A stretch of DNA of 64,000 nucleotides from Verrucomicrobiaceae bacterium (GTDB lineage: Bacteria > Verrucomicrobiota > Verrucomicrobiia > Chthoniobacterales > JAATET01). Below the pieces are notes generated by a model, which ran no database searches, was not told the origin of the DNA, and was given only the letters and a program-made list of their open reading frames with translations. A program made the position numbers and the translations under genes. Of this stretch, positions 1 to 64,000 are shown one piece after another. The number at the start of each line of letters is the position of its first letter. Positions within the stretch are counted from its first letter, which is position 1. The stretch spans positions 54,028 to 118,027 of the forward strand of contig JAIYAZ010000135.1 of NCBI GenBank assembly GCA_027488755.1, given 5' to 3'.

Positions 1-635
1 ACAACGCCGCGGCCGTGACCGGTGCCGATGTCGTGCTGCTGTGCGTGAAGCCCGGGGACGTGCCTGCCGCGCTGGCTTCCGCGGGCGGCGCGCTGAACGG
101 GACGCTGCTCATTTCGATTGTGGCCGGCCTGTCGCTGGCACGGCTCACGGCCCTCGCGCCGGGGGCGCGCATCGTGCGCGCAATGCCGAACACCCCCGCT
201 CAGGTCGGGGCCGGAGCCACGGCCTACGCGGGGGGCGACACGGCCAGCGCCGAAGACCTCGCGCTGGCGGGCCGCATTCTGGGCGCGGTCGGACTTGCCT
301 TTGCCACGCCGGAGAAATCCCTCGACGCCGTCACCGGGCTCAGCGGGAGCGGGCCGGCCTACGTGTTTCTCGTGATCGAGGCGCTCTCGGACGGCGGCGT
401 GGCGGCGGGCCTGCCGCGTCCGCTCGCCACGCAGCTTGCGGTGCAAACCGTCCTCGGCGCCGCCCGGCTCGCGGCGGAATCGGGCGAACACCCCGCGCTC
501 CTGCGCGAAGCGGTCACCAGCCCGGGTGGCACCACCGCGGCCGCGCTGGGCGTGCTCGAAAGTTCCGCCGTCCGCGCGGCGTTCATCGACGCGGTCGCCG
601 CCGCCGCCGAACGCAGCCGCGAGCTCGGCCAATGA
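1..635 (+). CDS. proC: pyrroline-5-carboxylate reductase, C-terminal part (5' end outside window)
   Basis: Catalyses the last step of proline synthesis, NAD(P)H-dependent reduction of pyrroline-5-carboxylate, in the cytosol. The reading frame is open to the left edge (codons N-A-A before the ORF-track GTG), so the listed start is not the real one. Visible family motifs are the end of the Rossmann domain (VVLLCVKP), the signature RAMPNTPAQVGAGATAY, the dimerisation-domain motif LSGSGPAYVFLVIEAL and the C-terminal TSPGGTTAAALGVLE. About 60 N-terminal residues with the dinucleotide-binding glycines are missing because of the window edge. The stop overlaps the next start (ATGA), which suggests an operon with the TPR, dacA-like and helicase genes. 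Confidence 0.95.
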   Translation, partial: NAAAVTGADVVLLCVKPGDVPAALASAGGALNGTLLISIVAGLSLARLTALAPGARIVRAMPNTPAQVGAGATAYAGGDTASAEDLALAGRILGAVGLAFATPEKSLDAVTGLSGSGPAYVFLVIEALSDGGVAAGLPRPLATQLAVQTVLGAARLAAESGEHPALLREAVTSPGGTTAAALGVLESSAVRAAFIDAVAAAAERSRELGQ

Positions 636-1297
636 GGCGCCTGCTCCCCGTCCTGCTGGCGCTGGCCGGCGCCGTGCCCACCGCCGCCCGCGCGGAGGAC
701 GCGCCCGACCCGGCGACCTACGTGCCGATTGAGGCCCGCGCCGCCGCGGCCGACGGCAACACCGCCTTTGAAAAGGGCGACTACGAGGCCGCGCGCAAGG
801 CCTACCGCCGCGTGCTCGATATCTCGCCCGACAACCTCGTTGGCCTCGTCAATCTCGGGCTCGTCGAGTTCCGCGCGAGCAACGCCGCCGAGGCCGAGAA
901 GCTCCTCAAGCGCGCCGTGCAGATCCGCCTGGAAACCGGGGCCGCGTGGCTCACCCTCGGCATGCTCTGCTACGAGCAGGGCCGGCTCGACGAGGCCCAC
1001 GCCGCGCTGGCGCAGGCCGTGCTTTACGATCCCGGTAACGCCCGCACGCACAACTTCCTCGGCGTCACCCTCGGGCGGAAGGGCTGGCTCGACGGCGCCG
1101 AGGCCGAGCTTCGGCGCGCCGTCGAGATTGATCCGAGCGCCCGCGATTCGCACTACAACCTCGCCGTGATCTACCTTCAGCGAAAGCCGCCCGCCATCGA
1201 GCTCGCCCGCCGGCACTACTTCCGCGCCGTTGAGCTCGGCGCCTCGCCCGACCCCGCCATCGAAAAGACCCTCCGCGAAAACGCCCCGAAACCGTGA
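632..1297 (+). CDS. exported TPR-repeat protein
   Basis: A 221-residue protein with an N-terminal signal peptide (MRRLLPVLLALAGAVPTAARA) followed by tandem TPR helices (for example NTAFEKGDYEAARKAYRRVL and LGVTLGRKGWLDGAEAELRR). TPR arrays act as protein-binding scaffolds; no catalytic domain is visible. The ATG at 632 was chosen over the track start at 41 because it overlaps the proC stop by 4 bases and begins a clean signal peptide; the upstream part of the track ORF is a shadow of proC. The gene ends in a GTGA overlap with the carboxypeptidase gene, so a periplasmic role linked to cell-wall work is a reasonable inference. Confidence 0.8.
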   Translation: MRRLLPVLLALAGAVPTAARAEDAPDPATYVPIEARAAAADGNTAFEKGDYEAARKAYRRVLDISPDNLVGLVNLGLVEFRASNAAEAEKLLKRAVQIRLETGAAWLTLGMLCYEQGRLDEAHAALAQAVLYDPGNARTHNFLGVTLGRKGWLDGAEAELRRAVEIDPSARDSHYNLAVIYLQRKPPAIELARRHYFRAVELGASPDPAIEKTLRENAPKP

Positions 1298-2130
1298 CCC
1301 GCCTCCCGCGCATTCTCCTCCTTCTTGCCGTCCTGTTTGTTCCCGGGCTCGCGCCCGGCGCCCCGGCCGTGCCGCCGATCTTTGGCCGTTGCGCGATCCT
1401 CTTCGACGCCAACACCGGCGAAGTCCTCTACAAAAAGAACGACAACCTGCGCATCCCCATTGCCAGCACGCAAAAGCTCCTCACCGCCCTGCTCGTCGCC
1501 CGCGCGGGCAACCTCGAGGGCTTTCTCACCGTGCCGCCCGAGGCCCCGCTCGCCGAGCCGACCAAGCTCGGGCTCAAGGCCGGCGATCGCTACCCGCGCC
1601 TCACCCTGCTCACAGCCCTGCTGGTCAAAAGCGCGAACGACACGGCCGTCTCGCTCGCCGTGGACAACGCCGGCAGCGTGCCCGCCTTTGCCGCCCGAAT
1701 GAACGCGGAGGCCCGCCGCCTTGGAGCCCGCAACTCGAATTTCGTCAACCCGAACGGCCTCCCCAACCCCGCGCAATACTCCACCGCCCGCGACCTCGCC
1801 TGCATCGCGCGCGCCGCCTACCGCAACCCCGTGATCCGCGACATCGTCGACCGCAAGACCTACCTTTTCCCCTACGCGAACGGTCGCACGACGCTGCTCA
1901 CCAACACCAACCGCGTCCTGCGCACCTACTCGTTCTGCAATGGCATGAAGACCGGCTACACCGACCTCGCCGGCCATTGCCTCGTTGCGAGCGGCTCCTA
2001 CGGCGGGCGCGACATGATCGCCGTCGTGCTCAAGAGCAACAAGGCCCAGGTATGGGATGACTGCGCGAAACTGCTCGCCTACGGCCTCGGCATCGACCGG
2101 GAGCAGTTCCGCGTGAAGGACGGCGGGTAA
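1294..2130 (+). CDS. D-alanyl-D-alanine carboxypeptidase, S11 family (short PBP5-like)
   Basis: Penicillin-binding serine peptidase that trims the terminal D-Ala from peptidoglycan pentapeptides in the periplasm. It has a signal peptide and all three active-site motifs: SxxK as STQK (residues 58-61), SxN as SAN (113-115) and KTG (219-221). At 278 residues it is much shorter than E. coli PBP5 and lacks the C-terminal beta domain and amphipathic membrane anchor, so it may be soluble in the periplasm. Starts with GTG overlapping the TPR gene by 4 bases; the helicase gene begins 2 bases after its stop. Confidence 0.9.
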   Translation: MTRLPRILLLLAVLFVPGLAPGAPAVPPIFGRCAILFDANTGEVLYKKNDNLRIPIASTQKLLTALLVARAGNLEGFLTVPPEAPLAEPTKLGLKAGDRYPRLTLLTALLVKSANDTAVSLAVDNAGSVPAFAARMNAEARRLGARNSNFVNPNGLPNPAQYSTARDLACIARAAYRNPVIRDIVDRKTYLFPYANGRTTLLTNTNRVLRTYSFCNGMKTGYTDLAGHCLVASGSYGGRDMIAVVLKSNKAQVWDDCAKLLAYGLGIDREQFRVKDGG

Positions 2131-2132
2131 CC

Positions 2133-4172
2133 ATGTCGCGCCACTACACGCTTCACTCCGCCGCTTCGCCGGTCGGGCGCATTGACTATGCGGCCGAGCT
2201 CAACGCGCAGCAGCTTGCCGCCGTGCAGGCTGCGCCCGGGCCGGCGCTCGTGATCGCCGGGGCGGGCAGCGGGAAGACGCGCACGCTCACCTACCGCGTG
2301 GCCTGGCTGCTCGAGCAGGGCGTGGCCCCGGCGTCCATCCTGCTGCTGACCTTCACCAACAAGGCCGCGCGCGAGATGCTCGAACGCGTTGCCGCCGTGG
2401 TGCCGGGCGGGGCGGACGAAATCTGGGGCGGCACGTTCCACTCGATCGGCAACCGCATCCTGCGTCGGCACCCGGAGGCGGTCGGGTTTCGCCCGGGCTT
2501 TTCCATCATGGACCGCGAGGACCAGGAGGACATGATCGAGGCCGTCGTCGCCCGCGAAGGGCTGCGCACGCCGGACCGCCGTTTTCCCAAGGGCGGCGTG
2601 CTCGCCGAGATCTTCGGGCTCGCGATCAATTGCGGGCAGACCATCCCGGCCATCCTCGCGGAGCGCTACCCGTATTTTCTGCCCGTCGAGGAGCAGATCC
2701 ACCGCGTGGCGATGACCTACGAGGGCCGCAAAAAGGAGGCGAACTCGATGGACTTCGACGACCTCCTCGCGAAGACGCTTGAGCTTTTCACCACGAACGC
2801 GGAGATCGCCGCGCGCTACCAGCGGCAGTTTCAGCACGTCCTCGTCGACGAATACCAGGACACGAACCGCCTGCAGGCCGAGCTGGTCGAAGCCATCGCC
2901 GCGCAGCACGGAAACGTGATGGTCGTGGGCGACGACGCGCAGTCGATCTACTCGTGGCGCGGGGCGAACTTCGAAAACATCCTGCGCTTTCCCGAGCGCC
3001 ACCCCGACGCGGAGGTGCACAAGATCGAGACGAACTACCGCAGCGTGCCCGAGGTGCTTGAGCTGGCGAACGCGGCGATTCTCGGCAACGAGCGGCAGTT
3101 CCCGAAGGCGCTGCGGGCCGTGCGGCCGGCGAGCGGGTTGAAGCCCGCGCTCGTGCCGCTGGCGACGAACAACGCTCAGGCGGCCTTTGTCGCGCAGCGG
3201 ATTCTTGAGCTCAACGAGGAGGGCGTGGACTTCCGCGAGATCGCCGTGCTCTACCGCGCGCACTACCAGTCGCTCGAGGTGCAGCTGGAATTCACGCGGC
3301 GCGGCATTCCCTTCGCGATCACGAGCGGCCTGCGCTTCTTCGAGCAGGCGCACATCAAGGACGTGGCCGCGTTCATGAAATTCTCGGTGAACCCGCGCGA
3401 CGAGGTCGCCTTCAAGCGCATGGTCAAACTTCTGCCCGGCATCGGCGCGAAGTCGGCCGAAACGCTGTGGAGCCTGGCGGCCAGCGGAAAGACCGAGGAT
3501 CTGCGCCGCGCCAAGGTGCCCGCCAAGGCGCAGAAGGCGTGGGATCAACTCGTGCACACCCTCGCCGAGCTGCGGCCGGGAGAGGCTGCGCTGCCGCCCG
3601 CGGCGATGATCGAGAGCGTGCTCTTCGCGGTTTACGACGACTACATGCGCACGAAGTTTCCGAACTACGACGCGCGCCGCGAGGACCTCAACACACTCCA
3701 GAATTACGCGAAGCAGTTTGCCTCCACCGAGGAATTCCTCGCCCAGCTTGCGCTGCTCGGCGCGGTGGAAACCGGCGACGCGCTCGCCGCGGGCCGCGAC
3801 GACGACGACAAGGTCACGCTCTCGAGTGTCCATCAGGCCAAGGGGCTTGAGTGGCGCGCGGTGTTTGTCGTGTGGCTGGCCGACGGCATGTTCCCCACCT
3901 CGCGCTCGCTTGAGCGGGACGAGGACGTCGAGGAGGAGCGGCGGCTGTTCTACGTGGCGGTCACCCGCTGCAAGGACGAGCTTTACCTCACCTATCCCGA
4001 ACTGCGGCTCAACGCGGGCTACGGCGAGGCCTTCCAGCGGCCGTCGCGGTTTTTGAACGAGCTGCCCGAGGAGCTTTACGAGGCGTGGGAGGTGAGCGCG
4101 GGGCCGACGGAGTATTCGCCGCGCCCCGGGGGTTCCCCGCGCATCGAGGGCCAGGCCGACGAGCCGTGGTGA
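2133..4172 (+). CDS. pcrA: UvrD/PcrA-type superfamily 1A DNA helicase
   Basis: ATP-dependent 3'-5' DNA helicase used in nucleotide-excision and mismatch repair and for clearing replication blocks. Of its 679 residues, the Q-motif (LNAQQLAAV) and Walker A (GAGSGKT, residues 43-49) are N-terminal, Walker B is VDEYQDTN, motif III is VVGDDAQSIYSWRGA, motif IV includes NYRS, motif V is VHQAKGLEW and motif VI is VAVTRCKDELYLTYP. The domain order (1A, 1B, 2A, 2B) is complete. The C-terminal tail is short and lacks an obvious RNA-polymerase-binding Tudor-like domain. It follows the carboxypeptidase gene by 2 bases and faces the HlyD gene tail to tail. Whether it is the PcrA or the UvrD ortholog cannot be settled here. 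Confidence 0.93.
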   Translation: MSRHYTLHSAASPVGRIDYAAELNAQQLAAVQAAPGPALVIAGAGSGKTRTLTYRVAWLLEQGVAPASILLLTFTNKAAREMLERVAAVVPGGADEIWGGTFHSIGNRILRRHPEAVGFRPGFSIMDREDQEDMIEAVVAREGLRTPDRRFPKGGVLAEIFGLAINCGQTIPAILAERYPYFLPVEEQIHRVAMTYEGRKKEANSMDFDDLLAKTLELFTTNAEIAARYQRQFQHVLVDEYQDTNRLQAELVEAIAAQHGNVMVVGDDAQSIYSWRGANFENILRFPERHPDAEVHKIETNYRSVPEVLELANAAILGNERQFPKALRAVRPASGLKPALVPLATNNAQAAFVAQRILELNEEGVDFREIAVLYRAHYQSLEVQLEFTRRGIPFAITSGLRFFEQAHIKDVAAFMKFSVNPRDEVAFKRMVKLLPGIGAKSAETLWSLAASGKTEDLRRAKVPAKAQKAWDQLVHTLAELRPGEAALPPAAMIESVLFAVYDDYMRTKFPNYDARREDLNTLQNYAKQFASTEEFLAQLALLGAVETGDALAAGRDDDDKVTLSSVHQAKGLEWRAVFVVWLADGMFPTSRSLERDEDVEEERRLFYVAVTRCKDELYLTYPELRLNAGYGEAFQRPSRFLNELPEELYEAWEVSAGPTEYSPRPGGSPRIEGQADEPW

Positions 4173-4190
4173 GCGGCCGTCGCGTGCGGG

Positions 4191-6452
4191 TTACGGGAAA
4201 TTGACGCGCACGGGGCGGCCGACCTGGAGTGCGCTGCCCAATTCGCGGCGGAGGTCCGCGGCGCTGATCTGGATTTGCACGCGCGGGCGCTCGGCCTCGT
4301 TGCCGAGGGCGACGGCGCTCGCGCTTTCCGGGCCGGCCTCGGCCGCGGCGGCCCGCAGGGCGGTGACGACGCCGGTGAGCGGGCGCTCGGCTCCGTCGAT
4401 GAGGATATCGGCGTTCTGACCGATCTTGAGGCGGGCAAAGACGTCGTCGGAAACAAAGGCTTCGACGTAGGGCTGGTCGCTGTTTACGACCGTGCAGAGC
4501 ACGGAGCCGCGGGCGACTTCGCCGCCGCGGCCGACGCGGATGTCGCGCACGACGCCGGCGGAGGGGGCGCGCACGGTGGCGCGGGCGGTGCGTTCGAAGA
4601 GCGAGCGCTCGGTGTCGACCCGGGTGAGGGCGACTTGGAGTTCGGCCTTAGCGGTGTCGAGGCGGAGGGCGGCCTCGGCAAGTTTGCCGGCGAGATCCTC
4701 GCGTTTTTCCCGGCCGTCGGTCTCGGCGAGGAAGTTGCCGCCGATGACGAGCGGGGCCCGGGTGCCGGGGGCCTCGGGGAAGGCCTTCGCGCGACCGGCG
4801 GCGGGGGCCTCGGGACCGAGGTTCGCGTAGAGGGATTCGAGGTAGCGGCGGGAATTTTCGAGCGTGGTGATCTCCTCGCGCTTGGCGACGAGCGCGGCCT
4901 CGGCCTCGCGGATGCCGCGGTCGCCGTCGCGGAGGTTTTCGATTTCGAAGAGGGCGGCGCCTGCGCTGACGGCTTCGCCGGACTGCGCGCTGAGCGTGGT
5001 GACGGTGCCGTCGAGCGGGGAGGTAAGGGTGAGGAGCGGGGCGTTGATGACGCCTTCGATGCTGCGGGGCCAGAGCAGGAAAGGGAGGACGAAGAGCGCG
5101 GCGAGCGCGGGCAGCACGGTCGCGGCGATGAGGACGGGGTGGCGGCCGACGATGGGCGGGAGGGGCAGGGCGCGGAGGCGGTCGCGGAGGACGCGGGCGG
5201 GGCTCGGCGGCGCGGGCAGCTCGACGTCGCGGGGCGAGGGGGCGGCGAGCTGGGTGCGGAGGGTGGCGAGTTCGCGGCCGGCGAGGTCGAGTTCCTCGCG
5301 GAGGTGGAGGCGTTCGTCGGCGGCGCGGCGGGCGGCTTCGCGGGAGGCGTCGAGGTCGGCTTCCAGCGCGGCGTTGCGGGTGCGGAGCAGGGCGAGGTTG
5401 TCGCGGAGGGTGACTTCGAGGGCCTGGAGGGTGTCGAGATCGGAGCGGGTGCGCTCGAGTTCGCGGAGCGTTTGCTGGTGGTCGCTGAGTTCGGCCTGAA
5501 GGGCGCGGAGCTGGTGCTCGTTGGCGGCGACGTTGGCGAGGGCGCTGGTGGCGGACTGGCGGGCGTCGTCGCGTTCGCGTTCCAGGGCGTCGACGGTGCG
5601 GCGGAGGGCGGCGCTTTCGGCGGCTTCGGCGCGGAGGGCTTCGCGGGATTGGGCGAGATCGGCCTGGGTTTCCTCGCGACGTGTGAGTTCGTCGCGGTGC
5701 TCGGCTTCGCGGCGGGCGAGCTGGCGCTGGAGGTCGGCGGCGGTTTCGGCCCGGGCGGCGGCGTCGTCGCGCTGGGCGGTGAGCTCGCGCATGAGGCCGG
5801 CGAGGCGGTCGAGCTCGATGCGTTTGGCGTCGATCTCGGCGGTGAGGGCGCCGATACGGGCGACCTCGGCGGCGGTGCGGGTGAGTTCGACGGTGAGGGT
5901 TTCCTCCCGGTGGCGGGCGGTGGCGAGTTCGGTCTCGAGTTCGCTCAGGCGGGCGTGGGAGCGTTCGAGTTCCGACTGCGCGCGGGTGGCGGCGGTCTCG
6001 TGCTCGGTGAGCTGGCGGGTGACTTCGTCGAGCCGGGTTTGGAGGGTGGATTCGGCGGCGACGAGGCGGTCGATGCGTTCCTCGAGTTGCTGTTCGCGCA
6101 GACGGGAGGCGGCCTCGCGGTTGCGGGCGGCGATCAATTCCGTGGCGTAGGGGCCATGGGTGGCCCGGTAAATCCCGGCCTGGGCGGCGGGCGGGGGTTC
6201 CAGGTCGGGCGCGGAGAGGGGGACGGCGTCGGCGGAAGCCGGCGGCGCGGGGGGCGGGGTCGGGTCGGACGGGCTTTCGGTGCGCGCGGCGTGGACCTCT
6301 TTTTCCAGGAGGCTGACGGTGGGTTTGTGGCCGAGACGGCGCACGGACTCGAGGGCGTCCATGAACTCGGTGATGCTGAGCTTCGGACTGCTGACGGGGG
6401 CGGGACGCGGGGACGAACGGATGCCTTCGGGAAGGGGCGAAGAGGATTTCAT
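4191..6452 (-). CDS. HlyD-family adaptor with long N-terminal coiled coil and single TM segment
   Basis: A 753-residue protein with an unusual order: a Pro-rich N-terminus, a long Glu/Arg/Leu-rich coiled coil (about residues 95-410), one transmembrane helix near residues 436-460 (LIAATVLPALAALFVLPFLL), then a periplasmic biotinyl-lipoyl/HlyD module (PLDGTVTTLSAQSGEAVSAG) with a hairpin and barrel region. This topology puts the large coiled coil in the cytosol, unlike classical HlyD/AcrA adaptors with a short cytosolic tail. The start at 6452 was chosen because the 28 residues before it in the track ORF look like leader sequence. No ABC or RND pump gene is adjacent, so the transport partner is unknown. 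Confidence 0.75.
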   Translation of the reverse strand: MKSSSPLPEGIRSSPRPAPVSSPKLSITEFMDALESVRRLGHKPTVSLLEKEVHAARTESPSDPTPPPAPPASADAVPLSAPDLEPPPAAQAGIYRATHGPYATELIAARNREAASRLREQQLEERIDRLVAAESTLQTRLDEVTRQLTEHETAATRAQSELERSHARLSELETELATARHREETLTVELTRTAAEVARIGALTAEIDAKRIELDRLAGLMRELTAQRDDAAARAETAADLQRQLARREAEHRDELTRREETQADLAQSREALRAEAAESAALRRTVDALERERDDARQSATSALANVAANEHQLRALQAELSDHQQTLRELERTRSDLDTLQALEVTLRDNLALLRTRNAALEADLDASREAARRAADERLHLREELDLAGRELATLRTQLAAPSPRDVELPAPPSPARVLRDRLRALPLPPIVGRHPVLIAATVLPALAALFVLPFLLWPRSIEGVINAPLLTLTSPLDGTVTTLSAQSGEAVSAGAALFEIENLRDGDRGIREAEAALVAKREEITTLENSRRYLESLYANLGPEAPAAGRAKAFPEAPGTRAPLVIGGNFLAETDGREKREDLAGKLAEAALRLDTAKAELQVALTRVDTERSLFERTARATVRAPSAGVVRDIRVGRGGEVARGSVLCTVVNSDQPYVEAFVSDDVFARLKIGQNADILIDGAERPLTGVVTALRAAAAEAGPESASAVALGNEAERPRVQIQISAADLRRELGSALQVGRPVRVNFP

Positions 6453-6533
6453 GAAAGCACCGTTGTGTCTTTCATGTGGCAAAAAAGCGACAGACGCAAG
6501 GGGAAGTTTTCGCCTTGCGAGAATTTTTTGGGG

Positions 6534-6567
6534 CAAAAAGCGTCGGGCCGGCGCGTGGGCCGGCCCG
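6534..6567 (-). terminator. Rho-independent terminator of the glutaredoxin-like gene
   Basis: On the minus strand a perfect 9-bp stem (cgggccggc / gccggcccg, loop of 6) is followed by ACGCTTTTTG. It lies about 50 bases after the stop of the glutaredoxin-like gene. The rest of the 163-base gap to the HlyD gene start shows no gene. Confidence 0.7.
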
Positions 6568-6615
6568 GATCGGGTTGCAGGCGGCCTTTGGAGAGGTCGC
6601 CGGAAAGGGGTGGGA

Positions 6616-6954
6616 TTAGAGCTTCATGCGCACGGCCATTGCGGCGTGCTCTTCGTCGGTGCAGGCGGCATTGAGTGGGACGTTGGTGGTTTTGTCGGTG
6701 TTGCCGACGAGGCTCTGGGAGAGCATCCACTGTTCGAGCTCCTCGCCGCTGATGTCGGCGAGCATGGTGCCGTTGACCTCCACGCAGGGGGAAAGGGGCT
6801 GGCCGCTGCGCTGTTCCATTTCCCAACGGAAGGCGGGGTTTTTGATGATGTCCTTCTCCTCGTAGGGCAGGTCGTATTTCGCGAGCACGGCGCGCACGCC
6901 ATTGCTCCAGCCGCATTGAGTCTTGAGGTAGGCGGTGATCGTGGGCTTGGACAT
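6616..6954 (-). CDS. glutaredoxin-like thioredoxin-fold protein with CGWS site
   Basis: A 112-residue protein with a glutaredoxin beginning (TITAYLKTQCGWSNGVRAVL) in which the usual CPYC dithiol is CGWS, resembling the CGFS of monothiol glutaredoxins. The family's TVPxVFI cis-proline segment is replaced by LSPCVEVNG, which brings in a second cysteine. After about residue 80 the sequence extends beyond a classical glutaredoxin. The ATG at 6954 was preferred because the longer track start adds 18 residues with no domain character. It probably handles cytosolic thiol/disulfide exchange or Fe-S delivery, but the atypical motif makes the precise role uncertain. Confidence 0.75.
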   Translation of the reverse strand: MSKPTITAYLKTQCGWSNGVRAVLAKYDLPYEEKDIIKNPAFRWEMEQRSGQPLSPCVEVNGTMLADISGEELEQWMLSQSLVGNTDKTTNVPLNAACTDEEHAAMAVRMKL

Positions 6955-7004
6955 AAGGGGGATATTAGCACAGGGGCGGACGGGGGGCCAAAGGGGATTT
7001 TGCC

Positions 7005-7041
7005 CCAAAAAGAAAGCGCCGGCGGTTTCCCGCCGGCGCTT
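7005..7041 (-). terminator. Rho-independent terminator of rpsA
   Basis: Minus-strand perfect 12-bp stem (aagcgccggcgg / ccgccggcgctt) with a GAAA tetraloop, followed by TCTTTTTGGGG. It begins 27 bases past the rpsA stop codon. This is the clearest intrinsic terminator in the window. Confidence 0.9.
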
Positions 7042-7068
7042 CGTGAGAGGTTGGAAGGAGGAGAAGGG

Positions 7069-8763
7069 TTACTTCTTCTTCTTGCTTTCGCCGGGGCGGT
7101 ATTCCTCCTGGGCGAACTGGAAGGCCTGCGCGAGGCCGACCATGTCTTCGCCGGGTCGAACGCTGTTCTCGAAGGCTTCGCTTTCCTTCTTGAGGTCTTC
7201 CATGGAGTAGTTCGCGGCCTTGATCGAGAGACCGATGCGGCGCTCGGCCTTGTCGATCTTGATGACGCGGGCTTCGACTTCCTGGCCGACCTTGAGGGCG
7301 TCCTTGACCTTCTCGACGTGGTCTTCGCTGATCTGCGAGATGTGGACGAGGCCGTCGATTTCGCCGTCGAGCTGGATGAAGGCGCCGAAGTTGGCGAGCT
7401 TGCTGACCTGGCCCTTGACGAGGTCGCCGATTTTGAAGCGGGTTTCGATGTCCTTCCAGGGGTCGTTCTCGAGCTGCTTGACGCCGAGGCTGATGCGCTG
7501 GTTGGCCTTGTCGATGTCGATAACCACGGCTTCGACGTCGTCGCCCTTCTTGAGCATTTCGCTCGGGTGGTTGATCTTGCGGGTCCAGCTCAGGTCGGAG
7601 ACGTGGACCATGCCGTCGATGCCTTCTTCGAGTTCGACGAAGGCGCCGTAGGCGGTCATGTTGCGGACCTTGCCGCTGACCTGCTTGCCGATCATGTAGC
7701 GCTGCTCGATCTCATCCCACGGATTGGCTTCGAGCTGGCGGACGCCGAGCGAGATTTTCTGCTCGTCCTTGTTGACGCCGAGAACCACGGCTTCGATTTC
7801 CTGGCCGAGGGTGAGGACGTCGGACGGGCGGGCGATGCGCTTGGTCCAGCTGAGTTCGGAGACGTGGATGAGGCCTTCGACGCCGCGCTCGATTTCGACG
7901 AACGCGCCGTAGGGCATGAGGTTCGTGACCTTGCCGCGGACGGTCTGGCCGACGGGGAAGCGCTCCTCGATCTTGTCCCACGGGTTGTCCTGCATCTGCT
8001 TGAGGCCGAGGGAGACGCGCTCCTTGTCCTTGTTGATGTCGAGGATGACGACGTCGAGCTGGTCGCCGATTTTGACCATTTCGCTCGGGTGATTGAGGCG
8101 GGCCCACGACATGTCGGTGATGTGGAGGAGGCCGTCGATGCCGTCGAGATCGATGAAGGCACCGAAGTCGGTGATGTTCTTCACGGCGCCGGAGACCTTG
8201 TCGCCGATCTTGACGCTGCCGAGGAAGGACGAGCGCTTCGCGGCGCGTTCGGCTTCGATGATTTCGCGGCGGCTGAGGACGACGTTTTTGCGGTCGTCGT
8301 TGATCTTTACGATCTTGAAGTCGTAGGTGTTGCCGACGAACTGGGTGAGGTCGCGCGGCGGGATGATGTCGATCTGCGAGGCGGGCAGGAAGGATTCGAC
8401 GCCGACGTTGACGGTGAGGCCGCCCTTGACCACGGCTTTGACCTTGCCCTTGATGAGGCCGCCTTCCTTGAACACGGCGACGATTTTCTCCCAGTTCTGG
8501 CGCTGGGCGGCCTTTTCCTTCGAGAGGACGACCATGCCCTCGTCGTTTTCGAGGCGGACGAGGAGGACTTCGACTTCGTCGCCGACTTCGACTTCCTCGG
8601 GATCTTCAAACTCGTCGGCGCGGACGACGCCTTCGGATTTGTAACCGATATCGATGAGAAATTCGCGGGAACGGATTTCGAGGACATGTCCCTTGACGAT
8701 GCTGCCCTCGCGGTAGTTTTTCGTGGATTTGGCGAGGAGTTCCGCCAGATTGGCTTCGGCCAT
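7069..8763 (-). CDS. rpsA: 30S ribosomal protein S1
   Basis: mRNA-binding ribosomal protein that recruits and unfolds mRNA during initiation. The 564 residues contain six S1/OB-fold repeats, recognisable from recurring units such as KVTNLMPYGAFVEIERGVEG and KVRNMTAYGAFVELEEGIDG, each followed by an HVSELSW/HVSDLSW-type strand. The length matches the six-domain bacterial form. The start MAEANLAELL (ATG at 8763) was chosen; the track ORF runs on upstream into non-coding leader. The gene has its own promoter and a strong terminator. S1 matters here because few genes in the window carry Shine-Dalgarno motifs. Confidence 0.97.
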   Translation of the reverse strand: MAEANLAELLAKSTKNYREGSIVKGHVLEIRSREFLIDIGYKSEGVVRADEFEDPEEVEVGDEVEVLLVRLENDEGMVVLSKEKAAQRQNWEKIVAVFKEGGLIKGKVKAVVKGGLTVNVGVESFLPASQIDIIPPRDLTQFVGNTYDFKIVKINDDRKNVVLSRREIIEAERAAKRSSFLGSVKIGDKVSGAVKNITDFGAFIDLDGIDGLLHITDMSWARLNHPSEMVKIGDQLDVVILDINKDKERVSLGLKQMQDNPWDKIEERFPVGQTVRGKVTNLMPYGAFVEIERGVEGLIHVSELSWTKRIARPSDVLTLGQEIEAVVLGVNKDEQKISLGVRQLEANPWDEIEQRYMIGKQVSGKVRNMTAYGAFVELEEGIDGMVHVSDLSWTRKINHPSEMLKKGDDVEAVVIDIDKANQRISLGVKQLENDPWKDIETRFKIGDLVKGQVSKLANFGAFIQLDGEIDGLVHISQISEDHVEKVKDALKVGQEVEARVIKIDKAERRIGLSIKAANYSMEDLKKESEAFENSVRPGEDMVGLAQAFQFAQEEYRPGESKKKK

Positions 8764-8866
8764 AAAGGTGGCTTTGGTTGGTTGAGGTTTAGGTTCGATG
8801 CCGCACGACCTTGTCAGGAAGCCACCCGGCACTCGGCGGGGTGGAGGTTGCGGTAAAGAGTTTGGC

Positions 8867-8894
8867 AGAATACAAACTGTCCGGGGGCTGGCAA
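8867..8894 (-). promoter_or_regulatory. probable sigma70-type promoter of rpsA
   Basis: Minus-strand TTGCCA, a 16-base spacer and TATTCT, placed about 105 bases upstream of the rpsA start. This leaves a roughly 100-base leader that is C/A-rich on the mRNA strand close to the start (AACCTAAACCTCAACCAACC). S1 autoregulates in other bacteria, but no specific operator structure could be defined here. Confidence 0.6.
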
Positions 8895-8917
8895 GGACTT
8901 TGTTGCCCGCGGGGCGG

Positions 8918-9277
8918 TCACGCAAGGTAGGTGTCGGCGTGGTCGTAGGGCGGGGCGCAGCAGCAGAGAAACACGAGATCGGTCGTGGCGGTGATCTCGT
9001 GCCACGCGCCGGGCGGAATGAGAATGGCGTCTCCGGGGCCGACCGGTCGGGTCGCGCCGTCGATCTCCATGGTGCCGGTTCCTTCGAGGAGAAAGTAGAT
9101 TTCCTCGGCAAGCCGGTGGTAGTGCCGCTGCGTCGCGGTGCCGGCGGGCACGCGGGCCTCGGCGAGGCTTTGGTTCTGCACGGGGGCGTTGGTGCGGTCG
9201 AGGAGGCTGCGGATGGTCGAGCCGTCCTTGGTGGTAAAGGGTTTTTGGCTGGAAAGGTTCTGGATGGTCATGGACAT
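8918..9277 (-). CDS. small single-domain cupin protein
   Basis: A 119-residue cupin_2-type beta-barrel. The metal-binding motifs are visible: HYHRLAEEIYFLLEGTG (first motif, two His and one Glu) and PPGAWHEIT (second motif, His). The C-terminal CCCAPPYDHADTY is typical of small cupins with unknown substrate. An in-frame ATG at 9271 is an alternative start. It is divergent from the SDR gene with only 9 bases between the two starts, so the promoters must overlap or lie within the genes. A sugar or small-molecule binding role is possible but unproven. Confidence 0.8.
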   Translation of the reverse strand: MSMTIQNLSSQKPFTTKDGSTIRSLLDRTNAPVQNQSLAEARVPAGTATQRHYHRLAEEIYFLLEGTGTMEIDGATRPVGPGDAILIPPGAWHEITATTDLVFLCCCAPPYDHADTYLA

Positions 9278-9286
9278 TGCCGACCT

Positions 9287-10099
9287 ATGAAATTTTTCGC
9301 GGGTTGCACAGCGCTGATCACCGGGGCCTCTTCCGGGCTGGGGGCGGAGTTTGCCCGCCAGCTCGCCCCGCAGGCGCAGTCGCTTGTGCTGGTGGCCCGT
9401 CGGCACGACCGCCTTGAGGCCCTCCGGGCCGAGCTCTCCGGGGCCTATCCCGGTCTGGCCGTATTTACCTACGTCCTTGATCTCGCGGATGCCGAGGCGC
9501 GTCTGGGCTTCGTGCGTTGGCTCAACGAGCAGGGCATCGTCGTGGATTTTCTCGTGAACAACGCGGGCCTTGGTGACCACGGCCCGTTTGAAAGCAGTGA
9601 GTGGGACCGGGTGCGCGCCATGCTCGACGTGAACGTTGCGGCCCTCACCCACCTCACGCACGCGCTCCTGCCCATGCTGCACGGGGCGGGCCGCGCGGCC
9701 ATTCTCAACGTGAGCTCGGTCGCCAGCTTTTTCCCGCTGCCGAATCTGGCCGTCTACGCGGCGACGAAGGCCTACGTGACGAGTTTCTCCGAGGCGCTGC
9801 GCATGGAACTGCGCGACACGGGCGTCTCGGTCACGGCGTTGTGCCCGGGGCCGGTGCACACCGAGTTTTTTGACGTGGCCACCCGGCCCGGCGATGAGGG
9901 CAATGCCGCGCACTACGAGACCATGCCCGCGTTTCGGGTGACCCCCGAAGAGGCGGTGGCCGAGGGATTGGCCGCGGTGGCGAGGGATCGCGCCCGGGTG
10001 ATTCCGGGCCCGCTCCTGGCGGCCGCGGTGGCCGTGGCGGCGCTGGTGCCTTTTTTTTTGGTTCGACAGATTCTTCAGGCCAGTCGCGCGCGTATCTAA
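9287..10099 (+). CDS. short-chain dehydrogenase/reductase with C-terminal membrane segment
   Basis: A 270-residue classical SDR: the NAD(P)-binding motif TGASSGLG is near residues 12-19, NNAG is near residue 90, the catalytic serine lies in NVSSVAS and the YxxxK motif in YAATK. The C-terminus carries a hydrophobic helix (LLAAAVAVAALVPFFL), giving a possible membrane-tethered ketoreductase of the DltE/YdfG type. The ATG at 9287 is supported by the immediate Rossmann motif; the long upstream extension in the track is antisense to the cupin gene. The substrate cannot be deduced. Confidence 0.85.
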   Translation: MKFFAGCTALITGASSGLGAEFARQLAPQAQSLVLVARRHDRLEALRAELSGAYPGLAVFTYVLDLADAEARLGFVRWLNEQGIVVDFLVNNAGLGDHGPFESSEWDRVRAMLDVNVAALTHLTHALLPMLHGAGRAAILNVSSVASFFPLPNLAVYAATKAYVTSFSEALRMELRDTGVSVTALCPGPVHTEFFDVATRPGDEGNAAHYETMPAFRVTPEEAVAEGLAAVARDRARVIPGPLLAAAVAVAALVPFFLVRQILQASRARI

Positions 10100-10141
10100 G
10101 ATATCAAACCGCTCGAACACTCCAACTTTGACCATTCTCTG

Positions 10142-11167
10142 GTGAAAAACCTTCCCAAGCTTCGCAACCTTGCCAGCGGCCTCGAGGCCGGGGTGACGTT
10201 CAAGCAGACCTTCGACCTCATCAACCCGCATCTCTACAGCGTGGAGGAGCGCATCCGCCAGCAGGCGCGGGCGTTCGATCCGGCGGTGGAGGGCTACGTG
10301 GCCTACGCGGTGAATTCCGGCGGCAAACGGCTGCGGCCGGCGCTGGCCCTGCTCGCGGGCGGTGCCACGGGGAAGATCACCACGGGGCATGTCGACGTGG
10401 CGGTCATTCTGGAGCTCATCCACGTCGCCACCCTCGTCCACGACGACATCATGGACGGCGCGGAAACCCGCCGCGACCAGCCCACGGCCAACGCGAAGTG
10501 GGGCAACTCCCTCAGCGTGCTGCTGGGCGACTGCCTCTTCGCCCACGCGCTGCGGCTTTCCACGAATTTTTCGAACAACGAGATTTGCCGCATCGTCTCC
10601 GAGGCCTCCGCGGAGGTTTGCTCGGGCGAGATCATCCAGACCCAGCGTCGCTTCGACCTCAATCTCTCGCTGCCGGACTACTACAAGATCATCGAGATGA
10701 AGACGGCGGCCCTTTTTGCGGCGGCCTGCGAGCTCGGCGCCTTCATCAGCGAGGCCAGCCCGGAGATCATCAGCGCGCTGAAAACCTTCGGCTCCCGCCT
10801 GGGGGTGGCCTACCAGATTTACGACGACATTCTCGACATCGCGGGTGACGAGGAGGAGGTCGGCAAAACCCTCGGCACCGACCTGGAAAAGGGCAAGCTC
10901 ACCCTGCCCGTGCTGCTGCTCCTGCAGTCCTCCGACGAGGCCGCCCGCACGCGGGCCCGCGAGCTCATTCTCAACGAAAACCACTCCGGCCACGAGGAGT
11001 TCGCCGCCCTGCTCAAGTCCAGCGGCGCGATGCGGGCCGCGGTGGAAACCGCCCGTCGCATGGCTCGCGAAGCCCGCGAAGTCCTGAATCCGGTGCCGGC
11101 GAACAAATACCGCAACGGCCTCGTCGCCATCGCGGCGCATCTCGAAACGCTGCTCAGCAAATTCTAG
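10142..11167 (+). CDS. all-trans polyprenyl diphosphate synthase
   Basis: Elongates allylic diphosphates with IPP to make the long isoprenoid tail of menaquinone or a related carrier. The 341-residue protein has both aspartate-rich motifs, LVHDDIMDGAETRRDQPTAN and YQIYDDILDIAGDEEEVG, and the KRLRP substrate-binding segment near the start. It begins at GTG 10142, 42 bases after the SDR. With mqnE and mqnA elsewhere in the window, octaprenyl- or heptaprenyl-diphosphate synthesis for menaquinone is the likely role; chain length cannot be read reliably from sequence. Confidence 0.88.
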   Translation: MKNLPKLRNLASGLEAGVTFKQTFDLINPHLYSVEERIRQQARAFDPAVEGYVAYAVNSGGKRLRPALALLAGGATGKITTGHVDVAVILELIHVATLVHDDIMDGAETRRDQPTANAKWGNSLSVLLGDCLFAHALRLSTNFSNNEICRIVSEASAEVCSGEIIQTQRRFDLNLSLPDYYKIIEMKTAALFAAACELGAFISEASPEIISALKTFGSRLGVAYQIYDDILDIAGDEEEVGKTLGTDLEKGKLTLPVLLLLQSSDEAARTRARELILNENHSGHEEFAALLKSSGAMRAAVETARRMAREAREVLNPVPANKYRNGLVAIAAHLETLLSKF

Positions 11168-11212
11168 GCACGCGGGGTTTCGCCCGCGGCCCGGAGGGGG
11201 TAGCGTGTTTGC

Positions 11213-12166
11213 GTGAGGATGCTTTTCGCCCGCCTGCCGGCCGTCGTCGCGGGGCTTCTTTTCCCCGGCGTGGCCCTGGCGGCGCCGTGGCTTTATCAAT
11301 TGCAGAATCCCGAGCCCGCGCAGGTGGCCGCCTCGGGGTTTCGGGCGGCGGTGCTGGATTATTCGCGCGACGGCACGGAGGCCGGTCGGCTCCCGGCGGA
11401 GGGCGTGCGGGGTTTGGCGCAGGCGGGGATTCGCCCCCTGGCGTATCTCTCGATCGGCGAGGCGGAGAATTACCGCTTTTACTGGCGCACCGCGTGGGAG
11501 CAGCAGCCGCCGGCCTGGCTGGGACGAACGAATCCCGACTGGGCGGGGAATTTTAAGGTGCGCTACTGGGATGCCGCCTGGCGAACGACCGTGCTGCGGC
11601 CTTATCTACGCCGCATTGTCGCACAGGGGTTCCGGGGCGTTTACCTCGATATCATCGACGCCTTTGAATACTGGGCCGACCCCGCCAGCTATGGTCCCGG
11701 GCGAGAGACGTATCGGGCCGGGGATCCCCGCGGCGACCGCGCGGAGGCCGCACGGCGCATGGTCGACCTCGTGCGGTGGATTGCCCGGGAGACGCGGGCA
11801 ACGGCCGGGCAGCACTTTTGGATCGTCCCGCAGAACGGCGAGGAAATCCTACGCTTTGACGCCGCCGGTCGGTATCGGCGCGTGATCAACGGGCTCGGCG
11901 TGGAGGATCTGTTTTTTAACGAAACCCGGCGGAAGTCCGCGGCGGAAACCTCCTATCGGCTCGGCCTCCTCCGACCCCTGCGGGCGGCGGGCAAACGTAT
12001 CCTTTGCGTGGACTACGTGGATACGGGGGACCGCAGTGATCCGGCCAACGCGGCGCGCATCCGGGAGTTTGTGCGGCGCTGCGACGCGGAGGGCTTCGAT
12101 TTCTACGCCGGCCGGAGTGACCGGGCGCTGGATCGCATCAATGCCATCCCCGGGGTGCAGCCGTAG
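11213..12166 (+). CDS. secreted GH114/TM1410-type putative glycosidase
   Basis: A 317-residue exported protein with a signal peptide (FARLPAVVAGLLFPGVALAA) followed by a TIM-barrel-like sequence of the MJ1477/TM1410 (GH114, endo-alpha-1,4-polygalactosaminidase-like) superfamily: RAAVLDYSRDG, AYLSIGEAENYRFYW, GVYLDIIDAFEYW, WIVPQNGEEIL and GLGVEDLFFNE. Acidic residues on these strand ends match the family's proposed catalytic positions. The GTG at 11213 was used; ATG 11219 is an alternative. It might act on amino-sugar exopolysaccharide, which is inference from the family. Confidence 0.75.
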   Translation: MRMLFARLPAVVAGLLFPGVALAAPWLYQLQNPEPAQVAASGFRAAVLDYSRDGTEAGRLPAEGVRGLAQAGIRPLAYLSIGEAENYRFYWRTAWEQQPPAWLGRTNPDWAGNFKVRYWDAAWRTTVLRPYLRRIVAQGFRGVYLDIIDAFEYWADPASYGPGRETYRAGDPRGDRAEAARRMVDLVRWIARETRATAGQHFWIVPQNGEEILRFDAAGRYRRVINGLGVEDLFFNETRRKSAAETSYRLGLLRPLRAAGKRILCVDYVDTGDRSDPANAARIREFVRRCDAEGFDFYAGRSDRALDRINAIPGVQP

Positions 12167-12175
12167 GGCGCGCGC

Positions 12176-12406
12176 TTACTCGAGGATCTCGAGGGCAATG
12201 TGCTGGCCCTTTTTCTGGGCGGAGGCGTGCATCAACGTGCGCAGCGCTTGGATGGTGTGACCGCCCTTGCCGATGATTTTCGGGAGGTCGGATTTGCGGG
12301 CCGCGAGGAGGAAAACGGTTTTGTCGCCCTCCTCCTTGCGCGTGACCACGATCTCGTCGGGGTATTCGACGAGCTTCCCAACGACGTAGTGAAGAAATTC
12401 CTCCAC
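12176..12406 (-). CDS. khpA: KH-domain RNA-binding protein KhpA
   Basis: A 76-residue single KH domain with the signature DLPKIIGKGGHTIQALRTLM (GxxG loop GKGG). KhpA proteins bind RNA, often with KhpB, and affect cell division and sRNA regulation. It starts with GTG 20 bases after rpsP, the usual order ffh-rpsP-khpA; the rimM, trmD and rplS genes that commonly follow are absent, and the next gene downstream is on the other strand. Confidence 0.92.
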   Translation of the reverse strand: MEEFLHYVVGKLVEYPDEIVVTRKEEGDKTVFLLAARKSDLPKIIGKGGHTIQALRTLMHASAQKKGQHIALEILE

Positions 12407-12426
12407 GGGTCGAGGGGCGGGGCGCC

Positions 12427-12684
12427 TTAAGCGGCGACCTCGGCCTTTTTGCGGGCCTTGGTGATGATGCTGCCGACGGTCTGCGAAGGGCGGGCGCCGA
12501 CGCCGACCCAGTAGTTCGCGCGGTCGAGCTCGAGCGAGAAGTTCTCGCCTTCCTTCTTCGGATCGTAGGTGCCGATGATCTCGATGAAACGTCCGTCGCG
12601 CGGCATGCGCTGATCGGCCACCACGATCTTGTAATACGGGTGGTTGCGGGCGCCTTCGCGCTTGAGTCGGATTGCTACGGCCAT
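12427..12684 (-). CDS. rpsP: 30S ribosomal protein S16
   Basis: An 85-residue S16 with the family start MAVAIRLKREGARNHPYYKI, the RFIEIIGTYDP strand and the WVGVGARPSQTV segment. It assembles into the 30S body. It follows ffh across a 61-base gap that holds the heptad tract 12692-12719, and its start has no Shine-Dalgarno motif (CTCAACCAGCACAATG). Confidence 0.97.
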   Translation of the reverse strand: MAVAIRLKREGARNHPYYKIVVADQRMPRDGRFIEIIGTYDPKKEGENFSLELDRANYWVGVGARPSQTVGSIITKARKKAEVAA

Positions 12685-12691
12685 TGTGCTG

Positions 12692-12719
12692 GTTGAGAGT
12701 TTGGAGTTGAGAGTTGAGA
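12692..12719. repeat. heptad tract R1 in the ffh-rpsP gap
   Basis: Four contiguous 7-bp units on the plus strand: GTTGAGA, GTTTGGA, GTTGAGA, GTTGAGA. On the mRNA strand this reads TCTCAAC/TCCAAAC, free of G. It forms most of the rpsP leader. Confidence 0.9.
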
Positions 12720-12745
12720 GGAAAATGGGTGACCGCGTCGAGCGG

Positions 12746-14077
12746 CTATTTCATTCCCGGTAGTCCGGCCCGGCGGGCTTGGGCCATCATTTTTTTCATG
12801 TTGCCCGCCTTTTTCATCATCTTCCTCATCTGGTCGAACCGCAGAAGAAGATTGTTTACCTCGGTGACGCTGGTGCCGCTGCCACGGGCGATCCGCTGGC
12901 GTCGGCGCGCATTCAGCATCTCGGGCCGTGCGCGCTCGCCGGGGGTCATGGAGAGAATGATCGCCTCCACCCGTTTGAGCTGCCCCTCGTCAATCGAGGA
13001 ATCCTTGAGATTAGCCATCCCGGGCATCATGCCAAGCAGATTTTCCAGGGGGCCCATGCGTTTGAGCATCTTGAACTGCTGGAGGAAGTCCTCGAGGTCG
13101 AATCCGCCGCTCTGCAGTTTTTTCTGCATGCGCACGGCGTCCTCCTCGGAGATGGCCTCGGCGGCCTTTTCGACGAGACTGACGACGTCGCCCATGCCGA
13201 GGATGCGGCCGGCGAGCCGATCGGGGTGAAAGGGTTCGAACTGATCGAGCTTTTCGCCGACGCCGGCGAATTTGATCGGCCGCTGCGTGACGGCGCGCAG
13301 CGAGAGCGCCGCACCGCCGCGGGCGTCGCCGTCGAGCTTGGTGAGGATGATGCCGGTGAGGCCGAGGGCGGCATGAAAATGCTCCGCGACCGAGACCGCC
13401 TGCTGACCGGTGGCAGCGTCGCAGACGAGCAGCACCTCCTGCGGCTGGAGGAATTCCTTCAGTCGCTTGAGTTCCTGGACGAGCGGTTCGTCGATTTCCT
13501 GGCGGCCGGCGGTGTCGAAGATCTGGACGTTGCCGCCGGTTTCCTCGGCCCACGTGAGGGCGCGGCGGGCGACGGCGAGGACGTCCTTTTCGGCGGGGTC
13601 GGGGGTGAAGACGTTCGCGTTGATCTGCCGGCCAAGGGTGGCGAGCTGCTCGATGGCGGCGGGGCGCAGAAGGTCGCAGGCGATGAGGTTGGGCGTGCGG
13701 CCCTGGGTCTTCAGCCAGCGGGCGAGTTTGGCGGAGGAGGTCGTCTTGCCGGCGCCGTTGAGGCCGACGACGAGGATGCGCGCGGGCTTGTCGAGATTGA
13801 GCGGCTCGGCGTCGCCGCCGAGGAGGGCGATGAGTTCATCGTGAAAGATTTTCACGATCTGCTGCCCGGGCGTGATGCTGCGCAGGACGTCCTCGCCGAG
13901 CGATTTTTCCTTCACGCGGGCGATAAAGTCCTTCGCGACCTGGAAGTGGACGTCAGCGTCGAGCAGGGCGAGGCGGACCTCGCGCATGGCGTCGGTGACG
14001 TTGGCCTCGCTGATGCGTCCGTGGCCGCGCAGGTCCTTGAAGACGTCCTGCAGTTTATCGGAAAGGCGGCTGAACAT
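12746..14077 (-). CDS. ffh: signal recognition particle GTPase Ffh (SRP54)
   Basis: Co-translational targeting GTPase that binds signal peptides and 4.5S RNA. Its 443 residues show the N domain (FSRLSDKLQDVFKDLRGHG), P-loop GLNGAGKTTSSAKLA, DTAGRQEID, TKLDGDARGG and a C-terminal M domain with the GSGTSVTEVNNLL RNA-binding segment and a methionine-rich tail (QMRKMMKKAGNMKKMM). Length and order are typical. The start follows the heptad tract R2 and has no Shine-Dalgarno motif. Confidence 0.97.
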   Translation of the reverse strand: MFSRLSDKLQDVFKDLRGHGRISEANVTDAMREVRLALLDADVHFQVAKDFIARVKEKSLGEDVLRSITPGQQIVKIFHDELIALLGGDAEPLNLDKPARILVVGLNGAGKTTSSAKLARWLKTQGRTPNLIACDLLRPAAIEQLATLGRQINANVFTPDPAEKDVLAVARRALTWAEETGGNVQIFDTAGRQEIDEPLVQELKRLKEFLQPQEVLLVCDAATGQQAVSVAEHFHAALGLTGIILTKLDGDARGGAALSLRAVTQRPIKFAGVGEKLDQFEPFHPDRLAGRILGMGDVVSLVEKAAEAISEEDAVRMQKKLQSGGFDLEDFLQQFKMLKRMGPLENLLGMMPGMANLKDSSIDEGQLKRVEAIILSMTPGERARPEMLNARRRQRIARGSGTSVTEVNNLLLRFDQMRKMMKKAGNMKKMMAQARRAGLPGMK

Positions 14078-14081
14078 GCTT

Positions 14082-14116
14082 GGGTCTAAGGTCTAGGGTT
14101 TCGGGTCCAAAGTCGA
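14082..14116. repeat. heptad tract R2 in the thiS-ffh gap
   Basis: Five contiguous 7-bp units on the plus strand: GGGTCTA, AGGTCTA, GGGTTTC, GGGTCCA, AAGTCGA (consensus RRGTYYA with one deviating unit). It fills nearly the whole 42-base gap between the thiS stop and the ffh start. Confidence 0.88.
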
Positions 14117-14119
14117 ATG

Positions 14120-14320
14120 TTACCCGCCGGCGACGACGCGCAGGAGCTCGATGCGGTCGCCTTCGGCCAGCGGGCGGGCGGGCCACTCCGAGCGGTGGAG
14201 GGCGGTGCCGTTGTGCTCGATGAGGAGGGTGGGGGCGGGCAGCGCGAGCTCGGTGACCATGTCGGCCACGGTGCGGGCGGTGGGGAGTTCGCGGGTTTCG
14301 CCGTTGACGAGGATCTGCAC
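14120..14320 (-). CDS. thiS: ThiS-like sulfur carrier protein
   Basis: A 66-residue ubiquitin-fold protein beginning MQILVNGETRELP and ending in the diagnostic GG (LLRVVAGG), which is adenylated and thiocarboxylated to donate sulfur for thiazole formation or another pathway. It starts with GTG. No thiF, thiG, thiH or moeB gene is nearby, so assignment to thiamine rather than another sulfur-relay system rests on similarity alone. It lies 1 base after the upstream hypothetical gene and 42 bases before ffh. Confidence 0.8.
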   Translation of the reverse strand: MQILVNGETRELPTARTVADMVTELALPAPTLLIEHNGTALHRSEWPARPLAEGDRIELLRVVAGG

Positions 14321-14321
14321 G

Positions 14322-14804
14322 TCAGAATCCCTGGGCGCGGGCGAGGCGTTGCAGCTCGACCTGGAAGGCGAGCACGTCGCGCTCGGCGGGGCGGTAGCCG
14401 AGGGTGGTGGGGTCGAGGCCGAGGCGGCCCATTTGGTCGAGATACCACGCGGCGGTTTCGCCGTCGGAGAACGTGACCCGGCCGCTGATGAGCGCGCTGG
14501 GTTTGGTGATCTGGTCGATGGTGACGTTCACCTTCCCGCCGGCGGGAGGAAGGGGTAGGTCGTCGTCCGCGGGGAGGGGGGCCTCGCCGGGCAGCGGCTC
14601 CGGTGCGGCCTCGGCGGCGGGCTCGGGCGCGGGAGGCTCCGGCTCCTTGAGGGAAAGTTTGAGGTCGTCGACGAGCAGGCGGGTGTCGAGGTAGGTGAGC
14701 GTGAGCTGAAAGTCCTCGCGCAGGCGGCGCTGAACGTCGGAGAGGCTCGCGCCGTCGGCGAGCCATTGGGCGACGGCGGTGGTTTGGGCGTCGGTCAATG
14801 TCAT
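14322..14804 (-). CDS. hypothetical protein with Pro/Glu-rich linker
   Basis: A 160-residue protein of unrecognised family. The N-terminus is helical (TDAQTTAVAQWLADGASLSDVQRRLREDF), followed by a low-complexity Pro/Glu/Ala linker (about residues 55-90) and a C-terminal domain with two strands (KVNVTIDQITKPSALISGRVTF) and a helix. No signal peptide or membrane segment. The ATG at 14804 was chosen over the TTG at 14816. It is closely followed by thiS, but a functional link is not shown. Confidence 0.6.
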   Translation of the reverse strand: MTLTDAQTTAVAQWLADGASLSDVQRRLREDFQLTLTYLDTRLLVDDLKLSLKEPEPPAPEPAAEAAPEPLPGEAPLPADDDLPLPPAGGKVNVTIDQITKPSALISGRVTFSDGETAAWYLDQMGRLGLDPTTLGYRPAERDVLAFQVELQRLARAQGF

Positions 14805-14918
14805 GGCAGAGGCCAATGGTTACGGATTCCGGCGGGCGGTGTCCCGCAAAAATCTCCCGCCGCCCGGCGCGCAAAAAGCATTGCCGGCCCCCGCGGGACC
14901 CGCTTCACAATTCCCAGT

Positions 14919-15572
14919 GTGAGGCGTTTGCTCCCCCTTCTGCTGCTGATCCTCGTCGGAGCGCCGCCGTTGCTGCGCGCGGATTTGATGCGTGATCTCT
15001 CCGCGGCGGATCAGAAGAAGGTGCTGGCGGGCGGGCAGGTGATGACGACGCAGGACGTGCCCGGTTATCCCTGGCCGAAAACGCAGGTGTATCAGCTCGT
15101 GCGCGCCACGCCCGCGCAGGTGATGGCTGTCTTCTTCGATTACGACAACGCCCGCCGCTACATCCCGAACTGCCTCGAGTCGAAGATCACGCGGCGCCTC
15201 TCGCTCCGCTCCGTCGAGGTGAGTTACCTCATCGCGGTGCCGATTCTGGCTGACGAGGCCTACACCGCGCTCAACACGCTCTCCACCGGACCGAATGGTT
15301 CGCTGCGGGTCGACTGGAAGCTGCTGAAGGCCACGAGCATCCTCGAAAGCCATGGCAGCCTCGTGGTCGAGCCGCACGGCCAGGGCGCGATCCTCCGTTA
15401 TTCCAACCTGGTGAAACCCTCCTCCGCCGCGGCGGGCCTGCTGCGGGGCGTCGCGCTGGGGCAGATGCGCGAGACGGTGCAGGCAATCGTGAATCAGGCC
15501 GAGAAACTGTGCCCCGCCGCCGGGTCACCCGACATGAAACGACTGGATGCCGCCCTTGAAGACCGAAGCTGA
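14919..15572 (+). CDS. exported SRPBCC/START-like protein
   Basis: A 217-residue protein with a signal peptide (VRRLLPLLLLILVGAPPLLRA) and a SRPBCC (polyketide-cyclase/START) fold signature: YQLVRATPAQVMAVFFDYDNARRYIPNC followed by a strand-rich body. This fold makes a hydrophobic ligand pocket. The GTG at 14919 was chosen because it begins the signal peptide; the longer track start is antisense to the gene at 14322-14804. It overlaps the next gene by 26 bases, implying co-transcription. The ligand is unknown. Confidence 0.7.
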   Translation: MRRLLPLLLLILVGAPPLLRADLMRDLSAADQKKVLAGGQVMTTQDVPGYPWPKTQVYQLVRATPAQVMAVFFDYDNARRYIPNCLESKITRRLSLRSVEVSYLIAVPILADEAYTALNTLSTGPNGSLRVDWKLLKATSILESHGSLVVEPHGQGAILRYSNLVKPSSAAAGLLRGVALGQMRETVQAIVNQAEKLCPAAGSPDMKRLDAALEDRS

Positions 15573-16461
15573 ACGTTGGTGGGGCCGGGCGTTCGCCGCG
15601 GCGTTGGTTGTCGGCCTGGCGGCGTCGGCGTTCGCGCAGGCGGTGCCGGTGCGTATCGTGGCGGCGAACCTTACCTCCGGAAACCACCAGACCTACTCGC
15701 CGGACAACGGCAACCATTCCAACCCCGAGGGCGCCGGCGCACGCATTCTCCGCGGACTGCGGCCCGATGTCGTGCTGCTGCAGGAGTTCAATACCACGGT
15801 GCCCATGCGCCAGTGGGTGAACGCGACGTTCGGGCCGGAGTTTTCCTTTTTCGTAGAATCCGGCGCGGGCATTCCGAATGGCATCGTGAGCCGCTGGCCG
15901 ATCGTGGAAAGCGGGGAGTGGGACGACGTGGCGATGGACAACCGGGACTTTGCGTGGGCGAAGATCGCGCTGCCCGGCGGAAGGAAGCTGTGGGCCATCA
16001 GCGTGCACTGGTATTCCAAAAAGGCGGCCGTGCGGGCGGAGCAGGCGCGGGCCGTGGCGGCGCTCGTGCGGGAGCGCATTCCGGCGGAGGATCTCGTCGT
16101 GCTGGGCGGGGACTTCAACACCCGCGGAAGCGACGAGGCGGCCTTCGCGGAAGTGGCTCCGCTTTTTGACGTGCACGCGGAGCCGCCCGCGGATGCCCAT
16201 GGCAACGTGAACACCAACTCGCCGCGTAACCGGCCCTACGATTGGGTGCTGGCCGACGCGGAGCTTGCGGCCTGCGCGGTGCCGACGCGAATCGGCGCGG
16301 CGTCCTTTGCCCACGGGCTGGTGTTCGACAGTCGGGTCTTTACGTCCCTGGCGGACGTGCCGCCCGTGCAGCGCGGGGACAGCGCCGCGCCGCAGATGCA
16401 GCACATGGCGGTGGTGCGGGATTTTGCCGTGCCCGCGCCTTCGCCCGCGACGGCCCGCTGA
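15547..16461 (+). CDS. exported endonuclease/exonuclease/phosphatase-fold hydrolase
   Basis: A 304-residue protein with a signal peptide (AFAAALVVGLAASAFA) and the EEP (DNase I-like) fold. Visible motifs are VRIVAANLTS, VVLLQEFN (metal-binding Glu), SRWPIV, VLGGDFNTRG (Asp and Asn) and YDWVLAD. The terminal SDH motif of the family seems degenerate (SFAHGLVFDS). It is likely an extracytoplasmic metal-dependent phosphodiesterase. It overlaps the SRPBCC gene and converges on the VOC-GNAT gene. Confidence 0.8.
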   Translation: MPPLKTEAERWWGRAFAAALVVGLAASAFAQAVPVRIVAANLTSGNHQTYSPDNGNHSNPEGAGARILRGLRPDVVLLQEFNTTVPMRQWVNATFGPEFSFFVESGAGIPNGIVSRWPIVESGEWDDVAMDNRDFAWAKIALPGGRKLWAISVHWYSKKAAVRAEQARAVAALVRERIPAEDLVVLGGDFNTRGSDEAAFAEVAPLFDVHAEPPADAHGNVNTNSPRNRPYDWVLADAELAACAVPTRIGAASFAHGLVFDSRVFTSLADVPPVQRGDSAAPQMQHMAVVRDFAVPAPSPATAR

Positions 16462-16465
16462 GTTG

Positions 16466-17281
16466 TCAGCGAGGGCGTGAAGGCGTCGCGGGGTGAAGCG
16501 TGAGGGCGGACATGCCGTAGAGCCCGGTTTCCGGGCCGCGGAAGCCGAAGCGTTCGTAGAACGAGCCGCGGGCGTGGCCGGTGTAAAGGCCCACGAGGGC
16601 CTTGGGCGGGGCGGCGCGGTGGAGGTAGGCGATGACCTCGTTCATGAGCGCGGTGCCGATGCCGCGGCCTTGATGGTCGGGATGCACGGCGACGTCCATG
16701 ATGTAAAAGAACTGCTGGCCGTCGCCGATGACCCGGGCCATGCCCACGCAGGCTCCGGCGGCATCAAGCGCGACGACGCCGTAGAGGGATTGCGGGAGCG
16801 AGGCGGCGGCGGCCTCGAAGTTCGTGAAGGCCGTCCAGTCCACGGCGGTGGCGAGTTCGCGATGCTCGGCGGCGGTGGGCGTCCGTGGTTCGAGGCGAAG
16901 GCCGGCGAGGGGTTCGCGGTCCGGGAGCGTAAACGCCCGCGACGGCTGGGAAATCCGCAGGCGGTGTCCGTTCAAATCCTGCGCGGTGAATTCGCGGATG
17001 CCCCACGGCATGTTTTCCGGCGGGGCGAGGATCAGCGCGCCGCGGGCGAGCCAGTCGGCGTGCAGGGCGTCCACGTCGCCGACGTGGAGGACGAGCGTGA
17101 CGGGGGCGGTGGGCGCCGCGGTGGCGCAGAGGTAGAGGATCGCTTCGTCCCGGGACACGGATCCGTATTCGTTTTGTCCCCACGTCCAATCGATCGTGAA
17201 TCCGAGCACGTCGTGATAATGGCGCTGCGCCGCCTCGACGTTTGCGACCGGGAGTTGCGCAATCGGGCGGGAGAATTTCAC
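16466..17281 (-). CDS. VOC-GNAT fusion protein
   Basis: A 271-residue two-domain protein. Residues 1-125 form a glyoxalase/bleomycin-resistance (VOC) domain (IAQLPVANVEAAQRHYHDVL, DLNGHRLRIS). Residues 130-271 form a GNAT acetyltransferase with the acetyl-CoA motif VAVHPDHQGRGIGTALM and the C-terminal YERFGFRG. Bleomycin-type resistance uses both a VOC binding protein and a GNAT enzyme, which makes a detoxification role conceivable, but the VOC half could simply sense a ligand. The next gene upstream is another VOC protein. Confidence 0.85.
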   Translation of the reverse strand: MKFSRPIAQLPVANVEAAQRHYHDVLGFTIDWTWGQNEYGSVSRDEAILYLCATAAPTAPVTLVLHVGDVDALHADWLARGALILAPPENMPWGIREFTAQDLNGHRLRISQPSRAFTLPDREPLAGLRLEPRTPTAAEHRELATAVDWTAFTNFEAAAASLPQSLYGVVALDAAGACVGMARVIGDGQQFFYIMDVAVHPDHQGRGIGTALMNEVIAYLHRAAPPKALVGLYTGHARGSFYERFGFRGPETGLYGMSALTLHPATPSRPR

Positions 17282-17292
17282 GGGCCGAGCGC

Positions 17293-17640
17293 CTAGTGGC
17301 GTCGTTGGGTCATCATGAACTCGTTCCCCTCGGGATCGATGGCCATGGCGAGGTGCAGGGGATCCTCGGGCGTGTCGTTCGGCTCGCTGGCGAGCTGACC
17401 GCCGCAGGCGAGCAGGCGGACAATGCCTTCGCGAAGATCATCGACCTGGAAGGTGAGGCCCGTCCAGGTGCGTTTGCCTTCGCCGCCGCCGTGGATGCCG
17501 ATCGTCGCGCCGGCGATTTGAACCTCACTCCAGACCTCGGAGCGCATCGTGACTGTGCCGCCGAAGAGATCGGCGTAGAAACGCACGCAACGTTCCCAGT
17601 CCGCGGCCCAGAGGGCGTATTTGACCTTGGTGACCTGCAT
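17293..17640 (-). CDS. VOC-family (glyoxalase-like) protein
   Basis: A 115-residue single VOC domain: VKYALWAADWERCVRFYADL at the start and HLAMAIDPEGNEFMMTQ at the end, the latter being the typical DPxGN strand. The ATG at 17640 was chosen because it overlaps the gatA stop (TAATG); the longer track ORF is a shadow of gatA. Metal ligands of true glyoxalase I are not clearly conserved, so the function is open. Confidence 0.8.
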   Translation of the reverse strand: MQVTKVKYALWAADWERCVRFYADLFGGTVTMRSEVWSEVQIAGATIGIHGGGEGKRTWTGLTFQVDDLREGIVRLLACGGQLASEPNDTPEDPLHLAMAIDPEGNEFMMTQRRH

Positions 17641-19088
17641 TACAGCGCGGGTGCGGCGAGGTGCCAGTCGGTGGATTGTTCGTAGGCGTGGGCGATCTGG
17701 AGGAGGCGGGCCTCGTCGAACGGTTGGCCGAGGAACTGGAGCCCGACGGGGAGCTTTTTCCCGTCGGCCTCGCCGAAGCCGCAGGGGACGCTGAGGCCGC
17801 AGATGCCGGCGAGGTTGGCGGCGATGGTGAAGATGTCGGCGAGATACATGCGGAGCGGGTCGTCGGTGCGTTCGCCGAGCTTGAAGGCGAGGTCGGGCGA
17901 GGTGGGGCAAACGAGGGCGTCGCACTGCGCGAAGGCGTTGGTGAAATCCTGCCGGATGAGGGTGCGGACCTTTTGGGCGCGGAGGTAGTAGGCGTCGTAG
18001 TAGCCGCTGGAGAGGACGTAGGTGCCGAGGATGATGCGGCGTTTGACCTCGCTGCCGAAGCCTTCCTCGCGGGTGCGCTTGTAGTGGTCGAGGAGGTCCT
18101 TCGGCGCGTCGGCGCGGTGGCCGTAGCGCACGCCGTCGAAGCGGGCGAGGTTTGCGGAGGCTTCGGCGGTGGCGATGATGTAATAGACGCCGACGGCGAA
18201 CTCGGTGTGCGGCAGCGAGACCTCGACGAGTTCGGCGCCGAGGGATTCGCATTGCTTGATGGCGGTTTCGACGGCGGTGCGGACCTGGGGGTCCATGCCG
18301 TCGACGAAGTATTCCTTCGGGATGCCGAGGCGCACCCCCTTGAGGTCGCGGCCGAGGAGGGCGGTCGCGTCGTTCACGGGCTGGTCGAGCGAGGTGGAGT
18401 CGCGCGGGTCGCGGCCGGCGATGGCGTTGAGCATGAGGCCGGCGTCGCGCGTGGTGCGGGTGAAGGGGCCGATCTGGTCGAGCGAGGAGGCGAAGGCGAT
18501 GAGGCCGTAGCGGGAGACGCGGCCGTAGGTGGGCTTGAGGCCGACGCAGCCGCAGAGGGCGGCGGGCTGGCGGATGGAGCCGCCGGTGTCGGAGCCGAGG
18601 GTGGCGAAGGCTTCGCGGGCGGCGACGGCGGCGGCGCTGCCACCGGAGGAACCGCCGGGGATGCGGGTGAGGTCCCAAGGGTTGCGGGTGGGCTGGTAGG
18701 CGGAGTTCTCCGTGGAAGAGCCCATGGCGAACTCGTCGAGGTTCAGCCGGCCGAAGGGGACGGCGCCGGCGGCGCGGAGCTTCGCGATGACGGTGGCGTC
18801 GTAGGGGGCGCGGTAGGGGGCGAGGATTTTCGACGCGGCGGTGCAGGGCTGGCCGGTGACGTTGATGACGTCCTTGATGCCGATGGGCACGCCGCCGAGG
18901 GGCAGGGAGACGTCGGCCTGGGCGGCCTCGGCGCGGGCGGTTTCGAGGTCGCGGGAGAGGTAGGCCTGGACCTGGGGATCGACGGCGGCGATGCGAGCCT
19001 CGAGGGCGTCGAGGGCGTCGAGCGGGGTGAGTTCACGGGCCCGGAGCTTGGCCTGAAGCTCGGCGACGGAGAGGTCGGGAAGGGACAT
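17640..19088 (-). CDS. gatA: Asp-tRNA(Asn)/Glu-tRNA(Gln) amidotransferase subunit A
   Basis: The amidase subunit of the GatCAB complex, which amidates misacylated Glu-tRNA(Gln) or Asp-tRNA(Asn). At 482 residues it has the catalytic Lys in GVPIGIKDVI, the Ser-rich IPGGSSGGSAAAVAA and GSDTGGSIRQPAALCG signatures. gatC is directly upstream; gatB is not in the window. The start follows an octad tract and has no Shine-Dalgarno motif. Confidence 0.96.
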   Translation of the reverse strand: MSLPDLSVAELQAKLRARELTPLDALDALEARIAAVDPQVQAYLSRDLETARAEAAQADVSLPLGGVPIGIKDVINVTGQPCTAASKILAPYRAPYDATVIAKLRAAGAVPFGRLNLDEFAMGSSTENSAYQPTRNPWDLTRIPGGSSGGSAAAVAAREAFATLGSDTGGSIRQPAALCGCVGLKPTYGRVSRYGLIAFASSLDQIGPFTRTTRDAGLMLNAIAGRDPRDSTSLDQPVNDATALLGRDLKGVRLGIPKEYFVDGMDPQVRTAVETAIKQCESLGAELVEVSLPHTEFAVGVYYIIATAEASANLARFDGVRYGHRADAPKDLLDHYKRTREEGFGSEVKRRIILGTYVLSSGYYDAYYLRAQKVRTLIRQDFTNAFAQCDALVCPTSPDLAFKLGERTDDPLRMYLADIFTIAANLAGICGLSVPCGFGEADGKKLPVGLQFLGQPFDEARLLQIAHAYEQSTDWHLAAPAL

Positions 19089-19128
19089 TTCTTGAAATGC
19101 GGAAATTCTGAAAGGCGGAAAGGCTGAA
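19089..19128. repeat. octad tract R3 filling the gatC-gatA gap
   Basis: Five contiguous 8-bp units on the plus strand: TTCTTGAA, ATGCGGAA, ATTCTGAA, AGGCGGAA, AGGCTGAA (NNNYKGAA). On the mRNA strand this is TTTCMGNN-like, matching tract R8 at 61552-61581. The tract leaves only a few bases on each side. Confidence 0.88.
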
Positions 19129-19133
19129 AGCAG

Positions 19134-19421
19134 TTATTCGACGACTTTGGTGACGGTGATGAGGCCGTTGGCCTGGCGTGGGGCGTTGGCGAGGGCGGCG
19201 GATTTTTCCAGGCTGGGGAGGGGTTCGTCGGCGCGGAAGACGTTGTAGACGGCGTTGGCGTGCGCGGTGGGTTCGACGGCGGAGACATCGACCTGTTTGA
19301 GCTGCTCGACGTATTCCAGCACGCGGCCGAGCTGGGATTGGAACTGGGTGATCTCCGCGTCGCTCAGGTCGATGCGGGCGAGGTGGGCGACGTAGCGGAC
19401 GTCGAGTTCGGGGCTGCTCAT
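19134..19421 (-). CDS. gatC: amidotransferase subunit C
   Basis: A 95-residue GatC with the canonical VRYVAHLARIDLSDAEITQF start and the LPSLEKSAALANAP motif; it stabilises GatA in the GatCAB complex. It starts with ATG at 19421, about 45 bases after the dgt stop, and precedes gatA. Confidence 0.95.
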   Translation of the reverse strand: MSSPELDVRYVAHLARIDLSDAEITQFQSQLGRVLEYVEQLKQVDVSAVEPTAHANAVYNVFRADEPLPSLEKSAALANAPRQANGLITVTKVVE

Positions 19422-19467
19422 GGGGCGAAGTTAGTGGAAGGGTGCGCGGAAGAGAAAGCGCAAGATT

Positions 19468-20601
19468 TCACGCGCCGAAGAGGGCGCGGTGCTGCTCGAG
19501 GCAATAGCGGTCGGTCATGCCGGAGAGGTAGTCGGCGACGGTGCGGGGGAGGCCTTCGCGTTTGATGCGGCGGGCGGCCTTGGTGCCGATGAGGGAGGGT
19601 TTTTCCACGTAGCGGTGGAAGAGGGATTCGAGCAGGGCGCAGCCGCGCTGGTTGGCCTCGGCGACCTCGGGGTTGTAGTAAAGATTGCGGTAGAGGAATT
19701 TCCGGAGGGCGGCGTTGCCGCGGCGGGTTTCCGGGCTGAAGCCGATGAGGCGGCGCTTGTTTTTGCGGACGTCGGCGGGGGTTTTGACGCGGGCGTCGCG
19801 GATGGCGCGGGCGCTGGTGATGACGAGGTCCTCGACCTGGCGGTTGACGATGCAGCGGATGATGTAGCCGCGGCGTTCGGTGGGGTCGAGCCGGCGGAAC
19901 TCGCGTTCCGCGAACATGCGGGCTTCGGCCCAGAGGGGGAGTTCGTCGAGGGCGGCGGGATCGAGGAGGCCGGAGTCGAGGCCGTCGTCGAGGTCGTGGC
20001 TGGAGTAGGTGATCTCGTCGGCGAAGTCGGCGACCTGCGCTTCGAGGGAGGGGGAGTGGTAGGTGCCGCCGTCGGGGGCGGTGTAGCTGACGTTGTGTTT
20101 CTGGAGGCCCTCGATGACTTCGTGCGTGAGGTTGAGGCCGGGGTGGCGGGGGTATTTGGATTCGAGGAGCGTGACGACGCGGAGGCTCTGGTCGTTGTGG
20201 TCGAAGCCGCCGTGGGCCTTCATGAGGCGGTCGAGCGCGGCCTCACCGCTGTGGCCGAAGGGGGAGTGGCCGAGGTCGTGCGCGAGGGCGATGGCCTCGG
20301 TGAGGTCCTCGTTGAGGGCGAGGGCGCGGGCGATGGTGCGGGCGATGGATGCGACCTCGATGGTGTGGGTGAGGCGGGTGCGGTAGTGGTCGCCGGTGCC
20401 GTTGAGGAAGACCTGGGTTTTGCCGTCGAGGCGGCGGAAGGCGGCGCTGTGGATGATGCGGGCCCGGTCGCGCTGGAAGCAGGTGCGGTAGGGGTGCTGG
20501 GTTTCGCGGTGGATGCGGCCGAGGGATTCCGCCGCCTTGCAGGCGTAGGGGGCGAGCGTAGTGAGCTCGTCGGCTTCGATGCGTTCGCGGGATTTAAACA
20601 T
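19468..20601 (-). CDS. dgt: deoxyguanosinetriphosphate triphosphohydrolase-like protein
   Basis: HD-domain dNTPase that hydrolyses dNTPs to nucleoside and triphosphate. Of 377 residues, the HD metal ligands are visible in RTRLTHTIEVASIAR and ALAHDLGHSPFGHSGE, and EITYSSHDLDDGL is the later HD motif. Length and motifs match the Dgt-like (type 2) group. It follows a small membrane-protein gene with an 8-base overlap. Confidence 0.93.
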   Translation of the reverse strand: MFKSRERIEADELTTLAPYACKAAESLGRIHRETQHPYRTCFQRDRARIIHSAAFRRLDGKTQVFLNGTGDHYRTRLTHTIEVASIARTIARALALNEDLTEAIALAHDLGHSPFGHSGEAALDRLMKAHGGFDHNDQSLRVVTLLESKYPRHPGLNLTHEVIEGLQKHNVSYTAPDGGTYHSPSLEAQVADFADEITYSSHDLDDGLDSGLLDPAALDELPLWAEARMFAEREFRRLDPTERRGYIIRCIVNRQVEDLVITSARAIRDARVKTPADVRKNKRRLIGFSPETRRGNAALRKFLYRNLYYNPEVAEANQRGCALLESLFHRYVEKPSLIGTKAARRIKREGLPRTVADYLSGMTDRYCLEQHRALFGA

Positions 20602-20905
20602 GGGGATCGTCGGTTCCGAAGATTTCGCGGCGGGCGGCGCGGCGTTCCTCGCGGCCGCGGCGGATGACCATCAGCAGATCGTAGGCGGCGAGGAGGGCAA
20701 CGCAAACCGTGAGTGCGCCGCAGGCGAGCCAGTAGAGCGCGAAGAAAAGCGGGTGGGTGGCGAAGGTGTCCCACAGCGCGAAGACGCCGAGGGCGAAGAG
20801 CGCGAGGACGAGTAGCAGGAGGGCGGAGATGACCTGGCGGCGGGCGGTGAGGTCGCGGGCGATGCCGGCGGCGAGGGCGAGAACGAGGCCGGCGAAGCGT
20901 TTCAC
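20594..20905 (-). CDS. small membrane protein of unknown function
   Basis: A 103-residue protein with about two to three hydrophobic helices (VISALLLLVLALFALGVFAL and LFFALYWLACGALTVCVALL) and a basic C-terminal tail (RRGREERRAARREIF). No recognised family. It overlaps the ABC-ATPase-like gene upstream by 4 bases and dgt downstream by 8 bases, so it is translated within this operon. Confidence 0.7.
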   Translation of the reverse strand: MKRFAGLVLALAAGIARDLTARRQVISALLLLVLALFALGVFALWDTFATHPLFFALYWLACGALTVCVALLAAYDLLMVIRRGREERRAARREIFGTDDPHV

Positions 20906-21996
20906 GCGATGCGCTGGGTGGTGGCGGGGTCGAAGAGGTGGACGCGCGCGGGATCGAGCCGGAAGCGGCCTCGGCGGCCGGCTTCGCGGGGGTCGACGAG
21001 GTGTGGGGAGCGGCTGATGAGGGCGTGCGCGCCGGTCTGGGCGTGGAAGAAGGCGGTGCCTTCGCGGATTTCCACGAAGTCGACGAGGGCCTGGAAGAGG
21101 CCCGGGGCGTTGGGGGCCTCGGCGGGCACGGGCGGGCAGTCCTCGGGGCGGACGCCGAGGAGGATGTCGCGGCCGACGTAGGCGCGGGCGGCGGGGTGTT
21201 CGTCGAGGCGGAGTTCGACCACGCCGCCGTCGCTTTCCTTGAAGGTGAGCTGGCCGTCGGTGGACTTGAGGGCGCCGCGGAGGAAGTTCATGCCGGGGCG
21301 GCCGAGGCTGGCGGCGGCGCAGACGTTGACGGGTTCGCGGTGGATGGCGAGGGGTGCGCCCTGCTGGACGATGGCGCCGTGGCGGAGCAGGACGAGGTGG
21401 CTGGCGAGGGTGAGGGCTTCGCCGGGGTCCTCGGTCGTGGCGACGATGGTGGCGCGGAGCTGGTGGTGGAGGCGGGCGAGGTCGGCGCGGAGGTGGGCGC
21501 GGGCGGAGTCCTCCAGGCCGGCGAGGGGATGGTCGAGCAGGATGACCTTGGGCTGGGGGGCGAGGGCGCGGGCGATTTCGGCGCGGCGGAGGTCGGCCGG
21601 GCTGAGCGCGGCGGGGCGGTGTTCCAGGAGGGGTTCGAGGCCGAGGAGGGCGGCGGTTTCGCGCACGCGGCGGGCGGCGAGGTCGGTGGTGAGGCGCTGC
21701 GGGCGCAGGGCGGCGAGGAGGTTTTCGGCGACGGTGCGGTGGGGGAGAAGCGGGGCGGAGGGGGTGGCGAGGGTGACGTCGCGGCGGCCGGCCGGGAGGG
21801 GATTGACGACGCGGTCGGCGACGCGGATCTCACCGCTGGTGGGGCGTTCCAGCCCGGCGGCAAGGCGCAGGAGGGCGGAGCCGCCGGCGTCGGCGGGGCC
21901 GAGCAGGATGGTGTAACCGCGGTCGGGGCATTCCAACGAAAGGTCGCGCAGGCCGGCCGCCGGGGCGGCGAGGTTTTGGAAGGCGAGGGAGGCCAT
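20902..21996 (-). CDS. MalK/CysA-like ABC ATPase with all nucleotide-site motifs substituted
   Basis: A 364-residue protein aligning end to end with sugar-type ABC ATPases, including the C-terminal TOBE-like half (GVRPEDCPPVP). The catalytic motifs are all changed: Walker A is GPADAGGSA (Lys to Gly), the signature LSGGQ is LSPAD, Walker B LLDEP is LLDHP (catalytic Glu to His), the D-loop is AGLE, and the switch His is Glu (ATTEDPGEA). It should not hydrolyse ATP normally. No permease or binding-protein gene is adjacent. An intact ORF with overlaps to its neighbours argues that it is expressed. Confidence 0.85.
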   Translation of the reverse strand: MASLAFQNLAAPAAGLRDLSLECPDRGYTILLGPADAGGSALLRLAAGLERPTSGEIRVADRVVNPLPAGRRDVTLATPSAPLLPHRTVAENLLAALRPQRLTTDLAARRVRETAALLGLEPLLEHRPAALSPADLRRAEIARALAPQPKVILLDHPLAGLEDSARAHLRADLARLHHQLRATIVATTEDPGEALTLASHLVLLRHGAIVQQGAPLAIHREPVNVCAAASLGRPGMNFLRGALKSTDGQLTFKESDGGVVELRLDEHPAARAYVGRDILLGVRPEDCPPVPAEAPNAPGLFQALVDFVEIREGTAFFHAQTGAHALISRSPHLVDPREAGRRGRFRLDPARVHLFDPATTQRIA

Positions 21997-22062
21997 GGAA
22001 AGGCGGGCAGTTTAGGCGCTCCGGCGCAAGGTCCAAGGCCGAAAGCGGGCCGGGGGGGCGGT

Positions 22063-22401
22063 TTAACCGGGGGGCCAGGCGAGGGGGCGTCCGCCGAGCA
22101 GGTGGATGTGAAGGTGGGGGACGGTTTCGCCGCCGTCGGGGCCGTGGTTGATGACGACGCGGAAGCCGGTGGCGTCGAGGCCGAGGGCGCGGGCGACGTC
22201 GCCGGCCTTGAGGAGGAGGTGGCCGAGCAGGGCGTGGTCGGCGGGAGTGGCCGCGCCGAGCCGGGGGATGGGGCGCTTCGGGACGAGGAGGACGTGAGTG
22301 GGGGCCTGCGGGTGGATGTCGCGGAAGGCGAGGCAGTGTTCGTCCTCGAAGACGATGTCGGCCGGGATTTCGCGGGCGATGATTTTTTCGAAGAGGGTCA
22401 T
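22063..22401 (-). CDS. HIT-family purine nucleoside phosphoramidase (HinT-like)
   Basis: A 112-residue HIT protein: FEKIIAREIPADIVFED at the start and the histidine triad VPHLHIHLLGGR near the end. HinT enzymes hydrolyse AMP-lysine or AMP-phosphoramidates. It is 66 bases upstream of the ABC-like gene and follows the palindromic tract R4. Confidence 0.93.
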   Translation of the reverse strand: MTLFEKIIAREIPADIVFEDEHCLAFRDIHPQAPTHVLLVPKRPIPRLGAATPADHALLGHLLLKAGDVARALGLDATGFRVVINHGPDGGETVPHLHIHLLGGRPLAWPPG

Positions 22402-22406
22402 GGGAA

Positions 22407-22485
22407 GTTAAACAGGAGGGCGCGGAGGGAACGGAGAAACAGGCCGGGGCGGAAATTTCCTTCGCTCCGTTTCCTCCGGTTAAAC
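22407..22485. repeat. octad/palindromic element R4 bounded by GTTAAAC
   Basis: The gap between the minus-strand genes at 22486 and 22401 holds octads AGGAGGGC, GCGGAGGG, AACGGAGA, AACAGGCC, then the opposite orientation. Bases 22423-22436 pair with 22465-22478 in a 14-bp stem with one G-T wobble and a 28-base loop. GTTAAAC occurs directly at both ends (22407-22413 and 22479-22485). There is no U-tract, so it is not a standard terminator. Confidence 0.75.
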
Positions 22486-23046
22486 TCAGGAGAGCTGGAG
22501 GTGGAGCTCGGCGGCGCGGGGGCTGGAGTCGAGTTCCTCGCGGATGAAGCGGACGATTTCGGAGCGGAGGCCGGCGCAGTCGGTGCGCCAGTTTTTCGCG
22601 CTGCGGAGGAGCTTCACGCAGGGCTGGAGGTCGAAGAGTTCGACGCGGAGGGAGGGCGAGTCGGCGATGGTGCGGAGTTCGTCCTGGAGGAGGCGGAAGA
22701 AGAGGAGTTCGTAGCCGGTGCCGGCCTCGCGGGCGAGGCGGGCGAGGGAGAGCCGGAAGGGCGGGGGGAGGGGCTCGAAGTGGGTGGCGACGTCGGCGTA
22801 GCCGATGACCTGGAGGACGGATTGGACGGTGGTGCGGAGCTGGCCGAGGGCGAGGACGGGTTCGTCGAAGTCGTTGCGTAGGTAGGTGGCGACGGTTTCG
22901 GTGACGTGTTCGGCGAGCCACCATTTCTGGTAACCGGCGCGCTGGGCGGCGCGGGCGAGGCCCTCGGCGAGCCAGGGGGTCTCGAAGTCCATGATGCGGC
23001 CGTCGTCGAAACGGACGGCGGGGAGGAGGTTTTTGAACGCGATCAT
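22486..23046 (-). CDS. NrdR-coupled protein, possible degenerate ATP-cone
   Basis: A 186-residue protein of unassigned family. The first 90 residues (RFDDGRIMDFETPWLAEGLA ... VLQVIGYADVATHF) resemble the ATP-cone layout seen in NrdR itself (KRDGRxxPFD ... evA..Y), without the basic KR pair. The C-terminal half is helical with a CVKLLRSAKNW segment. It starts inside the nrdR stop (ATGA overlap), so translation is coupled. A role together with NrdR is inference from position and this weak resemblance. Confidence 0.55.
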   Translation of the reverse strand: MIAFKNLLPAVRFDDGRIMDFETPWLAEGLARAAQRAGYQKWWLAEHVTETVATYLRNDFDEPVLALGQLRTTVQSVLQVIGYADVATHFEPLPPPFRLSLARLAREAGTGYELLFFRLLQDELRTIADSPSLRVELFDLQPCVKLLRSAKNWRTDCAGLRSEIVRFIREELDSSPRAAELHLQLS

Positions 23047-23537
23047 TTGGCGGAGAAGAGTTCGGGCTGGGCCGGGGTTTTCACCCCGCGGCGCTCGAAG
23101 GACTGGATTTCCTCGATGAAGTCGCCGATTTCCTGAAATTCGCGGTAGACGGAGGCGTAGCGGACGTAGGCGACGGGGTCGAGGGCGTGGAGTTTTTCCA
23201 TGACCTTGAGGCCGATCTGGCGGGTAGGCACTTCGCGTTCGTTGCCGGCTTCGAGTTCGTTGATGATTTCCTCCACGCTGCGCTCGATTTCGTCCATGCC
23301 GATCGGGCGTTTTTCGGAGGCTTTGACGAAGCTGTTGAGGAGCTTGTGGCGGTCGAAGGGTTCGTGCCGGCCGTCACGCTTGATGGCGCGGAGTTCCAGG
23401 CGCTCGATCTCTTCGTAGGTGGTGAATCGGGTTTCGCACTGGAGGCATTCCCGCCGGCGTCGGATGGACGTGCCCTCTTTCGAGAGCCGGGAATCGATGA
23501 CTTTGTCCTCCAGGGAACCGCACTTGGGGCAACGCAT
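23043..23537 (-). CDS. nrdR: transcriptional repressor NrdR
   Basis: ATP/dATP-sensing repressor of ribonucleotide reductase genes. The 164 residues show the zinc ribbon (MRCPKCGSLEDKVIDSR and CLQCETRFTTYE) and an ATP-cone (IKRDGRHEPFDRHKLLNSF). Length is typical. The promoter carries a good NrdR-box match exactly between the -35 and -10 hexamers, pointing to autoregulation. No nrd structural gene is in the window. Confidence 0.97.
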   Translation of the reverse strand: MRCPKCGSLEDKVIDSRLSKEGTSIRRRRECLQCETRFTTYEEIERLELRAIKRDGRHEPFDRHKLLNSFVKASEKRPIGMDEIERSVEEIINELEAGNEREVPTRQIGLKVMEKLHALDPVAYVRYASVYREFQEIGDFIEEIQSFERRGVKTPAQPELFSAK

Positions 23538-23562
23538 TGTGTCGCGCGGGAAATTTCATCGG

Positions 23563-23590
23563 AGATTGACTCAATATCTTGTGGTGTCAA
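23563..23590 (-). promoter_or_regulatory. nrdR promoter with NrdR box in the spacer
   Basis: Minus strand: -35 TTGACA (23585-23590), 16-base spacer, and -10 CAATCT (23563-23568). The spacer read on the plus strand is ACTCAATATCTTGTGG, close to the NrdR consensus acaCwAtATcTwGtgt as known from other bacteria. Binding there would block RNA polymerase. Only one box is visible; many NrdR targets have two. Confidence 0.65.
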
Positions 23591-23636
23591 CGTGAATTCC
23601 CCGGATTTTTCACCCGTCCGTGGCGGGGGCGGACGG

Positions 23637-24272
23637 TCAGGGGGAGCGGCCCTGGCGCTCGGCGGCGATGCCGCGGGCGATGGCGTCGGCGATGCGCTGG
23701 CGGCCGGAGGCGCTTTGGAGGACGGCGTTTTCGGAGGGATTCGAGACGAAGCCGCCTTCGACGAGGATGGCGGGGCGGCGGTTTTTGCGGAGGACGTAGA
23801 AGCCGCGTTGCTTCACGCCGCGGTTGCGGGTGGCGTAGGCGCGGGCGAGCTGGCCGTTGACGTTGGCGGCGAGGCGGGCGGCGCGGGGGAGGTAGTAGTA
23901 GGTCTCGACGCCGTGGCCGGAGGAGCCGCGGTCCCAGTTGTAGTGGACGCTGACGAAGATGCTGTCGGGGGTGGCGTGGGAGACGGCGACGCGCTGGCCG
24001 AGGGTGATGAAGTAGTCGCCGTTGCGGGTCATGATGACGCGGAAGCCCTTGCGGCGGAGGCTGGAGGCGAGGCGTTTGGCGGTGTCGAGGGCGAGGTCTT
24101 TTTCGTAGCGACCGGCGCGGGGGCGGCCGCCGTTGTCATGTCCGCCGTGCCCGGCATCGACGACGACCGTTCCGAAGGAGCCGGCGCCGAGGGTGCCGTA
24201 GGAGCTGCAGCCGGCGCCGGCGCATCCCGCGAGAAGGGCAAGGCAGGCGGAAAGGCGAAGGTGGCGGAACAT
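23637..24272 (-). CDS. N-acetylmuramoyl-L-alanine amidase, lipoprotein
   Basis: A 211-residue amidase_3 enzyme that cleaves the amide between MurNAc and L-Ala. A lipobox (LALLAGC) suggests outer- or inner-membrane anchoring. Catalytic features are [13 protein letters not shown] (zinc His), [15 protein letters not shown] (Glu), SVHYNW (His) and [13 protein letters not shown] (Glu). Divergent from hisF, with a 107-base shared upstream region in which I see only weak promoter-like matches. Confidence 0.9.
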
Positions 24273-24379
24273 GCGGGGCTGCTTGGGAAATGCTTGCGCA
24301 GGGTAAGGAAGAAGCGTGCCAACGCAACGTTTTTAGACTCGATTTCCCGGGACCCGGACGCATGGTGGGCGGGATAGTC

Positions 24380-25141
24380 ATGCTTGCAAAGCGCATCATT
24401 CCCTGTCTGGACGTGACCGATGGTCGCGTGGTGAAAGGCACGAAGTTTTTGAATCTGCGGGATGCCGGGGATCCGGTGGAATGCGCGAAGGCCTACGATG
24501 CGCAGGGCGCGGATGAGTTGGTGTTCCTGGACATCACCGCCTCGAGCGACGGGCGGGCGACCATGGTGGATGTGGTCGAGCGCACCGCGGAGCAATGCTT
24601 CATGCCGCTGACGGTGGGCGGGGGGATTCGTTCGGTGGAGGACATGCGCACGATGCTGCTGGCGGGCGCGGACAAGGTGAGCGTGAACACGGCGGCGATC
24701 CGGGACCCGGAGCTGGTGCGCGCGGGTTTTGACGCGTTCGGGGCGCAGTGCATCGTGGTGGCCATTGACGCGAAGCGGAATGAGCGGGGGGGGTGGACGG
24801 TTTACACCCACGGCGGCCGCAACCCGACGGATCTGGATGCCGTGGCGTGGGCCGAGCGGGTCGCGGAGCTCGGCGCGGGGGAGATTTTGCTCACGAGCAT
24901 GGATGCGGATGGCACCTGCGCGGGTTATGACCTTGGCCTGACCGCGGCGGTGAGCGGGGCGGTGCCGATTCCGGTGATCGCCAGCGGCGGGGCGGGCAAC
25001 CTCGCGCATCTCGCGGAGGTGCTCGATGCGGGGCGCGCGGATGCGGTGCTCGCGGCAAGCATTTTTCACTTCGGGGACTTTACGATTTCGGAGGCGAAGG
25101 ATTTCCTGGCGAACCGAGGAATTGAGGTGCGAAATTCCTAA
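24380..25141 (+). CDS. hisF: imidazole glycerol phosphate synthase cyclase subunit
   Basis: TIM-barrel cyclase that with HisH makes imidazole glycerol phosphate and AICAR in histidine synthesis. The 253 residues begin [20 protein letters not shown], with [25 protein letters not shown] and VIASGGAGN. The ATG at 24380 matches the usual HisF start; ATG 24362 is in frame upstream. No other his genes are present. A terminator follows. Confidence 0.97.
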
Positions 25142-25147
25142 TTCGAT

Positions 25148-25171
25148 ATAGGGGAAAACCCCGTATTTTTT
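25148..25171 (+). terminator. Rho-independent terminator of hisF
   Basis: ATAGGGG-AAAA-CCCC(G)TAT stem-loop with one bulged base, followed by TTTTT, starting 7 bases after the hisF stop. Confidence 0.7.
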
Positions 25172-25221
25172 GCTTGCATATCGATTGTCCAAATGGCTTC
25201 CTGCGGAGAAATCTAACTCAA

Positions 25222-25737
25222 GTGACTGCTCCGACCGAATTCTCCCCCGATGGCATCCTCTCCTATCTCCGTGGCCGCGGCCTTCGCATTACCCGAAGCC
25301 GACGCGGAATCATTCAAGCTCTCTTCAAGGCGACGCAGCCGTTGTCGTTGACGGAGATTCAGGCCAAGGCGCTGGCTGAGGGAGGCATCCTGCCGGATTA
25401 CGCGACGGTGTTTCGCATGATGGTCCTGCTGGAGAGTCTGAACATTGCGCACAAGGTGAACTTGCGCCGTTCGTGCAGTTACTACGAACTCACCTATCCC
25501 GGTCGCCAGAACTACCACCTCGTTTGCACCCGAACGGGCGCGGTGACCCGGCTGGAAATCCCCTGCCCGGTGGCGGAGGTGGAGCGTTTCATCAAGGAAA
25601 AGTTTGGCTACACCGGCCTGCATCATTCCCTCGAGTTTTTCGGCCTTTCGCCCGAAGGCGCGGCGTTGCCGCCGGTCGAGGTGGCTACGGTGGAAGCCGC
25701 CGTGGTCCCGGTCGCGCCCACAGCACCACTGCCGTAA
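25222..25737 (+). CDS. Fur-family regulator lacking most metal ligands
   Basis: A 171-residue protein with the Fur winged-helix start (GILSYLRGRGLRITRSRRGI) and dimerisation half. The structural and sensory metal motifs are eroded: the HHHxxCxxCG region is NYHLVCTRTGAVT, with one His and one Cys, and there is no C-terminal CxxC. It may be a metal-independent or differently sensing paralog. The GTG at 25222 was chosen, preceded by GGAG; the longer track start is possible. The 3' end overlaps the convergent DoxX gene by 53 bases. Confidence 0.75.
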   Translation: MTAPTEFSPDGILSYLRGRGLRITRSRRGIIQALFKATQPLSLTEIQAKALAEGGILPDYATVFRMMVLLESLNIAHKVNLRRSCSYYELTYPGRQNYHLVCTRTGAVTRLEIPCPVAEVERFIKEKFGYTGLHHSLEFFGLSPEGAALPPVEVATVEAAVVPVAPTAPLP

Positions 25738-26113
25738 ATCCGAGCAGGACGACGTCCCGCCCGAGGGCGAAAAGCATTTTCCCCCGGGACGGGGACGGGT
25801 CTTCCCCGAAGCAGCCGCAGTCGACGATCAGGCCCTGCTGCAGGGCCCAGGCGAGGGCGGCGATAAAGAGGAGCAGCAGGCCGGCGGCGAGGGCCGCGCC
25901 GATGCGTTTCGTGCGGGACACGAGCAGCAGGCCGCCCGTGGCGATTTCGATCCAGCCGAGGCTGGCGGCGAGCAGACCGATGAGCACCGGGGGAACGAAC
26001 GTGAACTGCGCGACGGTGATCGCGAAGCGTTCGCTGGGGCCCATTTTGACAAAGCCCGCGTAGAGGAAGACGCCGGCGAGCGTGAGCCGGAGGATCCAAT
26101 CCAGCGCCTTCAC
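25685..26113 (-). CDS. MauE/DoxX-family redox membrane protein
   Basis: A 142-residue integral membrane protein with four hydrophobic helices (LTLAGVFLYAGFVKM, LIGLLAASLGWIEIATGGLL, AALAAGLLLLFIAALAWAL, VVLLGFTAVVLW) and the periplasmic-loop motif VDCGCFGE, whose paired cysteines are characteristic of MauE/DoxX proteins that pass electrons to periplasmic thioredoxin-like partners. GTG start overlaps the folP stop by 4 bases. Confidence 0.85.
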   Translation of the reverse strand: MKALDWILRLTLAGVFLYAGFVKMGPSERFAITVAQFTFVPPVLIGLLAASLGWIEIATGGLLLVSRTKRIGAALAAGLLLLFIAALAWALQQGLIVDCGCFGEDPSPSRGKMLFALGRDVVLLGFTAVVLWARPGPRRLPP

Positions 26114-26979
26114 GCGGCGGCCTCCACGGCGCAGAGGGTGCACAGCGCCTGGTGGGTGGCGCGGACGTTGTGCACGCGGAAAATGGCGGCCCCGCGGAGG
26201 AATCCCGCGACGAGGCTGGCCATCGTGCCGGGGTCGCGGTCGCGGGGATCGGGGAGATTCAGGACGTCGCCGATGACGGATTTGCGGGAGACGGGCAGGA
26301 GGATCGGGCGGTCGAATTCGTGCAGCGCGGGGAGTTCGCGGTAGACGCGCAGGTTGTCGTCGCGCTGTTTCGCGAAGTCGATGCCGGGGTCGAGCACGAG
26401 GGCCTCGCGCGGAAGGCCGGCGGCTTCCGCGCGGGCGATGCGTTCGGCGAAGAACGCGCGCATTTCGCCGATGACATCGCGCCAAGCAACGTGGGTGTGG
26501 GGGACCTTGGGTTCCCCGACGGTGTGCATGAGGAGGAGGGCGGCGCCGGTTTGCGCGCAGATCGCGGCGTTCTCCGGCGTGGGGAGGCCGCCCATGTCGT
26601 TGAGCAGATCGCCGCCGAGGGGCAGAATGGCGCGGGCCACCTCGGGGCGCCACGTGTTGATGGAAAGCAGGGGCGGGAAGACTTGCTCGCCGTTCGCCGG
26701 GGTGGCGCCCGCGACGGCCTCGGCGTAGCGCGCGAGGTAGGGGCGGAGGCGCGCGATCTCGGCTTCGGCGGGGATGGCGGCGCGGTTCGTGCGCGCGCTT
26801 TCGGCGCCGATGTCGATGATGTCCGCGCCTTCGGCGATGAGCTCGCGCGTGCGGCGCAGGGCCCATTCGACGTCGAGCGAACCGTCGCCCGAGAAGGAAT
26901 CATCGTTCAAATTCAGGATGCCCATCACGAGCGGGCGGCGGGGGAAGGTGATGAGGCGGGCGCGGGCGCGAAGAATCAT
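26110..26979 (-). CDS. folP: dihydropteroate synthase
   Basis: Condenses p-aminobenzoate with 6-hydroxymethyl-dihydropterin diphosphate in folate synthesis. The 289 residues carry VMGILNLNDDSFSGDG, ADIIDIGAESAR, LLSINTW, LLNDMGG, LMHTVG, VLDPGIDFAK and LPVSRKSVIGD, covering all pterin-binding motifs. The usual NVTPDSF and ID(V/I)GGEST appear as NLNDDSF and IDIGAESA, common variants. Divergent from pta with 63 bases between. Confidence 0.93.
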   Translation of the reverse strand: MILRARARLITFPRRPLVMGILNLNDDSFSGDGSLDVEWALRRTRELIAEGADIIDIGAESARTNRAAIPAEAEIARLRPYLARYAEAVAGATPANGEQVFPPLLSINTWRPEVARAILPLGGDLLNDMGGLPTPENAAICAQTGAALLLMHTVGEPKVPHTHVAWRDVIGEMRAFFAERIARAEAAGLPREALVLDPGIDFAKQRDDNLRVYRELPALHEFDRPILLPVSRKSVIGDVLNLPDPRDRDPGTMASLVAGFLRGAAIFRVHNVRATHQALCTLCAVEAAA

Positions 26980-27042
26980 GCGGTGGGTTCCTGCTTGTTC
27001 TGGCGCGCATTCTCCCGCAGCCTCGCCGTCAGCGCAATCGTC

Positions 27043-28086
27043 ATGAAGTTCATCGAATCCGTTTACGAGAAACTCCGGCGCCACCCGAAACGCATCGTTT
27101 TTCCCGAGGGGGATGACCCCCGCGTCCTGCGGGCCGCCCAGACCTTTTACGAGAACCAGCTCGGCATTCCCGTGCTGCTCGGTGACCGAGCCGTGATCGA
27201 GCGGGTCGCGACCGTGGAGAAGGTCGATCTCGACCACGTGGCCATCGTCAATCCCGAGACCTCCTCCGATCTGCCGGTCTTCTGCGAGCGGCTCGAAAAG
27301 CTCGACCGCTACAAAAAGTTCGGCGTGCGCGACAGCCGGGCGCTGATGGTGAACCGGAATTATTTCGCCGCGATGATGCTTCAATACGGGCTCGTGGACG
27401 GCCTCGTCGGCGGCGTGAACAGCTACGGCGGCTCGCTCCTGCGTCCGCTCCTGCAGATCGTGAAGCGGTTTCCGCACGCGGACGTGATCGCCAGCGCGAT
27501 GATCGTTGCGCTGCCGAATTCGACGCACGGCGACGACGGCGTGCTGTTTTTCAGCGACACGGGCGTCGTGCCCGAGCCGACGATGCAGCAGCTCGGCTCC
27601 ATCGCGGTGCAGACCGGGCTGCTGGCCCGCCAGGTCTTCGGGCACAAGCCCCGCGTGGCCCTGCTGAGCTTTTCCACCAAGGGCAGCGCGAAAACGCCCG
27701 CGACCGAAAAGGTCGCCGGAGCCACGGTCCTCGCCCGCGAACTCGCCACCCGCCTCGGCTTCGAAATGGCGGTGGATGGCGAGCTCCAGGCCGACACCGC
27801 GCTCGTGGCCGAGATCGCCGAGACCAAACAGGTCGGCGGCCTCGTGGCGGGCAAGGCGAACGTGCTCGTGTTCCCGGATCTGAACTCCGGGAACATCGCG
27901 GTGAAGCTCGTGCAGTATCTCGGCGGGGCCCGCGTTTACGGTCAGATTCTCCTCGGGCTCACGCGGCCCGCGGCCGAGCTTTCCCGTGGCACGCACCCCG
28001 ACGAAATCGCCGCCGTGGCCGCGCTCGTAGGCCTGCAGGCCATCGAGTATCGCAAACTCTACCCGACCGAGGAGTCGCTCGGTTGA
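27043..28086 (+). CDS. pta: phosphate acetyltransferase, catalytic domain only
   Basis: Interconverts acetyl-CoA and acetyl phosphate. The 347-residue protein is a single PTA domain: KRIVFPEGDDPRVLRAAQ at the start, LLSFSTKGSAKTPATEKV and VLVFPDLNSGNIAVKLVQ toward the end. Phosphate butyryltransferase is a weaker alternative. The BioD-like/DRTGG regulatory half found fused at the N-terminus of E. coli Pta is encoded by the next gene, 16 bases downstream. Confidence 0.9.
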   Translation: MKFIESVYEKLRRHPKRIVFPEGDDPRVLRAAQTFYENQLGIPVLLGDRAVIERVATVEKVDLDHVAIVNPETSSDLPVFCERLEKLDRYKKFGVRDSRALMVNRNYFAAMMLQYGLVDGLVGGVNSYGGSLLRPLLQIVKRFPHADVIASAMIVALPNSTHGDDGVLFFSDTGVVPEPTMQQLGSIAVQTGLLARQVFGHKPRVALLSFSTKGSAKTPATEKVAGATVLARELATRLGFEMAVDGELQADTALVAEIAETKQVGGLVAGKANVLVFPDLNSGNIAVKLVQYLGGARVYGQILLGLTRPAAELSRGTHPDEIAAVAALVGLQAIEYRKLYPTEESLG

Positions 28087-28102
28087 CGTCCCGTCGAGCG
28101 CC

Positions 28103-29212
28103 GTGAACTCCGTCACCCCCCGCGTCTTCGTTGCCGCAACCGAGCAGAACGTCGGCAAGACGACGACCTCGATCGGGCTCTACGCCACGCTGCGCGACCG
28201 TTTAGGCGCCATTGGATTCATCAAGCCCGTGGGCCAGCGCTTCATCGAGGTCGACGGCAAGCGCATCGATGAGGACAGCGTGCTCATCCGCGACACGTTC
28301 GACACGCAGATCCCCATCGAGGACATGTCGCCCATTGCGGTGGAGCCCGACTTCACGCGCCGTTACATCGAGGCGTCGAACAGCGAGCAGCTCGTGCGCC
28401 GCATCCGTCACTCGTTCGACCGCGCCTGCTGGGAAAAGGAATTCGCCATCATTGAAGGCACCGGCCACGCCGGAGTGGGCAGCGTGTTCGACCTCTCGAA
28501 CGCCCGCGTGGCCCAGTTGCTGGAGAGTAAGGTCATCCTGGTTACGACGGGCGGGATTGGCCGGCCGATCGACGAGGCGGCCGTGAATCACGCGCTCTTC
28601 CAGCGCCAGGGCGTCGAGGTCATCGGCGTCATCATGAACAAGGTGCTCCCGAGCAAATACGACTACATCTCCGAGTTCGCGCGGCGCGGATTTGCGCGGC
28701 TCGGGCTCGAGCTGCTCGGCGTGATGCCGCAGGAGCGTATGCTCTCCGAGCCCACGCTCGTCGATGTCTGCGGCGCGATTCGCGGCGACGTGCTCTGCGG
28801 CGAGGACGCGATGCGCAGCCGCGCCGGCACGGTGATGATCGGCGCGATGTCGCCCGACAACGTCCTCGCGCGGCTGGAGGAGCGCACGCTGCTCATCTGC
28901 CCAGGCGACCGCGAAAACGTGCTGCTCGCCGCCCTCGACCGCGCGCGGGAGCTGGAGCCGGAGACCGAGCGCGGGATTGTGGCCATCGTGCTCTCGGAGT
29001 CGCTGCTGCCGAGTGCGTCCACGTTGAACCGGCTGCGCGGCGCGCCGTGGCCCGTGATTGTTTCGCCGATGGACAGCTACACCATCGCGAGCCGAATCCA
29101 TTCGATGACGGTGAAAACGCTCCCCGGCGACTCGGAAAAAATCGACCGCATCCAGAGCCTTGTGAGCGACCACGTGGACGTGGACCGCATCCTTGAGAAG
29201 ATCGGGGCCTAG
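28103..29212 (+). CDS. BioD-like P-loop/DRTGG protein (split Pta N-terminal half)
   Basis: A 369-residue protein with a P-loop (VAATEQNVGKTTTSIGLY) of dethiobiotin-synthetase type in residues 1-210 and a DRTGG-type domain in the C-terminal half (DVLCGEDAMRSRAGTVMIGA). This is the arrangement of the N-terminal regulatory region of long Pta enzymes. Its position directly after the stand-alone catalytic pta suggests the two act as a complex. Starts with GTG. Confidence 0.85.
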   Translation: MNSVTPRVFVAATEQNVGKTTTSIGLYATLRDRLGAIGFIKPVGQRFIEVDGKRIDEDSVLIRDTFDTQIPIEDMSPIAVEPDFTRRYIEASNSEQLVRRIRHSFDRACWEKEFAIIEGTGHAGVGSVFDLSNARVAQLLESKVILVTTGGIGRPIDEAAVNHALFQRQGVEVIGVIMNKVLPSKYDYISEFARRGFARLGLELLGVMPQERMLSEPTLVDVCGAIRGDVLCGEDAMRSRAGTVMIGAMSPDNVLARLEERTLLICPGDRENVLLAALDRARELEPETERGIVAIVLSESLLPSASTLNRLRGAPWPVIVSPMDSYTIASRIHSMTVKTLPGDSEKIDRIQSLVSDHVDVDRILEKIGA

Positions 29213-29244
29213 CGGGGGGTGCCCGGGTTTCCTGAAAGCGCGGC

Positions 29245-29272
29245 TTGCGCCGGGGGCGCGGCGGCTTACACT
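29245..29272 (+). promoter_or_regulatory. candidate promoter of the six-gene ExbB operon
   Basis: TTGCGC, a 16-base spacer and TACACT, ending 15 bases before the ExbB-like ATG. The short leader fits a start just upstream of the gene. Confidence 0.45.
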
Positions 29273-29287
29273 ACGCCGGTCTTGAAC

Positions 29288-30037
29288 ATGGGCAGCAAAT
29301 TCCTTCTCGGCGGTGTCGGCCTGGCCGGCTTTGCCCCTTCCGCCTGGGCGCAGGCGGCTCCCGTCCCCGGGCTCGGCGGTCACCTTGACCTCTGGCATTT
29401 TGTGCAGGCCGGCGGCTGGGTGATGATTCCGCTGGCGTTGCTGTCGGTGATCGCGCTGATGCTGATCGTGATCTACCTCTTCACGCTGCGCCGCGGGGCC
29501 GTGGTGAGCGGACGTTACATGACCACCGCGGACGCGCTGCTGCGCAAGGGCGATTATTACGGTCTCCTTGCGGTCTCGAACCGCCACGGCGAGGCGGTGG
29601 CGCGCATCCTCCGCCGCACGCTGGATTTCCTCATCAAAAACCCGAAGGCCACCCTGGCCGAGGCGCGCGAAATCGCGGAGACCGAGGGCACGCGGCAGGC
29701 CTCCGCCATGCAGCAGCAGATTGTGTATCTGGCCGACATCGGCAACATCGCGCCGATGGTCGGGCTTTTCGGCACGGTGGTCGGCATGATCAAGGCGTTC
29801 GCCGTCGTGGCGGCCGATATGTCGGTGAAGAATCCCAGCATGCTCGCCGCGGGGGTTTCCGAGGCGCTGGTCGCCACGGCGGGCGGTTTGCTCGTGGGCA
29901 TCCCCGCGATGGCCGCCTACGCCTACTTCCGGGGTCGCACGCAGCGGCTCGTGTCCGAAATGGAAGCCGCGACCACGCAGCTCATCGCGCAGCTTGGGGT
30001 GCATTACAAACCCGGGGCCTTTCGCCCCCCGGAGTAG
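29288..30037 (+). CDS. MotA/TolQ/ExbB proton-channel family protein
   Basis: A 249-residue inner-membrane protein with a signal-like N-terminus (FAPSAWAQA), a first TM (MIPLALLSVIALMLIVIYLF) and the family core ADIGNIAPMVGLFGTVVGMIKAF followed by LVATAGGLLVGIPAMAAYAYF. ExbB/TolQ proteins use the proton-motive force with an ExbD/TolR partner, but no such gene is nearby. First gene of a six-gene run of envelope and signalling proteins. The ATG at 29288 is preferred over upstream TTG. Confidence 0.88.
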   Translation: MGSKFLLGGVGLAGFAPSAWAQAAPVPGLGGHLDLWHFVQAGGWVMIPLALLSVIALMLIVIYLFTLRRGAVVSGRYMTTADALLRKGDYYGLLAVSNRHGEAVARILRRTLDFLIKNPKATLAEAREIAETEGTRQASAMQQQIVYLADIGNIAPMVGLFGTVVGMIKAFAVVAADMSVKNPSMLAAGVSEALVATAGGLLVGIPAMAAYAYFRGRTQRLVSEMEAATTQLIAQLGVHYKPGAFRPPE

Positions 30038-30083
30038 CCTCCGGGCCTCCCGTCCCCCGCCCGCGGTGCCGCTCGCCCCATCC

Positions 30084-32699
30084 ATGAGGATTCTTTTTGT
30101 TTCCGCGCTCGCGTTGGCCATCCCGTCGCTGGTCTCCGCCCAGGAGGTGCGCCGCGCCCTGCCCGCCAACGCTCCGGACGGCACGCCCCCGCCGGTGCGC
30201 CGCGCGGAGGCGGTGACGCCCGAGACCTACGAAAATCCCGCGTGGATGGAGCGCGTTCGCCCCGCCCAGCCCGTGCCGGTCCAACGAGCTGAGCCCGTGG
30301 CGACACCGATTCCCGTGGCCACGCCGATCCCGGTGGCGACGCCGATTCCGGTGGCGACGCCAATCCCGCTGGCCCCCGAGCCGACCGCGGAGCCCGCCGC
30401 TGCGCCGGGCGCGGAGGCGACGCCGGATCCCGTGGACGTTCCCGCGCCCGCGGAGGCCGTGCCGAGCCAGAGCCGGGCGCTCACGGCGGCCAACGGCTTC
30501 TTCCGCCGCCGCATGTATGACATGGCGGTTTACGAATACGAAAAATTCCTCATCGCCGAGCCGAATGCGTCCGGGCGCGACGCGGCGTTGTTCCGCCTCG
30601 GGGAAAGTCATCGCTTTCTCGGCAACGAGCGGGCGGCCCGCGAAGCCTACCAGCGCCTGCTGCTGGAGGCGCGGGAGGGCGAGTTTGCGGGCGCGGGCGC
30701 GTATCGCCTCGGCGAGATTCTTTACACCGAGGGCAAATACGCGGAGGCCGCCGATCTTTTCGACCGGGCCGAAGCGAACGCCCGTGAGGATGCGGTGAAG
30801 CTCAGCGCCGCCTTCTTCCAGGCGAGCGCCTACGAACGGCTCAACCGGCGCGCCCAGGCCGCCGAGAAGTATCGCGCGATCCTGAAGTTCCCCGGCGAGA
30901 ATCCCTACCGCGAGTCGGCCCTGTTTTTCCTCGCCGAGGAGGATGCCCGCAACGGACGGAAGGCCGAGGCCTTTGCGGCCTACGAGACGCTGGCCACCAC
31001 CTCGCCCAAGCCGGAGGTGAAGGTCGAGGCCGCGGTGAAGGCCGCGGCGCTGGCCTCGGAGCTCGGCCGCAATGACCGCGCGCGCGCCCTCTTCGAGCAG
31101 GTGATCTCCTCGCCCGACGCCGGAAGCTGGAGCGGTGTGGCCTGGCTCGGCGTGATGCGGTTGGCCTACGAAAGCGGGCGTTACCAGGAGGCGATCGACG
31201 CCGCCGACAAGGGCATGGCGAAACTGCCGCGCGACGCCGCGCCGGAGGCGATCCTGATCGTGGCGAATTCCCGCCGCCAGCTCGGCCAGACCGAAAAGGC
31301 ACTGGCGTTCTACGATCAGATTCTCCGCGAGCATCCCGGCACTGACGCGGCGCGGCAGGCGCAGTTTCAGCGCCTCGTGTGCCTTGAGGCCACCGGCGCA
31401 AAGGACCTGCCCGCGCAGCTCGACGAATTTTTGAAGGTCAGCACCGACCCCGTGCAGCGGGCGCAGGCCACGCTGCTAAAGGCGGAGACGCTCTTCAAGG
31501 CGGGCGACTACGCCGGCGCCGCTCCGCTTTATCAGGGCGTGATCCGCTCGCCGCTGCCGGCGCGGCTGCGCACGGCCGCGCGTTACAAGCTCGGCTGGTG
31601 CCAGCTCCAGCTTGGGCAGGCGACCGATGCCGCGCAGACCTTCACGCTTTTCATCGACCAGAATCCGAAGAGCGAGTTGCTCCCGGCGGCGATCACCCAG
31701 CGGGCGCTCGCGATGCAGCAGGCGAAGGCCTACGAGGCGGCGTTGCGGGACTTCGACCGCGTGATCGCGGATTTTCCCAAGGCGAAGGAGCGGGAGATTG
31801 CGCTGCTGCAGCGGGCGCTCGTCCTGGGTCAACTCGAGCGCTACGACGACATGGCGAAGACGTTCGCGCAGCTGCTTGCGGAGTATCCGAAGAGCCGGGC
31901 GGCGGCGCAGGCCGAGTATTGGCTGGGCTGGCAGGCGTTCGAGAAGAAGGACTACGCGGGCGCGATCACGCACCTCACGCGGGCGCGGGAGCTTGATGCG
32001 AAGACCTTCGGCGACCGCGCAGCGCTGCGCATCGTGCTGGCGCACTACTACGCGGGGAACCGCGAGGCCGTGGCCGCGGAGGCGGCGAAGGCCGATCTCG
32101 CCACGCTCCCGGCGGAGGTGCTGGCCTGGCTGGGGACGCAGTTTTACGACGCGGGGGATTACGCCCGCGCCGAGAAGTTTCTTCTCCCGATCGTCGCGCG
32201 GGGCAGCACCGGCAACGGCAGCCCCGATGTGCTGCTAGCGCTGGCGCGGGCCCAGCTGGCGCAGGAGAAGTTCGAGGCGGCGCGCGATCCCATCCGCCAG
32301 TATCTCACCGCGGCGCGGGACCCGCTGAGCCGCGCGAAGGGCCTGCTGGCCTCGGCCGAGGTTTCGCTCGGCACGGGGAATTACGAGGACGCCAACAAGC
32401 TCGTCGAGGAGGCAATGCTCCTCCAGCCCGAGGGCACGGTGAACGCCGAGGCGCGCCTGCTCGGCGGCGAGGTCCAGATGCAGCGCGGCGACTACGCCGG
32501 GGCGGCCCGGGCGTTCATGACGATTTCCGTGCTCCACGACGATCCGAAGATCACGCCGCGGGCCCTCACGCGCGCCGCGGCCGCCTACCGCCGGGCGGGG
32601 GACGCCGCGGCTGCCAATCGTGCCTTGGCGGAGCGCGACCAGCGTTACCCCGCGGGGGCGGCGGCCTCGCCGAGCCCGAAACCCGCCCGCGACGAATGA
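30084..32699 (+). CDS. large exported TPR protein
   Basis: An 871-residue protein with a signal peptide (LFVSALALAIPSLVSA), a Pro-rich linker with four VATPIP repeats (about residues 72-95) and a long array of TPR-type helices (YEKFLIAEPNASGRDAALFR, FDRVIADFPKAKEREIALLQ and others). It resembles the periplasmic YbgF/CpoB or BamD-type TPR scaffolds but is much longer. It lies between the ExbB-like and HtrA genes and overlaps the latter by 4 bases, so a role in organising an envelope complex is plausible. Confidence 0.8.
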   Translation: MRILFVSALALAIPSLVSAQEVRRALPANAPDGTPPPVRRAEAVTPETYENPAWMERVRPAQPVPVQRAEPVATPIPVATPIPVATPIPVATPIPLAPEPTAEPAAAPGAEATPDPVDVPAPAEAVPSQSRALTAANGFFRRRMYDMAVYEYEKFLIAEPNASGRDAALFRLGESHRFLGNERAAREAYQRLLLEAREGEFAGAGAYRLGEILYTEGKYAEAADLFDRAEANAREDAVKLSAAFFQASAYERLNRRAQAAEKYRAILKFPGENPYRESALFFLAEEDARNGRKAEAFAAYETLATTSPKPEVKVEAAVKAAALASELGRNDRARALFEQVISSPDAGSWSGVAWLGVMRLAYESGRYQEAIDAADKGMAKLPRDAAPEAILIVANSRRQLGQTEKALAFYDQILREHPGTDAARQAQFQRLVCLEATGAKDLPAQLDEFLKVSTDPVQRAQATLLKAETLFKAGDYAGAAPLYQGVIRSPLPARLRTAARYKLGWCQLQLGQATDAAQTFTLFIDQNPKSELLPAAITQRALAMQQAKAYEAALRDFDRVIADFPKAKEREIALLQRALVLGQLERYDDMAKTFAQLLAEYPKSRAAAQAEYWLGWQAFEKKDYAGAITHLTRARELDAKTFGDRAALRIVLAHYYAGNREAVAAEAAKADLATLPAEVLAWLGTQFYDAGDYARAEKFLLPIVARGSTGNGSPDVLLALARAQLAQEKFEAARDPIRQYLTAARDPLSRAKGLLASAEVSLGTGNYEDANKLVEEAMLLQPEGTVNAEARLLGGEVQMQRGDYAGAARAFMTISVLHDDPKITPRALTRAAAAYRRAGDAAAANRALAERDQRYPAGAAASPSPKPARDE
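30297..30368 (+). repeat. four 18-bp in-frame repeats encoding VATPIP
   Basis: Four contiguous 18-bp units (gtggcgacgccgattccg type), each encoding VATPIP, in the linker of the TPR protein. Third-position variation between units shows the repeat is not recent. Confidence 0.9.
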
Positions 32700-33844
32700 C
32701 GCCGGAACCCTCCGCCCCCAGCGCCGGGATGCGCAGCCTGCTGCGGTTCCTGGGTTTTGTCGGCCTGGCCGTGCTGGCGGTGGGGATTTTTTATTTCGCC
32801 CGCCGCGATGGGGCACGCGACGCCATCAAGCAGGGCGGGGCGGCGGTGGCGGGGCGTCTGCCGGGGCTGGCGGCGCTGGATGCCGAGGTCACCGCGCTGG
32901 TCGATCAGGTCGTGCCTTCGGTGGTGAGCATTTCGGCCCGCATGGACAATCCCGCCATGGAACGCATGCGCCAGATTCGGCGCCTGCTGGGTCTCGGTGA
33001 AAACGGCGAGCCCGACGCCGGGGACGAAAAGCCGGAACTCGGCTCGGGGGCGATCGTTTCGGCCGAGGGGCACATCCTGACGAACTTCCACGTGATCGCC
33101 CGCGCGAACCGCGTGGACGTGCGGATGAGCGACGGCCGGGTGATGCCGGCGCGGTTTCTCGGCGCGGACCAGCAGGCGGACATCGCCGTGCTGAAGATCG
33201 AGGCGGCCGGATTGAAGCCGCTGACGTTTGCGGACTCAAACGCCGTGCGCGTGGGCCAGGTGGTTTTTGCGGTAGGCAACCCGCTGGGGCTCGAGGAGAC
33301 GGTCACGCAGGGCATCATCAGCGGCAAGGGACGGCGCGCGGTGAGCGGGCAGGCGACGGAATTTTTCCAGACCGACGCGGCGATCAATCCGGGTAACTCC
33401 GGCGGGCCGCTGATCAACGTGCGCGGCCAGATCGTGGGCATCAACAACGCCGTGCTGCTCGGAAGTTCGGGCATCAGTTTTGCCATTCCGGCTAACGTGG
33501 CGCAGCGCGTTTATGACGATGTGGTCAAGCGCGGGCGCATTTCGCGGCCGTGGTTTGGGGCGAACACGTGGCCGTTGAACGCGCAGATTGCCGCGGAGCT
33601 CAACCTGGGCACGGACACGGGAAATCTTGTCGTTTCCGTGGTGCCGAATTCGCCGGCGGCTCGCGCCGGCATCCTGGCGGGGGACGTGCTGCAGGAGTTT
33701 GACGGGCGTCCCGTGCGGGATTCCGTCGACATCATCAACCGGCTTTCCGAACTCAAGGAAGGCGACCGCGTGGCCGTCACGCTCTGGCGCGCGGGCGCGG
33801 TGCGGCGGGTCAACGTGACCGTGGAGGGGCAGCCGTGGCGCTGA
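32696..33844 (+). CDS. HtrA/DegS-like serine protease with one PDZ domain
   Basis: A 382-residue S1C protease anchored by an N-terminal TM (LLRFLGFVGLAVLAVGIFYF). The catalytic triad is intact: His in LTNFHVIARA, Asp in QADIAVLKIE and Ser in AAINPGNSGGPL. A single PDZ domain follows (VVPNSPAARAGILAGDVLQE). This DegS-like layout suits envelope-stress sensing or quality control. Coupled to both neighbours by short spacing or overlap. Confidence 0.93.
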   Translation: MTPEPSAPSAGMRSLLRFLGFVGLAVLAVGIFYFARRDGARDAIKQGGAAVAGRLPGLAALDAEVTALVDQVVPSVVSISARMDNPAMERMRQIRRLLGLGENGEPDAGDEKPELGSGAIVSAEGHILTNFHVIARANRVDVRMSDGRVMPARFLGADQQADIAVLKIEAAGLKPLTFADSNAVRVGQVVFAVGNPLGLEETVTQGIISGKGRRAVSGQATEFFQTDAAINPGNSGGPLINVRGQIVGINNAVLLGSSGISFAIPANVAQRVYDDVVKRGRISRPWFGANTWPLNAQIAAELNLGTDTGNLVVSVVPNSPAARAGILAGDVLQEFDGRPVRDSVDIINRLSELKEGDRVAVTLWRAGAVRRVNVTVEGQPWR

Positions 33845-33898
33845 TGCCGCGGCGTTGCGGGTTTGACAGAAACAGGCGACGGTTCTAACCAATCCTCG

Positions 33899-34894
33899 AT
33901 GGCCCCCACCGCCACCCCCCCGAATCTGCGCCCGCCGGCCGAGCGGACCTTTGTTGTTGCCGCGATTGTGCTAGGTGCCTTCGCGCTCGTGCAGGTCATC
34001 GCTGCGGTGCTCGTGCTCGCGGCCAAGCTCGATCTCGATGAAATCGGCCGCCGGCTCGCGGCGCGGAATGCCGCCGCGCCGGCCGCCCCCGCCGCCCCGG
34101 TCGCGCCCGATGCCGCCAGCGCGCAAAAGGCGAACTCGCTCATGGCGGAGGCCGACGAGTTTCGCGCCAAGGGAAATTTCCGCGGGGCGCTCGAGGCCGT
34201 GACCGAGGCCGACCGCCTTGTTCCCAACCGGCCGGGCATTCTTCTCCAGATGGCCTCCGATCAGGCCTCGCTCGGCGCGACGGCCGAGGCGACCGCGCTG
34301 CTCAAGCGGATTGTCGCCCTGCCTGCTCCGGCCGATCCCGCCGAGGCCGGCTTCGTGGCGCAGGCGCGGGCGGCCCTCGCGCAGATCAGCAACGCGGACG
34401 CTCCGCCCACGACGGCGGATGCCCCGCCGACGGTCACGCCCGACAAGGCGGGGGCCGGCGTGCGCGACGAGGTCGGGATTCCGATTGGTTCCGTCATGGG
34501 CATCGTGAGCGTGCAGCTCGTCGAGCCGAAGCCGGGGCAGAAGAGCCTGCGCGTGGCGACGAAGGCCTCGACGGAGGAGAAGATCGATCCGATGAAATTT
34601 TCGGCCACGGTCGATTTCTACGAGCAGGACGACTCCGGGCAGATTCAGCACGCGGACGCCCGGCAGACGGAATGGATGTCCCGCCCGGTGAACTGGGCCA
34701 AGGGTGAGCCGGAGCTTTTCCAGACCGCCTACCAGCCGCCCGCGGCCGACCGGGGCGATCTTCCGCCGGTCCAGTATCACGGCTACGTGGTGGCGATTTA
34801 TTACAACGGCGAGCTGCAGGATTCCCGCGCGGAGCCGGTTTCGCTGCTGGAGCAGTTTCCGCCGCCTTTGACCAAGAGCGCCGTTTCGGAATGA
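33899..34894 (+). CDS. membrane-anchored TPR-containing protein of unknown family
   Basis: A 331-residue protein with one N-terminal TM (TFVVAAIVLGAFALVQVIAAVLVLA), an Ala/Pro linker, a short TPR-like region (EADEFRAKGNFRGALEAVTE) and a C-terminal strand-rich domain (FSATVDFYEQDDSGQIQHA). The C-terminal domain is unassigned. The ATG at 33899 was chosen; a TTGACA motif lies at 33863-33868 but without a convincing -10. Ends in an ATGA overlap with the pseudo-receiver gene. Confidence 0.65.
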   Translation: MAPTATPPNLRPPAERTFVVAAIVLGAFALVQVIAAVLVLAAKLDLDEIGRRLAARNAAAPAAPAAPVAPDAASAQKANSLMAEADEFRAKGNFRGALEAVTEADRLVPNRPGILLQMASDQASLGATAEATALLKRIVALPAPADPAEAGFVAQARAALAQISNADAPPTTADAPPTVTPDKAGAGVRDEVGIPIGSVMGIVSVQLVEPKPGQKSLRVATKASTEEKIDPMKFSATVDFYEQDDSGQIQHADARQTEWMSRPVNWAKGEPELFQTAYQPPAADRGDLPPVQYHGYVVAIYYNGELQDSRAEPVSLLEQFPPPLTKSAVSE

Positions 34895-36801
34895 AGATCC
34901 TCCTCGTTGACGGCGACCTTCCGGCCGCGCAGCGATTGGGGACCGCGCTGGTGGAGGCGGGATGGGGCGAAGTGGTGGCGGTTGGTTCGGCCGGGGAGGC
35001 CGTTGACCACGTCAATCGCGAGGGCGCCGTCGACGCGCTCGTTACGCAGGTTTCCCTGCCCGACCTCGATGGGTTTGCGCTGGTCGAGGCCATGCAGCCG
35101 CATCTGCCCGGGCTGCGCGTGGTGTATCTCGCGGATGGCGAAGACGTGCCGGCCGGTCAATGGCCCGTGCTGCGGAATCCCGCCGACGGTGGTGCCCTGG
35201 CGGCGGCCCTCGCGGGGCTTTTCCCGGCGGAGGATCCCCTGGTGGGAACCACGCTCGGGGAGTATTGGATCGATGCCCGCGCGGGCGAGGATTCCCACGG
35301 GGCCTATTACGCCGCGGTGCAAACCGCGATCAACCGTCCCGTCGAACTCCACGTGCTTTTCCCGGAGCGGACCGCGGATCCCGCGGCCGGGCCGGGATTC
35401 CTCGCGGCGGCGCGGGCCAAGGCGCGCGTGCACAATCCCGCGGTGCTTTCGGTGTTCGAGGCCGGCGAAATCGGGGGCTGGTATTTCTACACCTCGGAAC
35501 CGCGCGAGGGTTCGTCGCTGGCCGAACTCGCGGCGCAGGGGAGCAGCCTGCCGGCGGCGGCTCTGCTGCAGATTCTCCACGTCGTGGCGGAGACGATGGT
35601 GCAGCTTGGCCAGTCCCGCATCGCGCACGAGCCGCTGTCCGCTCACCACGTGATGATCGACGGCCGCCGGCGCGCGCGGCTGGTGAACATTGCGACCGAC
35701 GCTGCCGCGCCGGATGCCTTTCGCGAGGAAATGCGCCGCCTCGCGGTTGCGGTGGAGGCCCTGGCCCCTGCGGACCCGTCCTCGGGCGCGCTTCGCCGGT
35801 TGCTGGGATTGATGCGGGCCGACGCGCTGACCGTGCGCTCGTGGACCGCGCTGATTTACGAGGTCAAGCGCTGCCAGGGCAGCGAGGGCGCGGAGGCCAC
35901 CTACCGGATGGACGCGAGCGGGGAGGCTGCGCTTGAGGGCGTGCGCCGCGAGCGGCGGCGGGCCCGGATTTTGCGCGGCCTCGGCTGGGCGGCGTTGGGC
36001 GTGGGCGGGTTGGCCGCCGCGGGCTGGGCGGCGTGGTTTTTTAGCGGCGGCGGCCACGCGAATCCCGCGCTTGAGCGGATGGTGGCGATCCCCGCCACCG
36101 TGGTGGTGCGGCCAGGCTCGGGCAGCGAGAGCGTCCCGCCGTTTTGGATCGACCAATACGAGGTCTCCATCGGGCAGTATGCGGATTTCCTCGCGTGGAC
36201 GCAGCGGCATCCCGGCACGGCCCGAAGCCTTCTGCCGGAGGGGACGCCGGAGAATCATTCCTTCGTGCCGGCCGGATGGGCGCCGGGGAAATCCGCGGAC
36301 GGGGAGACGCCGGGGTATTTCGCCGTCGCGAAGGCGGGCGGATCCTACGAGGGGTCGCCGCTTTCGCTGGACGCGCCCGTGTTTGGCGTCGACTGGCCCT
36401 CGGCCTACGCCTACGCGCTCTGGAAGGACCGGCGCCTGCCCTCCGACCTGGAGTGGGAGGTGGCGGCCTCGGGCGGGCTCGGTCGCAAGTATCCGTGGGG
36501 CGCCGAAGCCCGGCCCGGCGCGGCGCATCTCGCGGGTAATGCCGCGTTGCCGAAGTGGGCTCCGGTCAACGCCACGACCGAGGACCACACGCCGGAGGGC
36601 GTGATCGGCCTCGGGGGCAACGTCTCGGAATGGACCTCTTCGCTGGTCGGCACCACGGCGAGCGCGCGTCCGATTGTGCGCGGCGGGAACTGGTCGGATC
36701 GCGAACTCGACCTTCCGCGCCGCATGCTCGAGCTTGACCTTACGCAATCTTCCCCCACCGTCGGATTCCGCACCGCTTCGTCCCAGCCACCCGCCCCATG
36801 A
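34891..36801 (+). CDS. pseudo-receiver / pseudokinase / TM / FGE-sulfatase fusion
   Basis: A 636-residue four-part protein. Residues 1-115 have a response-regulator fold (MKILLVDGDLPAAQRLG, VSLPDLDGFALVEAM) but the phosphorylated Asp is Gln (VTQVSLPD), the second acidic residue is Gly, and the conserved Lys is Asn (LRNPADG). Residues 125-300 look like a Ser/Thr kinase whose HRD and DFG motifs are lost (AHEPLSAHHVMIDG, LVNIATD). A TM helix spans about 363-384 and residues 395-636 form a SUMF1/FGE domain (FWIDQYEVSIGQYADFL, LPSDLEWEVAASGG, GNVSEWTSS, VRGGNWSD). The FGE part has no cysteine. It probably senses or scaffolds across the membrane rather than catalysing. Confidence 0.8.
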   Translation: MKILLVDGDLPAAQRLGTALVEAGWGEVVAVGSAGEAVDHVNREGAVDALVTQVSLPDLDGFALVEAMQPHLPGLRVVYLADGEDVPAGQWPVLRNPADGGALAAALAGLFPAEDPLVGTTLGEYWIDARAGEDSHGAYYAAVQTAINRPVELHVLFPERTADPAAGPGFLAAARAKARVHNPAVLSVFEAGEIGGWYFYTSEPREGSSLAELAAQGSSLPAAALLQILHVVAETMVQLGQSRIAHEPLSAHHVMIDGRRRARLVNIATDAAAPDAFREEMRRLAVAVEALAPADPSSGALRRLLGLMRADALTVRSWTALIYEVKRCQGSEGAEATYRMDASGEAALEGVRRERRRARILRGLGWAALGVGGLAAAGWAAWFFSGGGHANPALERMVAIPATVVVRPGSGSESVPPFWIDQYEVSIGQYADFLAWTQRHPGTARSLLPEGTPENHSFVPAGWAPGKSADGETPGYFAVAKAGGSYEGSPLSLDAPVFGVDWPSAYAYALWKDRRLPSDLEWEVAASGGLGRKYPWGAEARPGAAHLAGNAALPKWAPVNATTEDHTPEGVIGLGGNVSEWTSSLVGTTASARPIVRGGNWSDRELDLPRRMLELDLTQSSPTVGFRTASSQPPAP

Positions 36802-37718
36802 TTCCCTTCCGTCCGTCCCGCCCGCTGCTGTTCCTTTGCCTCGGGTTTGCTTTGCTGGCCGCCGCGCCCGTCGCCTGGGCGCAGGTGCGGGTGGACCTGG
36901 CTCTGCGGCGTTCGCTCTTCGTGCGCTACGAGCCGGTGATCGCCACGGTGACGGTCACGAACCTCAGCGGCCGCGACCTGGAGTTGCGCGACGACGGCAA
37001 CCACAAATGGTTCAGCTTTAACATTGAGAGTGCCACGGGCGCGCTCGTGCCGCCGTATCACGTCGATTATTCGCTCGAGCCGCTGACGATTGGCGTCGGT
37101 GAAAGCATCAGCCGCGTGGTGAACATCACGCCGCTCTACCCGATTTCGGAGTCTGGCACCATCTACCGTCTGCGCGCCGTGATCTACGACGCGACGGTCG
37201 GCCGGTATTTCAGCTCGAATCCGCCGCTCAACGTCGAAATCACCGAGGGTCGCATGCTCTGGCAGCAGATTGTGGGCGTGCCCGGCGCGAATGGACAGGC
37301 CGGCTCGCGCACGATCACGCTGCTCTCGCACCGCCTGCCCGACCAGACGCAGCTCTACATCCGCATTGAGGACAAGGAGAACGGCCTCGTCTTTTGCACG
37401 GCCCAGCTTGGGCGCGTCATCACCTTCAACAAGCCGCAGGTGGAGCTCGACGCGAACAACGACATTTACATCCTCCAGAACACCTCGCCGAAAACCTTCC
37501 TCTTCACGAAGGTCAGCCTCGACGGAAAAATCCTGGAGCGGAAGGACTACGCCTCCACGCAGCAGAGCCGCCCGGCGCTCGTGCGCGGGCCCTCGGGGCA
37601 GCCGGAGGTCACGGGCGGGCTGTATCTCGATCCGGCCGCGGTGGCGGCGGAGAAGGCTGCGCCGAAGCCGCCGTCGGTTTCGGATCGCCCGGTGCCGCTT
37701 CCGAAGGCGAAACCCTGA
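36798..37718 (+). CDS. exported protein of unknown family, last gene of the ExbB operon
   Basis: A 306-residue protein with a clear signal peptide (LFLCLGFALLAAAPVAWAQ), an immunoglobulin-like beta-rich body (VIATVTVTNLSGRDLELRDD, YRLRAVIYDATVGRYFSS) and a Pro-rich tail. No enzyme motif. It overlaps the pseudo-receiver gene by 4 bases and ends 7 bases before the convergent aroF stop. Confidence 0.7.
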   Translation: MIPFRPSRPLLFLCLGFALLAAAPVAWAQVRVDLALRRSLFVRYEPVIATVTVTNLSGRDLELRDDGNHKWFSFNIESATGALVPPYHVDYSLEPLTIGVGESISRVVNITPLYPISESGTIYRLRAVIYDATVGRYFSSNPPLNVEITEGRMLWQQIVGVPGANGQAGSRTITLLSHRLPDQTQLYIRIEDKENGLVFCTAQLGRVITFNKPQVELDANNDIYILQNTSPKTFLFTKVSLDGKILERKDYASTQQSRPALVRGPSGQPEVTGGLYLDPAAVAAEKAAPKPPSVSDRPVPLPKAKP

Positions 37719-37725
37719 CGGGCCC

Positions 37726-38748
37726 TTACGCGGCGGGCTGACGTCCAGCCGCGGCGAGGAACGGGCGGATCGTTTCGACGAGGCGGCGGAAGCCTTCGAA
37801 GGTCACCTGCTGCTGGCCGTCGCTCCAGGCCTCGGCGGGATTCGGATGCACCTCGATGAGGAGTCCGTCGGCCCCCATGGCCACGGCGCCGGCGCAGAGG
37901 GCGATGACGAGGTCGGCCCGGCCGCAGCCCTGGCTCGGGTCGACGATGACGGGAAGGTGGGACTCGCGTTTGGCGATGGCGACCGCGCCGAGGTCGAGCG
38001 TGTTGCGCGTGTAGGTCTCGAAGGTGCGGATGCCACGCTCGCAGAGCATGACGTTCGGGTTGCCGTGGGCGAGCAGGTATTCCGAGGCGAGCAGCCATTC
38101 CTCGATGCGCTCGCTGAGCCCGCGCTTGAGCAGCACAGGCTTGCCGCTGCGGGCGCATTCGATGAGGAGCTGGAAGTTCTGCGCGTTGCGCGCGCCGATC
38201 TGGAGGATGTCGGCGGTCTCGGCGACGTGCTCGACGTCGCGTTCGCTGAGCACCTCGGTGATGATGCGCAGGCCGGTGCGGTCGCGGGCTTCGCGGAGGA
38301 GGCGCAGCCCCTCCTTGCCGAGGCCCTGGAATTCGTAGGGCGACGTGCGGGGCTTGTAGGCACCGCCGCGCAGGATGGTCGCGCCGGCGGCTTTCACCGC
38401 GTCGGCCGTGGCGAAGAGCTGTTCCGCGCTTTCGACGGAGCAGGGGCCGGCCATGAGGGTGAAGCCGGGGCCGCCCACGGGGACGCCGGCGACGTCGATC
38501 ACGGTGTCCTCCGGGTGAGATTCCCGGCTCGCGAGCTTGTAGCGTTTCTGCACGCGGATGACGCGCTCGACCTGCGGGAGGACGTTCAGGGACTCGAGCG
38601 TGTGCTGGGTGCGTTCGTCCCCGATGGCGGCGACGACGGTCTGCGCGACGCCGATGATGGGCGAGGGCTCGTAGCCGAGGGTGCGGATTTCGGTGATGAC
38701 TTCGTCGATTTGTTCACGCGAAGCGCCTGGGCGGAGAACGATAATCAT
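37726..38748 (-). CDS. aroF: 3-deoxy-7-phosphoheptulonate synthase with N-terminal FL domain
   Basis: First enzyme of the shikimate pathway (DAHP synthase, type I-beta). The N-terminal 70 residues form the ferredoxin-like regulatory domain (MIIVLRPGASREQIDEVITE), followed by the barrel with FTLMAGPCSVES, LRGGAYKPRTSPYEFQGLG, VLLKRGLS, LPVIVDPSQGCG and LLIEVHPNP. 340 residues is typical. The FL domain usually confers feedback inhibition by aromatic end products. Confidence 0.94.
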   Translation of the reverse strand: MIIVLRPGASREQIDEVITEIRTLGYEPSPIIGVAQTVVAAIGDERTQHTLESLNVLPQVERVIRVQKRYKLASRESHPEDTVIDVAGVPVGGPGFTLMAGPCSVESAEQLFATADAVKAAGATILRGGAYKPRTSPYEFQGLGKEGLRLLREARDRTGLRIITEVLSERDVEHVAETADILQIGARNAQNFQLLIECARSGKPVLLKRGLSERIEEWLLASEYLLAHGNPNVMLCERGIRTFETYTRNTLDLGAVAIAKRESHLPVIVDPSQGCGRADLVIALCAGAVAMGADGLLIEVHPNPAEAWSDGQQQVTFEGFRRLVETIRPFLAAAGRQPAA

Positions 38749-38808
38749 GGTGGGGTCGGTCCGAGGATTGCTTTATCCTACCGTCAATCCCACTGAACCA
38801 CCACCCCC

Positions 38809-39870
38809 ATGAAAGACAAGGACACCGACCCCCGCATCAAGGAACTCGCCGCCGAGGTGGCGACCGGCCGGTCGGCGGATCTCGTGGCGGAGCTGATCGA
38901 GACGGCGCTGCGGCTTGGGGGCGATCGCGCGAGCGTCGCGGACCTCAAGCTATTCAGCCGCGCGATGCGCGAGATGCGTTATGCGTCGAACGTGTTTTCG
39001 CGCTATCAGGCGCGGCGCAAAGTGGCGGTGTTCGGTTCGGCCCGCACGCGCTCGGAGGCGGATGAATTCATCATGGCGCGGGAGTTTGCGCGGCGGATCG
39101 TGCAGGAGGGATTCATGGTCATCACCGGGGGCGGCGACGGCATCATGGGCGCGGCCCAGCAGGGCGCGGGGGCGGAGCATAGCTTCGGCCTGAACATCCG
39201 GCTGCCGTTCGAGCAGAGCGCGAACGAGACGATCCAGGGCGATCCGAAGCTCATCAACTTCAATTATTTCTTCACGCGGAAGCTGAACTTCATGAAGGAG
39301 ACGCATGCCTTCGTGCTCTGCCCAGGCGGCATCGGCACGCAGGATGAGGGCTTCGAGGCGCTCACGCTGATGCAGACGGGCAAGACGCAGATCGTGCCGG
39401 TGATCCTGCTCGACAAGCCGAACGGGCATTACTGGGAGACGTGGCGCCGCTTCATCGTGAACGACCTGCTGGAGGCGGGGCTGGTCTCGGAGACGGACTT
39501 CAACCTCTTTCGTATCGTGCAGGACGTGGAGGAGGCCGTGGCGGAGATCCAGCGGTTTTATCACGTGTTCCATTCCTACCGCTGGGTGCGGGAGCGGATG
39601 GTGATCCGGCTGAACCGGCGGCTGACGCCGGCGGCGGTGGCGGCGTTGAACGAGCGGTTTGCCGCTCTGCTGGTGACCGGGAGCATCGAGCAAACGGGCG
39701 CGCTGCCGGAGGAGCGCGACGAGGTGCGGCTGGCGGCGCTGCCGCGGCTCGTGCTCACGCCGCAGAAGCGGGATTTTGGCATGATTCGCGGCCTGCTGGA
39801 CGGGATCAACGACGCGGAGACGGACGGCGAGGACTGCCCTGGGTGCGATCGTCCGGAGCCGGCGGCATAG
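38809..39870 (+). CDS. LOG-family nucleotide-monophosphate phosphoribohydrolase-like protein
   Basis: A 353-residue protein with a central LOG/TIGR00730 Rossmann domain: KVAVFGSARTRSEADEF, ITGGGDGIMGAAQQGA and PGGIGTQDEGFEALTL (the PGGxGTxxE active-site motif). The 75-residue N-terminal and 90-residue C-terminal helical extensions are longer than in plain LOG enzymes. Likely hydrolyses purine nucleoside 5'-monophosphates to base and ribose-5-phosphate. Confidence 0.85.
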   Translation: MKDKDTDPRIKELAAEVATGRSADLVAELIETALRLGGDRASVADLKLFSRAMREMRYASNVFSRYQARRKVAVFGSARTRSEADEFIMAREFARRIVQEGFMVITGGGDGIMGAAQQGAGAEHSFGLNIRLPFEQSANETIQGDPKLINFNYFFTRKLNFMKETHAFVLCPGGIGTQDEGFEALTLMQTGKTQIVPVILLDKPNGHYWETWRRFIVNDLLEAGLVSETDFNLFRIVQDVEEAVAEIQRFYHVFHSYRWVRERMVIRLNRRLTPAAVAALNERFAALLVTGSIEQTGALPEERDEVRLAALPRLVLTPQKRDFGMIRGLLDGINDAETDGEDCPGCDRPEPAA

Positions 39871-39891
39871 GGCGGGAGGGCGCGCGGAGCT

Positions 39892-40545
39892 TCAGGCGCG
39901 GGCGCGGGTTTCCTCGAGCGGCGTGGGAGTCGGGTGGATGCGCACGGGAATGCGGCCCTTCCAGAAAAGCTCCATCACGCGGAGCTCGGGCGTGAGGATC
40001 ATGGCCAGGCCGAAAAAGGGGTTGCGGTTGATGGCGCGGTGCATGCCGTGGTAGGTGCGCTCGGGGGCGCCGGCCACCCATTTCGGTTCGGCGTTGAGCA
40101 CGCCGGAGTCATCGACCCAGAAGGCCCATTTGTGCGTGGTGGTTCCGACGCTTTGCTCGAAGAGGGCGTTGGGGGTTTCGAGGTAGCCGGCGCGACCGAC
40201 GCGCTGAATCTCCGCGAGGAAAGCCTCGAGATTTTCGATGTGCTCCATGATGTGGGAGCAGAAAACGAAGTCGAAGGACTGGTCGGCAAAGGGCAGGGCG
40301 CAGGCGTCGCCCTCGATGAGAGGGCGGCCGTCGCGCTTGAGCGGGCCGCATCGTTCGGTGTCATCGAAGAGGAAGCGTTCGCAGAGGACGTTGGAGCGGA
40401 ACCATGGGTTGTGGCCGGGGCCGATCTCGAGCACGCTGGCTTTGCGGGGGAGGCGGGCGCGGAGGAAGATGCGGAAGTTCCGAGTTTTGTAATGGAGCGC
40501 GACCCAGGGCCAGGCGAGGGCGTTGAGGATCGTCGAGAGACGCAT
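39892..40545 (-). CDS. class I SAM-dependent methyltransferase
   Basis: A 217-residue methyltransferase: SAM-binding motif I VLEIGPGHNPWF, DACALPFADQSFDFVFCSH (motifs II-III) and HIENLEAFLAEIQRVGRAGY, as in the UbiE/Methyltransf_11 group. The N-terminal WPWVALHYKTRNFRIFL is amphipathic. Substrate unknown; such genes often act in surface polysaccharide or lipid modification. Confidence 0.8.
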   Translation of the reverse strand: MRLSTILNALAWPWVALHYKTRNFRIFLRARLPRKASVLEIGPGHNPWFRSNVLCERFLFDDTERCGPLKRDGRPLIEGDACALPFADQSFDFVFCSHIMEHIENLEAFLAEIQRVGRAGYLETPNALFEQSVGTTTHKWAFWVDDSGVLNAEPKWVAGAPERTYHGMHRAINRNPFFGLAMILTPELRVMELFWKGRIPVRIHPTPTPLEETRARA

Positions 40546-40583
40546 GGGCCGGGGTGGGGGCGGAGTCGGGGCGGGCCGAGTGG

Positions 40584-41291
40584 CTAGCCGCCCCAGCGGC
40601 CGTTGACGAGGACTTCGCCGGTGGTGGAGATGTGGGAGTAGTCGGTCTTGCCGATGGCGCCGATCATGCGCTTGCCGGTCGCGGCCTTGAACGCCTTGCT
40701 CATGCTTTCGCCGGTGTGGCAGCCCCAGCTTTTAATGTAGGCGTCCTTGGCGAAGATGCCGCGGTGGATGCCCTTGAGGTCATCCTGGTGGAGCCAGGCC
40801 TTCGAGCCGCTGTCGATCTCGTTGCTGTAGTCGAACATGAAGCAGCGGCTGTTTGAGTGACCGAAGAATTCGAAGCCGGAGATTTTGACCTGGTTGCGGG
40901 GCAGGCCGCCGTTGAGGTAGGCGATGACGTCCGAGCCCTGGTCGAACCAGACGAGGTTCACGCCGTATTTGTCGCGGACGGACTGGATGTTGGCGATGAC
41001 GTCGGTGTTGTCGTGGCCGCGCATCTGGGCGGCGCGGCGGGCGTAGGCGGGGCGGTAGACGAGCCAGGTGATGCGTTTGCCGGGGCCGAGTTCCTTGCGG
41101 ATTTCCTGGATGCGGAAGCGGGCGCTGCGGATGAAGTTGCCCCACCAGCGGTCATGCGGCTCGGCCTTGAATTTCTCCCACTCCATCAACGAGGGGCCCC
41201 CGCTGACGATGACGTATTCGCGATCCGTCTCGGCGCGGAGGCCGCAGATGGAAACAAACAGAAGCAGGGCGAGGAAAACGGCACGGTTCAC
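40584..41291 (-). CDS. secreted protein with caspase/CHAT-like His/Cys dyad
   Basis: A 235-residue protein with a signal peptide (RAVFLALLLFVSICGLRA). No family is recognised with confidence. Two motifs resemble the clan CD cysteine-peptidase dyad: a hydrophobic strand ending in His (KISGFEFFGHSNSR) and a later strand ending in Cys (AYIKSWGCHTGES). Order and spacing fit a caspase/CHAT-like fold, but this is inference. GTG start at 41291, just downstream of heptad tract R5; the longer track ORF reads through the tract. Confidence 0.6.
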   Translation of the reverse strand: MNRAVFLALLLFVSICGLRAETDREYVIVSGGPSLMEWEKFKAEPHDRWWGNFIRSARFRIQEIRKELGPGKRITWLVYRPAYARRAAQMRGHDNTDVIANIQSVRDKYGVNLVWFDQGSDVIAYLNGGLPRNQVKISGFEFFGHSNSRCFMFDYSNEIDSGSKAWLHQDDLKGIHRGIFAKDAYIKSWGCHTGESMSKAFKAATGKRMIGAIGKTDYSHISTTGEVLVNGRWGG

Positions 41292-41303
41292 GGGCGCGAA
41301 GGT

Positions 41304-41338
41304 AAATCCAAAATTGAAAATCCAAAATCTAAAATCCA
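41304..41338. repeat. heptad tract R5 across the GDPD stop codon
   Basis: Five contiguous units on the plus strand: AAATCCA, AAATTGA, AAATCCA, AAATCTA, AAATCCA. The minus-strand stop of the GDPD gene (41329-41331) falls inside the fourth unit. The unit (TGGATTT on the complementary strand) is the same as in tract R6 within uvrB. Confidence 0.93.
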
Positions 41339-41982
41339 CCGAGCCAGCGGCGGGCGGCGGCGGGGTGGTCGGTGGTGATGCCGTCGAGGCCGAGGGCGGC
41401 GGCGCGGCGGACGGCGCGGGTGGCGTTGAGCGTGTAGGCGAGGACGGTGAGGCCGGCGGCGCGGAGGGGGGCGAGCAGGGCGGGGGTAACGGCGGGGGTG
41501 AAGTGGAGGTCGACGCCGTCCACGCCGAGTTCCTGCACCTCCCGCACGAGCCAGTCGGGGGAGGGCAGTCGGGCGTAGTCGGCAAAGAGTAAGAGGGCGC
41601 GGCAGCCGGGCAGGGCGCGTTTCGCGGTGGCGAGGGTGAAGGGGTCGAAGGCGATGAGGGTGACGCGTTCCGGCGGGAAGGCGCCGAGGTCGGGCACGAG
41701 CAGTTCCTTGAGCTCGAGGACGGCGGTTTTCCCGGGCGGGATGGTGGCGAGAATGGCGGGGAGCAGGGGGATGTGGGCGGGGAGTTGCGCGTGGGTCGCT
41801 CCGGGGGGCAGGGGGTCGTGGTGGGCGACGATCACGCCGTCGGCGGTGAGGCGCAGGTCGGTCTCGATTGCGTCCGCGCCCTGCTCCCAGGCGAGCGCGA
41901 AGGCGGCGAGGGTGTTTTCGGGTGCGTCCGCCGAGGCGCCGCGGTGGGCGATGATGAGCGGAGGTTTCTTAGGAGGGCGCAT
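41329..41982 (-). CDS. glycerophosphodiester phosphodiesterase
   Basis: A 217-residue GDPD that hydrolyses glycerophosphodiesters to glycerol-3-phosphate and alcohol. Catalytic signatures are [21 protein letters not shown] (HRG, PEN), [23 protein letters not shown] (ExD, HD) and LELKELL. The C-terminal [13 protein letters not shown] is canonical. The last codons (GGF-stop) come from the tract R5 sequence. Confidence 0.93.
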
Positions 41983-42084
41983 GGCGGGGGGATGACGATG
42001 CGTCGTTTATGTTGCAATCACAGCAATGAAATGCATTGCCGGGGGCGAGGGGCGGTTGCAAGTTTGGAGGAAGAGGGACCGGCG

Positions 42085-42822
42085 ATGAACGTTTTTCGAT
42101 GGATGCTGCTTGTTTGGTCGGTGGGAATGTTTCCGGTCTTCGGAGCTCCGGTCGTTGAGTATGGTAATCTAGGGGTCGGCTACAGCATCGTGCTGGCTTC
42201 GACAACGGGTGGGGGAACCGCCAATCACATTCATGATAGCGGCGCGAACAATGGCGTCTTCATCAGCGGCAACCAGCACATCGTGGAAGGCAAAGCGATC
42301 ACCAACGGGGTGGCATCTGGTGCCGCGGCGATCACCTTCGATTCGGGCGTCACCGCCCAAGGCTTCCAGGTTTCCATCGTGGGCAACGCGACAAATTCCG
42401 GGGGAGACGGCGGGTGGGAGTCGCTGTATTCGGCCATCGGTAGCATCCGCATTACGATTGATGCACCTTATACAATGAGTTGGACGATCCAGTCTGACTA
42501 TTCGCTGTTCGGGGTGGTCACCCCGGTAGCGCCAGCATTCATCTTGAGTTCTCCCTTTTGGCAACCTTTCGCGGACAACGGGACTCTGGTGCTAAATCCA
42601 GCAACGAGTTCCGAATACAACATTTTCTTCAATATCGGTTATCCGGGTTCAAGGGGCGTGCAGGGCGTCTCCTCCGCAAGCGGCGTCAATCCCGCGTATT
42701 TTTCCAGCACTCTGAACGTGACCTTCACGCCCGTGTCCGAGCCTAGCACGCTGGCGTTGGCGGTCGGGGCGATGTTGCTGGCCGGGATGGCGTTTCGCGG
42801 GCGACGCTCCGGCGTGATCTGA
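42085..42822 (+). CDS. PEP-CTERM sorting-domain surface protein
   Basis: A 245-residue exported protein: N-terminal signal (MLLVWSVGMFPVFG), a beta-rich Ser/Thr/Gly/Asn-rich body, and a C-terminal PEP-CTERM tail consisting of VSEPSTLALAVGAMLLAGMA followed by basic RGRR. Such proteins are sorted by exosortase; no exosortase gene is in the window. The body has noticeably lower GC than neighbours. A GGAGG lies 13 bases before the start. Confidence 0.85.
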   Translation: MNVFRWMLLVWSVGMFPVFGAPVVEYGNLGVGYSIVLASTTGGGTANHIHDSGANNGVFISGNQHIVEGKAITNGVASGAAAITFDSGVTAQGFQVSIVGNATNSGGDGGWESLYSAIGSIRITIDAPYTMSWTIQSDYSLFGVVTPVAPAFILSSPFWQPFADNGTLVLNPATSSEYNIFFNIGYPGSRGVQGVSSASGVNPAYFSSTLNVTFTPVSEPSTLALAVGAMLLAGMAFRGRRSGVI

Positions 42823-42848
42823 TCCTTCCCGCCGGCTGCGGGCGGGCG

Positions 42849-44246
42849 TTACGCGAAGCTGAAGAGGCGGCGTTGTTTGATGAGGGCGGCGACTTCCTCG
42901 GGGACCATGCTTTCCCAGGCGGGGTCCTTTTCCTGGATCTTCGTGAGCACCTGGGCGGAGGTGATGCCGAGGTATTCCGGGTGGTAGTTTTTCATCGGGC
43001 GGATGAACTGGTTTTCGAGCAGGTGCTGGTAGAGGTGGCGGAGGTTGGGGGCGACCTGGAGGGTGTCGGCGGTGGTGAGGGTGCCGTCGGGCGCGAGGAA
43101 GGGGTAGACGTAGAGTTTGACGCCGGTTTTAAAGAGGCGGCCGAGGCCTTCGAGGATGCCGCCTTCGAGGCCCTGGTAGTATTTTTCCTCGAAGATTTCC
43201 TGGAGGCTGGGGAGGCCCATCGGCAAGCCGATCATGCGGTCGGTGTAGCGGGAGAGGTAGTTGATGAGGCGGTAGTATTCGCCGTAGTTCGAGATGAGGA
43301 CGGTGCGGCCGAGGGCGCCGAGCATGTCCACGCGGTCGAGGAAGTCGAGGAGGTCGAGTTCGCCGCTGCGGAGGAGGTTTTGCATGGTGATCTCCATGAG
43401 CACTTCGGGCGGGGTGTCGCCGAGATTGTCCTCGGCGAGGAACATGGCCTTGGCGCAGTCGAGCATGTCGTTCGTGACGAGGGTGACGGGGCGGAAGCTG
43501 CCGCGTTCGATGAGGAGGGGCTTTTTGTAGAAGGCGTCGGCGGCATTAATGACGTCGCCGTCAGCGCGGAAGAGGGCGGCCTTGGTGAGGCCCTGGCTGA
43601 CGAGCTGGAGGGCCATGATGCGGTTGTCGACCTTTTCAAAGCTGGGGCCGGAGAAGCGGATCATGTCCACCTCGATGCGTTCGGGGGTGAGGTCGTCGAG
43701 GAGTGAGGTGATGAGGGCGTCGGGGCGGTTCGTGAGGTAGAACGCGCCGTAGATGAGGTTCACGCCGAAGATGCCGAGGGCCTCCTGCTGGGCGAGGTTG
43801 CTGGCATCGAGCATGCGGACGTGGACGATGATCTCGTTGATGGGGCCGCGGGGCTGGAGCTGAAAGCGGATGCCCATCCAGCCGTGGGATTCGTCGTGGC
43901 GGCGGAAGCTGCGGGCGGCGACGGTGTCGGCGAAGGCGAAGAACCGGCGCTGGTCCCCGAATTTGGCGTCGAGCCGTTCGACGACGAGCTGGAACTCGTG
44001 CTCGAGCATGGTGTCGAGCCGGCCGCGGCTGACGTAGCGGCCCGAGGCGCCGTAGATGGCGTCGCTGAAGGTCATGTCGTAGGCCGAGATCGTCTTGGCC
44101 ACGGTGCCGGAGGCGCCGCCGACGTGGAAGAAGCGGCGGGCGACCTCCTGGCCGGCCCCGATTTCCGCGAACGTGCCGTAGATGCGGCCGTCCATGTTGA
44201 TTTGAAAAGCCTTCTTGTTGACCTGGAGATCGAGTGTGCCGTCCAT
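42849..44246 (-). CDS. conserved 465-residue protein of unknown function
   Basis: A protein family I recall as widespread in Planctomycetes, Verrucomicrobia and others and often auto-labelled nicotinate-nucleotide adenylyltransferase, although no nucleotidyltransferase HxGH motif is visible here. Characteristic segments are GRIYGTFAEIGAGQEVARRF, ISAYDMTFSDAIYG, HGWMGIRFQLQPRGP and VRMLDASNLAQQEALGIFGV. No signal peptide or TM. The 94-base gap before it holds the nonad tract R9. Function should be treated as unknown. Confidence 0.75.
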   Translation of the reverse strand: MDGTLDLQVNKKAFQINMDGRIYGTFAEIGAGQEVARRFFHVGGASGTVAKTISAYDMTFSDAIYGASGRYVSRGRLDTMLEHEFQLVVERLDAKFGDQRRFFAFADTVAARSFRRHDESHGWMGIRFQLQPRGPINEIIVHVRMLDASNLAQQEALGIFGVNLIYGAFYLTNRPDALITSLLDDLTPERIEVDMIRFSGPSFEKVDNRIMALQLVSQGLTKAALFRADGDVINAADAFYKKPLLIERGSFRPVTLVTNDMLDCAKAMFLAEDNLGDTPPEVLMEITMQNLLRSGELDLLDFLDRVDMLGALGRTVLISNYGEYYRLINYLSRYTDRMIGLPMGLPSLQEIFEEKYYQGLEGGILEGLGRLFKTGVKLYVYPFLAPDGTLTTADTLQVAPNLRHLYQHLLENQFIRPMKNYHPEYLGITSAQVLTKIQEKDPAWESMVPEEVAALIKQRRLFSFA

Positions 44247-44263
44247 CGCGTCTACCGAACTAA

Positions 44264-44299
44264 ACGGGATTGGCGGGATTTCGAGGATTAAGCGGAAAA
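44264..44299. repeat. nonad tract R9
   Basis: Three 9-bp units ACGGGATTG, GCGGGATTT, CGAGGATTA and a decayed fourth AGCGGAAAA, in the gap between two minus-strand genes. Confidence 0.7.
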
Positions 44300-44340
44300 G
44301 AAATGCGCGGGTGGCGGGGCGGGAGCCGGCCGCCTGACCG

Positions 44341-46095
44341 CTAACGTCCCGGGCGCATGATGATCACGTTGCGGGTGCTGACGCGGCCTTCGGCGTTACG
44401 GGCCTTGATGCTGAGCACGCTTGGGCGGGTGGGCATGGGACGGATCGCGAGCCGGTAGGGATTGCGTCCCGTGATGGTGACGGAGGCTTTTCCGCAGGTA
44501 GCGCTGAATTCCACGATGGGAATGCTTGAGACGACACGGACCTCCATGGTGAGGCGGTTTCCGGGGGCGGGACGAATGAAGTTGCTAGGCACAACGATGC
44601 GGGGGGGCTCCGGCGGGACCGTGGGACTGGGCTGGGGCGACGGGGTTGGTGTTGCGGTGGAGGTGGGGGCCCAGGTGTCGGGATCAATCACCGACACCTT
44701 GAAGCTTTCGATGGCAACAAGCGGCTCGGGCTGCGCCTGGGCGTTCCCGAGCGTGCCGCATGAGAGCCGGACGGAGCTCAGGTCTTCGGCGAAGAGCGGA
44801 CCTTGATGGACGGGCTCTCCATCGATGAGCACCCGCCACATATCCGTGACGAGGTTGAGGATAATCTCGACCTGATAGATGGTCTCGTCCTCGAAGTGAC
44901 CTACTTGGCCAGCGGGCGAGCGGGGATGGTAGATGGTGAAAGAGCTACTGGCACCCTCCATGATGAGGTTACGGACTTCCGGCGAGTCCACAATGAGGGC
45001 GAAGTTGATTGGGGTGTTCTGCAGGTTTTTGGTGGCCACCCGGTAGAGCAGGGAGTAGGCGGCGTATTGCCCGGAGAGATTGATTTGCACCTGGTCGTAG
45101 GTTCCGCTGCGTCCCCGGAAGACCAAGGCGCTGGGAAAGAGGCCAAGGGCGTCCTTTTGGATGCGTGGCGACCCGAATACAATGCTGGAAAACGCGTCGT
45201 CCGTCCCGGTTGGCGGCGTTTGGCCGTTGCGCTTGGGGTCGAAGGTGATGTTCTTGAGGACGAAACTGCTCTGAGCAGAGGTTGTTATCGGAAGCTCGGA
45301 GGAGGGCAAAGACAGGCCGACCTCGTTGCGGGCCGAAACGCGGTAAACATACGTGGTTTTTGGAGTCAGCAGCTTATCCGTGTATCTCGTCTCGCTTGCG
45401 CTGATTTCTGCGACGGTGGACCACGTCGAGGCGTCGAAGAGGCGACGCTCGATTAAATAGGTGGTGGCCTTGGTTCCATACCACGAGAGGGTGATCTGCC
45501 TCGCCGATCGCACGGGAGATCGGTTTATGCGCGGAACTGGTGGAACGGAAGGAGTCAGAGCCGCACCGAGGCTGTAAGCGAGGTTATCGAGAGCGACGAG
45601 GCCGGAGGTGACGGTGAGTTGAACGAGATCGGCGAACTCGGGGCCGAAATAGAATGTCTGAAAATCCTGGCCGGCGCCGGAGCCATCCATCTTGCCGTCT
45701 GTCACGAACGTTTGGGTGATGGTGCGGCCATCCGACGTGCGCCCTTCCACGATGCATGTCTGGGGGGAGGCAAAAGCCGTGCTGTATTCCGCGAGATCAA
45801 TCGATGTTACCGAGAAAAGATTTGTTTCGTGTGAAACTTCCACCGGACCGGTGAAGCCGGGAATGTTGAGGTAGAGGGAGCCGTTTTCCGGGAAAAAGCC
45901 TCCCAGAGATTCGGTGATGTAGAAATCGCCATCCCTCCCTCGCACCAGAAATTGATTTTCTGAATAGGCACGCTTGGTGGCGGCAGCTTCGTGATCGAAG
46001 CTCAGCGTCGAGGCTGAGGTCAACGAGGGAGCGAGGAGCCAGAGGAAAAGGCTTGCCATGACCGACTGCCGCGGAGCCAAGAAACGCTCAAACAT
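44341..46095 (-). CDS. large secreted protein with fibronectin type III domain
   Basis: A 584-residue exported protein with a signal peptide (LFLWLLAPSLTSA), a beta-rich N-terminal domain, an FN3-like domain near residues 190-275 (SARQITLSWYGTKATTYLIE ... YVYRVSARNEVGLSLPSSEL), a lectin-like middle region, a Pro/Thr linker and a C-terminal Ig-like domain. No PEP-CTERM tail. Lower GC than flanking genes. Likely surface-exposed binding protein. Confidence 0.7.
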   Translation of the reverse strand: MFERFLAPRQSVMASLFLWLLAPSLTSASTLSFDHEAAATKRAYSENQFLVRGRDGDFYITESLGGFFPENGSLYLNIPGFTGPVEVSHETNLFSVTSIDLAEYSTAFASPQTCIVEGRTSDGRTITQTFVTDGKMDGSGAGQDFQTFYFGPEFADLVQLTVTSGLVALDNLAYSLGAALTPSVPPVPRINRSPVRSARQITLSWYGTKATTYLIERRLFDASTWSTVAEISASETRYTDKLLTPKTTYVYRVSARNEVGLSLPSSELPITTSAQSSFVLKNITFDPKRNGQTPPTGTDDAFSSIVFGSPRIQKDALGLFPSALVFRGRSGTYDQVQINLSGQYAAYSLLYRVATKNLQNTPINFALIVDSPEVRNLIMEGASSSFTIYHPRSPAGQVGHFEDETIYQVEIILNLVTDMWRVLIDGEPVHQGPLFAEDLSSVRLSCGTLGNAQAQPEPLVAIESFKVSVIDPDTWAPTSTATPTPSPQPSPTVPPEPPRIVVPSNFIRPAPGNRLTMEVRVVSSIPIVEFSATCGKASVTITGRNPYRLAIRPMPTRPSVLSIKARNAEGRVSTRNVIIMRPGR

Positions 46096-46206
46096 TGCAG
46101 TAACAATCGAGACACGCTTACTGTTTGTCGATTCTTTTGTGAACGAAAGCAGGCGGGACGGAAGATTTCGTCGGACCCGATGTTCCGAGGGGATCGTTTC
46201 TGGGGC

Positions 46207-47322
46207 TTATTTCCCGGCGATTTCGACGAGGAGGCGGGAGAGGACGAGTTCCTCGCCGAGTTGGGTGGTGACGAGTTCCCGGTTGGCGCGGGCGCAGGCG
46301 GCGAAGGCCCGCTGGAGCTCGGCGAGCTGGTAGCGGGCGCTGTTGGCGGCGGCGATGCCGAGGGGGTAGGCGTTGAGGGTGCCGTCCTTTTTGCGGGGGA
46401 GGTGCGTGGTGGCGGCGGCGGGCAGGCGGTCGAGGCTGCCCTTGAAAAACTGCGGCTGGGCGGGCGGGCTGAGCCGGTGGGTGACCATCAGATCCTTCAC
46501 GACGAGGAGATTGCGGACGGTCGGCATGATGGCGGCAAGGAGGATGCCGACGCCGGATTCGCCCTGGCGGAGGAGTTGCCGGAGGGTGCGCAGGCAGAGG
46601 GCGAGGTCGCGTTTGGCGAGGGCGTTGCTGAGGTCGAAGATGCCGCCGGCGCGGGTGGCGGGGACCATTTCGCGGATGTTGTCGGCGGTGAGAGGGGCGT
46701 CGGGCGGGAAGGCGAGGGAGAGCTTGGCGAATTCGCTTTCGAGTTGGCGGGTCTCGGCGCCAATGCGGGCGGCGAGGACGGCGGCGGCGTCGGGTTCGAG
46801 GCGGAGGCCGGCTTCGCGGGCGCGGTCGGCGACCCAGTTGATGACGTCGGCCTCGGTGGCACCCCAGCCGAAGTCGGGTTTGTCGTGGAGGTGGACGGCG
46901 CCGAGTTTGCCGAGGGTTTTGTAGGCGGTGCGGCGTTTGTCGGGGTCGATGGCGCTGAGGAGGAAGCGGACGCCGTCGGGCAGGCCGGGCTCGAGGATGG
47001 CGAGAAGTTTGTCCATCGCCGTGGTGACGCTGTCGCTGCGGCCGGTGACGGTGTCGGCGAGGAAGGTCGCGCTTTTGAGCCAAACGAGTTTGGCTCCGCC
47101 GAAGAAGGGGACGGTTAGCAGGGCCTCGATGGTGGCGTGGATGCGGTGGACGGCTTCATCCACGGTGGGAACGGCGCCGTCGATGGTCTCCACGGCGAAG
47201 GGGTCGTCGGAGGGCGCGAGGCGCGCGGCGAGTTCCGTGGCGGCTTTTTTGACGGCGGCTTCGTCCGAGCCGGTGACGAAGTGGATGCCGGTGTCGGCCT
47301 TCGGGGCTTTTTTCGCGGGCAT
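46207..47322 (-). CDS. holA: DNA polymerase III subunit delta
   Basis: Clamp-loader subunit that opens the beta sliding clamp. A 371-residue protein with the delta layout: N-terminal AAA-like domain (FVTGSDEAAVKKAATELAAR, LVWLKSATFLAD), middle domain (RRTAYKTLGKLGAVH) and C-terminal collar helices (GIFDLSNALAKRDLALCLRTL). ATG 47322 was chosen, 2 bases after the permease-like stop, since the longer track start lies in another gene. Confidence 0.85.
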   Translation of the reverse strand: MPAKKAPKADTGIHFVTGSDEAAVKKAATELAARLAPSDDPFAVETIDGAVPTVDEAVHRIHATIEALLTVPFFGGAKLVWLKSATFLADTVTGRSDSVTTAMDKLLAILEPGLPDGVRFLLSAIDPDKRRTAYKTLGKLGAVHLHDKPDFGWGATEADVINWVADRAREAGLRLEPDAAAVLAARIGAETRQLESEFAKLSLAFPPDAPLTADNIREMVPATRAGGIFDLSNALAKRDLALCLRTLRQLLRQGESGVGILLAAIMPTVRNLLVVKDLMVTHRLSPPAQPQFFKGSLDRLPAAATTHLPRKKDGTLNAYPLGIAAANSARYQLAELQRAFAACARANRELVTTQLGEELVLSRLLVEIAGK

Positions 47323-47324
47323 GC

Positions 47325-47870
47325 TTAGACGCGCGGGGTGAGGCGGGTGAGGGCCACGCCGAGGGTGAGGGCGGCGGCGAGGGCGAGGACGGCGAGGGCG
47401 GCGGTGAACGGGGTGAAGCGCTGGAGGTTGCCGATGACGAGGAACCACTCGGCGGCGATGCGGGCGGCGGCGAGCAGGGCGCTGAGGGGCAGGAGGGGCC
47501 AGAGCAGTGGGAGGTCGATGCGCCAGAGGCGGGTCGGGCAGTTGTAACCGAGGAGGGCGGCGGTGTCGCGGTAGGTGGCGACGGTGCGGGCGAGGGCGAG
47601 GCGGAGCGGGAGGTAGGTGAACGGCAGGGCGGCGAGGGTGGTGGCGAGGATCCAGGCGGTGAGGCGTTCGGCGCCGAGGGCGGGGAGGAGGAGGGCGAGG
47701 TTTGCGAGGAGGGAGGCGGGAAGGAAGAGGGGGAGGACGAGGAGGGCGTCGAGGGTGAGCCAGCCGGGACCGGAGCGGGGGGCGCGGAGGGTGGCGAGGC
47801 CGAGACCGATCACGAAGGCAAGGGCGAGGGCCACGAGGGGCGGCGTGAGGAGTTCGGCGGCGGTGGGCAT
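47325..47870 (-). CDS. orphan ABC-permease-like membrane protein
   Basis: A 181-residue protein of five to six TM helices with an EAA-type loop (DTAALLGYNCPTRLWRIDLPLL) that normally contacts the ABC ATPase. It is shorter than typical ModB/ThiP-type permeases and has no ATPase or binding protein gene beside it. It lies 2 bases before holA and 44 bases after the Y-polymerase remnant, suggesting operon membership but not function. Confidence 0.6.
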   Translation of the reverse strand: MPTAAELLTPPLVALALAFVIGLGLATLRAPRSGPGWLTLDALLVLPLFLPASLLANLALLLPALGAERLTAWILATTLAALPFTYLPLRLALARTVATYRDTAALLGYNCPTRLWRIDLPLLWPLLPLSALLAAARIAAEWFLVIGNLQRFTPFTAALAVLALAAALTLGVALTRLTPRV

Positions 47871-47914
47871 GGGGCGGGCGGAATGGTGCGGAATCGGGGC
47901 GGCAAAGAACAATC

Positions 47915-48076
47915 TCAATCGCCGACCTGGGGGATGAAGTGGAAGGCGATACAGGCGGTGGTCTCGGCTTCGACCGGGCAGACGGTGACGGGCCGACCGC
48001 GCAGTTCGGGGCGCTCCTGCTGCTCGACGGAGGCGAAGTAGGAGTTGAAGTCGAGGAAGAGGGTGCGCAGCGACAT
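47915..48076 (-). pseudogene. truncated Y-family DNA polymerase (N-terminal 53 residues)
   Basis: ATG at 48076 encodes SLRTLFLDFNSYFASVEQQE and ERPELRGRPVTVCPVE, matching the start of DinB/UmuC-type polymerases with the first catalytic Asp (LDFNSYFASVEQ). The match ends near ETTACIA, followed by unrelated residues and a stop. The palm, thumb and little-finger domains are missing, so it is a gene remnant. It is too short for the ORF track. It lies 14 bases downstream of uvrB. Confidence 0.75.
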
Positions 48077-48090
48077 GGCGCGGGGCGGGG

Positions 48091-50280
48091 TTAGCGTTTC
48101 CCGGGGGTTTTGCGGCGGCTGCCCTTGCCGCCGTATTGCACGGGGCGCTGGCCGGGGCTGATTTTGTCGAGGCCGGCGCCGCTCTTGAGCTCGGCGATCT
48201 GGTCGCGGAGGAGGGCGGCGCGTTCGTATTCGAGGTTCGCGGCGGCGGTGGCCATGTCGCGCTCAAGTTCCTGGAGGAGCTCGTGGAGGTCGAGGGAGCC
48301 GGGGCCGCCCTCGGCGACGATGGAGGTTTCGAGGTCCTTCGCGTTTTTGAGGATGACGTGGAGGCTTTCCTGCACGGCGCGGACGACGCTCTTGGGCTCG
48401 ATGCCGTGTTCGCGGTTGTAGGCGATCTGGCGGTTGCGGCGGTAGTCGCTGACCTCGATGAGGGCGCGGATGCTGCCGGTGATGACGTCGGCGAAGAGAA
48501 TGACCTCGCCCTCAACGTGGCGGGCGGCGCGGCCGGCGGTCTGGATGAGCGAGGTCTGGCTGCGGAGGTAGCCTTCCTTGTCGGCGTCGAGGATGCAGAC
48601 GAGCGAGACCTCGGGCAGGTCGAGGCCTTCGCGGAGGAGGTTGATGCCGACGAGCACGTCGCATTCGCCGGCGCGGAGGCTGCGGAGGATCTCGACGCGT
48701 TCGATGGTGTCGATGTCGCTGTGGAGGTAGCGGACCTTCATGCCGACGTCGCGGAGGTAGTCGGAGAGATCCTCGGCGGTGCGCTTGGTGAGCGTGGTGA
48801 TGAGGACGCGCTGGCCCTTTTCGATCACGCGGCGGCAGCGCTCGATGGTCTCGTCGATCTGGCCCGTGAGCGGGCGGATGGTGATCTTCGGGTCGAGGAG
48901 ACCGGTGGGGCGGATGATCTGCTCGGCGATGAGCGGGGTGCCCGGCGTGTGGACGTCGAGGGGATTTTGGATTTTGGATTTTGGATTTTCGATGGCTCCC
49001 GCGATGGCGGCGGGGACGGGGGACTCGGCGAAGTTTTTGTCGGGGTTTGGGATGTAGGTGGCGTTGCCGGCGACGCTGTTGCGGAGCTCGAAGCCGCCGG
49101 GGGTGGCGCTCACGTAGACGATCTGGTGCGTCTTGGCCATGAACTCGTCGAAGTTGAGCGGGCGGTTGTCGAGGGCGCTGGGGAGGCGGAAGCCGTGCTC
49201 GACGAGCACGCTTTTGCGGGAGCGGTCGCCGGCATACATGCCGCCGACCTGGGGGATGGTCGCGTGGGATTCGTCGATGACGAGCAGGGTGTCCTCCGGC
49301 AGGAAGTCCATGAGCGTGTAGGGCGTGGAGCCGGGCGGACGGCCGGTGAGGTGGCGCGAGTAGTTCTCGATGCCGTTGCAGAAGCCCATCTCCTGCATCA
49401 TTTCGAGGTCGAACTCGGTGCGCATCTTGATGCGCTGGGCCTCGATGAGGCGGCCATGCTTTTCGAACCAGATGACGCGCTCGTCGAGCTCGGCGCGGAT
49501 GGCGCGCATGGCGGCGGTGAGCTTGTCGTAGGGGGTGACGAATTGTTTCGCCGGGAAGAGCGTGAGGTTCGTGAGGCGGGCGAAGACGTCGCCGGTGAGC
49601 GGGTCGAATTCGCTGATGCGGTCGATTTCATCGCCGAAAAACTCGACGCGGATGGCGCGGTCCTCGACCTGCGCGGGGTGGACTTCGACGGTGTCGCCGC
49701 GCACGCGGAATTTGCCGCGTTCGAAGGCGATGTCGTTCCGCTCGTAGAGCATGTCGATGAGCTTGGCGAGGAAGGCCTCGCGGGTCATTTGCTGGCCTTC
49801 GCGGATGGTGACGAGCATCTGGAGGAAGTCCTCGGGCGAGGCGAGGCCGTAGATGCAGGAAACGCTGGCCACGATGAGCACGTCGCGGCGGGAGAGCAGC
49901 GAGCTGACGGCGGAGAGGCGGAGGCGCTCGATCTCCTCGTTGATGGAGGAATCCTTCTCGATGTAGGTGTCCGACCGCGGGATGTAGGCCTCGGGCTGGT
50001 AGTAGTCGAAGTAGCTGACGAAATACTCGACGGCGTTGCGCGGGAAGAACTGCTTGAACTCGCTGTAGAGCTGGGCGGCGAGCGTCTTGTTGTGCGACAT
50101 GACGAGCGTGGGCCGGTCGAGGTCGCGGACGATATTCGCGACGGTGAAGGTTTTGCCCGAGCCGGTGACGCCGAGGAGGGTTTGGTGGCGATTGCCCGCG
50201 AGGAGGGAGCGGGTGAGTTTTTCGATGGCCTGGCCCTGGTCGCCGCGGGGGGAGTAGTTCGACGCGAGCTCAAAGGGCAT
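48091..50280 (-). CDS. uvrB: excinuclease ABC subunit B with an in-frame repeat-bearing insertion
   Basis: Damage-verification helicase of nucleotide-excision repair. Of 729 residues, Walker A is GVTGSGKTFT, the beta-hairpin is VSYFDYYQPEAYIP, VYVSATPG precedes the C-terminal helicase half (EQIIRPTGLLDP), and the UVR domain (LQELERDMATAAANLEYERA) binds UvrC. Between SATPGGFEL and EQIIRPTG there are about 50 extra residues not found in typical UvrB, containing [11 protein letters not shown] encoded by heptad tract R6. All core motifs remain, so the protein is probably functional. ATG 50280 gives the usual MPFELASNYSPRGDQ. Confidence 0.95.
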   Translation of the reverse strand: MPFELASNYSPRGDQGQAIEKLTRSLLAGNRHQTLLGVTGSGKTFTVANIVRDLDRPTLVMSHNKTLAAQLYSEFKQFFPRNAVEYFVSYFDYYQPEAYIPRSDTYIEKDSSINEEIERLRLSAVSSLLSRRDVLIVASVSCIYGLASPEDFLQMLVTIREGQQMTREAFLAKLIDMLYERNDIAFERGKFRVRGDTVEVHPAQVEDRAIRVEFFGDEIDRISEFDPLTGDVFARLTNLTLFPAKQFVTPYDKLTAAMRAIRAELDERVIWFEKHGRLIEAQRIKMRTEFDLEMMQEMGFCNGIENYSRHLTGRPPGSTPYTLMDFLPEDTLLVIDESHATIPQVGGMYAGDRSRKSVLVEHGFRLPSALDNRPLNFDEFMAKTHQIVYVSATPGGFELRNSVAGNATYIPNPDKNFAESPVPAAIAGAIENPKSKIQNPLDVHTPGTPLIAEQIIRPTGLLDPKITIRPLTGQIDETIERCRRVIEKGQRVLITTLTKRTAEDLSDYLRDVGMKVRYLHSDIDTIERVEILRSLRAGECDVLVGINLLREGLDLPEVSLVCILDADKEGYLRSQTSLIQTAGRAARHVEGEVILFADVITGSIRALIEVSDYRRNRQIAYNREHGIEPKSVVRAVQESLHVILKNAKDLETSIVAEGGPGSLDLHELLQELERDMATAAANLEYERAALLRDQIAELKSGAGLDKISPGQRPVQYGGKGSRRKTPGKR
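48962..48989. repeat. heptad tract R6 inside uvrB
   Basis: Four perfect contiguous GGATTTT units on the plus strand (AAAATCC on the coding strand), encoding part of the [11 protein letters not shown] insertion near UvrB residues 431-440. Same unit as tract R5. Confidence 0.95.
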
Positions 50281-50340
50281 AAGCGGAGATTTTACGCCGC
50301 CGGCAGGGGGGTGCAAGACCGGCGGCGGGGGAAGGGCGGC

Positions 50341-50694
50341 CTAGTGTTCCCGGTTTTTCGGAACGGCCGGAATGCGCGAGTAGGGCAGGTAGAGAAGGAA
50401 GCCCAGGAAGGCGCCGAGGACGAAATTGACGAGGGAGACGGAGAGCAGTTGGACGCCCCAGCCGAGGGGGTTCGGGATGGCGCGCAGGGGGATGTCGAAT
50501 CCGATGACGTCGAAGAGCCAGCCGGCGGGCATGTGGAGGGCGCGCCAGAGGCCGCCGGTGCGGGAACCGCCGGCGCCGTCGCTGGCTCCGATCGCGGAGA
50601 GGACGCCGGAGAACAGGGTGAGCGCGGCGGCAAAAATCGCGCCGCGGATGAGAAACGGTGGAAGCCGGTAGGCGGGAGGCGGGGTGGGTTCCAC
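50341..50694 (-). CDS. small membrane protein of unknown function
   Basis: A 117-residue protein with two TM helices (LIRGAIFAAALTLFSGVLSAI and VQLLSVSLVNFVLGAFLGFL). No known family. The GTG at 50694 was chosen as the first plausible start beyond the shadow of the oxidoreductase gene. It is between that gene and uvrB on the same strand. Confidence 0.6.
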   Translation of the reverse strand: MEPTPPPAYRLPPFLIRGAIFAAALTLFSGVLSAIGASDGAGGSRTGGLWRALHMPAGWLFDVIGFDIPLRAIPNPLGWGVQLLSVSLVNFVLGAFLGFLLYLPYSRIPAVPKNREH

Positions 50695-50758
50695 GGCGGG
50701 GGGAGTTATGCTCCCGGACCCACGTGGCTGACAAGGCGGAAAGCCCCCGGGCGGCGAA

Positions 50759-51703
50759 TCAGCCGAGGTGGGCGAGGACCTGACGGGCGGTTTCCTGTCC
50801 GGTGGACCAGGCGGATTCCACGCGGGATTCCGTGAGGCTGTCGCCGGTGACAAAAAAGCCGGGCGGGAGCGGGCCGGGGTCGTTGGGGGCGAGGACGCGC
50901 GCGTAGCGCCAGCGGTGCGTGAAGGTGGCGCGGTGGAGGGCGGGATCGAGGTTCCAGCGGGCTTCGAGCCGGGCGCGCAGGGGGGCGGACCATTCGGCGG
51001 GGTCGCTTTCGAGATGGGCGGTGCTGAAGGCGGGGGAGGCCTGGGCGACAAAAACCGTGGTGCCGGGCTGGATGCGGCCGGGTTTGTGGTTTTCGCAGGC
51101 GGACCACGCGAGGTCTTCCGCCGGGGCGGCGTGGGCGTATGCGGAGGCGGAGTTGCCGGCCCAGTCGCCCGCGTAGGCGAAAAACGCGGTGAGGCAAGGC
51201 GCGAAGCTGGCGGGGTCGGGCGGGCGGCCGAGGAGCGCGAGGGTTTGCGGCCAGGGGGCGGAGCTGACGACGGCGGCGAACGTCTCGTCCCCGACGAGCC
51301 AGCCGGCGGGAAGGGGAGTGGGAGTCGTGACCGTGGCCTCCATGCGAATTGTGAGCCCCTCGGCCAGGGCGCGGCCGAGGCGGTTGTTGCCGGCGGCGTG
51401 ATACCAGCGGTTCTCCCCGGGGCGGTGGATTTCTCCGTTCGCATCGAGAATGGGGGCCGCGAGCCGGCGGAGGTCGGGGCCGCAAGTGCGCTCCAATTCG
51501 GCGCGGAAGGACTCCGCGCGGATCGTGAAATACTGGGCGCCGTGGTCGACGATGTGGCCCTCCCAGCGGCGCGTGGCGCAGCGGCCGCCGAGGCTGCGGG
51601 ATTTCTCGAAGACGGTGACCGCTAGGCCCGCGGCGGAGAGCGCGCGGGCGCAACTGAGCCCGGAGATTCCTGCCCCGATGACGGCGACGGACGGTTTGTT
51701 CAT
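50759..51703 (-). CDS. FAD-dependent amine-oxidase/renalase-like oxidoreductase
   Basis: A 314-residue flavoprotein with the dinucleotide-binding motif VAVIGAGISGLSCARALSAAG, the flavin signature FEKSRSLGGRCATRR and DHGAQYFT, as in renalase-type NAD(P)/FAD oxidoreductases; the C-terminal VTGDSL matches the FAD-binding end. Substrate unknown. ATG 51703 begins the Rossmann motif directly. Confidence 0.85.
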   Translation of the reverse strand: MNKPSVAVIGAGISGLSCARALSAAGLAVTVFEKSRSLGGRCATRRWEGHIVDHGAQYFTIRAESFRAELERTCGPDLRRLAAPILDANGEIHRPGENRWYHAAGNNRLGRALAEGLTIRMEATVTTPTPLPAGWLVGDETFAAVVSSAPWPQTLALLGRPPDPASFAPCLTAFFAYAGDWAGNSASAYAHAAPAEDLAWSACENHKPGRIQPGTTVFVAQASPAFSTAHLESDPAEWSAPLRARLEARWNLDPALHRATFTHRWRYARVLAPNDPGPLPPGFFVTGDSLTESRVESAWSTGQETARQVLAHLG

Positions 51704-51807
51704 GCCCCGACGATACGCCGAACGCGCCGCTTCGGACACCCGGGACGTGCAATCCGGCATTGCCGCGGGGGCGTAACCTTGGGAAATACTTTGCGCTTCT
51801 CCCGCTC

Positions 51808-52932
51808 ATGAATCCGCGCCTGCTTTCCAAGGACCTCCTGCCCATCCACGAAAAAGTCGTCGCGGGGGAACGGATCACCGACGCCGAGGCGATGGCGCTT
51901 TACGCGAGCCGGGATTTGAACGGCCTCGGGGCGATTGCCAACGTGGTGCGCGAGCGCAAGAACGCGAACGTCGCGACCTACATTCACAACCGCTACATCA
52001 ACTACTCGAACGTCTGCATTCTCTCGTGTCAGTTCTGCGCGTTCGGGGCGAAGAAGCGGGAGCCGCACGCGTTTGAGTCGGCGATTCCCGAGATCGCGGC
52101 GAACGTGAAGGAAGGCCTCGCCGATGGTATCACCGAGATTCACATGGTCGGCGGCCTGCATCCGTCGCTGCCGGGCGAGTGGTATCTCGACCTGCTGCGC
52201 ACGCTGCGCGGGCTGGACGCGGAGCTGTCGATCAAGGCGTTCACCGCCGTGGAAATCCGCCACCTGGCGGAGCGGGTGTTCAAAAAATCGATCCGCGAAA
52301 CGCTGGAGCTTCTCCGCGAGAACGGGCTGGGCGCCATCACGGGCGGCGGGGCGGAGATTTTCGCGCCGGAGATTCGCGAGCAGATTTGCCGCGGGAAGGA
52401 GACGGCCGAGGAGTGGGCGGAGGTGCACCGCACCTGGCACCAGATGGGCGGCCGCAGCACGTGCACGATGCTTTACGGTCACATCGAAGGGCCGGAGCAC
52501 CGGGTGGATCATTTGCGCCGGCTGCGGGAGTTGCAGGACGAGACGGGGGGCTTCACGGCGTTCATTCCGTTTGCGTTCGAGCCGGAGGGGGCGCGGCCGG
52601 GTCCGCTCAAGGGCATCGCGCACGCGACGAGCACGCAGATGCTGCGCAACCTCGCGGTGAGCCGCATCTACCTCGATAACTTCGACCACATCACCGCCTA
52701 CTGGGTGAGCATGGGGCTGCCGCTGGCGCAGATTGCGCTGGCCTACGGCGTGGACGACCTGCACGGCACGATCCACGAGGAGAAAATCTTCCACATGGCC
52801 GGCGCGCAGACGCCGAAGCAGCAGTCGGTGGCGGCGCTGGAGAAGGCGATCCGCGAGGCGGGCCGGTTTCCGATGCAGCGCAACACGTTTTACGAGCGGT
52901 TGCCGCGCGGCACGGAGCGGGAGGCGGCGTGA
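51808..52932 (+). CDS. mqnE: aminodeoxyfutalosine synthase (radical SAM)
   Basis: Second step of the futalosine menaquinone pathway, joining the chorismate-derived enolpyruvyl benzoate to S-adenosylmethionine. A 374-residue radical SAM enzyme: CxxxCxxC cluster motif CILSCQFC, ITEIHMVGGLHPSLP, KAFTAVEIRHLA, GLGAITGGGAEIFAPEIR and MLYGHIEGPEHRVDHL. MqnC is the related alternative, but the GGGAEIFA and YGHIE segments match MqnE. It overlaps mqnA by 4 bases. Confidence 0.92.
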   Translation: MNPRLLSKDLLPIHEKVVAGERITDAEAMALYASRDLNGLGAIANVVRERKNANVATYIHNRYINYSNVCILSCQFCAFGAKKREPHAFESAIPEIAANVKEGLADGITEIHMVGGLHPSLPGEWYLDLLRTLRGLDAELSIKAFTAVEIRHLAERVFKKSIRETLELLRENGLGAITGGGAEIFAPEIREQICRGKETAEEWAEVHRTWHQMGGRSTCTMLYGHIEGPEHRVDHLRRLRELQDETGGFTAFIPFAFEPEGARPGPLKGIAHATSTQMLRNLAVSRIYLDNFDHITAYWVSMGLPLAQIALAYGVDDLHGTIHEEKIFHMAGAQTPKQQSVAALEKAIREAGRFPMQRNTFYERLPRGTEREAA

Positions 52933-53699
52933 GCGGGCCGCTGGCGGGGTATCGGCTCGGGTCGGTGCCCTACCTGAACGCCCGGCCGCTCATCGAGGGG
53001 CTGGGGGACGCGGTGGCGCTGGATCTGCCGGCGCGATTGGCGGAGCGGTTTGCGGCCGGGGAGCTCGACGTTGCGCTGGTGCCGATCTTTGAAGCGGTGG
53101 AGCGGGAGCGGGCGACGCTGGTCGACGACGTTGCCATCGCGTGCCGGGGCGAGGTGTTCAGCGTGTTTCTCGCGCACCGCGAGCCGCTGGCGGAGGTGGA
53201 GACCATCGCGCTCGATCCGGCCTCGCACACGTCGAACCATCTGCTGCAGGTGCTGCTGGCGGAGTTTCACGACCTTGAGCCGCGGTATGTCGGCGCGCCG
53301 GAGGAGCCGGGGCAGGCGCGGTTGTTGATCGGCGATGCGGCGCTGGCGTTCCACCGGGCGCACGCGGAGGACGGCTGGCGGTTTCTCGATCTGGGCGCGG
53401 AGTGGCTGCGCGGCACGGGGCTGCCGTTTGTGTTTGCGGCCTGGGTGTTTCGCGAGGAGTGTCCCGACCCGCCGGCGGTGGCGGAGGCGCTGCGCGCGGT
53501 GAAGCGGCGGGGGCTGGAGGCGCGCGGGCGGATTGCGGCGGCGGAAGCAGATCCGGCGTTTGCGCGGCGGTATCTTTCGGAGTTTATCCGGTTTGATCTG
53601 GGCGAGGAGGAGAAGGCGGCGGTCGCATTGTTTGCGGCGCTGCTGCGCAAGCATGGTCTGGTGGTCTCGTCCCGGGAGGCGACAATCACCTACGTTTAG
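52929..53699 (+). CDS. mqnA: chorismate dehydratase
   Basis: First step of the futalosine pathway: dehydration of chorismate to 3-enolpyruvyl-benzoate. The 256 residues show the MqnA periplasmic-binding-like fold (YRLGSVPYLNARPLIEGL, ELDVALVPIFEA, LIGDAALAFHR, WRFLDLGAEWLRGTGLPFVF). GTG start inside the mqnE stop (GTGA). Converges with the GGR-like gene, sharing 4 bases. Confidence 0.93.
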   Translation: MSGPLAGYRLGSVPYLNARPLIEGLGDAVALDLPARLAERFAAGELDVALVPIFEAVERERATLVDDVAIACRGEVFSVFLAHREPLAEVETIALDPASHTSNHLLQVLLAEFHDLEPRYVGAPEEPGQARLLIGDAALAFHRAHAEDGWRFLDLGAEWLRGTGLPFVFAAWVFREECPDPPAVAEALRAVKRRGLEARGRIAAAEADPAFARRYLSEFIRFDLGEEEKAAVALFAALLRKHGLVVSSREATITYV

Positions 53700-54718
53700 G
53701 CGGCGACGACCTTGGCGGTGAGGGAGCGGACGGCTTGCGGGCAGAGGCGCAGCGCGAGGGAGGCGAGGCGCGGGTGTTCGCCGGCGAGGCGGGCGAGGCG
53801 ATTGATCCAGAGGCGGCCGCGGTAGAGCGCGGCGTGTTCGCGGCGGTAGCGGGCGGGGTTGTTCGCGAGGGCGGCTTCGGCGGCGAGTTCGCCGGTGCGG
53901 AGGGCGTAGTAAATGCCTTCGCCGGTGAAGGGCTCGACGACGCGCGCGGCGTCGCCCACGAGATACAGGCCGTCCGCGACGAGTGGGCGAGCGTCGCGGC
54001 GGGAGAGCGGGGCGATGGTGCGCCATTCGGCGCGGCCGAATTCGCGTTCGGTGCGTTCGCGCAAGGCGGCGAGGGCGCGGGGTTTCGCGACGAGGCAGAC
54101 GTTGATTTCCGTGGCGTTCACCGCGGCGGTGCCGCCGTAGCCGCCGGGGTGGAAGATCATGCGGACGTCGTCGCCGTGCCAGGCGGGGCGGGGGAGGTGG
54201 CCCTGGAGGGCGGTGCGTTCGCGGCCGGCGGCGGGGAGGCGGCCGGCGAGGCGGGCGACGAGGGAGTTGCGGCCGTCGGCGGCGAAGAGGAGCGGCGCGG
54301 TGAAGGGGCCGTGGTCGGTCTCGACGGTCCAGCCTTGTGTGACGCGGATGACGGCGATACCGGGGCGGAATTCCGCGCCGAGCTCCACGGCGCGGCTGGC
54401 GAGGAGGTGGTCGAGGTCGCGGCGTTTGACGACGATCTCGTGGCGGCCGGCGACGGAGAAGCGCAGGGGCTGGCCGCGGAGGCCGTGGAAGCTGACTTCG
54501 CGGGCCACGACGTGGGGTAGGGCGAGCAGGCGCGCGCGGAGGTCGAGGCGTTCGAGCACGGGCCAGGCGGCGGGGTTGAGGCAGTCGCCGCAGACCTTGT
54601 CGCGGGGGAAGGTGGCGCGGTCGAGGAGGAGGACGCGGCGGCCGGCGCGGGCGAGGGTGGCGGCGCACACGGAGCCGGCGGGTCCGGCGCCGACGACGAT
54701 GGCGTCGTAGCGGTTCAC
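53696..54718 (-). CDS. geranylgeranyl-reductase-family FAD oxidoreductase
   Basis: A 340-residue flavoprotein: VVGAGPAGSVCAATLARAG (FAD binding), DRATFPRDKVCGDCLNP, GWTVETDHGPFTAPLLFAADG and YLVGDAARVVEPFTGEGIYY. This family reduces isoprenoid double bonds in lipids, chlorophyll or menaquinone side chains. Its place next to mqnE/mqnA and hemW suggests menaquinone tail reduction, but this is inference. GTG start overlaps the hemW stop by 4 bases. Confidence 0.85.
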   Translation of the reverse strand: MNRYDAIVVGAGPAGSVCAATLARAGRRVLLLDRATFPRDKVCGDCLNPAAWPVLERLDLRARLLALPHVVAREVSFHGLRGQPLRFSVAGRHEIVVKRRDLDHLLASRAVELGAEFRPGIAVIRVTQGWTVETDHGPFTAPLLFAADGRNSLVARLAGRLPAAGRERTALQGHLPRPAWHGDDVRMIFHPGGYGGTAAVNATEINVCLVAKPRALAALRERTEREFGRAEWRTIAPLSRRDARPLVADGLYLVGDAARVVEPFTGEGIYYALRTGELAAEAALANNPARYRREHAALYRGRLWINRLARLAGEHPRLASLALRLCPQAVRSLTAKVVAA

Positions 54719-55791
54719 ACGAGGTCGGCGGCGATGGCGTCGGCCACCATTTTGCCGGAGCGGGTGAGGACCCAGCGGTCGCCGCGGGGTTCGACGTAAC
54801 CGGCGGCGCGGAGGGGGGCGATCTCGACAGGGTCGGCGGCGATGCCGTCGGAGGTGCGGAGGGCGAAGGCGCGGCGTTCGGCGTGGCGGGTGGCGGCGTC
54901 GACGGTTTCCTCGAAGTCGGCGGCGGGTTGAGCGGCCTGGATGCGGCGGGTGTATTCGGCGGTGTCGCTGACGTTTTTCCAGCGGCGTTCGCCGACGGTG
55001 GAGAAGGCGCTGGGGCCGAGGCCGACGTAATCGGCGGCGTGCCAGTAGGCGAGGTTGTGGCGGCACTCGCGGCCGGGGCGGGCGTAGTTCGAGATCTCGT
55101 ATTGGTGGTAACCGGCGGCGCCGAGGACGTCCATGGTGAGCTCGAAGAGGGCGGCGTCGACCTCCTCGTCGGGGCGCATTTCGCCGCGCTGGAGGCGGCG
55201 GAAGAACTCGGTGTCCTCCTCGTAGGTGAGGCAGTAGGCGGAGATGTGGTCCGGAGCGAGGGCGAGGGTGCGCTCGAGGGAGGCGCGCCATTTCTCGGGC
55301 GTCTGGCCGGGGAGGCCGAAGATGAGGTCGAGGTTGACGTTGGGCACGCCGGCTTCGCGAAGGATGGCGTAGGAGCGTTCGGCCTGGGCGGCGGTGTGGA
55401 CGCGGCCGAGGGCGTGGAGTTCGTCGTCGTGCCACGATTGGACGCCCATGCTGATGCGGTTCACGCCGAGGGCGAGGAGGGCGCGGGCCTTTTCGAGCGA
55501 GACGGTGGCGGGGTTCATCTCGAGCGTCCACTCGGTGACGGCGGAGAGGTCGAGGCGTTGGCGCAGCCCGCCGAGGAGGAATTCGAGCTGCGGCGTGCTG
55601 AGGGCGCTGGGCGTGCCGCCGCCGAAGAAGATCGTGCGCGGGCGGAGGCGGGTGGCGTGGAGGTCGGCCTCGGCGAGCATGGCGTCGAGGAAGGCCTGGG
55701 TTTTGTTCCGGTCGCTGGCCTCCTTGTAGAAGCTGCAATACGGGCACACCTTCGGGCAGAAGGGGATGTGCGCGTAGAGGTGCTCGATCAC
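54715..55791 (-). CDS. hemW: radical SAM heme chaperone HemW-like protein
   Basis: A 358-residue HemN-like radical SAM protein with CPKVCPYCSFYK (CxxxCxxC cluster), FFGGGTPSALS, LEMNPATV, RISMGVQSWHDDEL, NLDLIFGLPGQT and a C-terminal winged-helix region. HemW inserts heme into proteins in several bacteria; the residues that distinguish true coproporphyrinogen dehydrogenase HemN are not evident. It runs into the GGR-like gene. Confidence 0.88.
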   Translation of the reverse strand: MIEHLYAHIPFCPKVCPYCSFYKEASDRNKTQAFLDAMLAEADLHATRLRPRTIFFGGGTPSALSTPQLEFLLGGLRQRLDLSAVTEWTLEMNPATVSLEKARALLALGVNRISMGVQSWHDDELHALGRVHTAAQAERSYAILREAGVPNVNLDLIFGLPGQTPEKWRASLERTLALAPDHISAYCLTYEEDTEFFRRLQRGEMRPDEEVDAALFELTMDVLGAAGYHQYEISNYARPGRECRHNLAYWHAADYVGLGPSAFSTVGERRWKNVSDTAEYTRRIQAAQPAADFEETVDAATRHAERRAFALRTSDGIAADPVEIAPLRAAGYVEPRGDRWVLTRSGKMVADAIAADLV

Positions 55792-55853
55792 GGGTGGGAA
55801 TTTAGGCCGGGGAGGGGGGCAAAGCCAGTCGTGACTGGGGGAGGGAGCAAGCA

Positions 55854-55937
55854 GTGGTCGGTCGCCATTCCCATGTCGTCGGGCGTCGTTTCCAAGTGGT
55901 CGGTCGTGACCTCCAGGTGGTCGGTCGCCGGGTGGCG
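55854..55937. repeat. 21-bp tract R7 in the hemW-DUF362 gap
   Basis: Four contiguous 21-bp units starting GTGGTCGGTCG (unit 2 diverges to GTCGTCGGGCG); 21 equals three heptads. It lies in the divergent gap between hemW and the DUF362 gene and would encode 7-residue repeats (VVGRRFQ, VVGRDLQ) if read in the upstream part of the track ORF. Confidence 0.85.
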
Positions 55938-55988
55938 GGGGAGTTCGGTGGGTTTGACAGGCTGGGGGTGGGCGGTGAGACTTCGCGC

Positions 55989-57074
55989 GTGATTTTTCGA
56001 GTTGTTGCCGTCGTTCTGCTGGCCGGGGTTTCGGCGTGGGCGCAGGGGCCGGTTGAGGTGCCGGTGGCGCGGGCGGTGGCGGCGCGGTCGCAGGTGTTTT
56101 TTGCGTCGGATACGCGGTCGCTGGCGCCGGGGTTCCAGCCTTCGCCGCGGGTGGTGCAGGGGATGGTGGATGCGACGGTGATGGCGGCGACGGGCCGGCC
56201 GGAGATTGGCGCGGCGTGGCGCACGCTGGTGCAGCCGTCGGATGTGGTGGGCATCAAGGTGGCGGCGGCTCCGGGGGCGATGGGGGGCACGCATCCGGCG
56301 GTGGCGCGGGCGATTGCCCGGGGGCTGCGCGCGGCGGGCATTCCGCCGGAGCGGATCGTGGTGTGGGATCGCAACCGGGACGATTTGCGGGCGGCGGGTT
56401 ACCGGGAGGGCGATCCGGATTTCCGGCTGGCGTGGATTGATCCGGCGACGGGTTACGACCGGCAGGCGATGATCACGGCGCCGGTGCTGGGGCGGTTGAT
56501 CTGGGGCGACAGCAAGTTCGGCGACCGGGCGGGTTCGCGGCTGGAGGATATTCTCTCCACGGGCGATCAGCTCAGCAGCACGAGTTTTTTTGCGACGATT
56601 CTTTCGCGCACGGTGACGAAGGTGGTGAACGCGCCGTCGCTGAGCGACAACTTCATGTGCGGGCTGAACGGCGCGCTGGCCAACATGGCGCTGGGCAACG
56701 TGGACAACTGGCGGCGGTTCGTGCGGGAGCCGAATTTTGGAAATCCCTACATCGCCGAGATTTACGCGGACCCGATGATTCGGGACAAGGTGGTGCTGAC
56801 GGTGATGGACGCGCTGGCGCTGCAGTTCGCGGGCGGGCCGTTTCCGAATCCGAATTTTGTGCGCGAGGCGTTCACGATTTACACGAGCCGCGATCCGGTG
56901 GCGATCGACGCGACGGCGGTGCGGGTGATCGACGAATACCGGGCGGCGAACAAGCTGCCGCTGATCGCGCCGGTGGCGGGTCACATCGAGACGGCGGCGG
57001 CGATGGGGCTGGGCAACTCGGACCCGCAGGTGATCCAAATGATTCGCGTGGGGAGCACTCAGAGGGTGTGGTGA
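55989..57074 (+). CDS. exported DUF362-like protein
   Basis: A 361-residue protein with a signal peptide (FRVVAVVLLAGVSAWA) and a DUF362 body (VQPSDVVGIKVAAAPGAMGG, RIVVWDRN, VVNAPSLSDNFMCGLNGALA, DPVAIDATAVRVIDEYRAAN). The GTG at 55989 was chosen because it begins the signal peptide; the track extension upstream is repeat R7. Its stop overlaps the next ATG (TGATG). DUF362 proteins have unknown or Fe-S-related functions. Confidence 0.75.
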   Translation: MIFRVVAVVLLAGVSAWAQGPVEVPVARAVAARSQVFFASDTRSLAPGFQPSPRVVQGMVDATVMAATGRPEIGAAWRTLVQPSDVVGIKVAAAPGAMGGTHPAVARAIARGLRAAGIPPERIVVWDRNRDDLRAAGYREGDPDFRLAWIDPATGYDRQAMITAPVLGRLIWGDSKFGDRAGSRLEDILSTGDQLSSTSFFATILSRTVTKVVNAPSLSDNFMCGLNGALANMALGNVDNWRRFVREPNFGNPYIAEIYADPMIRDKVVLTVMDALALQFAGGPFPNPNFVREAFTIYTSRDPVAIDATAVRVIDEYRAANKLPLIAPVAGHIETAAAMGLGNSDPQVIQMIRVGSTQRVW

Positions 57075-57901
57075 TGAGGGACGCCGCCCTGCTGCGCGCG
57101 GTGTCGCGTTCGTTTTACCTCACGCTGCGGCTGATGCCGCGGGCGGTGCGCGGGCCGCTGGCGCTGGGGTATTTGCTGGCGCGGGCGTCGGATTCGATCG
57201 CGGATGCGAGCGGCGCGGACGTGGCGCGGCGCATTGAGGCGCTGGAGCGGTTGCGGGGCGGCGAGGTGCCGGCGGATGTGCTCGCGTTGGCGGAGTCGCA
57301 GACGAATCCGCGCGAGGCGGAGTTGTTGCGGCGGCTGCCGGCGCTGATGGAGGCGATGGCGAACTCGGACGCGCGGGATTCCCTGGCGTGGGTGTGGGGG
57401 CACATTTTGCGCGGGCAGCTTTTTGATCTCACGCGATTCGGCCCGGGCGCGGCGGCGCTTTCGGCGGAGGAACTGCACGACTACACGTATCTCGTGGCGG
57501 GCTGCGTGGGGGAATTCTGGTCGCGGCTGTGCGCGGAGCGGTTGCGGGGATTTTCGCGGCGGCCGCTCGACGAGATGGTCGCGCTGGGCGTGGATTACGG
57601 CCGGGGGTTGCAGCTCGTGAACATTCTGCGGGACCGGCGGGGGGATGCGGCGCTCGGGCGCGTTTATGCGCCGGACGCGCGGTTTGCGGAACTTAAGGCG
57701 CAGGCGGAGGAGGGGCTGCGGAGCGGCCTGGAGTGGGCCTCGGCGGTCGAGGTGCGACGCGTGCGGTATGCCTGCGTGGTGCCGGCGCGCATCGGGCAGG
57801 AGACGCTGGCGCGCATCGAACGGGACTCGGGCGCGGTGAAGGTTTCGCGGGCGGCGGTGCGGCGGATTTTGTTGGGCTCGCTGCCGAGGCTTTGGCGGTG
57901 A
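57074..57901 (+). CDS. squalene/phytoene synthase family protein
   Basis: A 275-residue head-to-head prenyl synthase: SRSFYLTLRLMP, first aspartate motif LLARASDSIAD, YTYLVAGCVGEFW and second motif DYGRGLQLVNILRD. The family condenses two FPP or GGPP to squalene or phytoene-type precursors of hopanoids or carotenoids. Whether HpnC/D or CrtB cannot be resolved. Overlaps the DUF362 stop by one base. Confidence 0.85.
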   Translation: MRDAALLRAVSRSFYLTLRLMPRAVRGPLALGYLLARASDSIADASGADVARRIEALERLRGGEVPADVLALAESQTNPREAELLRRLPALMEAMANSDARDSLAWVWGHILRGQLFDLTRFGPGAAALSAEELHDYTYLVAGCVGEFWSRLCAERLRGFSRRPLDEMVALGVDYGRGLQLVNILRDRRGDAALGRVYAPDARFAELKAQAEEGLRSGLEWASAVEVRRVRYACVVPARIGQETLARIERDSGAVKVSRAAVRRILLGSLPRLWR

Positions 57902-57908
57902 GATTTTT

Positions 57909-57931
57909 GGGACGGCTGGGACCGCCGTCCC
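57909..57931. other. inverted repeat between convergent genes
   Basis: An 8-bp stem (gggacggc / gccgtccc) with a 7-base loop lies in the 49-base convergent gap. No U-tract follows on either strand, so it is a stem-loop of unclear role rather than a sure terminator. Confidence 0.6.
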
Positions 57932-57950
57932 TCCCGGGGTGGGGAGGGGG

Positions 57951-60900
57951 TTATTCCTCGTCGAGCTCGGGGGTGACGTCCTCGGCGCGGGCGAGTTTGG
58001 CGAGGATGTTGGCGAGGTCCTCGGCGGCGGGGTCCTCCATCATTTCCGGGCCGCTGCAGGGGACCTGGTAGAAGCGGGCGTCGGTGCAGCAGGCGGTCCA
58101 GCCGGCCTGGATGGCGCGGGCGGGCGGGAATTGGTCCTCGGGGGCAAAGATGTGCGCGGTGAGGGGGACGTTGGCGGCGGAGTAGCGGCGGGCGGCTTCC
58201 TGGTTGACGTGGAGGACGGGGTGCTCGCCGGGGCCGCGGCGGCGGGCGGCGGCGGGTTCCGCGGTTTTGCGGCCGCCGAGGAAGGCGGGCAAGGCGCGGC
58301 GCCAGCCTCCGGCGAGGAGGCCGGAGGCGCTGATGCCGACGGGGGGTTCGGTGGCGAGGAGGACGAGGAGGGGGACGGTGGAGCCGGCGGCGGTGAGTTG
58401 GCGGGCCATTTCGAAGGCGACGAGGCCGCCGAAGCCGTAGCCGATGAGGCGGTGGACGCCGCTGGCGTCGAAGACGCGGAGGGCCTCGATGTAGGCGGCG
58501 GCCATGCTTTCGACGGTGGGGTGGGCGGAGCCGGCGTCCGCGAGGCCGCGGGCGCTGATGCCGTAGCAGGGCTGGTCCTCGCCGAGGCGGCTGACGAGCG
58601 AGCCGTAGATGGCGGGGGTGCCGTCGAGGTCGTGGACGAAGATGAGGGGCGGTTGTTTGCCGGAGGCGCGGAGGGGCTCGATGGGGTTCCACTGCGAGTC
58701 GGCGGCGGTTTTGCGGCCGCGGACGTTGCGGAGGAGGGAGCTGACGGAGAAGGCGGTGGTGAAGTCGGCGAGCTGGACGCGGGGTTCGACGCGGGCGACG
58801 GCCTCGTGGAAGCGCTGGGCGACGAGGGGTTTCGTGCGGCCTTCGGTGAGGACTTCGTCGAGTTCGACGGGGCGGCCGCCGAGGGCGCGGGAGAGGGCTT
58901 CGCGGACGCGTTCCTCGAGTTCGCTGCCCTTGCGGCGGGCGATGACGGGGTCGTCGGGGAGGAGTTCGTCGAGGGCGGCGAGGTCGAGGTGGCCGGCGTC
59001 GTTGAGCGGGAAGCGGGGCAGGGCGCGGATGCGGCGGGGGCTGGTGGGGAGGCGTTCGGTGAGCCAGTCGCGGAGGTCATGGGGTTCGCCGGACTCGGAG
59101 TCGCGGGGGATGATCCAGAGGCACCATTCCTGCCGGGCGGCGATGAGGCGGGTCTCGGCGTGGGCGTCGAAGACCTGGGGGTGGGCGACGGCGGCGAAGC
59201 GGAGGGCGGCGGCGCTCATTTCGGCGGGGAGTTCACCGAGGCCGGCGCGGATGGCGGGCAGGTCGAAGAACGTGCCGTCGGGGCTGGTGATGGCGGCGAG
59301 GTCGAGGGCGCGGAAGTTTTCCGGCGCGGAGGCGGGGGCGATCTCGACGTGGCCGGGGAAGCCGAAGGGCTGGGGCAGGCCGTGGTGATCGGCCACGCGG
59401 GCGAGGGTGGCGGGGCCAGGCTGGCCGAGCATGGCGGGGGCGAGGCTGCCCTCGGGGGCGGCGACGAGGCCCAGGCCGCCGGTGGCGGCGGAGGCGAAGC
59501 GGTGGCGCCAGCGGTCGGGGCCGCCGACGGTGGTCCAGGCGGCGGCGGCGTTCGGCGCGGGGAGGGAGCCGGTGGTGATGGCGAGGCGCAGGGTGGCGGG
59601 CGCGGAGAGGGAGAGCTCGGCGAGGTAGTGGGTCCACTGCGTCCAGAACGCGGTGGGCACGGCGAGGGCGGTGACGGCTTTTTCCTCGATGAATTCCTGG
59701 AAGGCGGTGCGGGTGCCCCAGGGGGCGTTCGGGCGGAGGACGAGGGTGGCTCCGCTGAGGAGGGCGGCGAGGGTTTCCTCGATGGCGGCGAATTCCGCGG
59801 GGGCGGCGAACTGGAGGACGCGGTCGGCGGGGGTGAGGCCCTGGAGGGCGGCGAGGCTTTGGAGGGCGCTCGCGAGGGTGGCGTGGTCGAAGGTGTGCCA
59901 TTCGCCGCCGGCCTGCCAGGTGAGGGCGGGGGAGGAGGGCTCGGTCTCGCTGGTGACGCCGCGGGACTTTTCGCCGGCGAGGGAGGCGGCCTCGGTGCGG
60001 AGCTGGAGGACGGGTTGCTCGCGGGTCTCGCCTTCGGGGAGTTCGTCGACGATCCAGGCGTCGGCGGTGGTTTCCGCGCCGGGGAGGACGATGACGGCGC
60101 CGGCCTTGAGCGTGCCGAGGAGGGCGGCGACCCATTGCGGGGAGCGCTCCATGGCGAGGGCGACGCGGCCGCCGGGGTTCACGCCGCGTTTGCGGAGGAG
60201 GCGGGCGATCTGGTTCGCGAGGGCGTTGAGCTGGGTGAAGGTGAGGGATTCCGCGGTGCCCTCGACGGCGGGGGTGTCGGGCGTCTCGGCGGCGGCGTCG
60301 GCGAACATCTCGTGGATGCCCTGGGTGACGAGGGAGCGGAAGGTGGGGGCGGCTTCGGCGGCGACGACGAGGGCGGGGGTGCCGGGCAGCGCGAAGTCGG
60401 CGAGGAGGAGTTCGGGCGTGGCGGCGAAAGCGGCGAGAGTGGCCTGGAAGGCAGCGAAGAGGGCGCGGGCGGCCTCGTCGGAGAGGATGGCCGGGTCGTA
60501 GTCGAGGGCGGCGGTGGGGCGGTCGTTGGCGACGAAGCGGAGGGCGAGGGGGGGCGCGGTTTTGACGAAGAGCTGGGCGTCGGCGGCCATCCAGCGGGGG
60601 AGCTCGAGGAGGAGGCGGTCGTTGAGCGCGAGGTCGCGGTAGAGCAGGGCGACGACGGCGCGGGCGTCGAGGCGCGGGGCGTGGAGCGACGGGGTTTCCT
60701 CCGCGGAGGCGCGGATGAGGTCGGCGGCGGCGGCGTGGGGCGCGAGTTCGCGGCGGCGGAGGGCGGGGAATTCGGCGCGGCCGATGCCGCCAAGGGGACG
60801 GGTGAATTCGAAGAGGAGGGCGGAGTCGGCGTCCTGAGCGCGGGCGACGACGAAGCTCCAGGCGGCGGTGACGAGGGCGCGGAGGTCGGTGCCGAGGGCT

Positions 60901-61544
60901 TCGGCGGCGGCGGCGAAGGTTTGGCGCTCGGGGCGTTCGTAGGTGTGGCTGAGCGAACGGCGGGTGCCGGCGGGGGTTTCGCCGGTGGGGAGAGGCAGGA
61001 GGAAGAGCGGGGCGGGGGCGGGGATTTCCTCGGCGGGGGCGGGTGGAGCGGCGAGGGGGGCGTCCTCAAAGACGGGGAGCTCCGCGCCGGTGCGGGCGTA
61101 GTCGTAGGCGATGAGCCAGCGGTGGAGGGCGGCGGAGACGGAGTCCTCGTCGAGAAGGGCGGTGTGGAAGCTCCAGAGCGCGTGGCCGCCGCCGTTGGGG
61201 AGGCGGAGGATGGTGAAGCGGTGGGGCTCCGCGGTGACGGGCGTGGCGCCGTCGGCGTCGAAGAGGGCCTGCCAGGCGGCGCCGAGATCCTCGGGCGGGG
61301 CGGACTGCCAGTCCTGCTCCTGCCACGCGTAGGCGGGCTCGGGAAGCTCGCGCGGGGTGTCGCCGTCCCACGCGGTGCGGAGGGCGGGATGGGCGCGGGC
61401 GACGGCCTCCCACGCGGCGCGCAGCGCGGCGGGGTCGATTTCCTCGCCGAAGCTGAGGGAGACCTGCGCGGTGTGGAACGCGGAGCCGGCGGGCTCGCTC
61501 GAGAGTTCAAGCACAAGGCGCAGGGGCGCGGGGAGGTCGCTCAT
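57951..61544 (-). CDS. NRPS-like C-A-PCP-TE protein with degenerate active sites
   Basis: A 1197-residue protein with nonribosomal-peptide-synthetase layout: condensation-like domain (1-400), adenylation-like (405-880), carrier-like (885-930) and thioesterase-like (985-1190). The expected residues are missing throughout: HHxxxDG is HTALLDE (near 126); the adenylation P-loop SGSTGxPKG is not found; the carrier serine motif GGxS is EGRTKPL; and the thioesterase GxSxG is GYGFGG with the terminal His motif altered to SGPEMM. The ORF is intact, so an unusual scaffold or a new chemistry should be considered. It follows octad tract R8 and ilvD. Confidence 0.8.
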   Translation of the reverse strand: MSDLPAPLRLVLELSSEPAGSAFHTAQVSLSFGEEIDPAALRAAWEAVARAHPALRTAWDGDTPRELPEPAYAWQEQDWQSAPPEDLGAAWQALFDADGATPVTAEPHRFTILRLPNGGGHALWSFHTALLDEDSVSAALHRWLIAYDYARTGAELPVFEDAPLAAPPAPAEEIPAPAPLFLLPLPTGETPAGTRRSLSHTYERPERQTFAAAAEALGTDLRALVTAAWSFVVARAQDADSALLFEFTRPLGGIGRAEFPALRRRELAPHAAAADLIRASAEETPSLHAPRLDARAVVALLYRDLALNDRLLLELPRWMAADAQLFVKTAPPLALRFVANDRPTAALDYDPAILSDEAARALFAAFQATLAAFAATPELLLADFALPGTPALVVAAEAAPTFRSLVTQGIHEMFADAAAETPDTPAVEGTAESLTFTQLNALANQIARLLRKRGVNPGGRVALAMERSPQWVAALLGTLKAGAVIVLPGAETTADAWIVDELPEGETREQPVLQLRTEAASLAGEKSRGVTSETEPSSPALTWQAGGEWHTFDHATLASALQSLAALQGLTPADRVLQFAAPAEFAAIEETLAALLSGATLVLRPNAPWGTRTAFQEFIEEKAVTALAVPTAFWTQWTHYLAELSLSAPATLRLAITTGSLPAPNAAAAWTTVGGPDRWRHRFASAATGGLGLVAAPEGSLAPAMLGQPGPATLARVADHHGLPQPFGFPGHVEIAPASAPENFRALDLAAITSPDGTFFDLPAIRAGLGELPAEMSAAALRFAAVAHPQVFDAHAETRLIAARQEWCLWIIPRDSESGEPHDLRDWLTERLPTSPRRIRALPRFPLNDAGHLDLAALDELLPDDPVIARRKGSELEERVREALSRALGGRPVELDEVLTEGRTKPLVAQRFHEAVARVEPRVQLADFTTAFSVSSLLRNVRGRKTAADSQWNPIEPLRASGKQPPLIFVHDLDGTPAIYGSLVSRLGEDQPCYGISARGLADAGSAHPTVESMAAAYIEALRVFDASGVHRLIGYGFGGLVAFEMARQLTAAGSTVPLLVLLATEPPVGISASGLLAGGWRRALPAFLGGRKTAEPAAARRRGPGEHPVLHVNQEAARRYSAANVPLTAHIFAPEDQFPPARAIQAGWTACCTDARFYQVPCSGPEMMEDPAAEDLANILAKLARAEDVTPELDEE

Positions 61545-61551
61545 TTTTTGG

Positions 61552-61581
61552 GGAAAGCGGAAATGTGGAAAGCGGAAAGCT
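61552..61581. repeat. 15-bp (7+8) tract R8 before the NRPS-like gene
   Basis: Two 15-bp units, GGAAAGCGGAAATGT and GGAAAGCGGAAAGCT, each made of a 7- and an 8-bp half, in the 62-base gap between ilvD and the NRPS-like gene. The mRNA strand is TTTCCGC-rich, like tract R3. Confidence 0.88.
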
Positions 61582-61606
61582 GGGGGATTTTCCGTGGGTT
61601 CGCGCT

Positions 61607-63313
61607 TTAGATTTTTTCAAAGAGATCGGTCACGGCGCCCTGGGAGGCGGTGGTGACGTGGGCGGCGTATTTGGCGAGGACGCCGCGGCGGTAGCGGGGC
61701 TTGGGCTTTTTCCAGGCGGCGCGGCGGCGGGTGAGTTCGGCGGCGGAGACGCCGAGGGTGAGCGCGCGTTTGGTGGCGTCGATGGTGATGGCGTCGCCGT
61801 TTTTGATGAGGGCGATGGGGCCGCCCTCGAAGGCTTCGGGGGTGATGTGGCCGACGACGAAACCGTGGGTGCCGCCGGAGAAGCGGCCGTCGGTGATGAG
61901 GGCGACGGATTTGCCGAGACCGGCGCCCATGACGGCGCTGGTCGGCGAGAGCATTTCGCGCATGCCGGGGCCGCCGCGGGGTCCTTCGTAGCGGATGACG
62001 ATGACGTCGCCGGCCTTGATTTTGCCGGCGAGGATGGCGCCGAGGGCGGTTTCCTCGCTCTCGAACACGCGGGCCGGGCCCGAGAATTTCTCGCCTTCCT
62101 TGCCGCTGATTTTGGCGACGGCTCCCTCGGGGGCGAGGTTGCCGCGGAGCACGACGAGGTGGCTTTCCTTTTTGATGGGCTTGCTGAGCGGCTGAATGAT
62201 GGGCTGGCCCTTCGGGTAGGGTTTGAAGGGGGCGAGGTTTTGCTTAAGCGTTTTGCCGGTGACGGTGAGGCAGTCGCCGTGGAGGAGGCCGGCGGAGAGG
62301 AGGTCCTTCATCATGGGCACGATGCCGCCGATTTCGACGAGCTGGCTCATGAGGTATTTGCCGCTGGGCTTGAGGTCGGCGATGACGGGGACGCGTTTGC
62401 CGATGCGGGTGAAGTCGTCGAGCGAGAGCTTCACGCCGGCGGAGTGGGCGATGGCGAGGAGGTGGAGCACGGCGTTCGTCGAACCGCCGAGGGCGATGAC
62501 GACGGTGATGGCGTTTTCGAAGGATTCCTTGGAGAAGATTTCGGAAGGTTTGATGCCGCGGCGGAGCATTTCGATGACGGCGGCGCCGGCGCGGCGGCAG
62601 TCGTCCTTCTTCGCGGCGGAGACGGCGGCCTGGGCGGAGCTGTTCGGCAGGCTGAAGCCCATGGCTTCGATGGCGGAGGCCATGGTGTTCGCGGTATACA
62701 TGCCGCCGCAGGAGCCGGGGCCGGGGATGGCGCAGCTCTCGACGGCCTTGGCCTCGGCGGCGGAGATTTTGCCCGCGGCCTGCTGACCGACGGCCTCGAA
62801 GACGGAGACGACGTCGAGGTTGCGGCCGTTGAGGCAGCCGGGGAGGATGGTGCCGCCGTAGACGAAGACGGCGGGGCGGTTGAGCCGGGCGATGGCGAGC
62901 ATGCAGCCGGGCATGTTTTTGTCGCAGCCGCCGATGGCGACGAAGCCGTCGTAGCCCTGGCAGCCGATGACGGTTTCGATGGAGTCGGCGATGACTTCGC
63001 GGGAGACGAGGGAGTATTTCATGCCCTCGGTGCCCATCGAGATGCCGTCGGAGATGGTGATGGTGTTGAAGATCGTGGCCTTGCCCTTGGCGGCGTCGAT
63101 GCCGGTGGCGGCTTCGCGGGCGAGGAGGTCGATGTGCATGTTGCACGGGGTGACCATGCTCCAGGTGGATGCGACGCCGATCTGGGGTTTGGCGAAGTCG
63201 GCGTCGGTGAAGCCGACGGGGTAGAGCATGGCGCGGCTGGGGGCGCGGTGCGGTCCGTCGAGGACGAGCGAGGAATGCGGACGGAGGTTCGGGACGGCTT
63301 TCTTCGACTTCAT
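61607..63313 (-). CDS. ilvD: dihydroxy-acid dehydratase
   Basis: Fe-S enzyme of valine, leucine and isoleucine synthesis. The 568-residue protein has the cluster cysteines in [23 protein letters not shown] and near the first signature (MVTPCNMHI), plus [19 protein letters not shown]. Length and motifs are typical. ATG 63313 ([15 protein letters not shown]) has no clear Shine-Dalgarno motif. Confidence 0.96.
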
Positions 63314-63388
63314 AAGCGGAGGGCGAGAATAAGCGGTTCGCGGCGGGCAGGGGAAGCGCGGGGCGCAAAAAAGCGCGGGGCGGGGCGG

Positions 63389-64000
63389 TCAGTCGCCGAG
63401 GTTGCCGGCGCGGGCGCGGATGGTGGCGATGGCGGTGGCGATGTCGCGTTTTTGCGGGGCGGTGAGGTGGGGGTCCCGGGCGGCGGCTTCGAATTGCTCA
63501 AGGGCGGGGCGGGCGAGTCCCTGGCGGGCGTAGCATTGGCCGAGGTAGATGCGGAAATCGACGGCGGGCAGGCCGCGGGTGGTGGCGAGCTGCACGAGGC
63601 GTTCGAGGGAATCCTGCTCGTCGCCGAAAGCGCGGGCGGCATTTGCGAGGCGGGCGTGGAGGAAGAGGACGTTCATGTCGGCGTCGCCGGCGCGGGATTT
63701 GAGATCGGAGGCGACGCGCCAGGCGGCGTCGGGGTTGCCGGCGGCGGCGAGGGTGCGGGCGAGAACGTCGAGGGCGGCGGGATCGCCGGGGCGGATTTTG
63801 AGGGCGGCGTTGGCCTCGGTGACGGCGCGCGGGTAGTCCTTCTGCGCGAGGGCGAGGGCGGCGGCGCCGACGCGGACCACCGGATTCTGCGGTTCGGCGG
63901 TGATGGCGGCGGCGGCGTATTCGCGGGCGGCGGCGCGCTGGCCGATGAGGTTGAGCAGGAGGGCGAGGCGCGAGAGGTCGAGGCCGCGGTCGCGCGGGAG
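63389..64000 (-). CDS. TPR-repeat protein, C-terminal part (5' end outside window)
   Basis: The minus-strand frame is open to the window edge; the track GTG at 63880 is internal, since in-frame residues (ISRL-type leucine-rich helix, then REYAAAAITAEPQNPV) continue upstream. TPR-like units are visible (ALALAQKDYPRAVTEANAAL, YLGQCYARQGLARPALEQFE). Function unknown; scaffold protein likely. Ends 75 bases before ilvD start. Confidence 0.75.
   Translation of the reverse strand, partial: LPRDRGLDLSRLALLLNLIGQRAAAREYAAAAITAEPQNPVVRVGAAALALAQKDYPRAVTEANAALKIRPGDPAALDVLARTLAAAGNPDAAWRVASDLKSRAGDADMNVLFLHARLANAARAFGDEQDSLERLVQLATTRGLPAVDFRIYLGQCYARQGLARPALEQFEAAARDPHLTAPQKRDIATAIATIRARAGNLGD

Follow-up and report, generated by a model that had tools for sequence, protein, structure and literature searches.

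What kind of protein starts within the stop codon of nrdR in a Verrucomicrobiaceae genome, and does it act on NrdR? NrdR is the near-universal repressor of ribonucleotide reductase (RNR) genes and, to our knowledge, has been described as acting alone, through nucleotide-driven oligomerisation of its own ATP-cones. In the 64,000-nucleotide stretch of DNA analysed here (the window), the gene that follows nrdR, hereafter the partner (Table 1), was originally predicted to encode a weakly conserved, ATP-cone-like protein translationally coupled to nrdR, which might modulate NrdR or serve as a second nucleotide sensor.

Table 1. Features of the nrdR–partner locus, with position in the window, strand and basis of the assignment.
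nrdR-coupled pseudo-ATP-cone protein gene (partner)	22486..23046	(-)	ORF, 186 aa, stop codon included
N-terminal degenerate ATP-cone of the partner, residues 1–91 (fold over ~8–91)	22774..23046	(-)	AlphaFold, Foldseek, Pfam in relatives, residue table
C-terminal beta-alpha-alpha-beta-alpha-alpha-beta domain of the partner, residues 92–186	22489..22773	(-)	AlphaFold model, pLDDT 85
ATGA overlap, nrdR stop/partner start	23043..23046	(-)	window sequence
nrdR, 164 aa	23043..23537	(-)	TIGR00244 184.5 bits, PF22811, PF03477
HIT-family gene, next in cluster after the partner	22063..22401	(-)	neighbour comparison
NrdR-box-like 16-mer CCACAAGATATTGAGT	23569..23584	(-)	score 11.1 of 12.8

The predicted arrangement of the two genes was confirmed: the ATG of the partner and the TGA of nrdR share four nucleotides (ATGA), an overlap that constitutes translational coupling, and the NrdR encoded upstream is canonical, with a Zn-ribbon and an ATP-cone. 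As the window is GC-rich and carries long spurious open reading frames on both strands, the partner frame was checked for selection; comparison with two close relatives gave a dN of 0.10–0.12 against a dS of 0.66–0.96, identifying the partner as a selected protein. Homologues were present in 86 of 97 relatives, most of them 185–186 aa in length, and an alignment of 25 family members contained 30 invariant columns. Named matches belonged to Terrimicrobiaceae, Chthoniobacterales and Spartobacteria, which assigns the window to the order Chthoniobacterales of Verrucomicrobiota. The weak conservation remarked on originally therefore applies to comparison with NrdR, but not to the partner's own family.

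Structure prediction assigned the N-terminal half of the partner to the ATP-cone fold (a beta hairpin plus a helical bundle). An AlphaFold model built with 25 relatives reached a pLDDT of 87, and its best Foldseek matches against the PDB were class III RNR and NrdR cones, at probabilities of up to 1.0. Alignments restricted to the cone superimposed at 2.3–3.5 Å across ~80 residues with modest E-values (3e-3 to 0.1), while the longest alignments extended beyond the cone at large rmsd. The window's partner alone has no Pfam match, and Pfam/NCBIfam annotation returned nothing significant. Among 25 close relatives, however, 14 matched the Pfam ATP-cone (PF03477) at E ≤ 10 (best 4.6e-6), and several long relatives, which share the N-terminal domain of the partner, scored at or above the curated cut-off of 25.8 (e.g. 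L064 at 40.5 bits and L066 at 33.6 bits). Profile comparison with the NrdD N-terminus and cone gave an E-value of 3e-5 with the short form of the family and of 8e-8 with the long one (see below), and hhalign comparison with NrdR from shallow alignments gave E ~0.005, insufficient on its own. A PDB-sequence profile search with short-form, long-form and C-terminal domain alignments returned chance matches only, save for a weak NrdR match to the long form, and a PHROGs search with the partner yielded nothing significant. Our case for cone homology is thus made from the Pfam matches in relatives, the NrdD profile comparison and the predicted fold in combination, and on these grounds the ATP-cone-like N-terminus of the original prediction stands.

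Four residues of Escherichia coli NrdR contact nucleotides, namely K53, E59, K65 and, in trans, K76 (PMC12176259). The partner aligns with NrdR without gaps from Met1 through the hairpin (offset 40), placing F13, M19 and W25 of the window's protein at the positions of K53, E59 and K65. Across 32 close relatives, the K53 equivalent was F, L or another residue and never K (0/32), the E59 equivalent was M or another residue and never E (0/32), the K65 equivalent was W in all 32, and the K76 equivalent was kept in three. Tryptophan also occupied the K65 position in 26 of 28 Akkermansiaceae-like relatives (taxon labels of this kind are inferred, save for named records), and K53 was kept in only 2 of 30 long forms. 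In contrast, NrdRs of the same loci kept all four residues in 20 of 20 cases. The canonical nucleotide site has therefore been lost from the partner and is intact in NrdR, marking the partner, by its sequence, as a pseudo-cone from which the canonical nucleotide-binding residues are gone.

The partner belongs to a family of four forms, designated O (~160 aa), short (S, 186 aa), P (~220 aa) and long (Lg, ~325 aa). Within 289 sampled genomes, all from Verrucomicrobiota, at least 215 carried a member (35 short, ~95 long, 30 O and 55 P, the sum being read by hand from tables), and NrdR itself was present in 277. Forms O and P were found by reading the gene after nrdR where searches with the short and long forms were negative, and their assignment to the family is by profile comparison plus position after nrdR. 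Short and long profiles matched in hhalign at E 1e-14 to 5e-13. Deep alignments gave 3.7e-6 (short against O) and 2.1e-6 (short against P), collinear through the C-terminal domain, whereas the best of 60 column-shuffled controls reached 5e-3 and 0.04, respectively (best shuffled controls overall, 0.0017 to 0.04). With scores so far below those of the controls, we treat the four forms as one family; the cone is hardly recognisable in O and P.

Linkage to nrdR runs through all four forms. For the short form, nrdR was directly upstream in every fetched locus that held the gene start, the Akkermansiaceae-like family included, and within the window's order 28 of the 33 loci have the exact 4-nt overlap. 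Of the 30 long-form loci fetched, 25 had the gene right behind nrdR, no more than 27 nt away, and forms O and P adjoined nrdR nearly everywhere, mostly overlapping it or close behind. No fusion of nrdR and partner genes was found. The HIT-family gene that comes next in the cluster was present at all 30 short-form loci compared from the window's order and at 29 of 31 O loci, but none of the 30 long-form and none of the 30 P loci, and the nrdR–partner link thus outlives the rest of the neighbourhood. Conservation of this linkage, put forward originally as a check on the idea, proved to extend across almost the whole phylum, and the linkage is ancient. The tie of the HIT gene to the short and O forms may itself reflect a functional connection to the nrdR operon.

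The association is not obligatory on either side. NrdR works on its own in some lineages, which keep nrdR but lack the partner (f18, f4 and a reduced genome), and in six partner-less loci (L078, L086, L087, L089, L091 and L092) the HIT gene follows nrdR directly, from which the partner appears to behave as a discrete, losable cassette. Conversely, the long form occurs without detectable NrdR in four draft assemblies that are 87–96% complete (G134, G146, G294 and G316), and is unlinked from nrdR in a few other genomes; the long form, at least, may act elsewhere than on NrdR. In two of these assemblies (L139 in G134 and L140 in G146) it sits between ymdB-like and cysS-like genes, hinting either that its role is independent of NrdR or that NrdR was lost only recently.

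Upstream of nrdR, the window carries an NrdR-box-like 16-mer (Table 1), scored against a presumed NrdR-box consensus. A TTGACA −35-like element immediately precedes this site, which spans 32–47 nt before the nrdR ATG; no second strong NrdR box was found in the window. Within the short-form clade, 24 of 27 loci had a comparable site before nrdR, the frequency in random 110-mers being 1.9%. So did 8 of 16 Akkermansiaceae-like loci, several of them with box pairs 32 nt apart, while random segments of the same loci gave ~2–3%; such sites were present in 1 of 13 long-form and 0 of 9 partner-less loci. This distribution makes autoregulation of the nrdR operon probable in genomes with the short form. 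Elsewhere in the window's genome, its only RNR, a class I nrdB–nrdA pair (L138, G000:C55, 1108–5529, minus strand), is preceded by a candidate NrdR box pair, again 32 nt apart, upstream of nrdB (L138:5663–5710). The 1,089-aa NrdA has a canonical ATP-cone, apparently one of three in tandem, and a role of the partner in lending a cone to a cone-less RNR was accordingly rejected for this genome.

Two further observations concern ATP-cones and NrdR more widely. Open frames of ~450–600 aa with an ATP-cone match occur away from nrdR (G306:C66, G141:C7, G361:C13, G150:C1 and others) and possibly encode ATP-cone NrdB proteins. In this clade, the C-terminus of NrdR has the conserved pattern Q-x-x-L-F (QPELF, QRELF or QEELF; residues 157–161 in the window, and in the NrdRs of L001–L033, L086–L093 and L101), with Q157, E159 and F161 invariant in 20 sequences, a tail resembling the bacterial sliding-clamp-binding pentapeptide. 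As a docking site specific to the partner, the tail (QPELF) was discarded because it is also present where the partner is absent.

The C-terminal domain of the partner belongs to no described family (no Pfam, PDB-sequence or PHROG match), and the short-form domain did not match the long form by alignment. Its Foldseek matches in the PDB were weak, comprising AAA+ fragments and class III RNR (9d3x, TM 0.63–0.67), and those in BFVD, a set of predicted viral proteins, were headed by anaerobic RNR fragments (TM 0.71, probability 1.0, E 6e-3). With class III RNR also the top PDB match of the full partner model, and the long-form profile aligning with NrdD residues 18–210 (E 8e-8), the partner could be read as an RNR relic, a class III-like N-terminus made up of the cone and the first part of the barrel, now serving as a pseudo-enzyme or decoy on RNR or NrdR. 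We regard such an origin and role as unlikely, since the profile score comes from the cone: the long form minus its cone gave E 0.63 and the C-terminal domain profile 0.25, and neither short- nor long-form alignments had significant RNR similarity outside it. Moreover, AAA+ fragments rank equally high in the PDB for this domain, and the partner has neither catalytic residues nor a Pfam RNR match. Operon neighbours can also persist without direct interaction, and the occurrence of the long form in genomes without detectable NrdR would suit an unrelated housekeeping protein whose gene has simply stayed in one old operon with nrdR; yet the link to nrdR holds across forms while the HIT gene and the remaining flanks change, the start codons overlap, and the predicted fold matches the domain with which NrdR itself senses nucleotides, leaving coincidental company a distinctly unlikely explanation.

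The choice offered by the original prediction, between modulation of NrdR and a second nucleotide sensor, falls towards the former, for which the predicted cone fold and the linkage give the best support and in which interaction with NrdR is presumed. A second sensor, whose cone would bind ATP, dATP or another nucleotide and report to NrdR or RNR, draws on the same predicted fold, on L064, a long form that retains K at the K53 position and has R at that of K65, and on a conserved W/WWL motif that could serve a different ligand. The contact positions are nevertheless not conserved in the close relatives of the partner, as counted above, and the residues are replaced in most long forms too; a canonical sensor does not fit this loss, and we consider a sensing role of any kind unlikely.

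NrdR switches by re-pairing its ATP-cones, between an inactive, ATP-loaded dodecamer or filament and a DNA-binding tetramer loaded with ATP plus dATP (PMC9110341, PMC12176259). We propose, with a probability of roughly 0.6, that the partner is a degenerate ATP-cone, co-translated with NrdR, whose pairing with NrdR adjusts this oligomer switch. The coupling, the linkage, the predicted cone fold, the residue loss and the NrdR-box-like sites of the short-form clade are the observations on which we build; the physical pairing, the direction of its effect, whether as cap, co-repressor or anti-repressor, and the function of the C-terminal domain are what we infer beyond them. The presumably nucleotide-blind cone of the partner would pair with NrdR cones and so set which NrdR oligomers form, and the choice of oligomer would in turn set the dATP threshold for repression of RNR genes and of the nrdR operon itself, with the overlapping start codon keeping NrdR and partner in ratio. 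A broader claim, to which we give slightly less than even odds, is that the whole phylum runs NrdR with a dedicated nucleotide-blind cone, perhaps RNR-derived, that joins the NrdR oligomer; if true, NrdR in Verrucomicrobiota would be a two-protein switch and not a self-contained sensor. In the open literature, coverage of which is incomplete, we found no NrdR partner, no nrdR-linked ATP-cone protein and no report of the linkage; what is new here is an ATP-cone protein with its own gene beside nrdR and its nucleotide-binding residues lost. With a conserved pseudo-cone translated alongside NrdR, dNTP control would gain a second component. Such a cone, shaped by evolution not to bind, would also be a natural test case for the way in which cone pairing works the switch, and its partnership with NrdR would point to a role for a gene family that occurs throughout Verrucomicrobiota.

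Set beside known systems, the partner shares its predicted fold with the ATP-cone family (PF03477), whose Pfam cut-off some of its relatives pass and to which the window's protein is tied through the short–long profile comparison; it differs in having no Pfam match of its own, in the loss of contact residues and in standing alone, attached to neither an RNR nor a Zn-ribbon. It has the cone fold in common with NrdR (TIGR00244) and lies in the same operon, but it lacks the Zn-ribbon (PF22811, four Cys) and DNA-binding region, starting directly with a cone that is degenerate and followed by an extra C-terminal domain. Structural likeness to the N-terminus of class III RNR NrdD is found in the cone and, weakly, in the C-terminal domain, yet the partner, at 186 aa, has no glycyl-radical or catalytic barrel regions and no significant sequence match outside the cone. 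An ATP-cone moved onto another protein is known from NrdB of Leeuwenhoekiella blandensis (PMC5794259), and that cone (5olk) is a Foldseek match of the partner; unlike the partner, it sits on the radical-generating subunit and regulates the enzyme allosterically.
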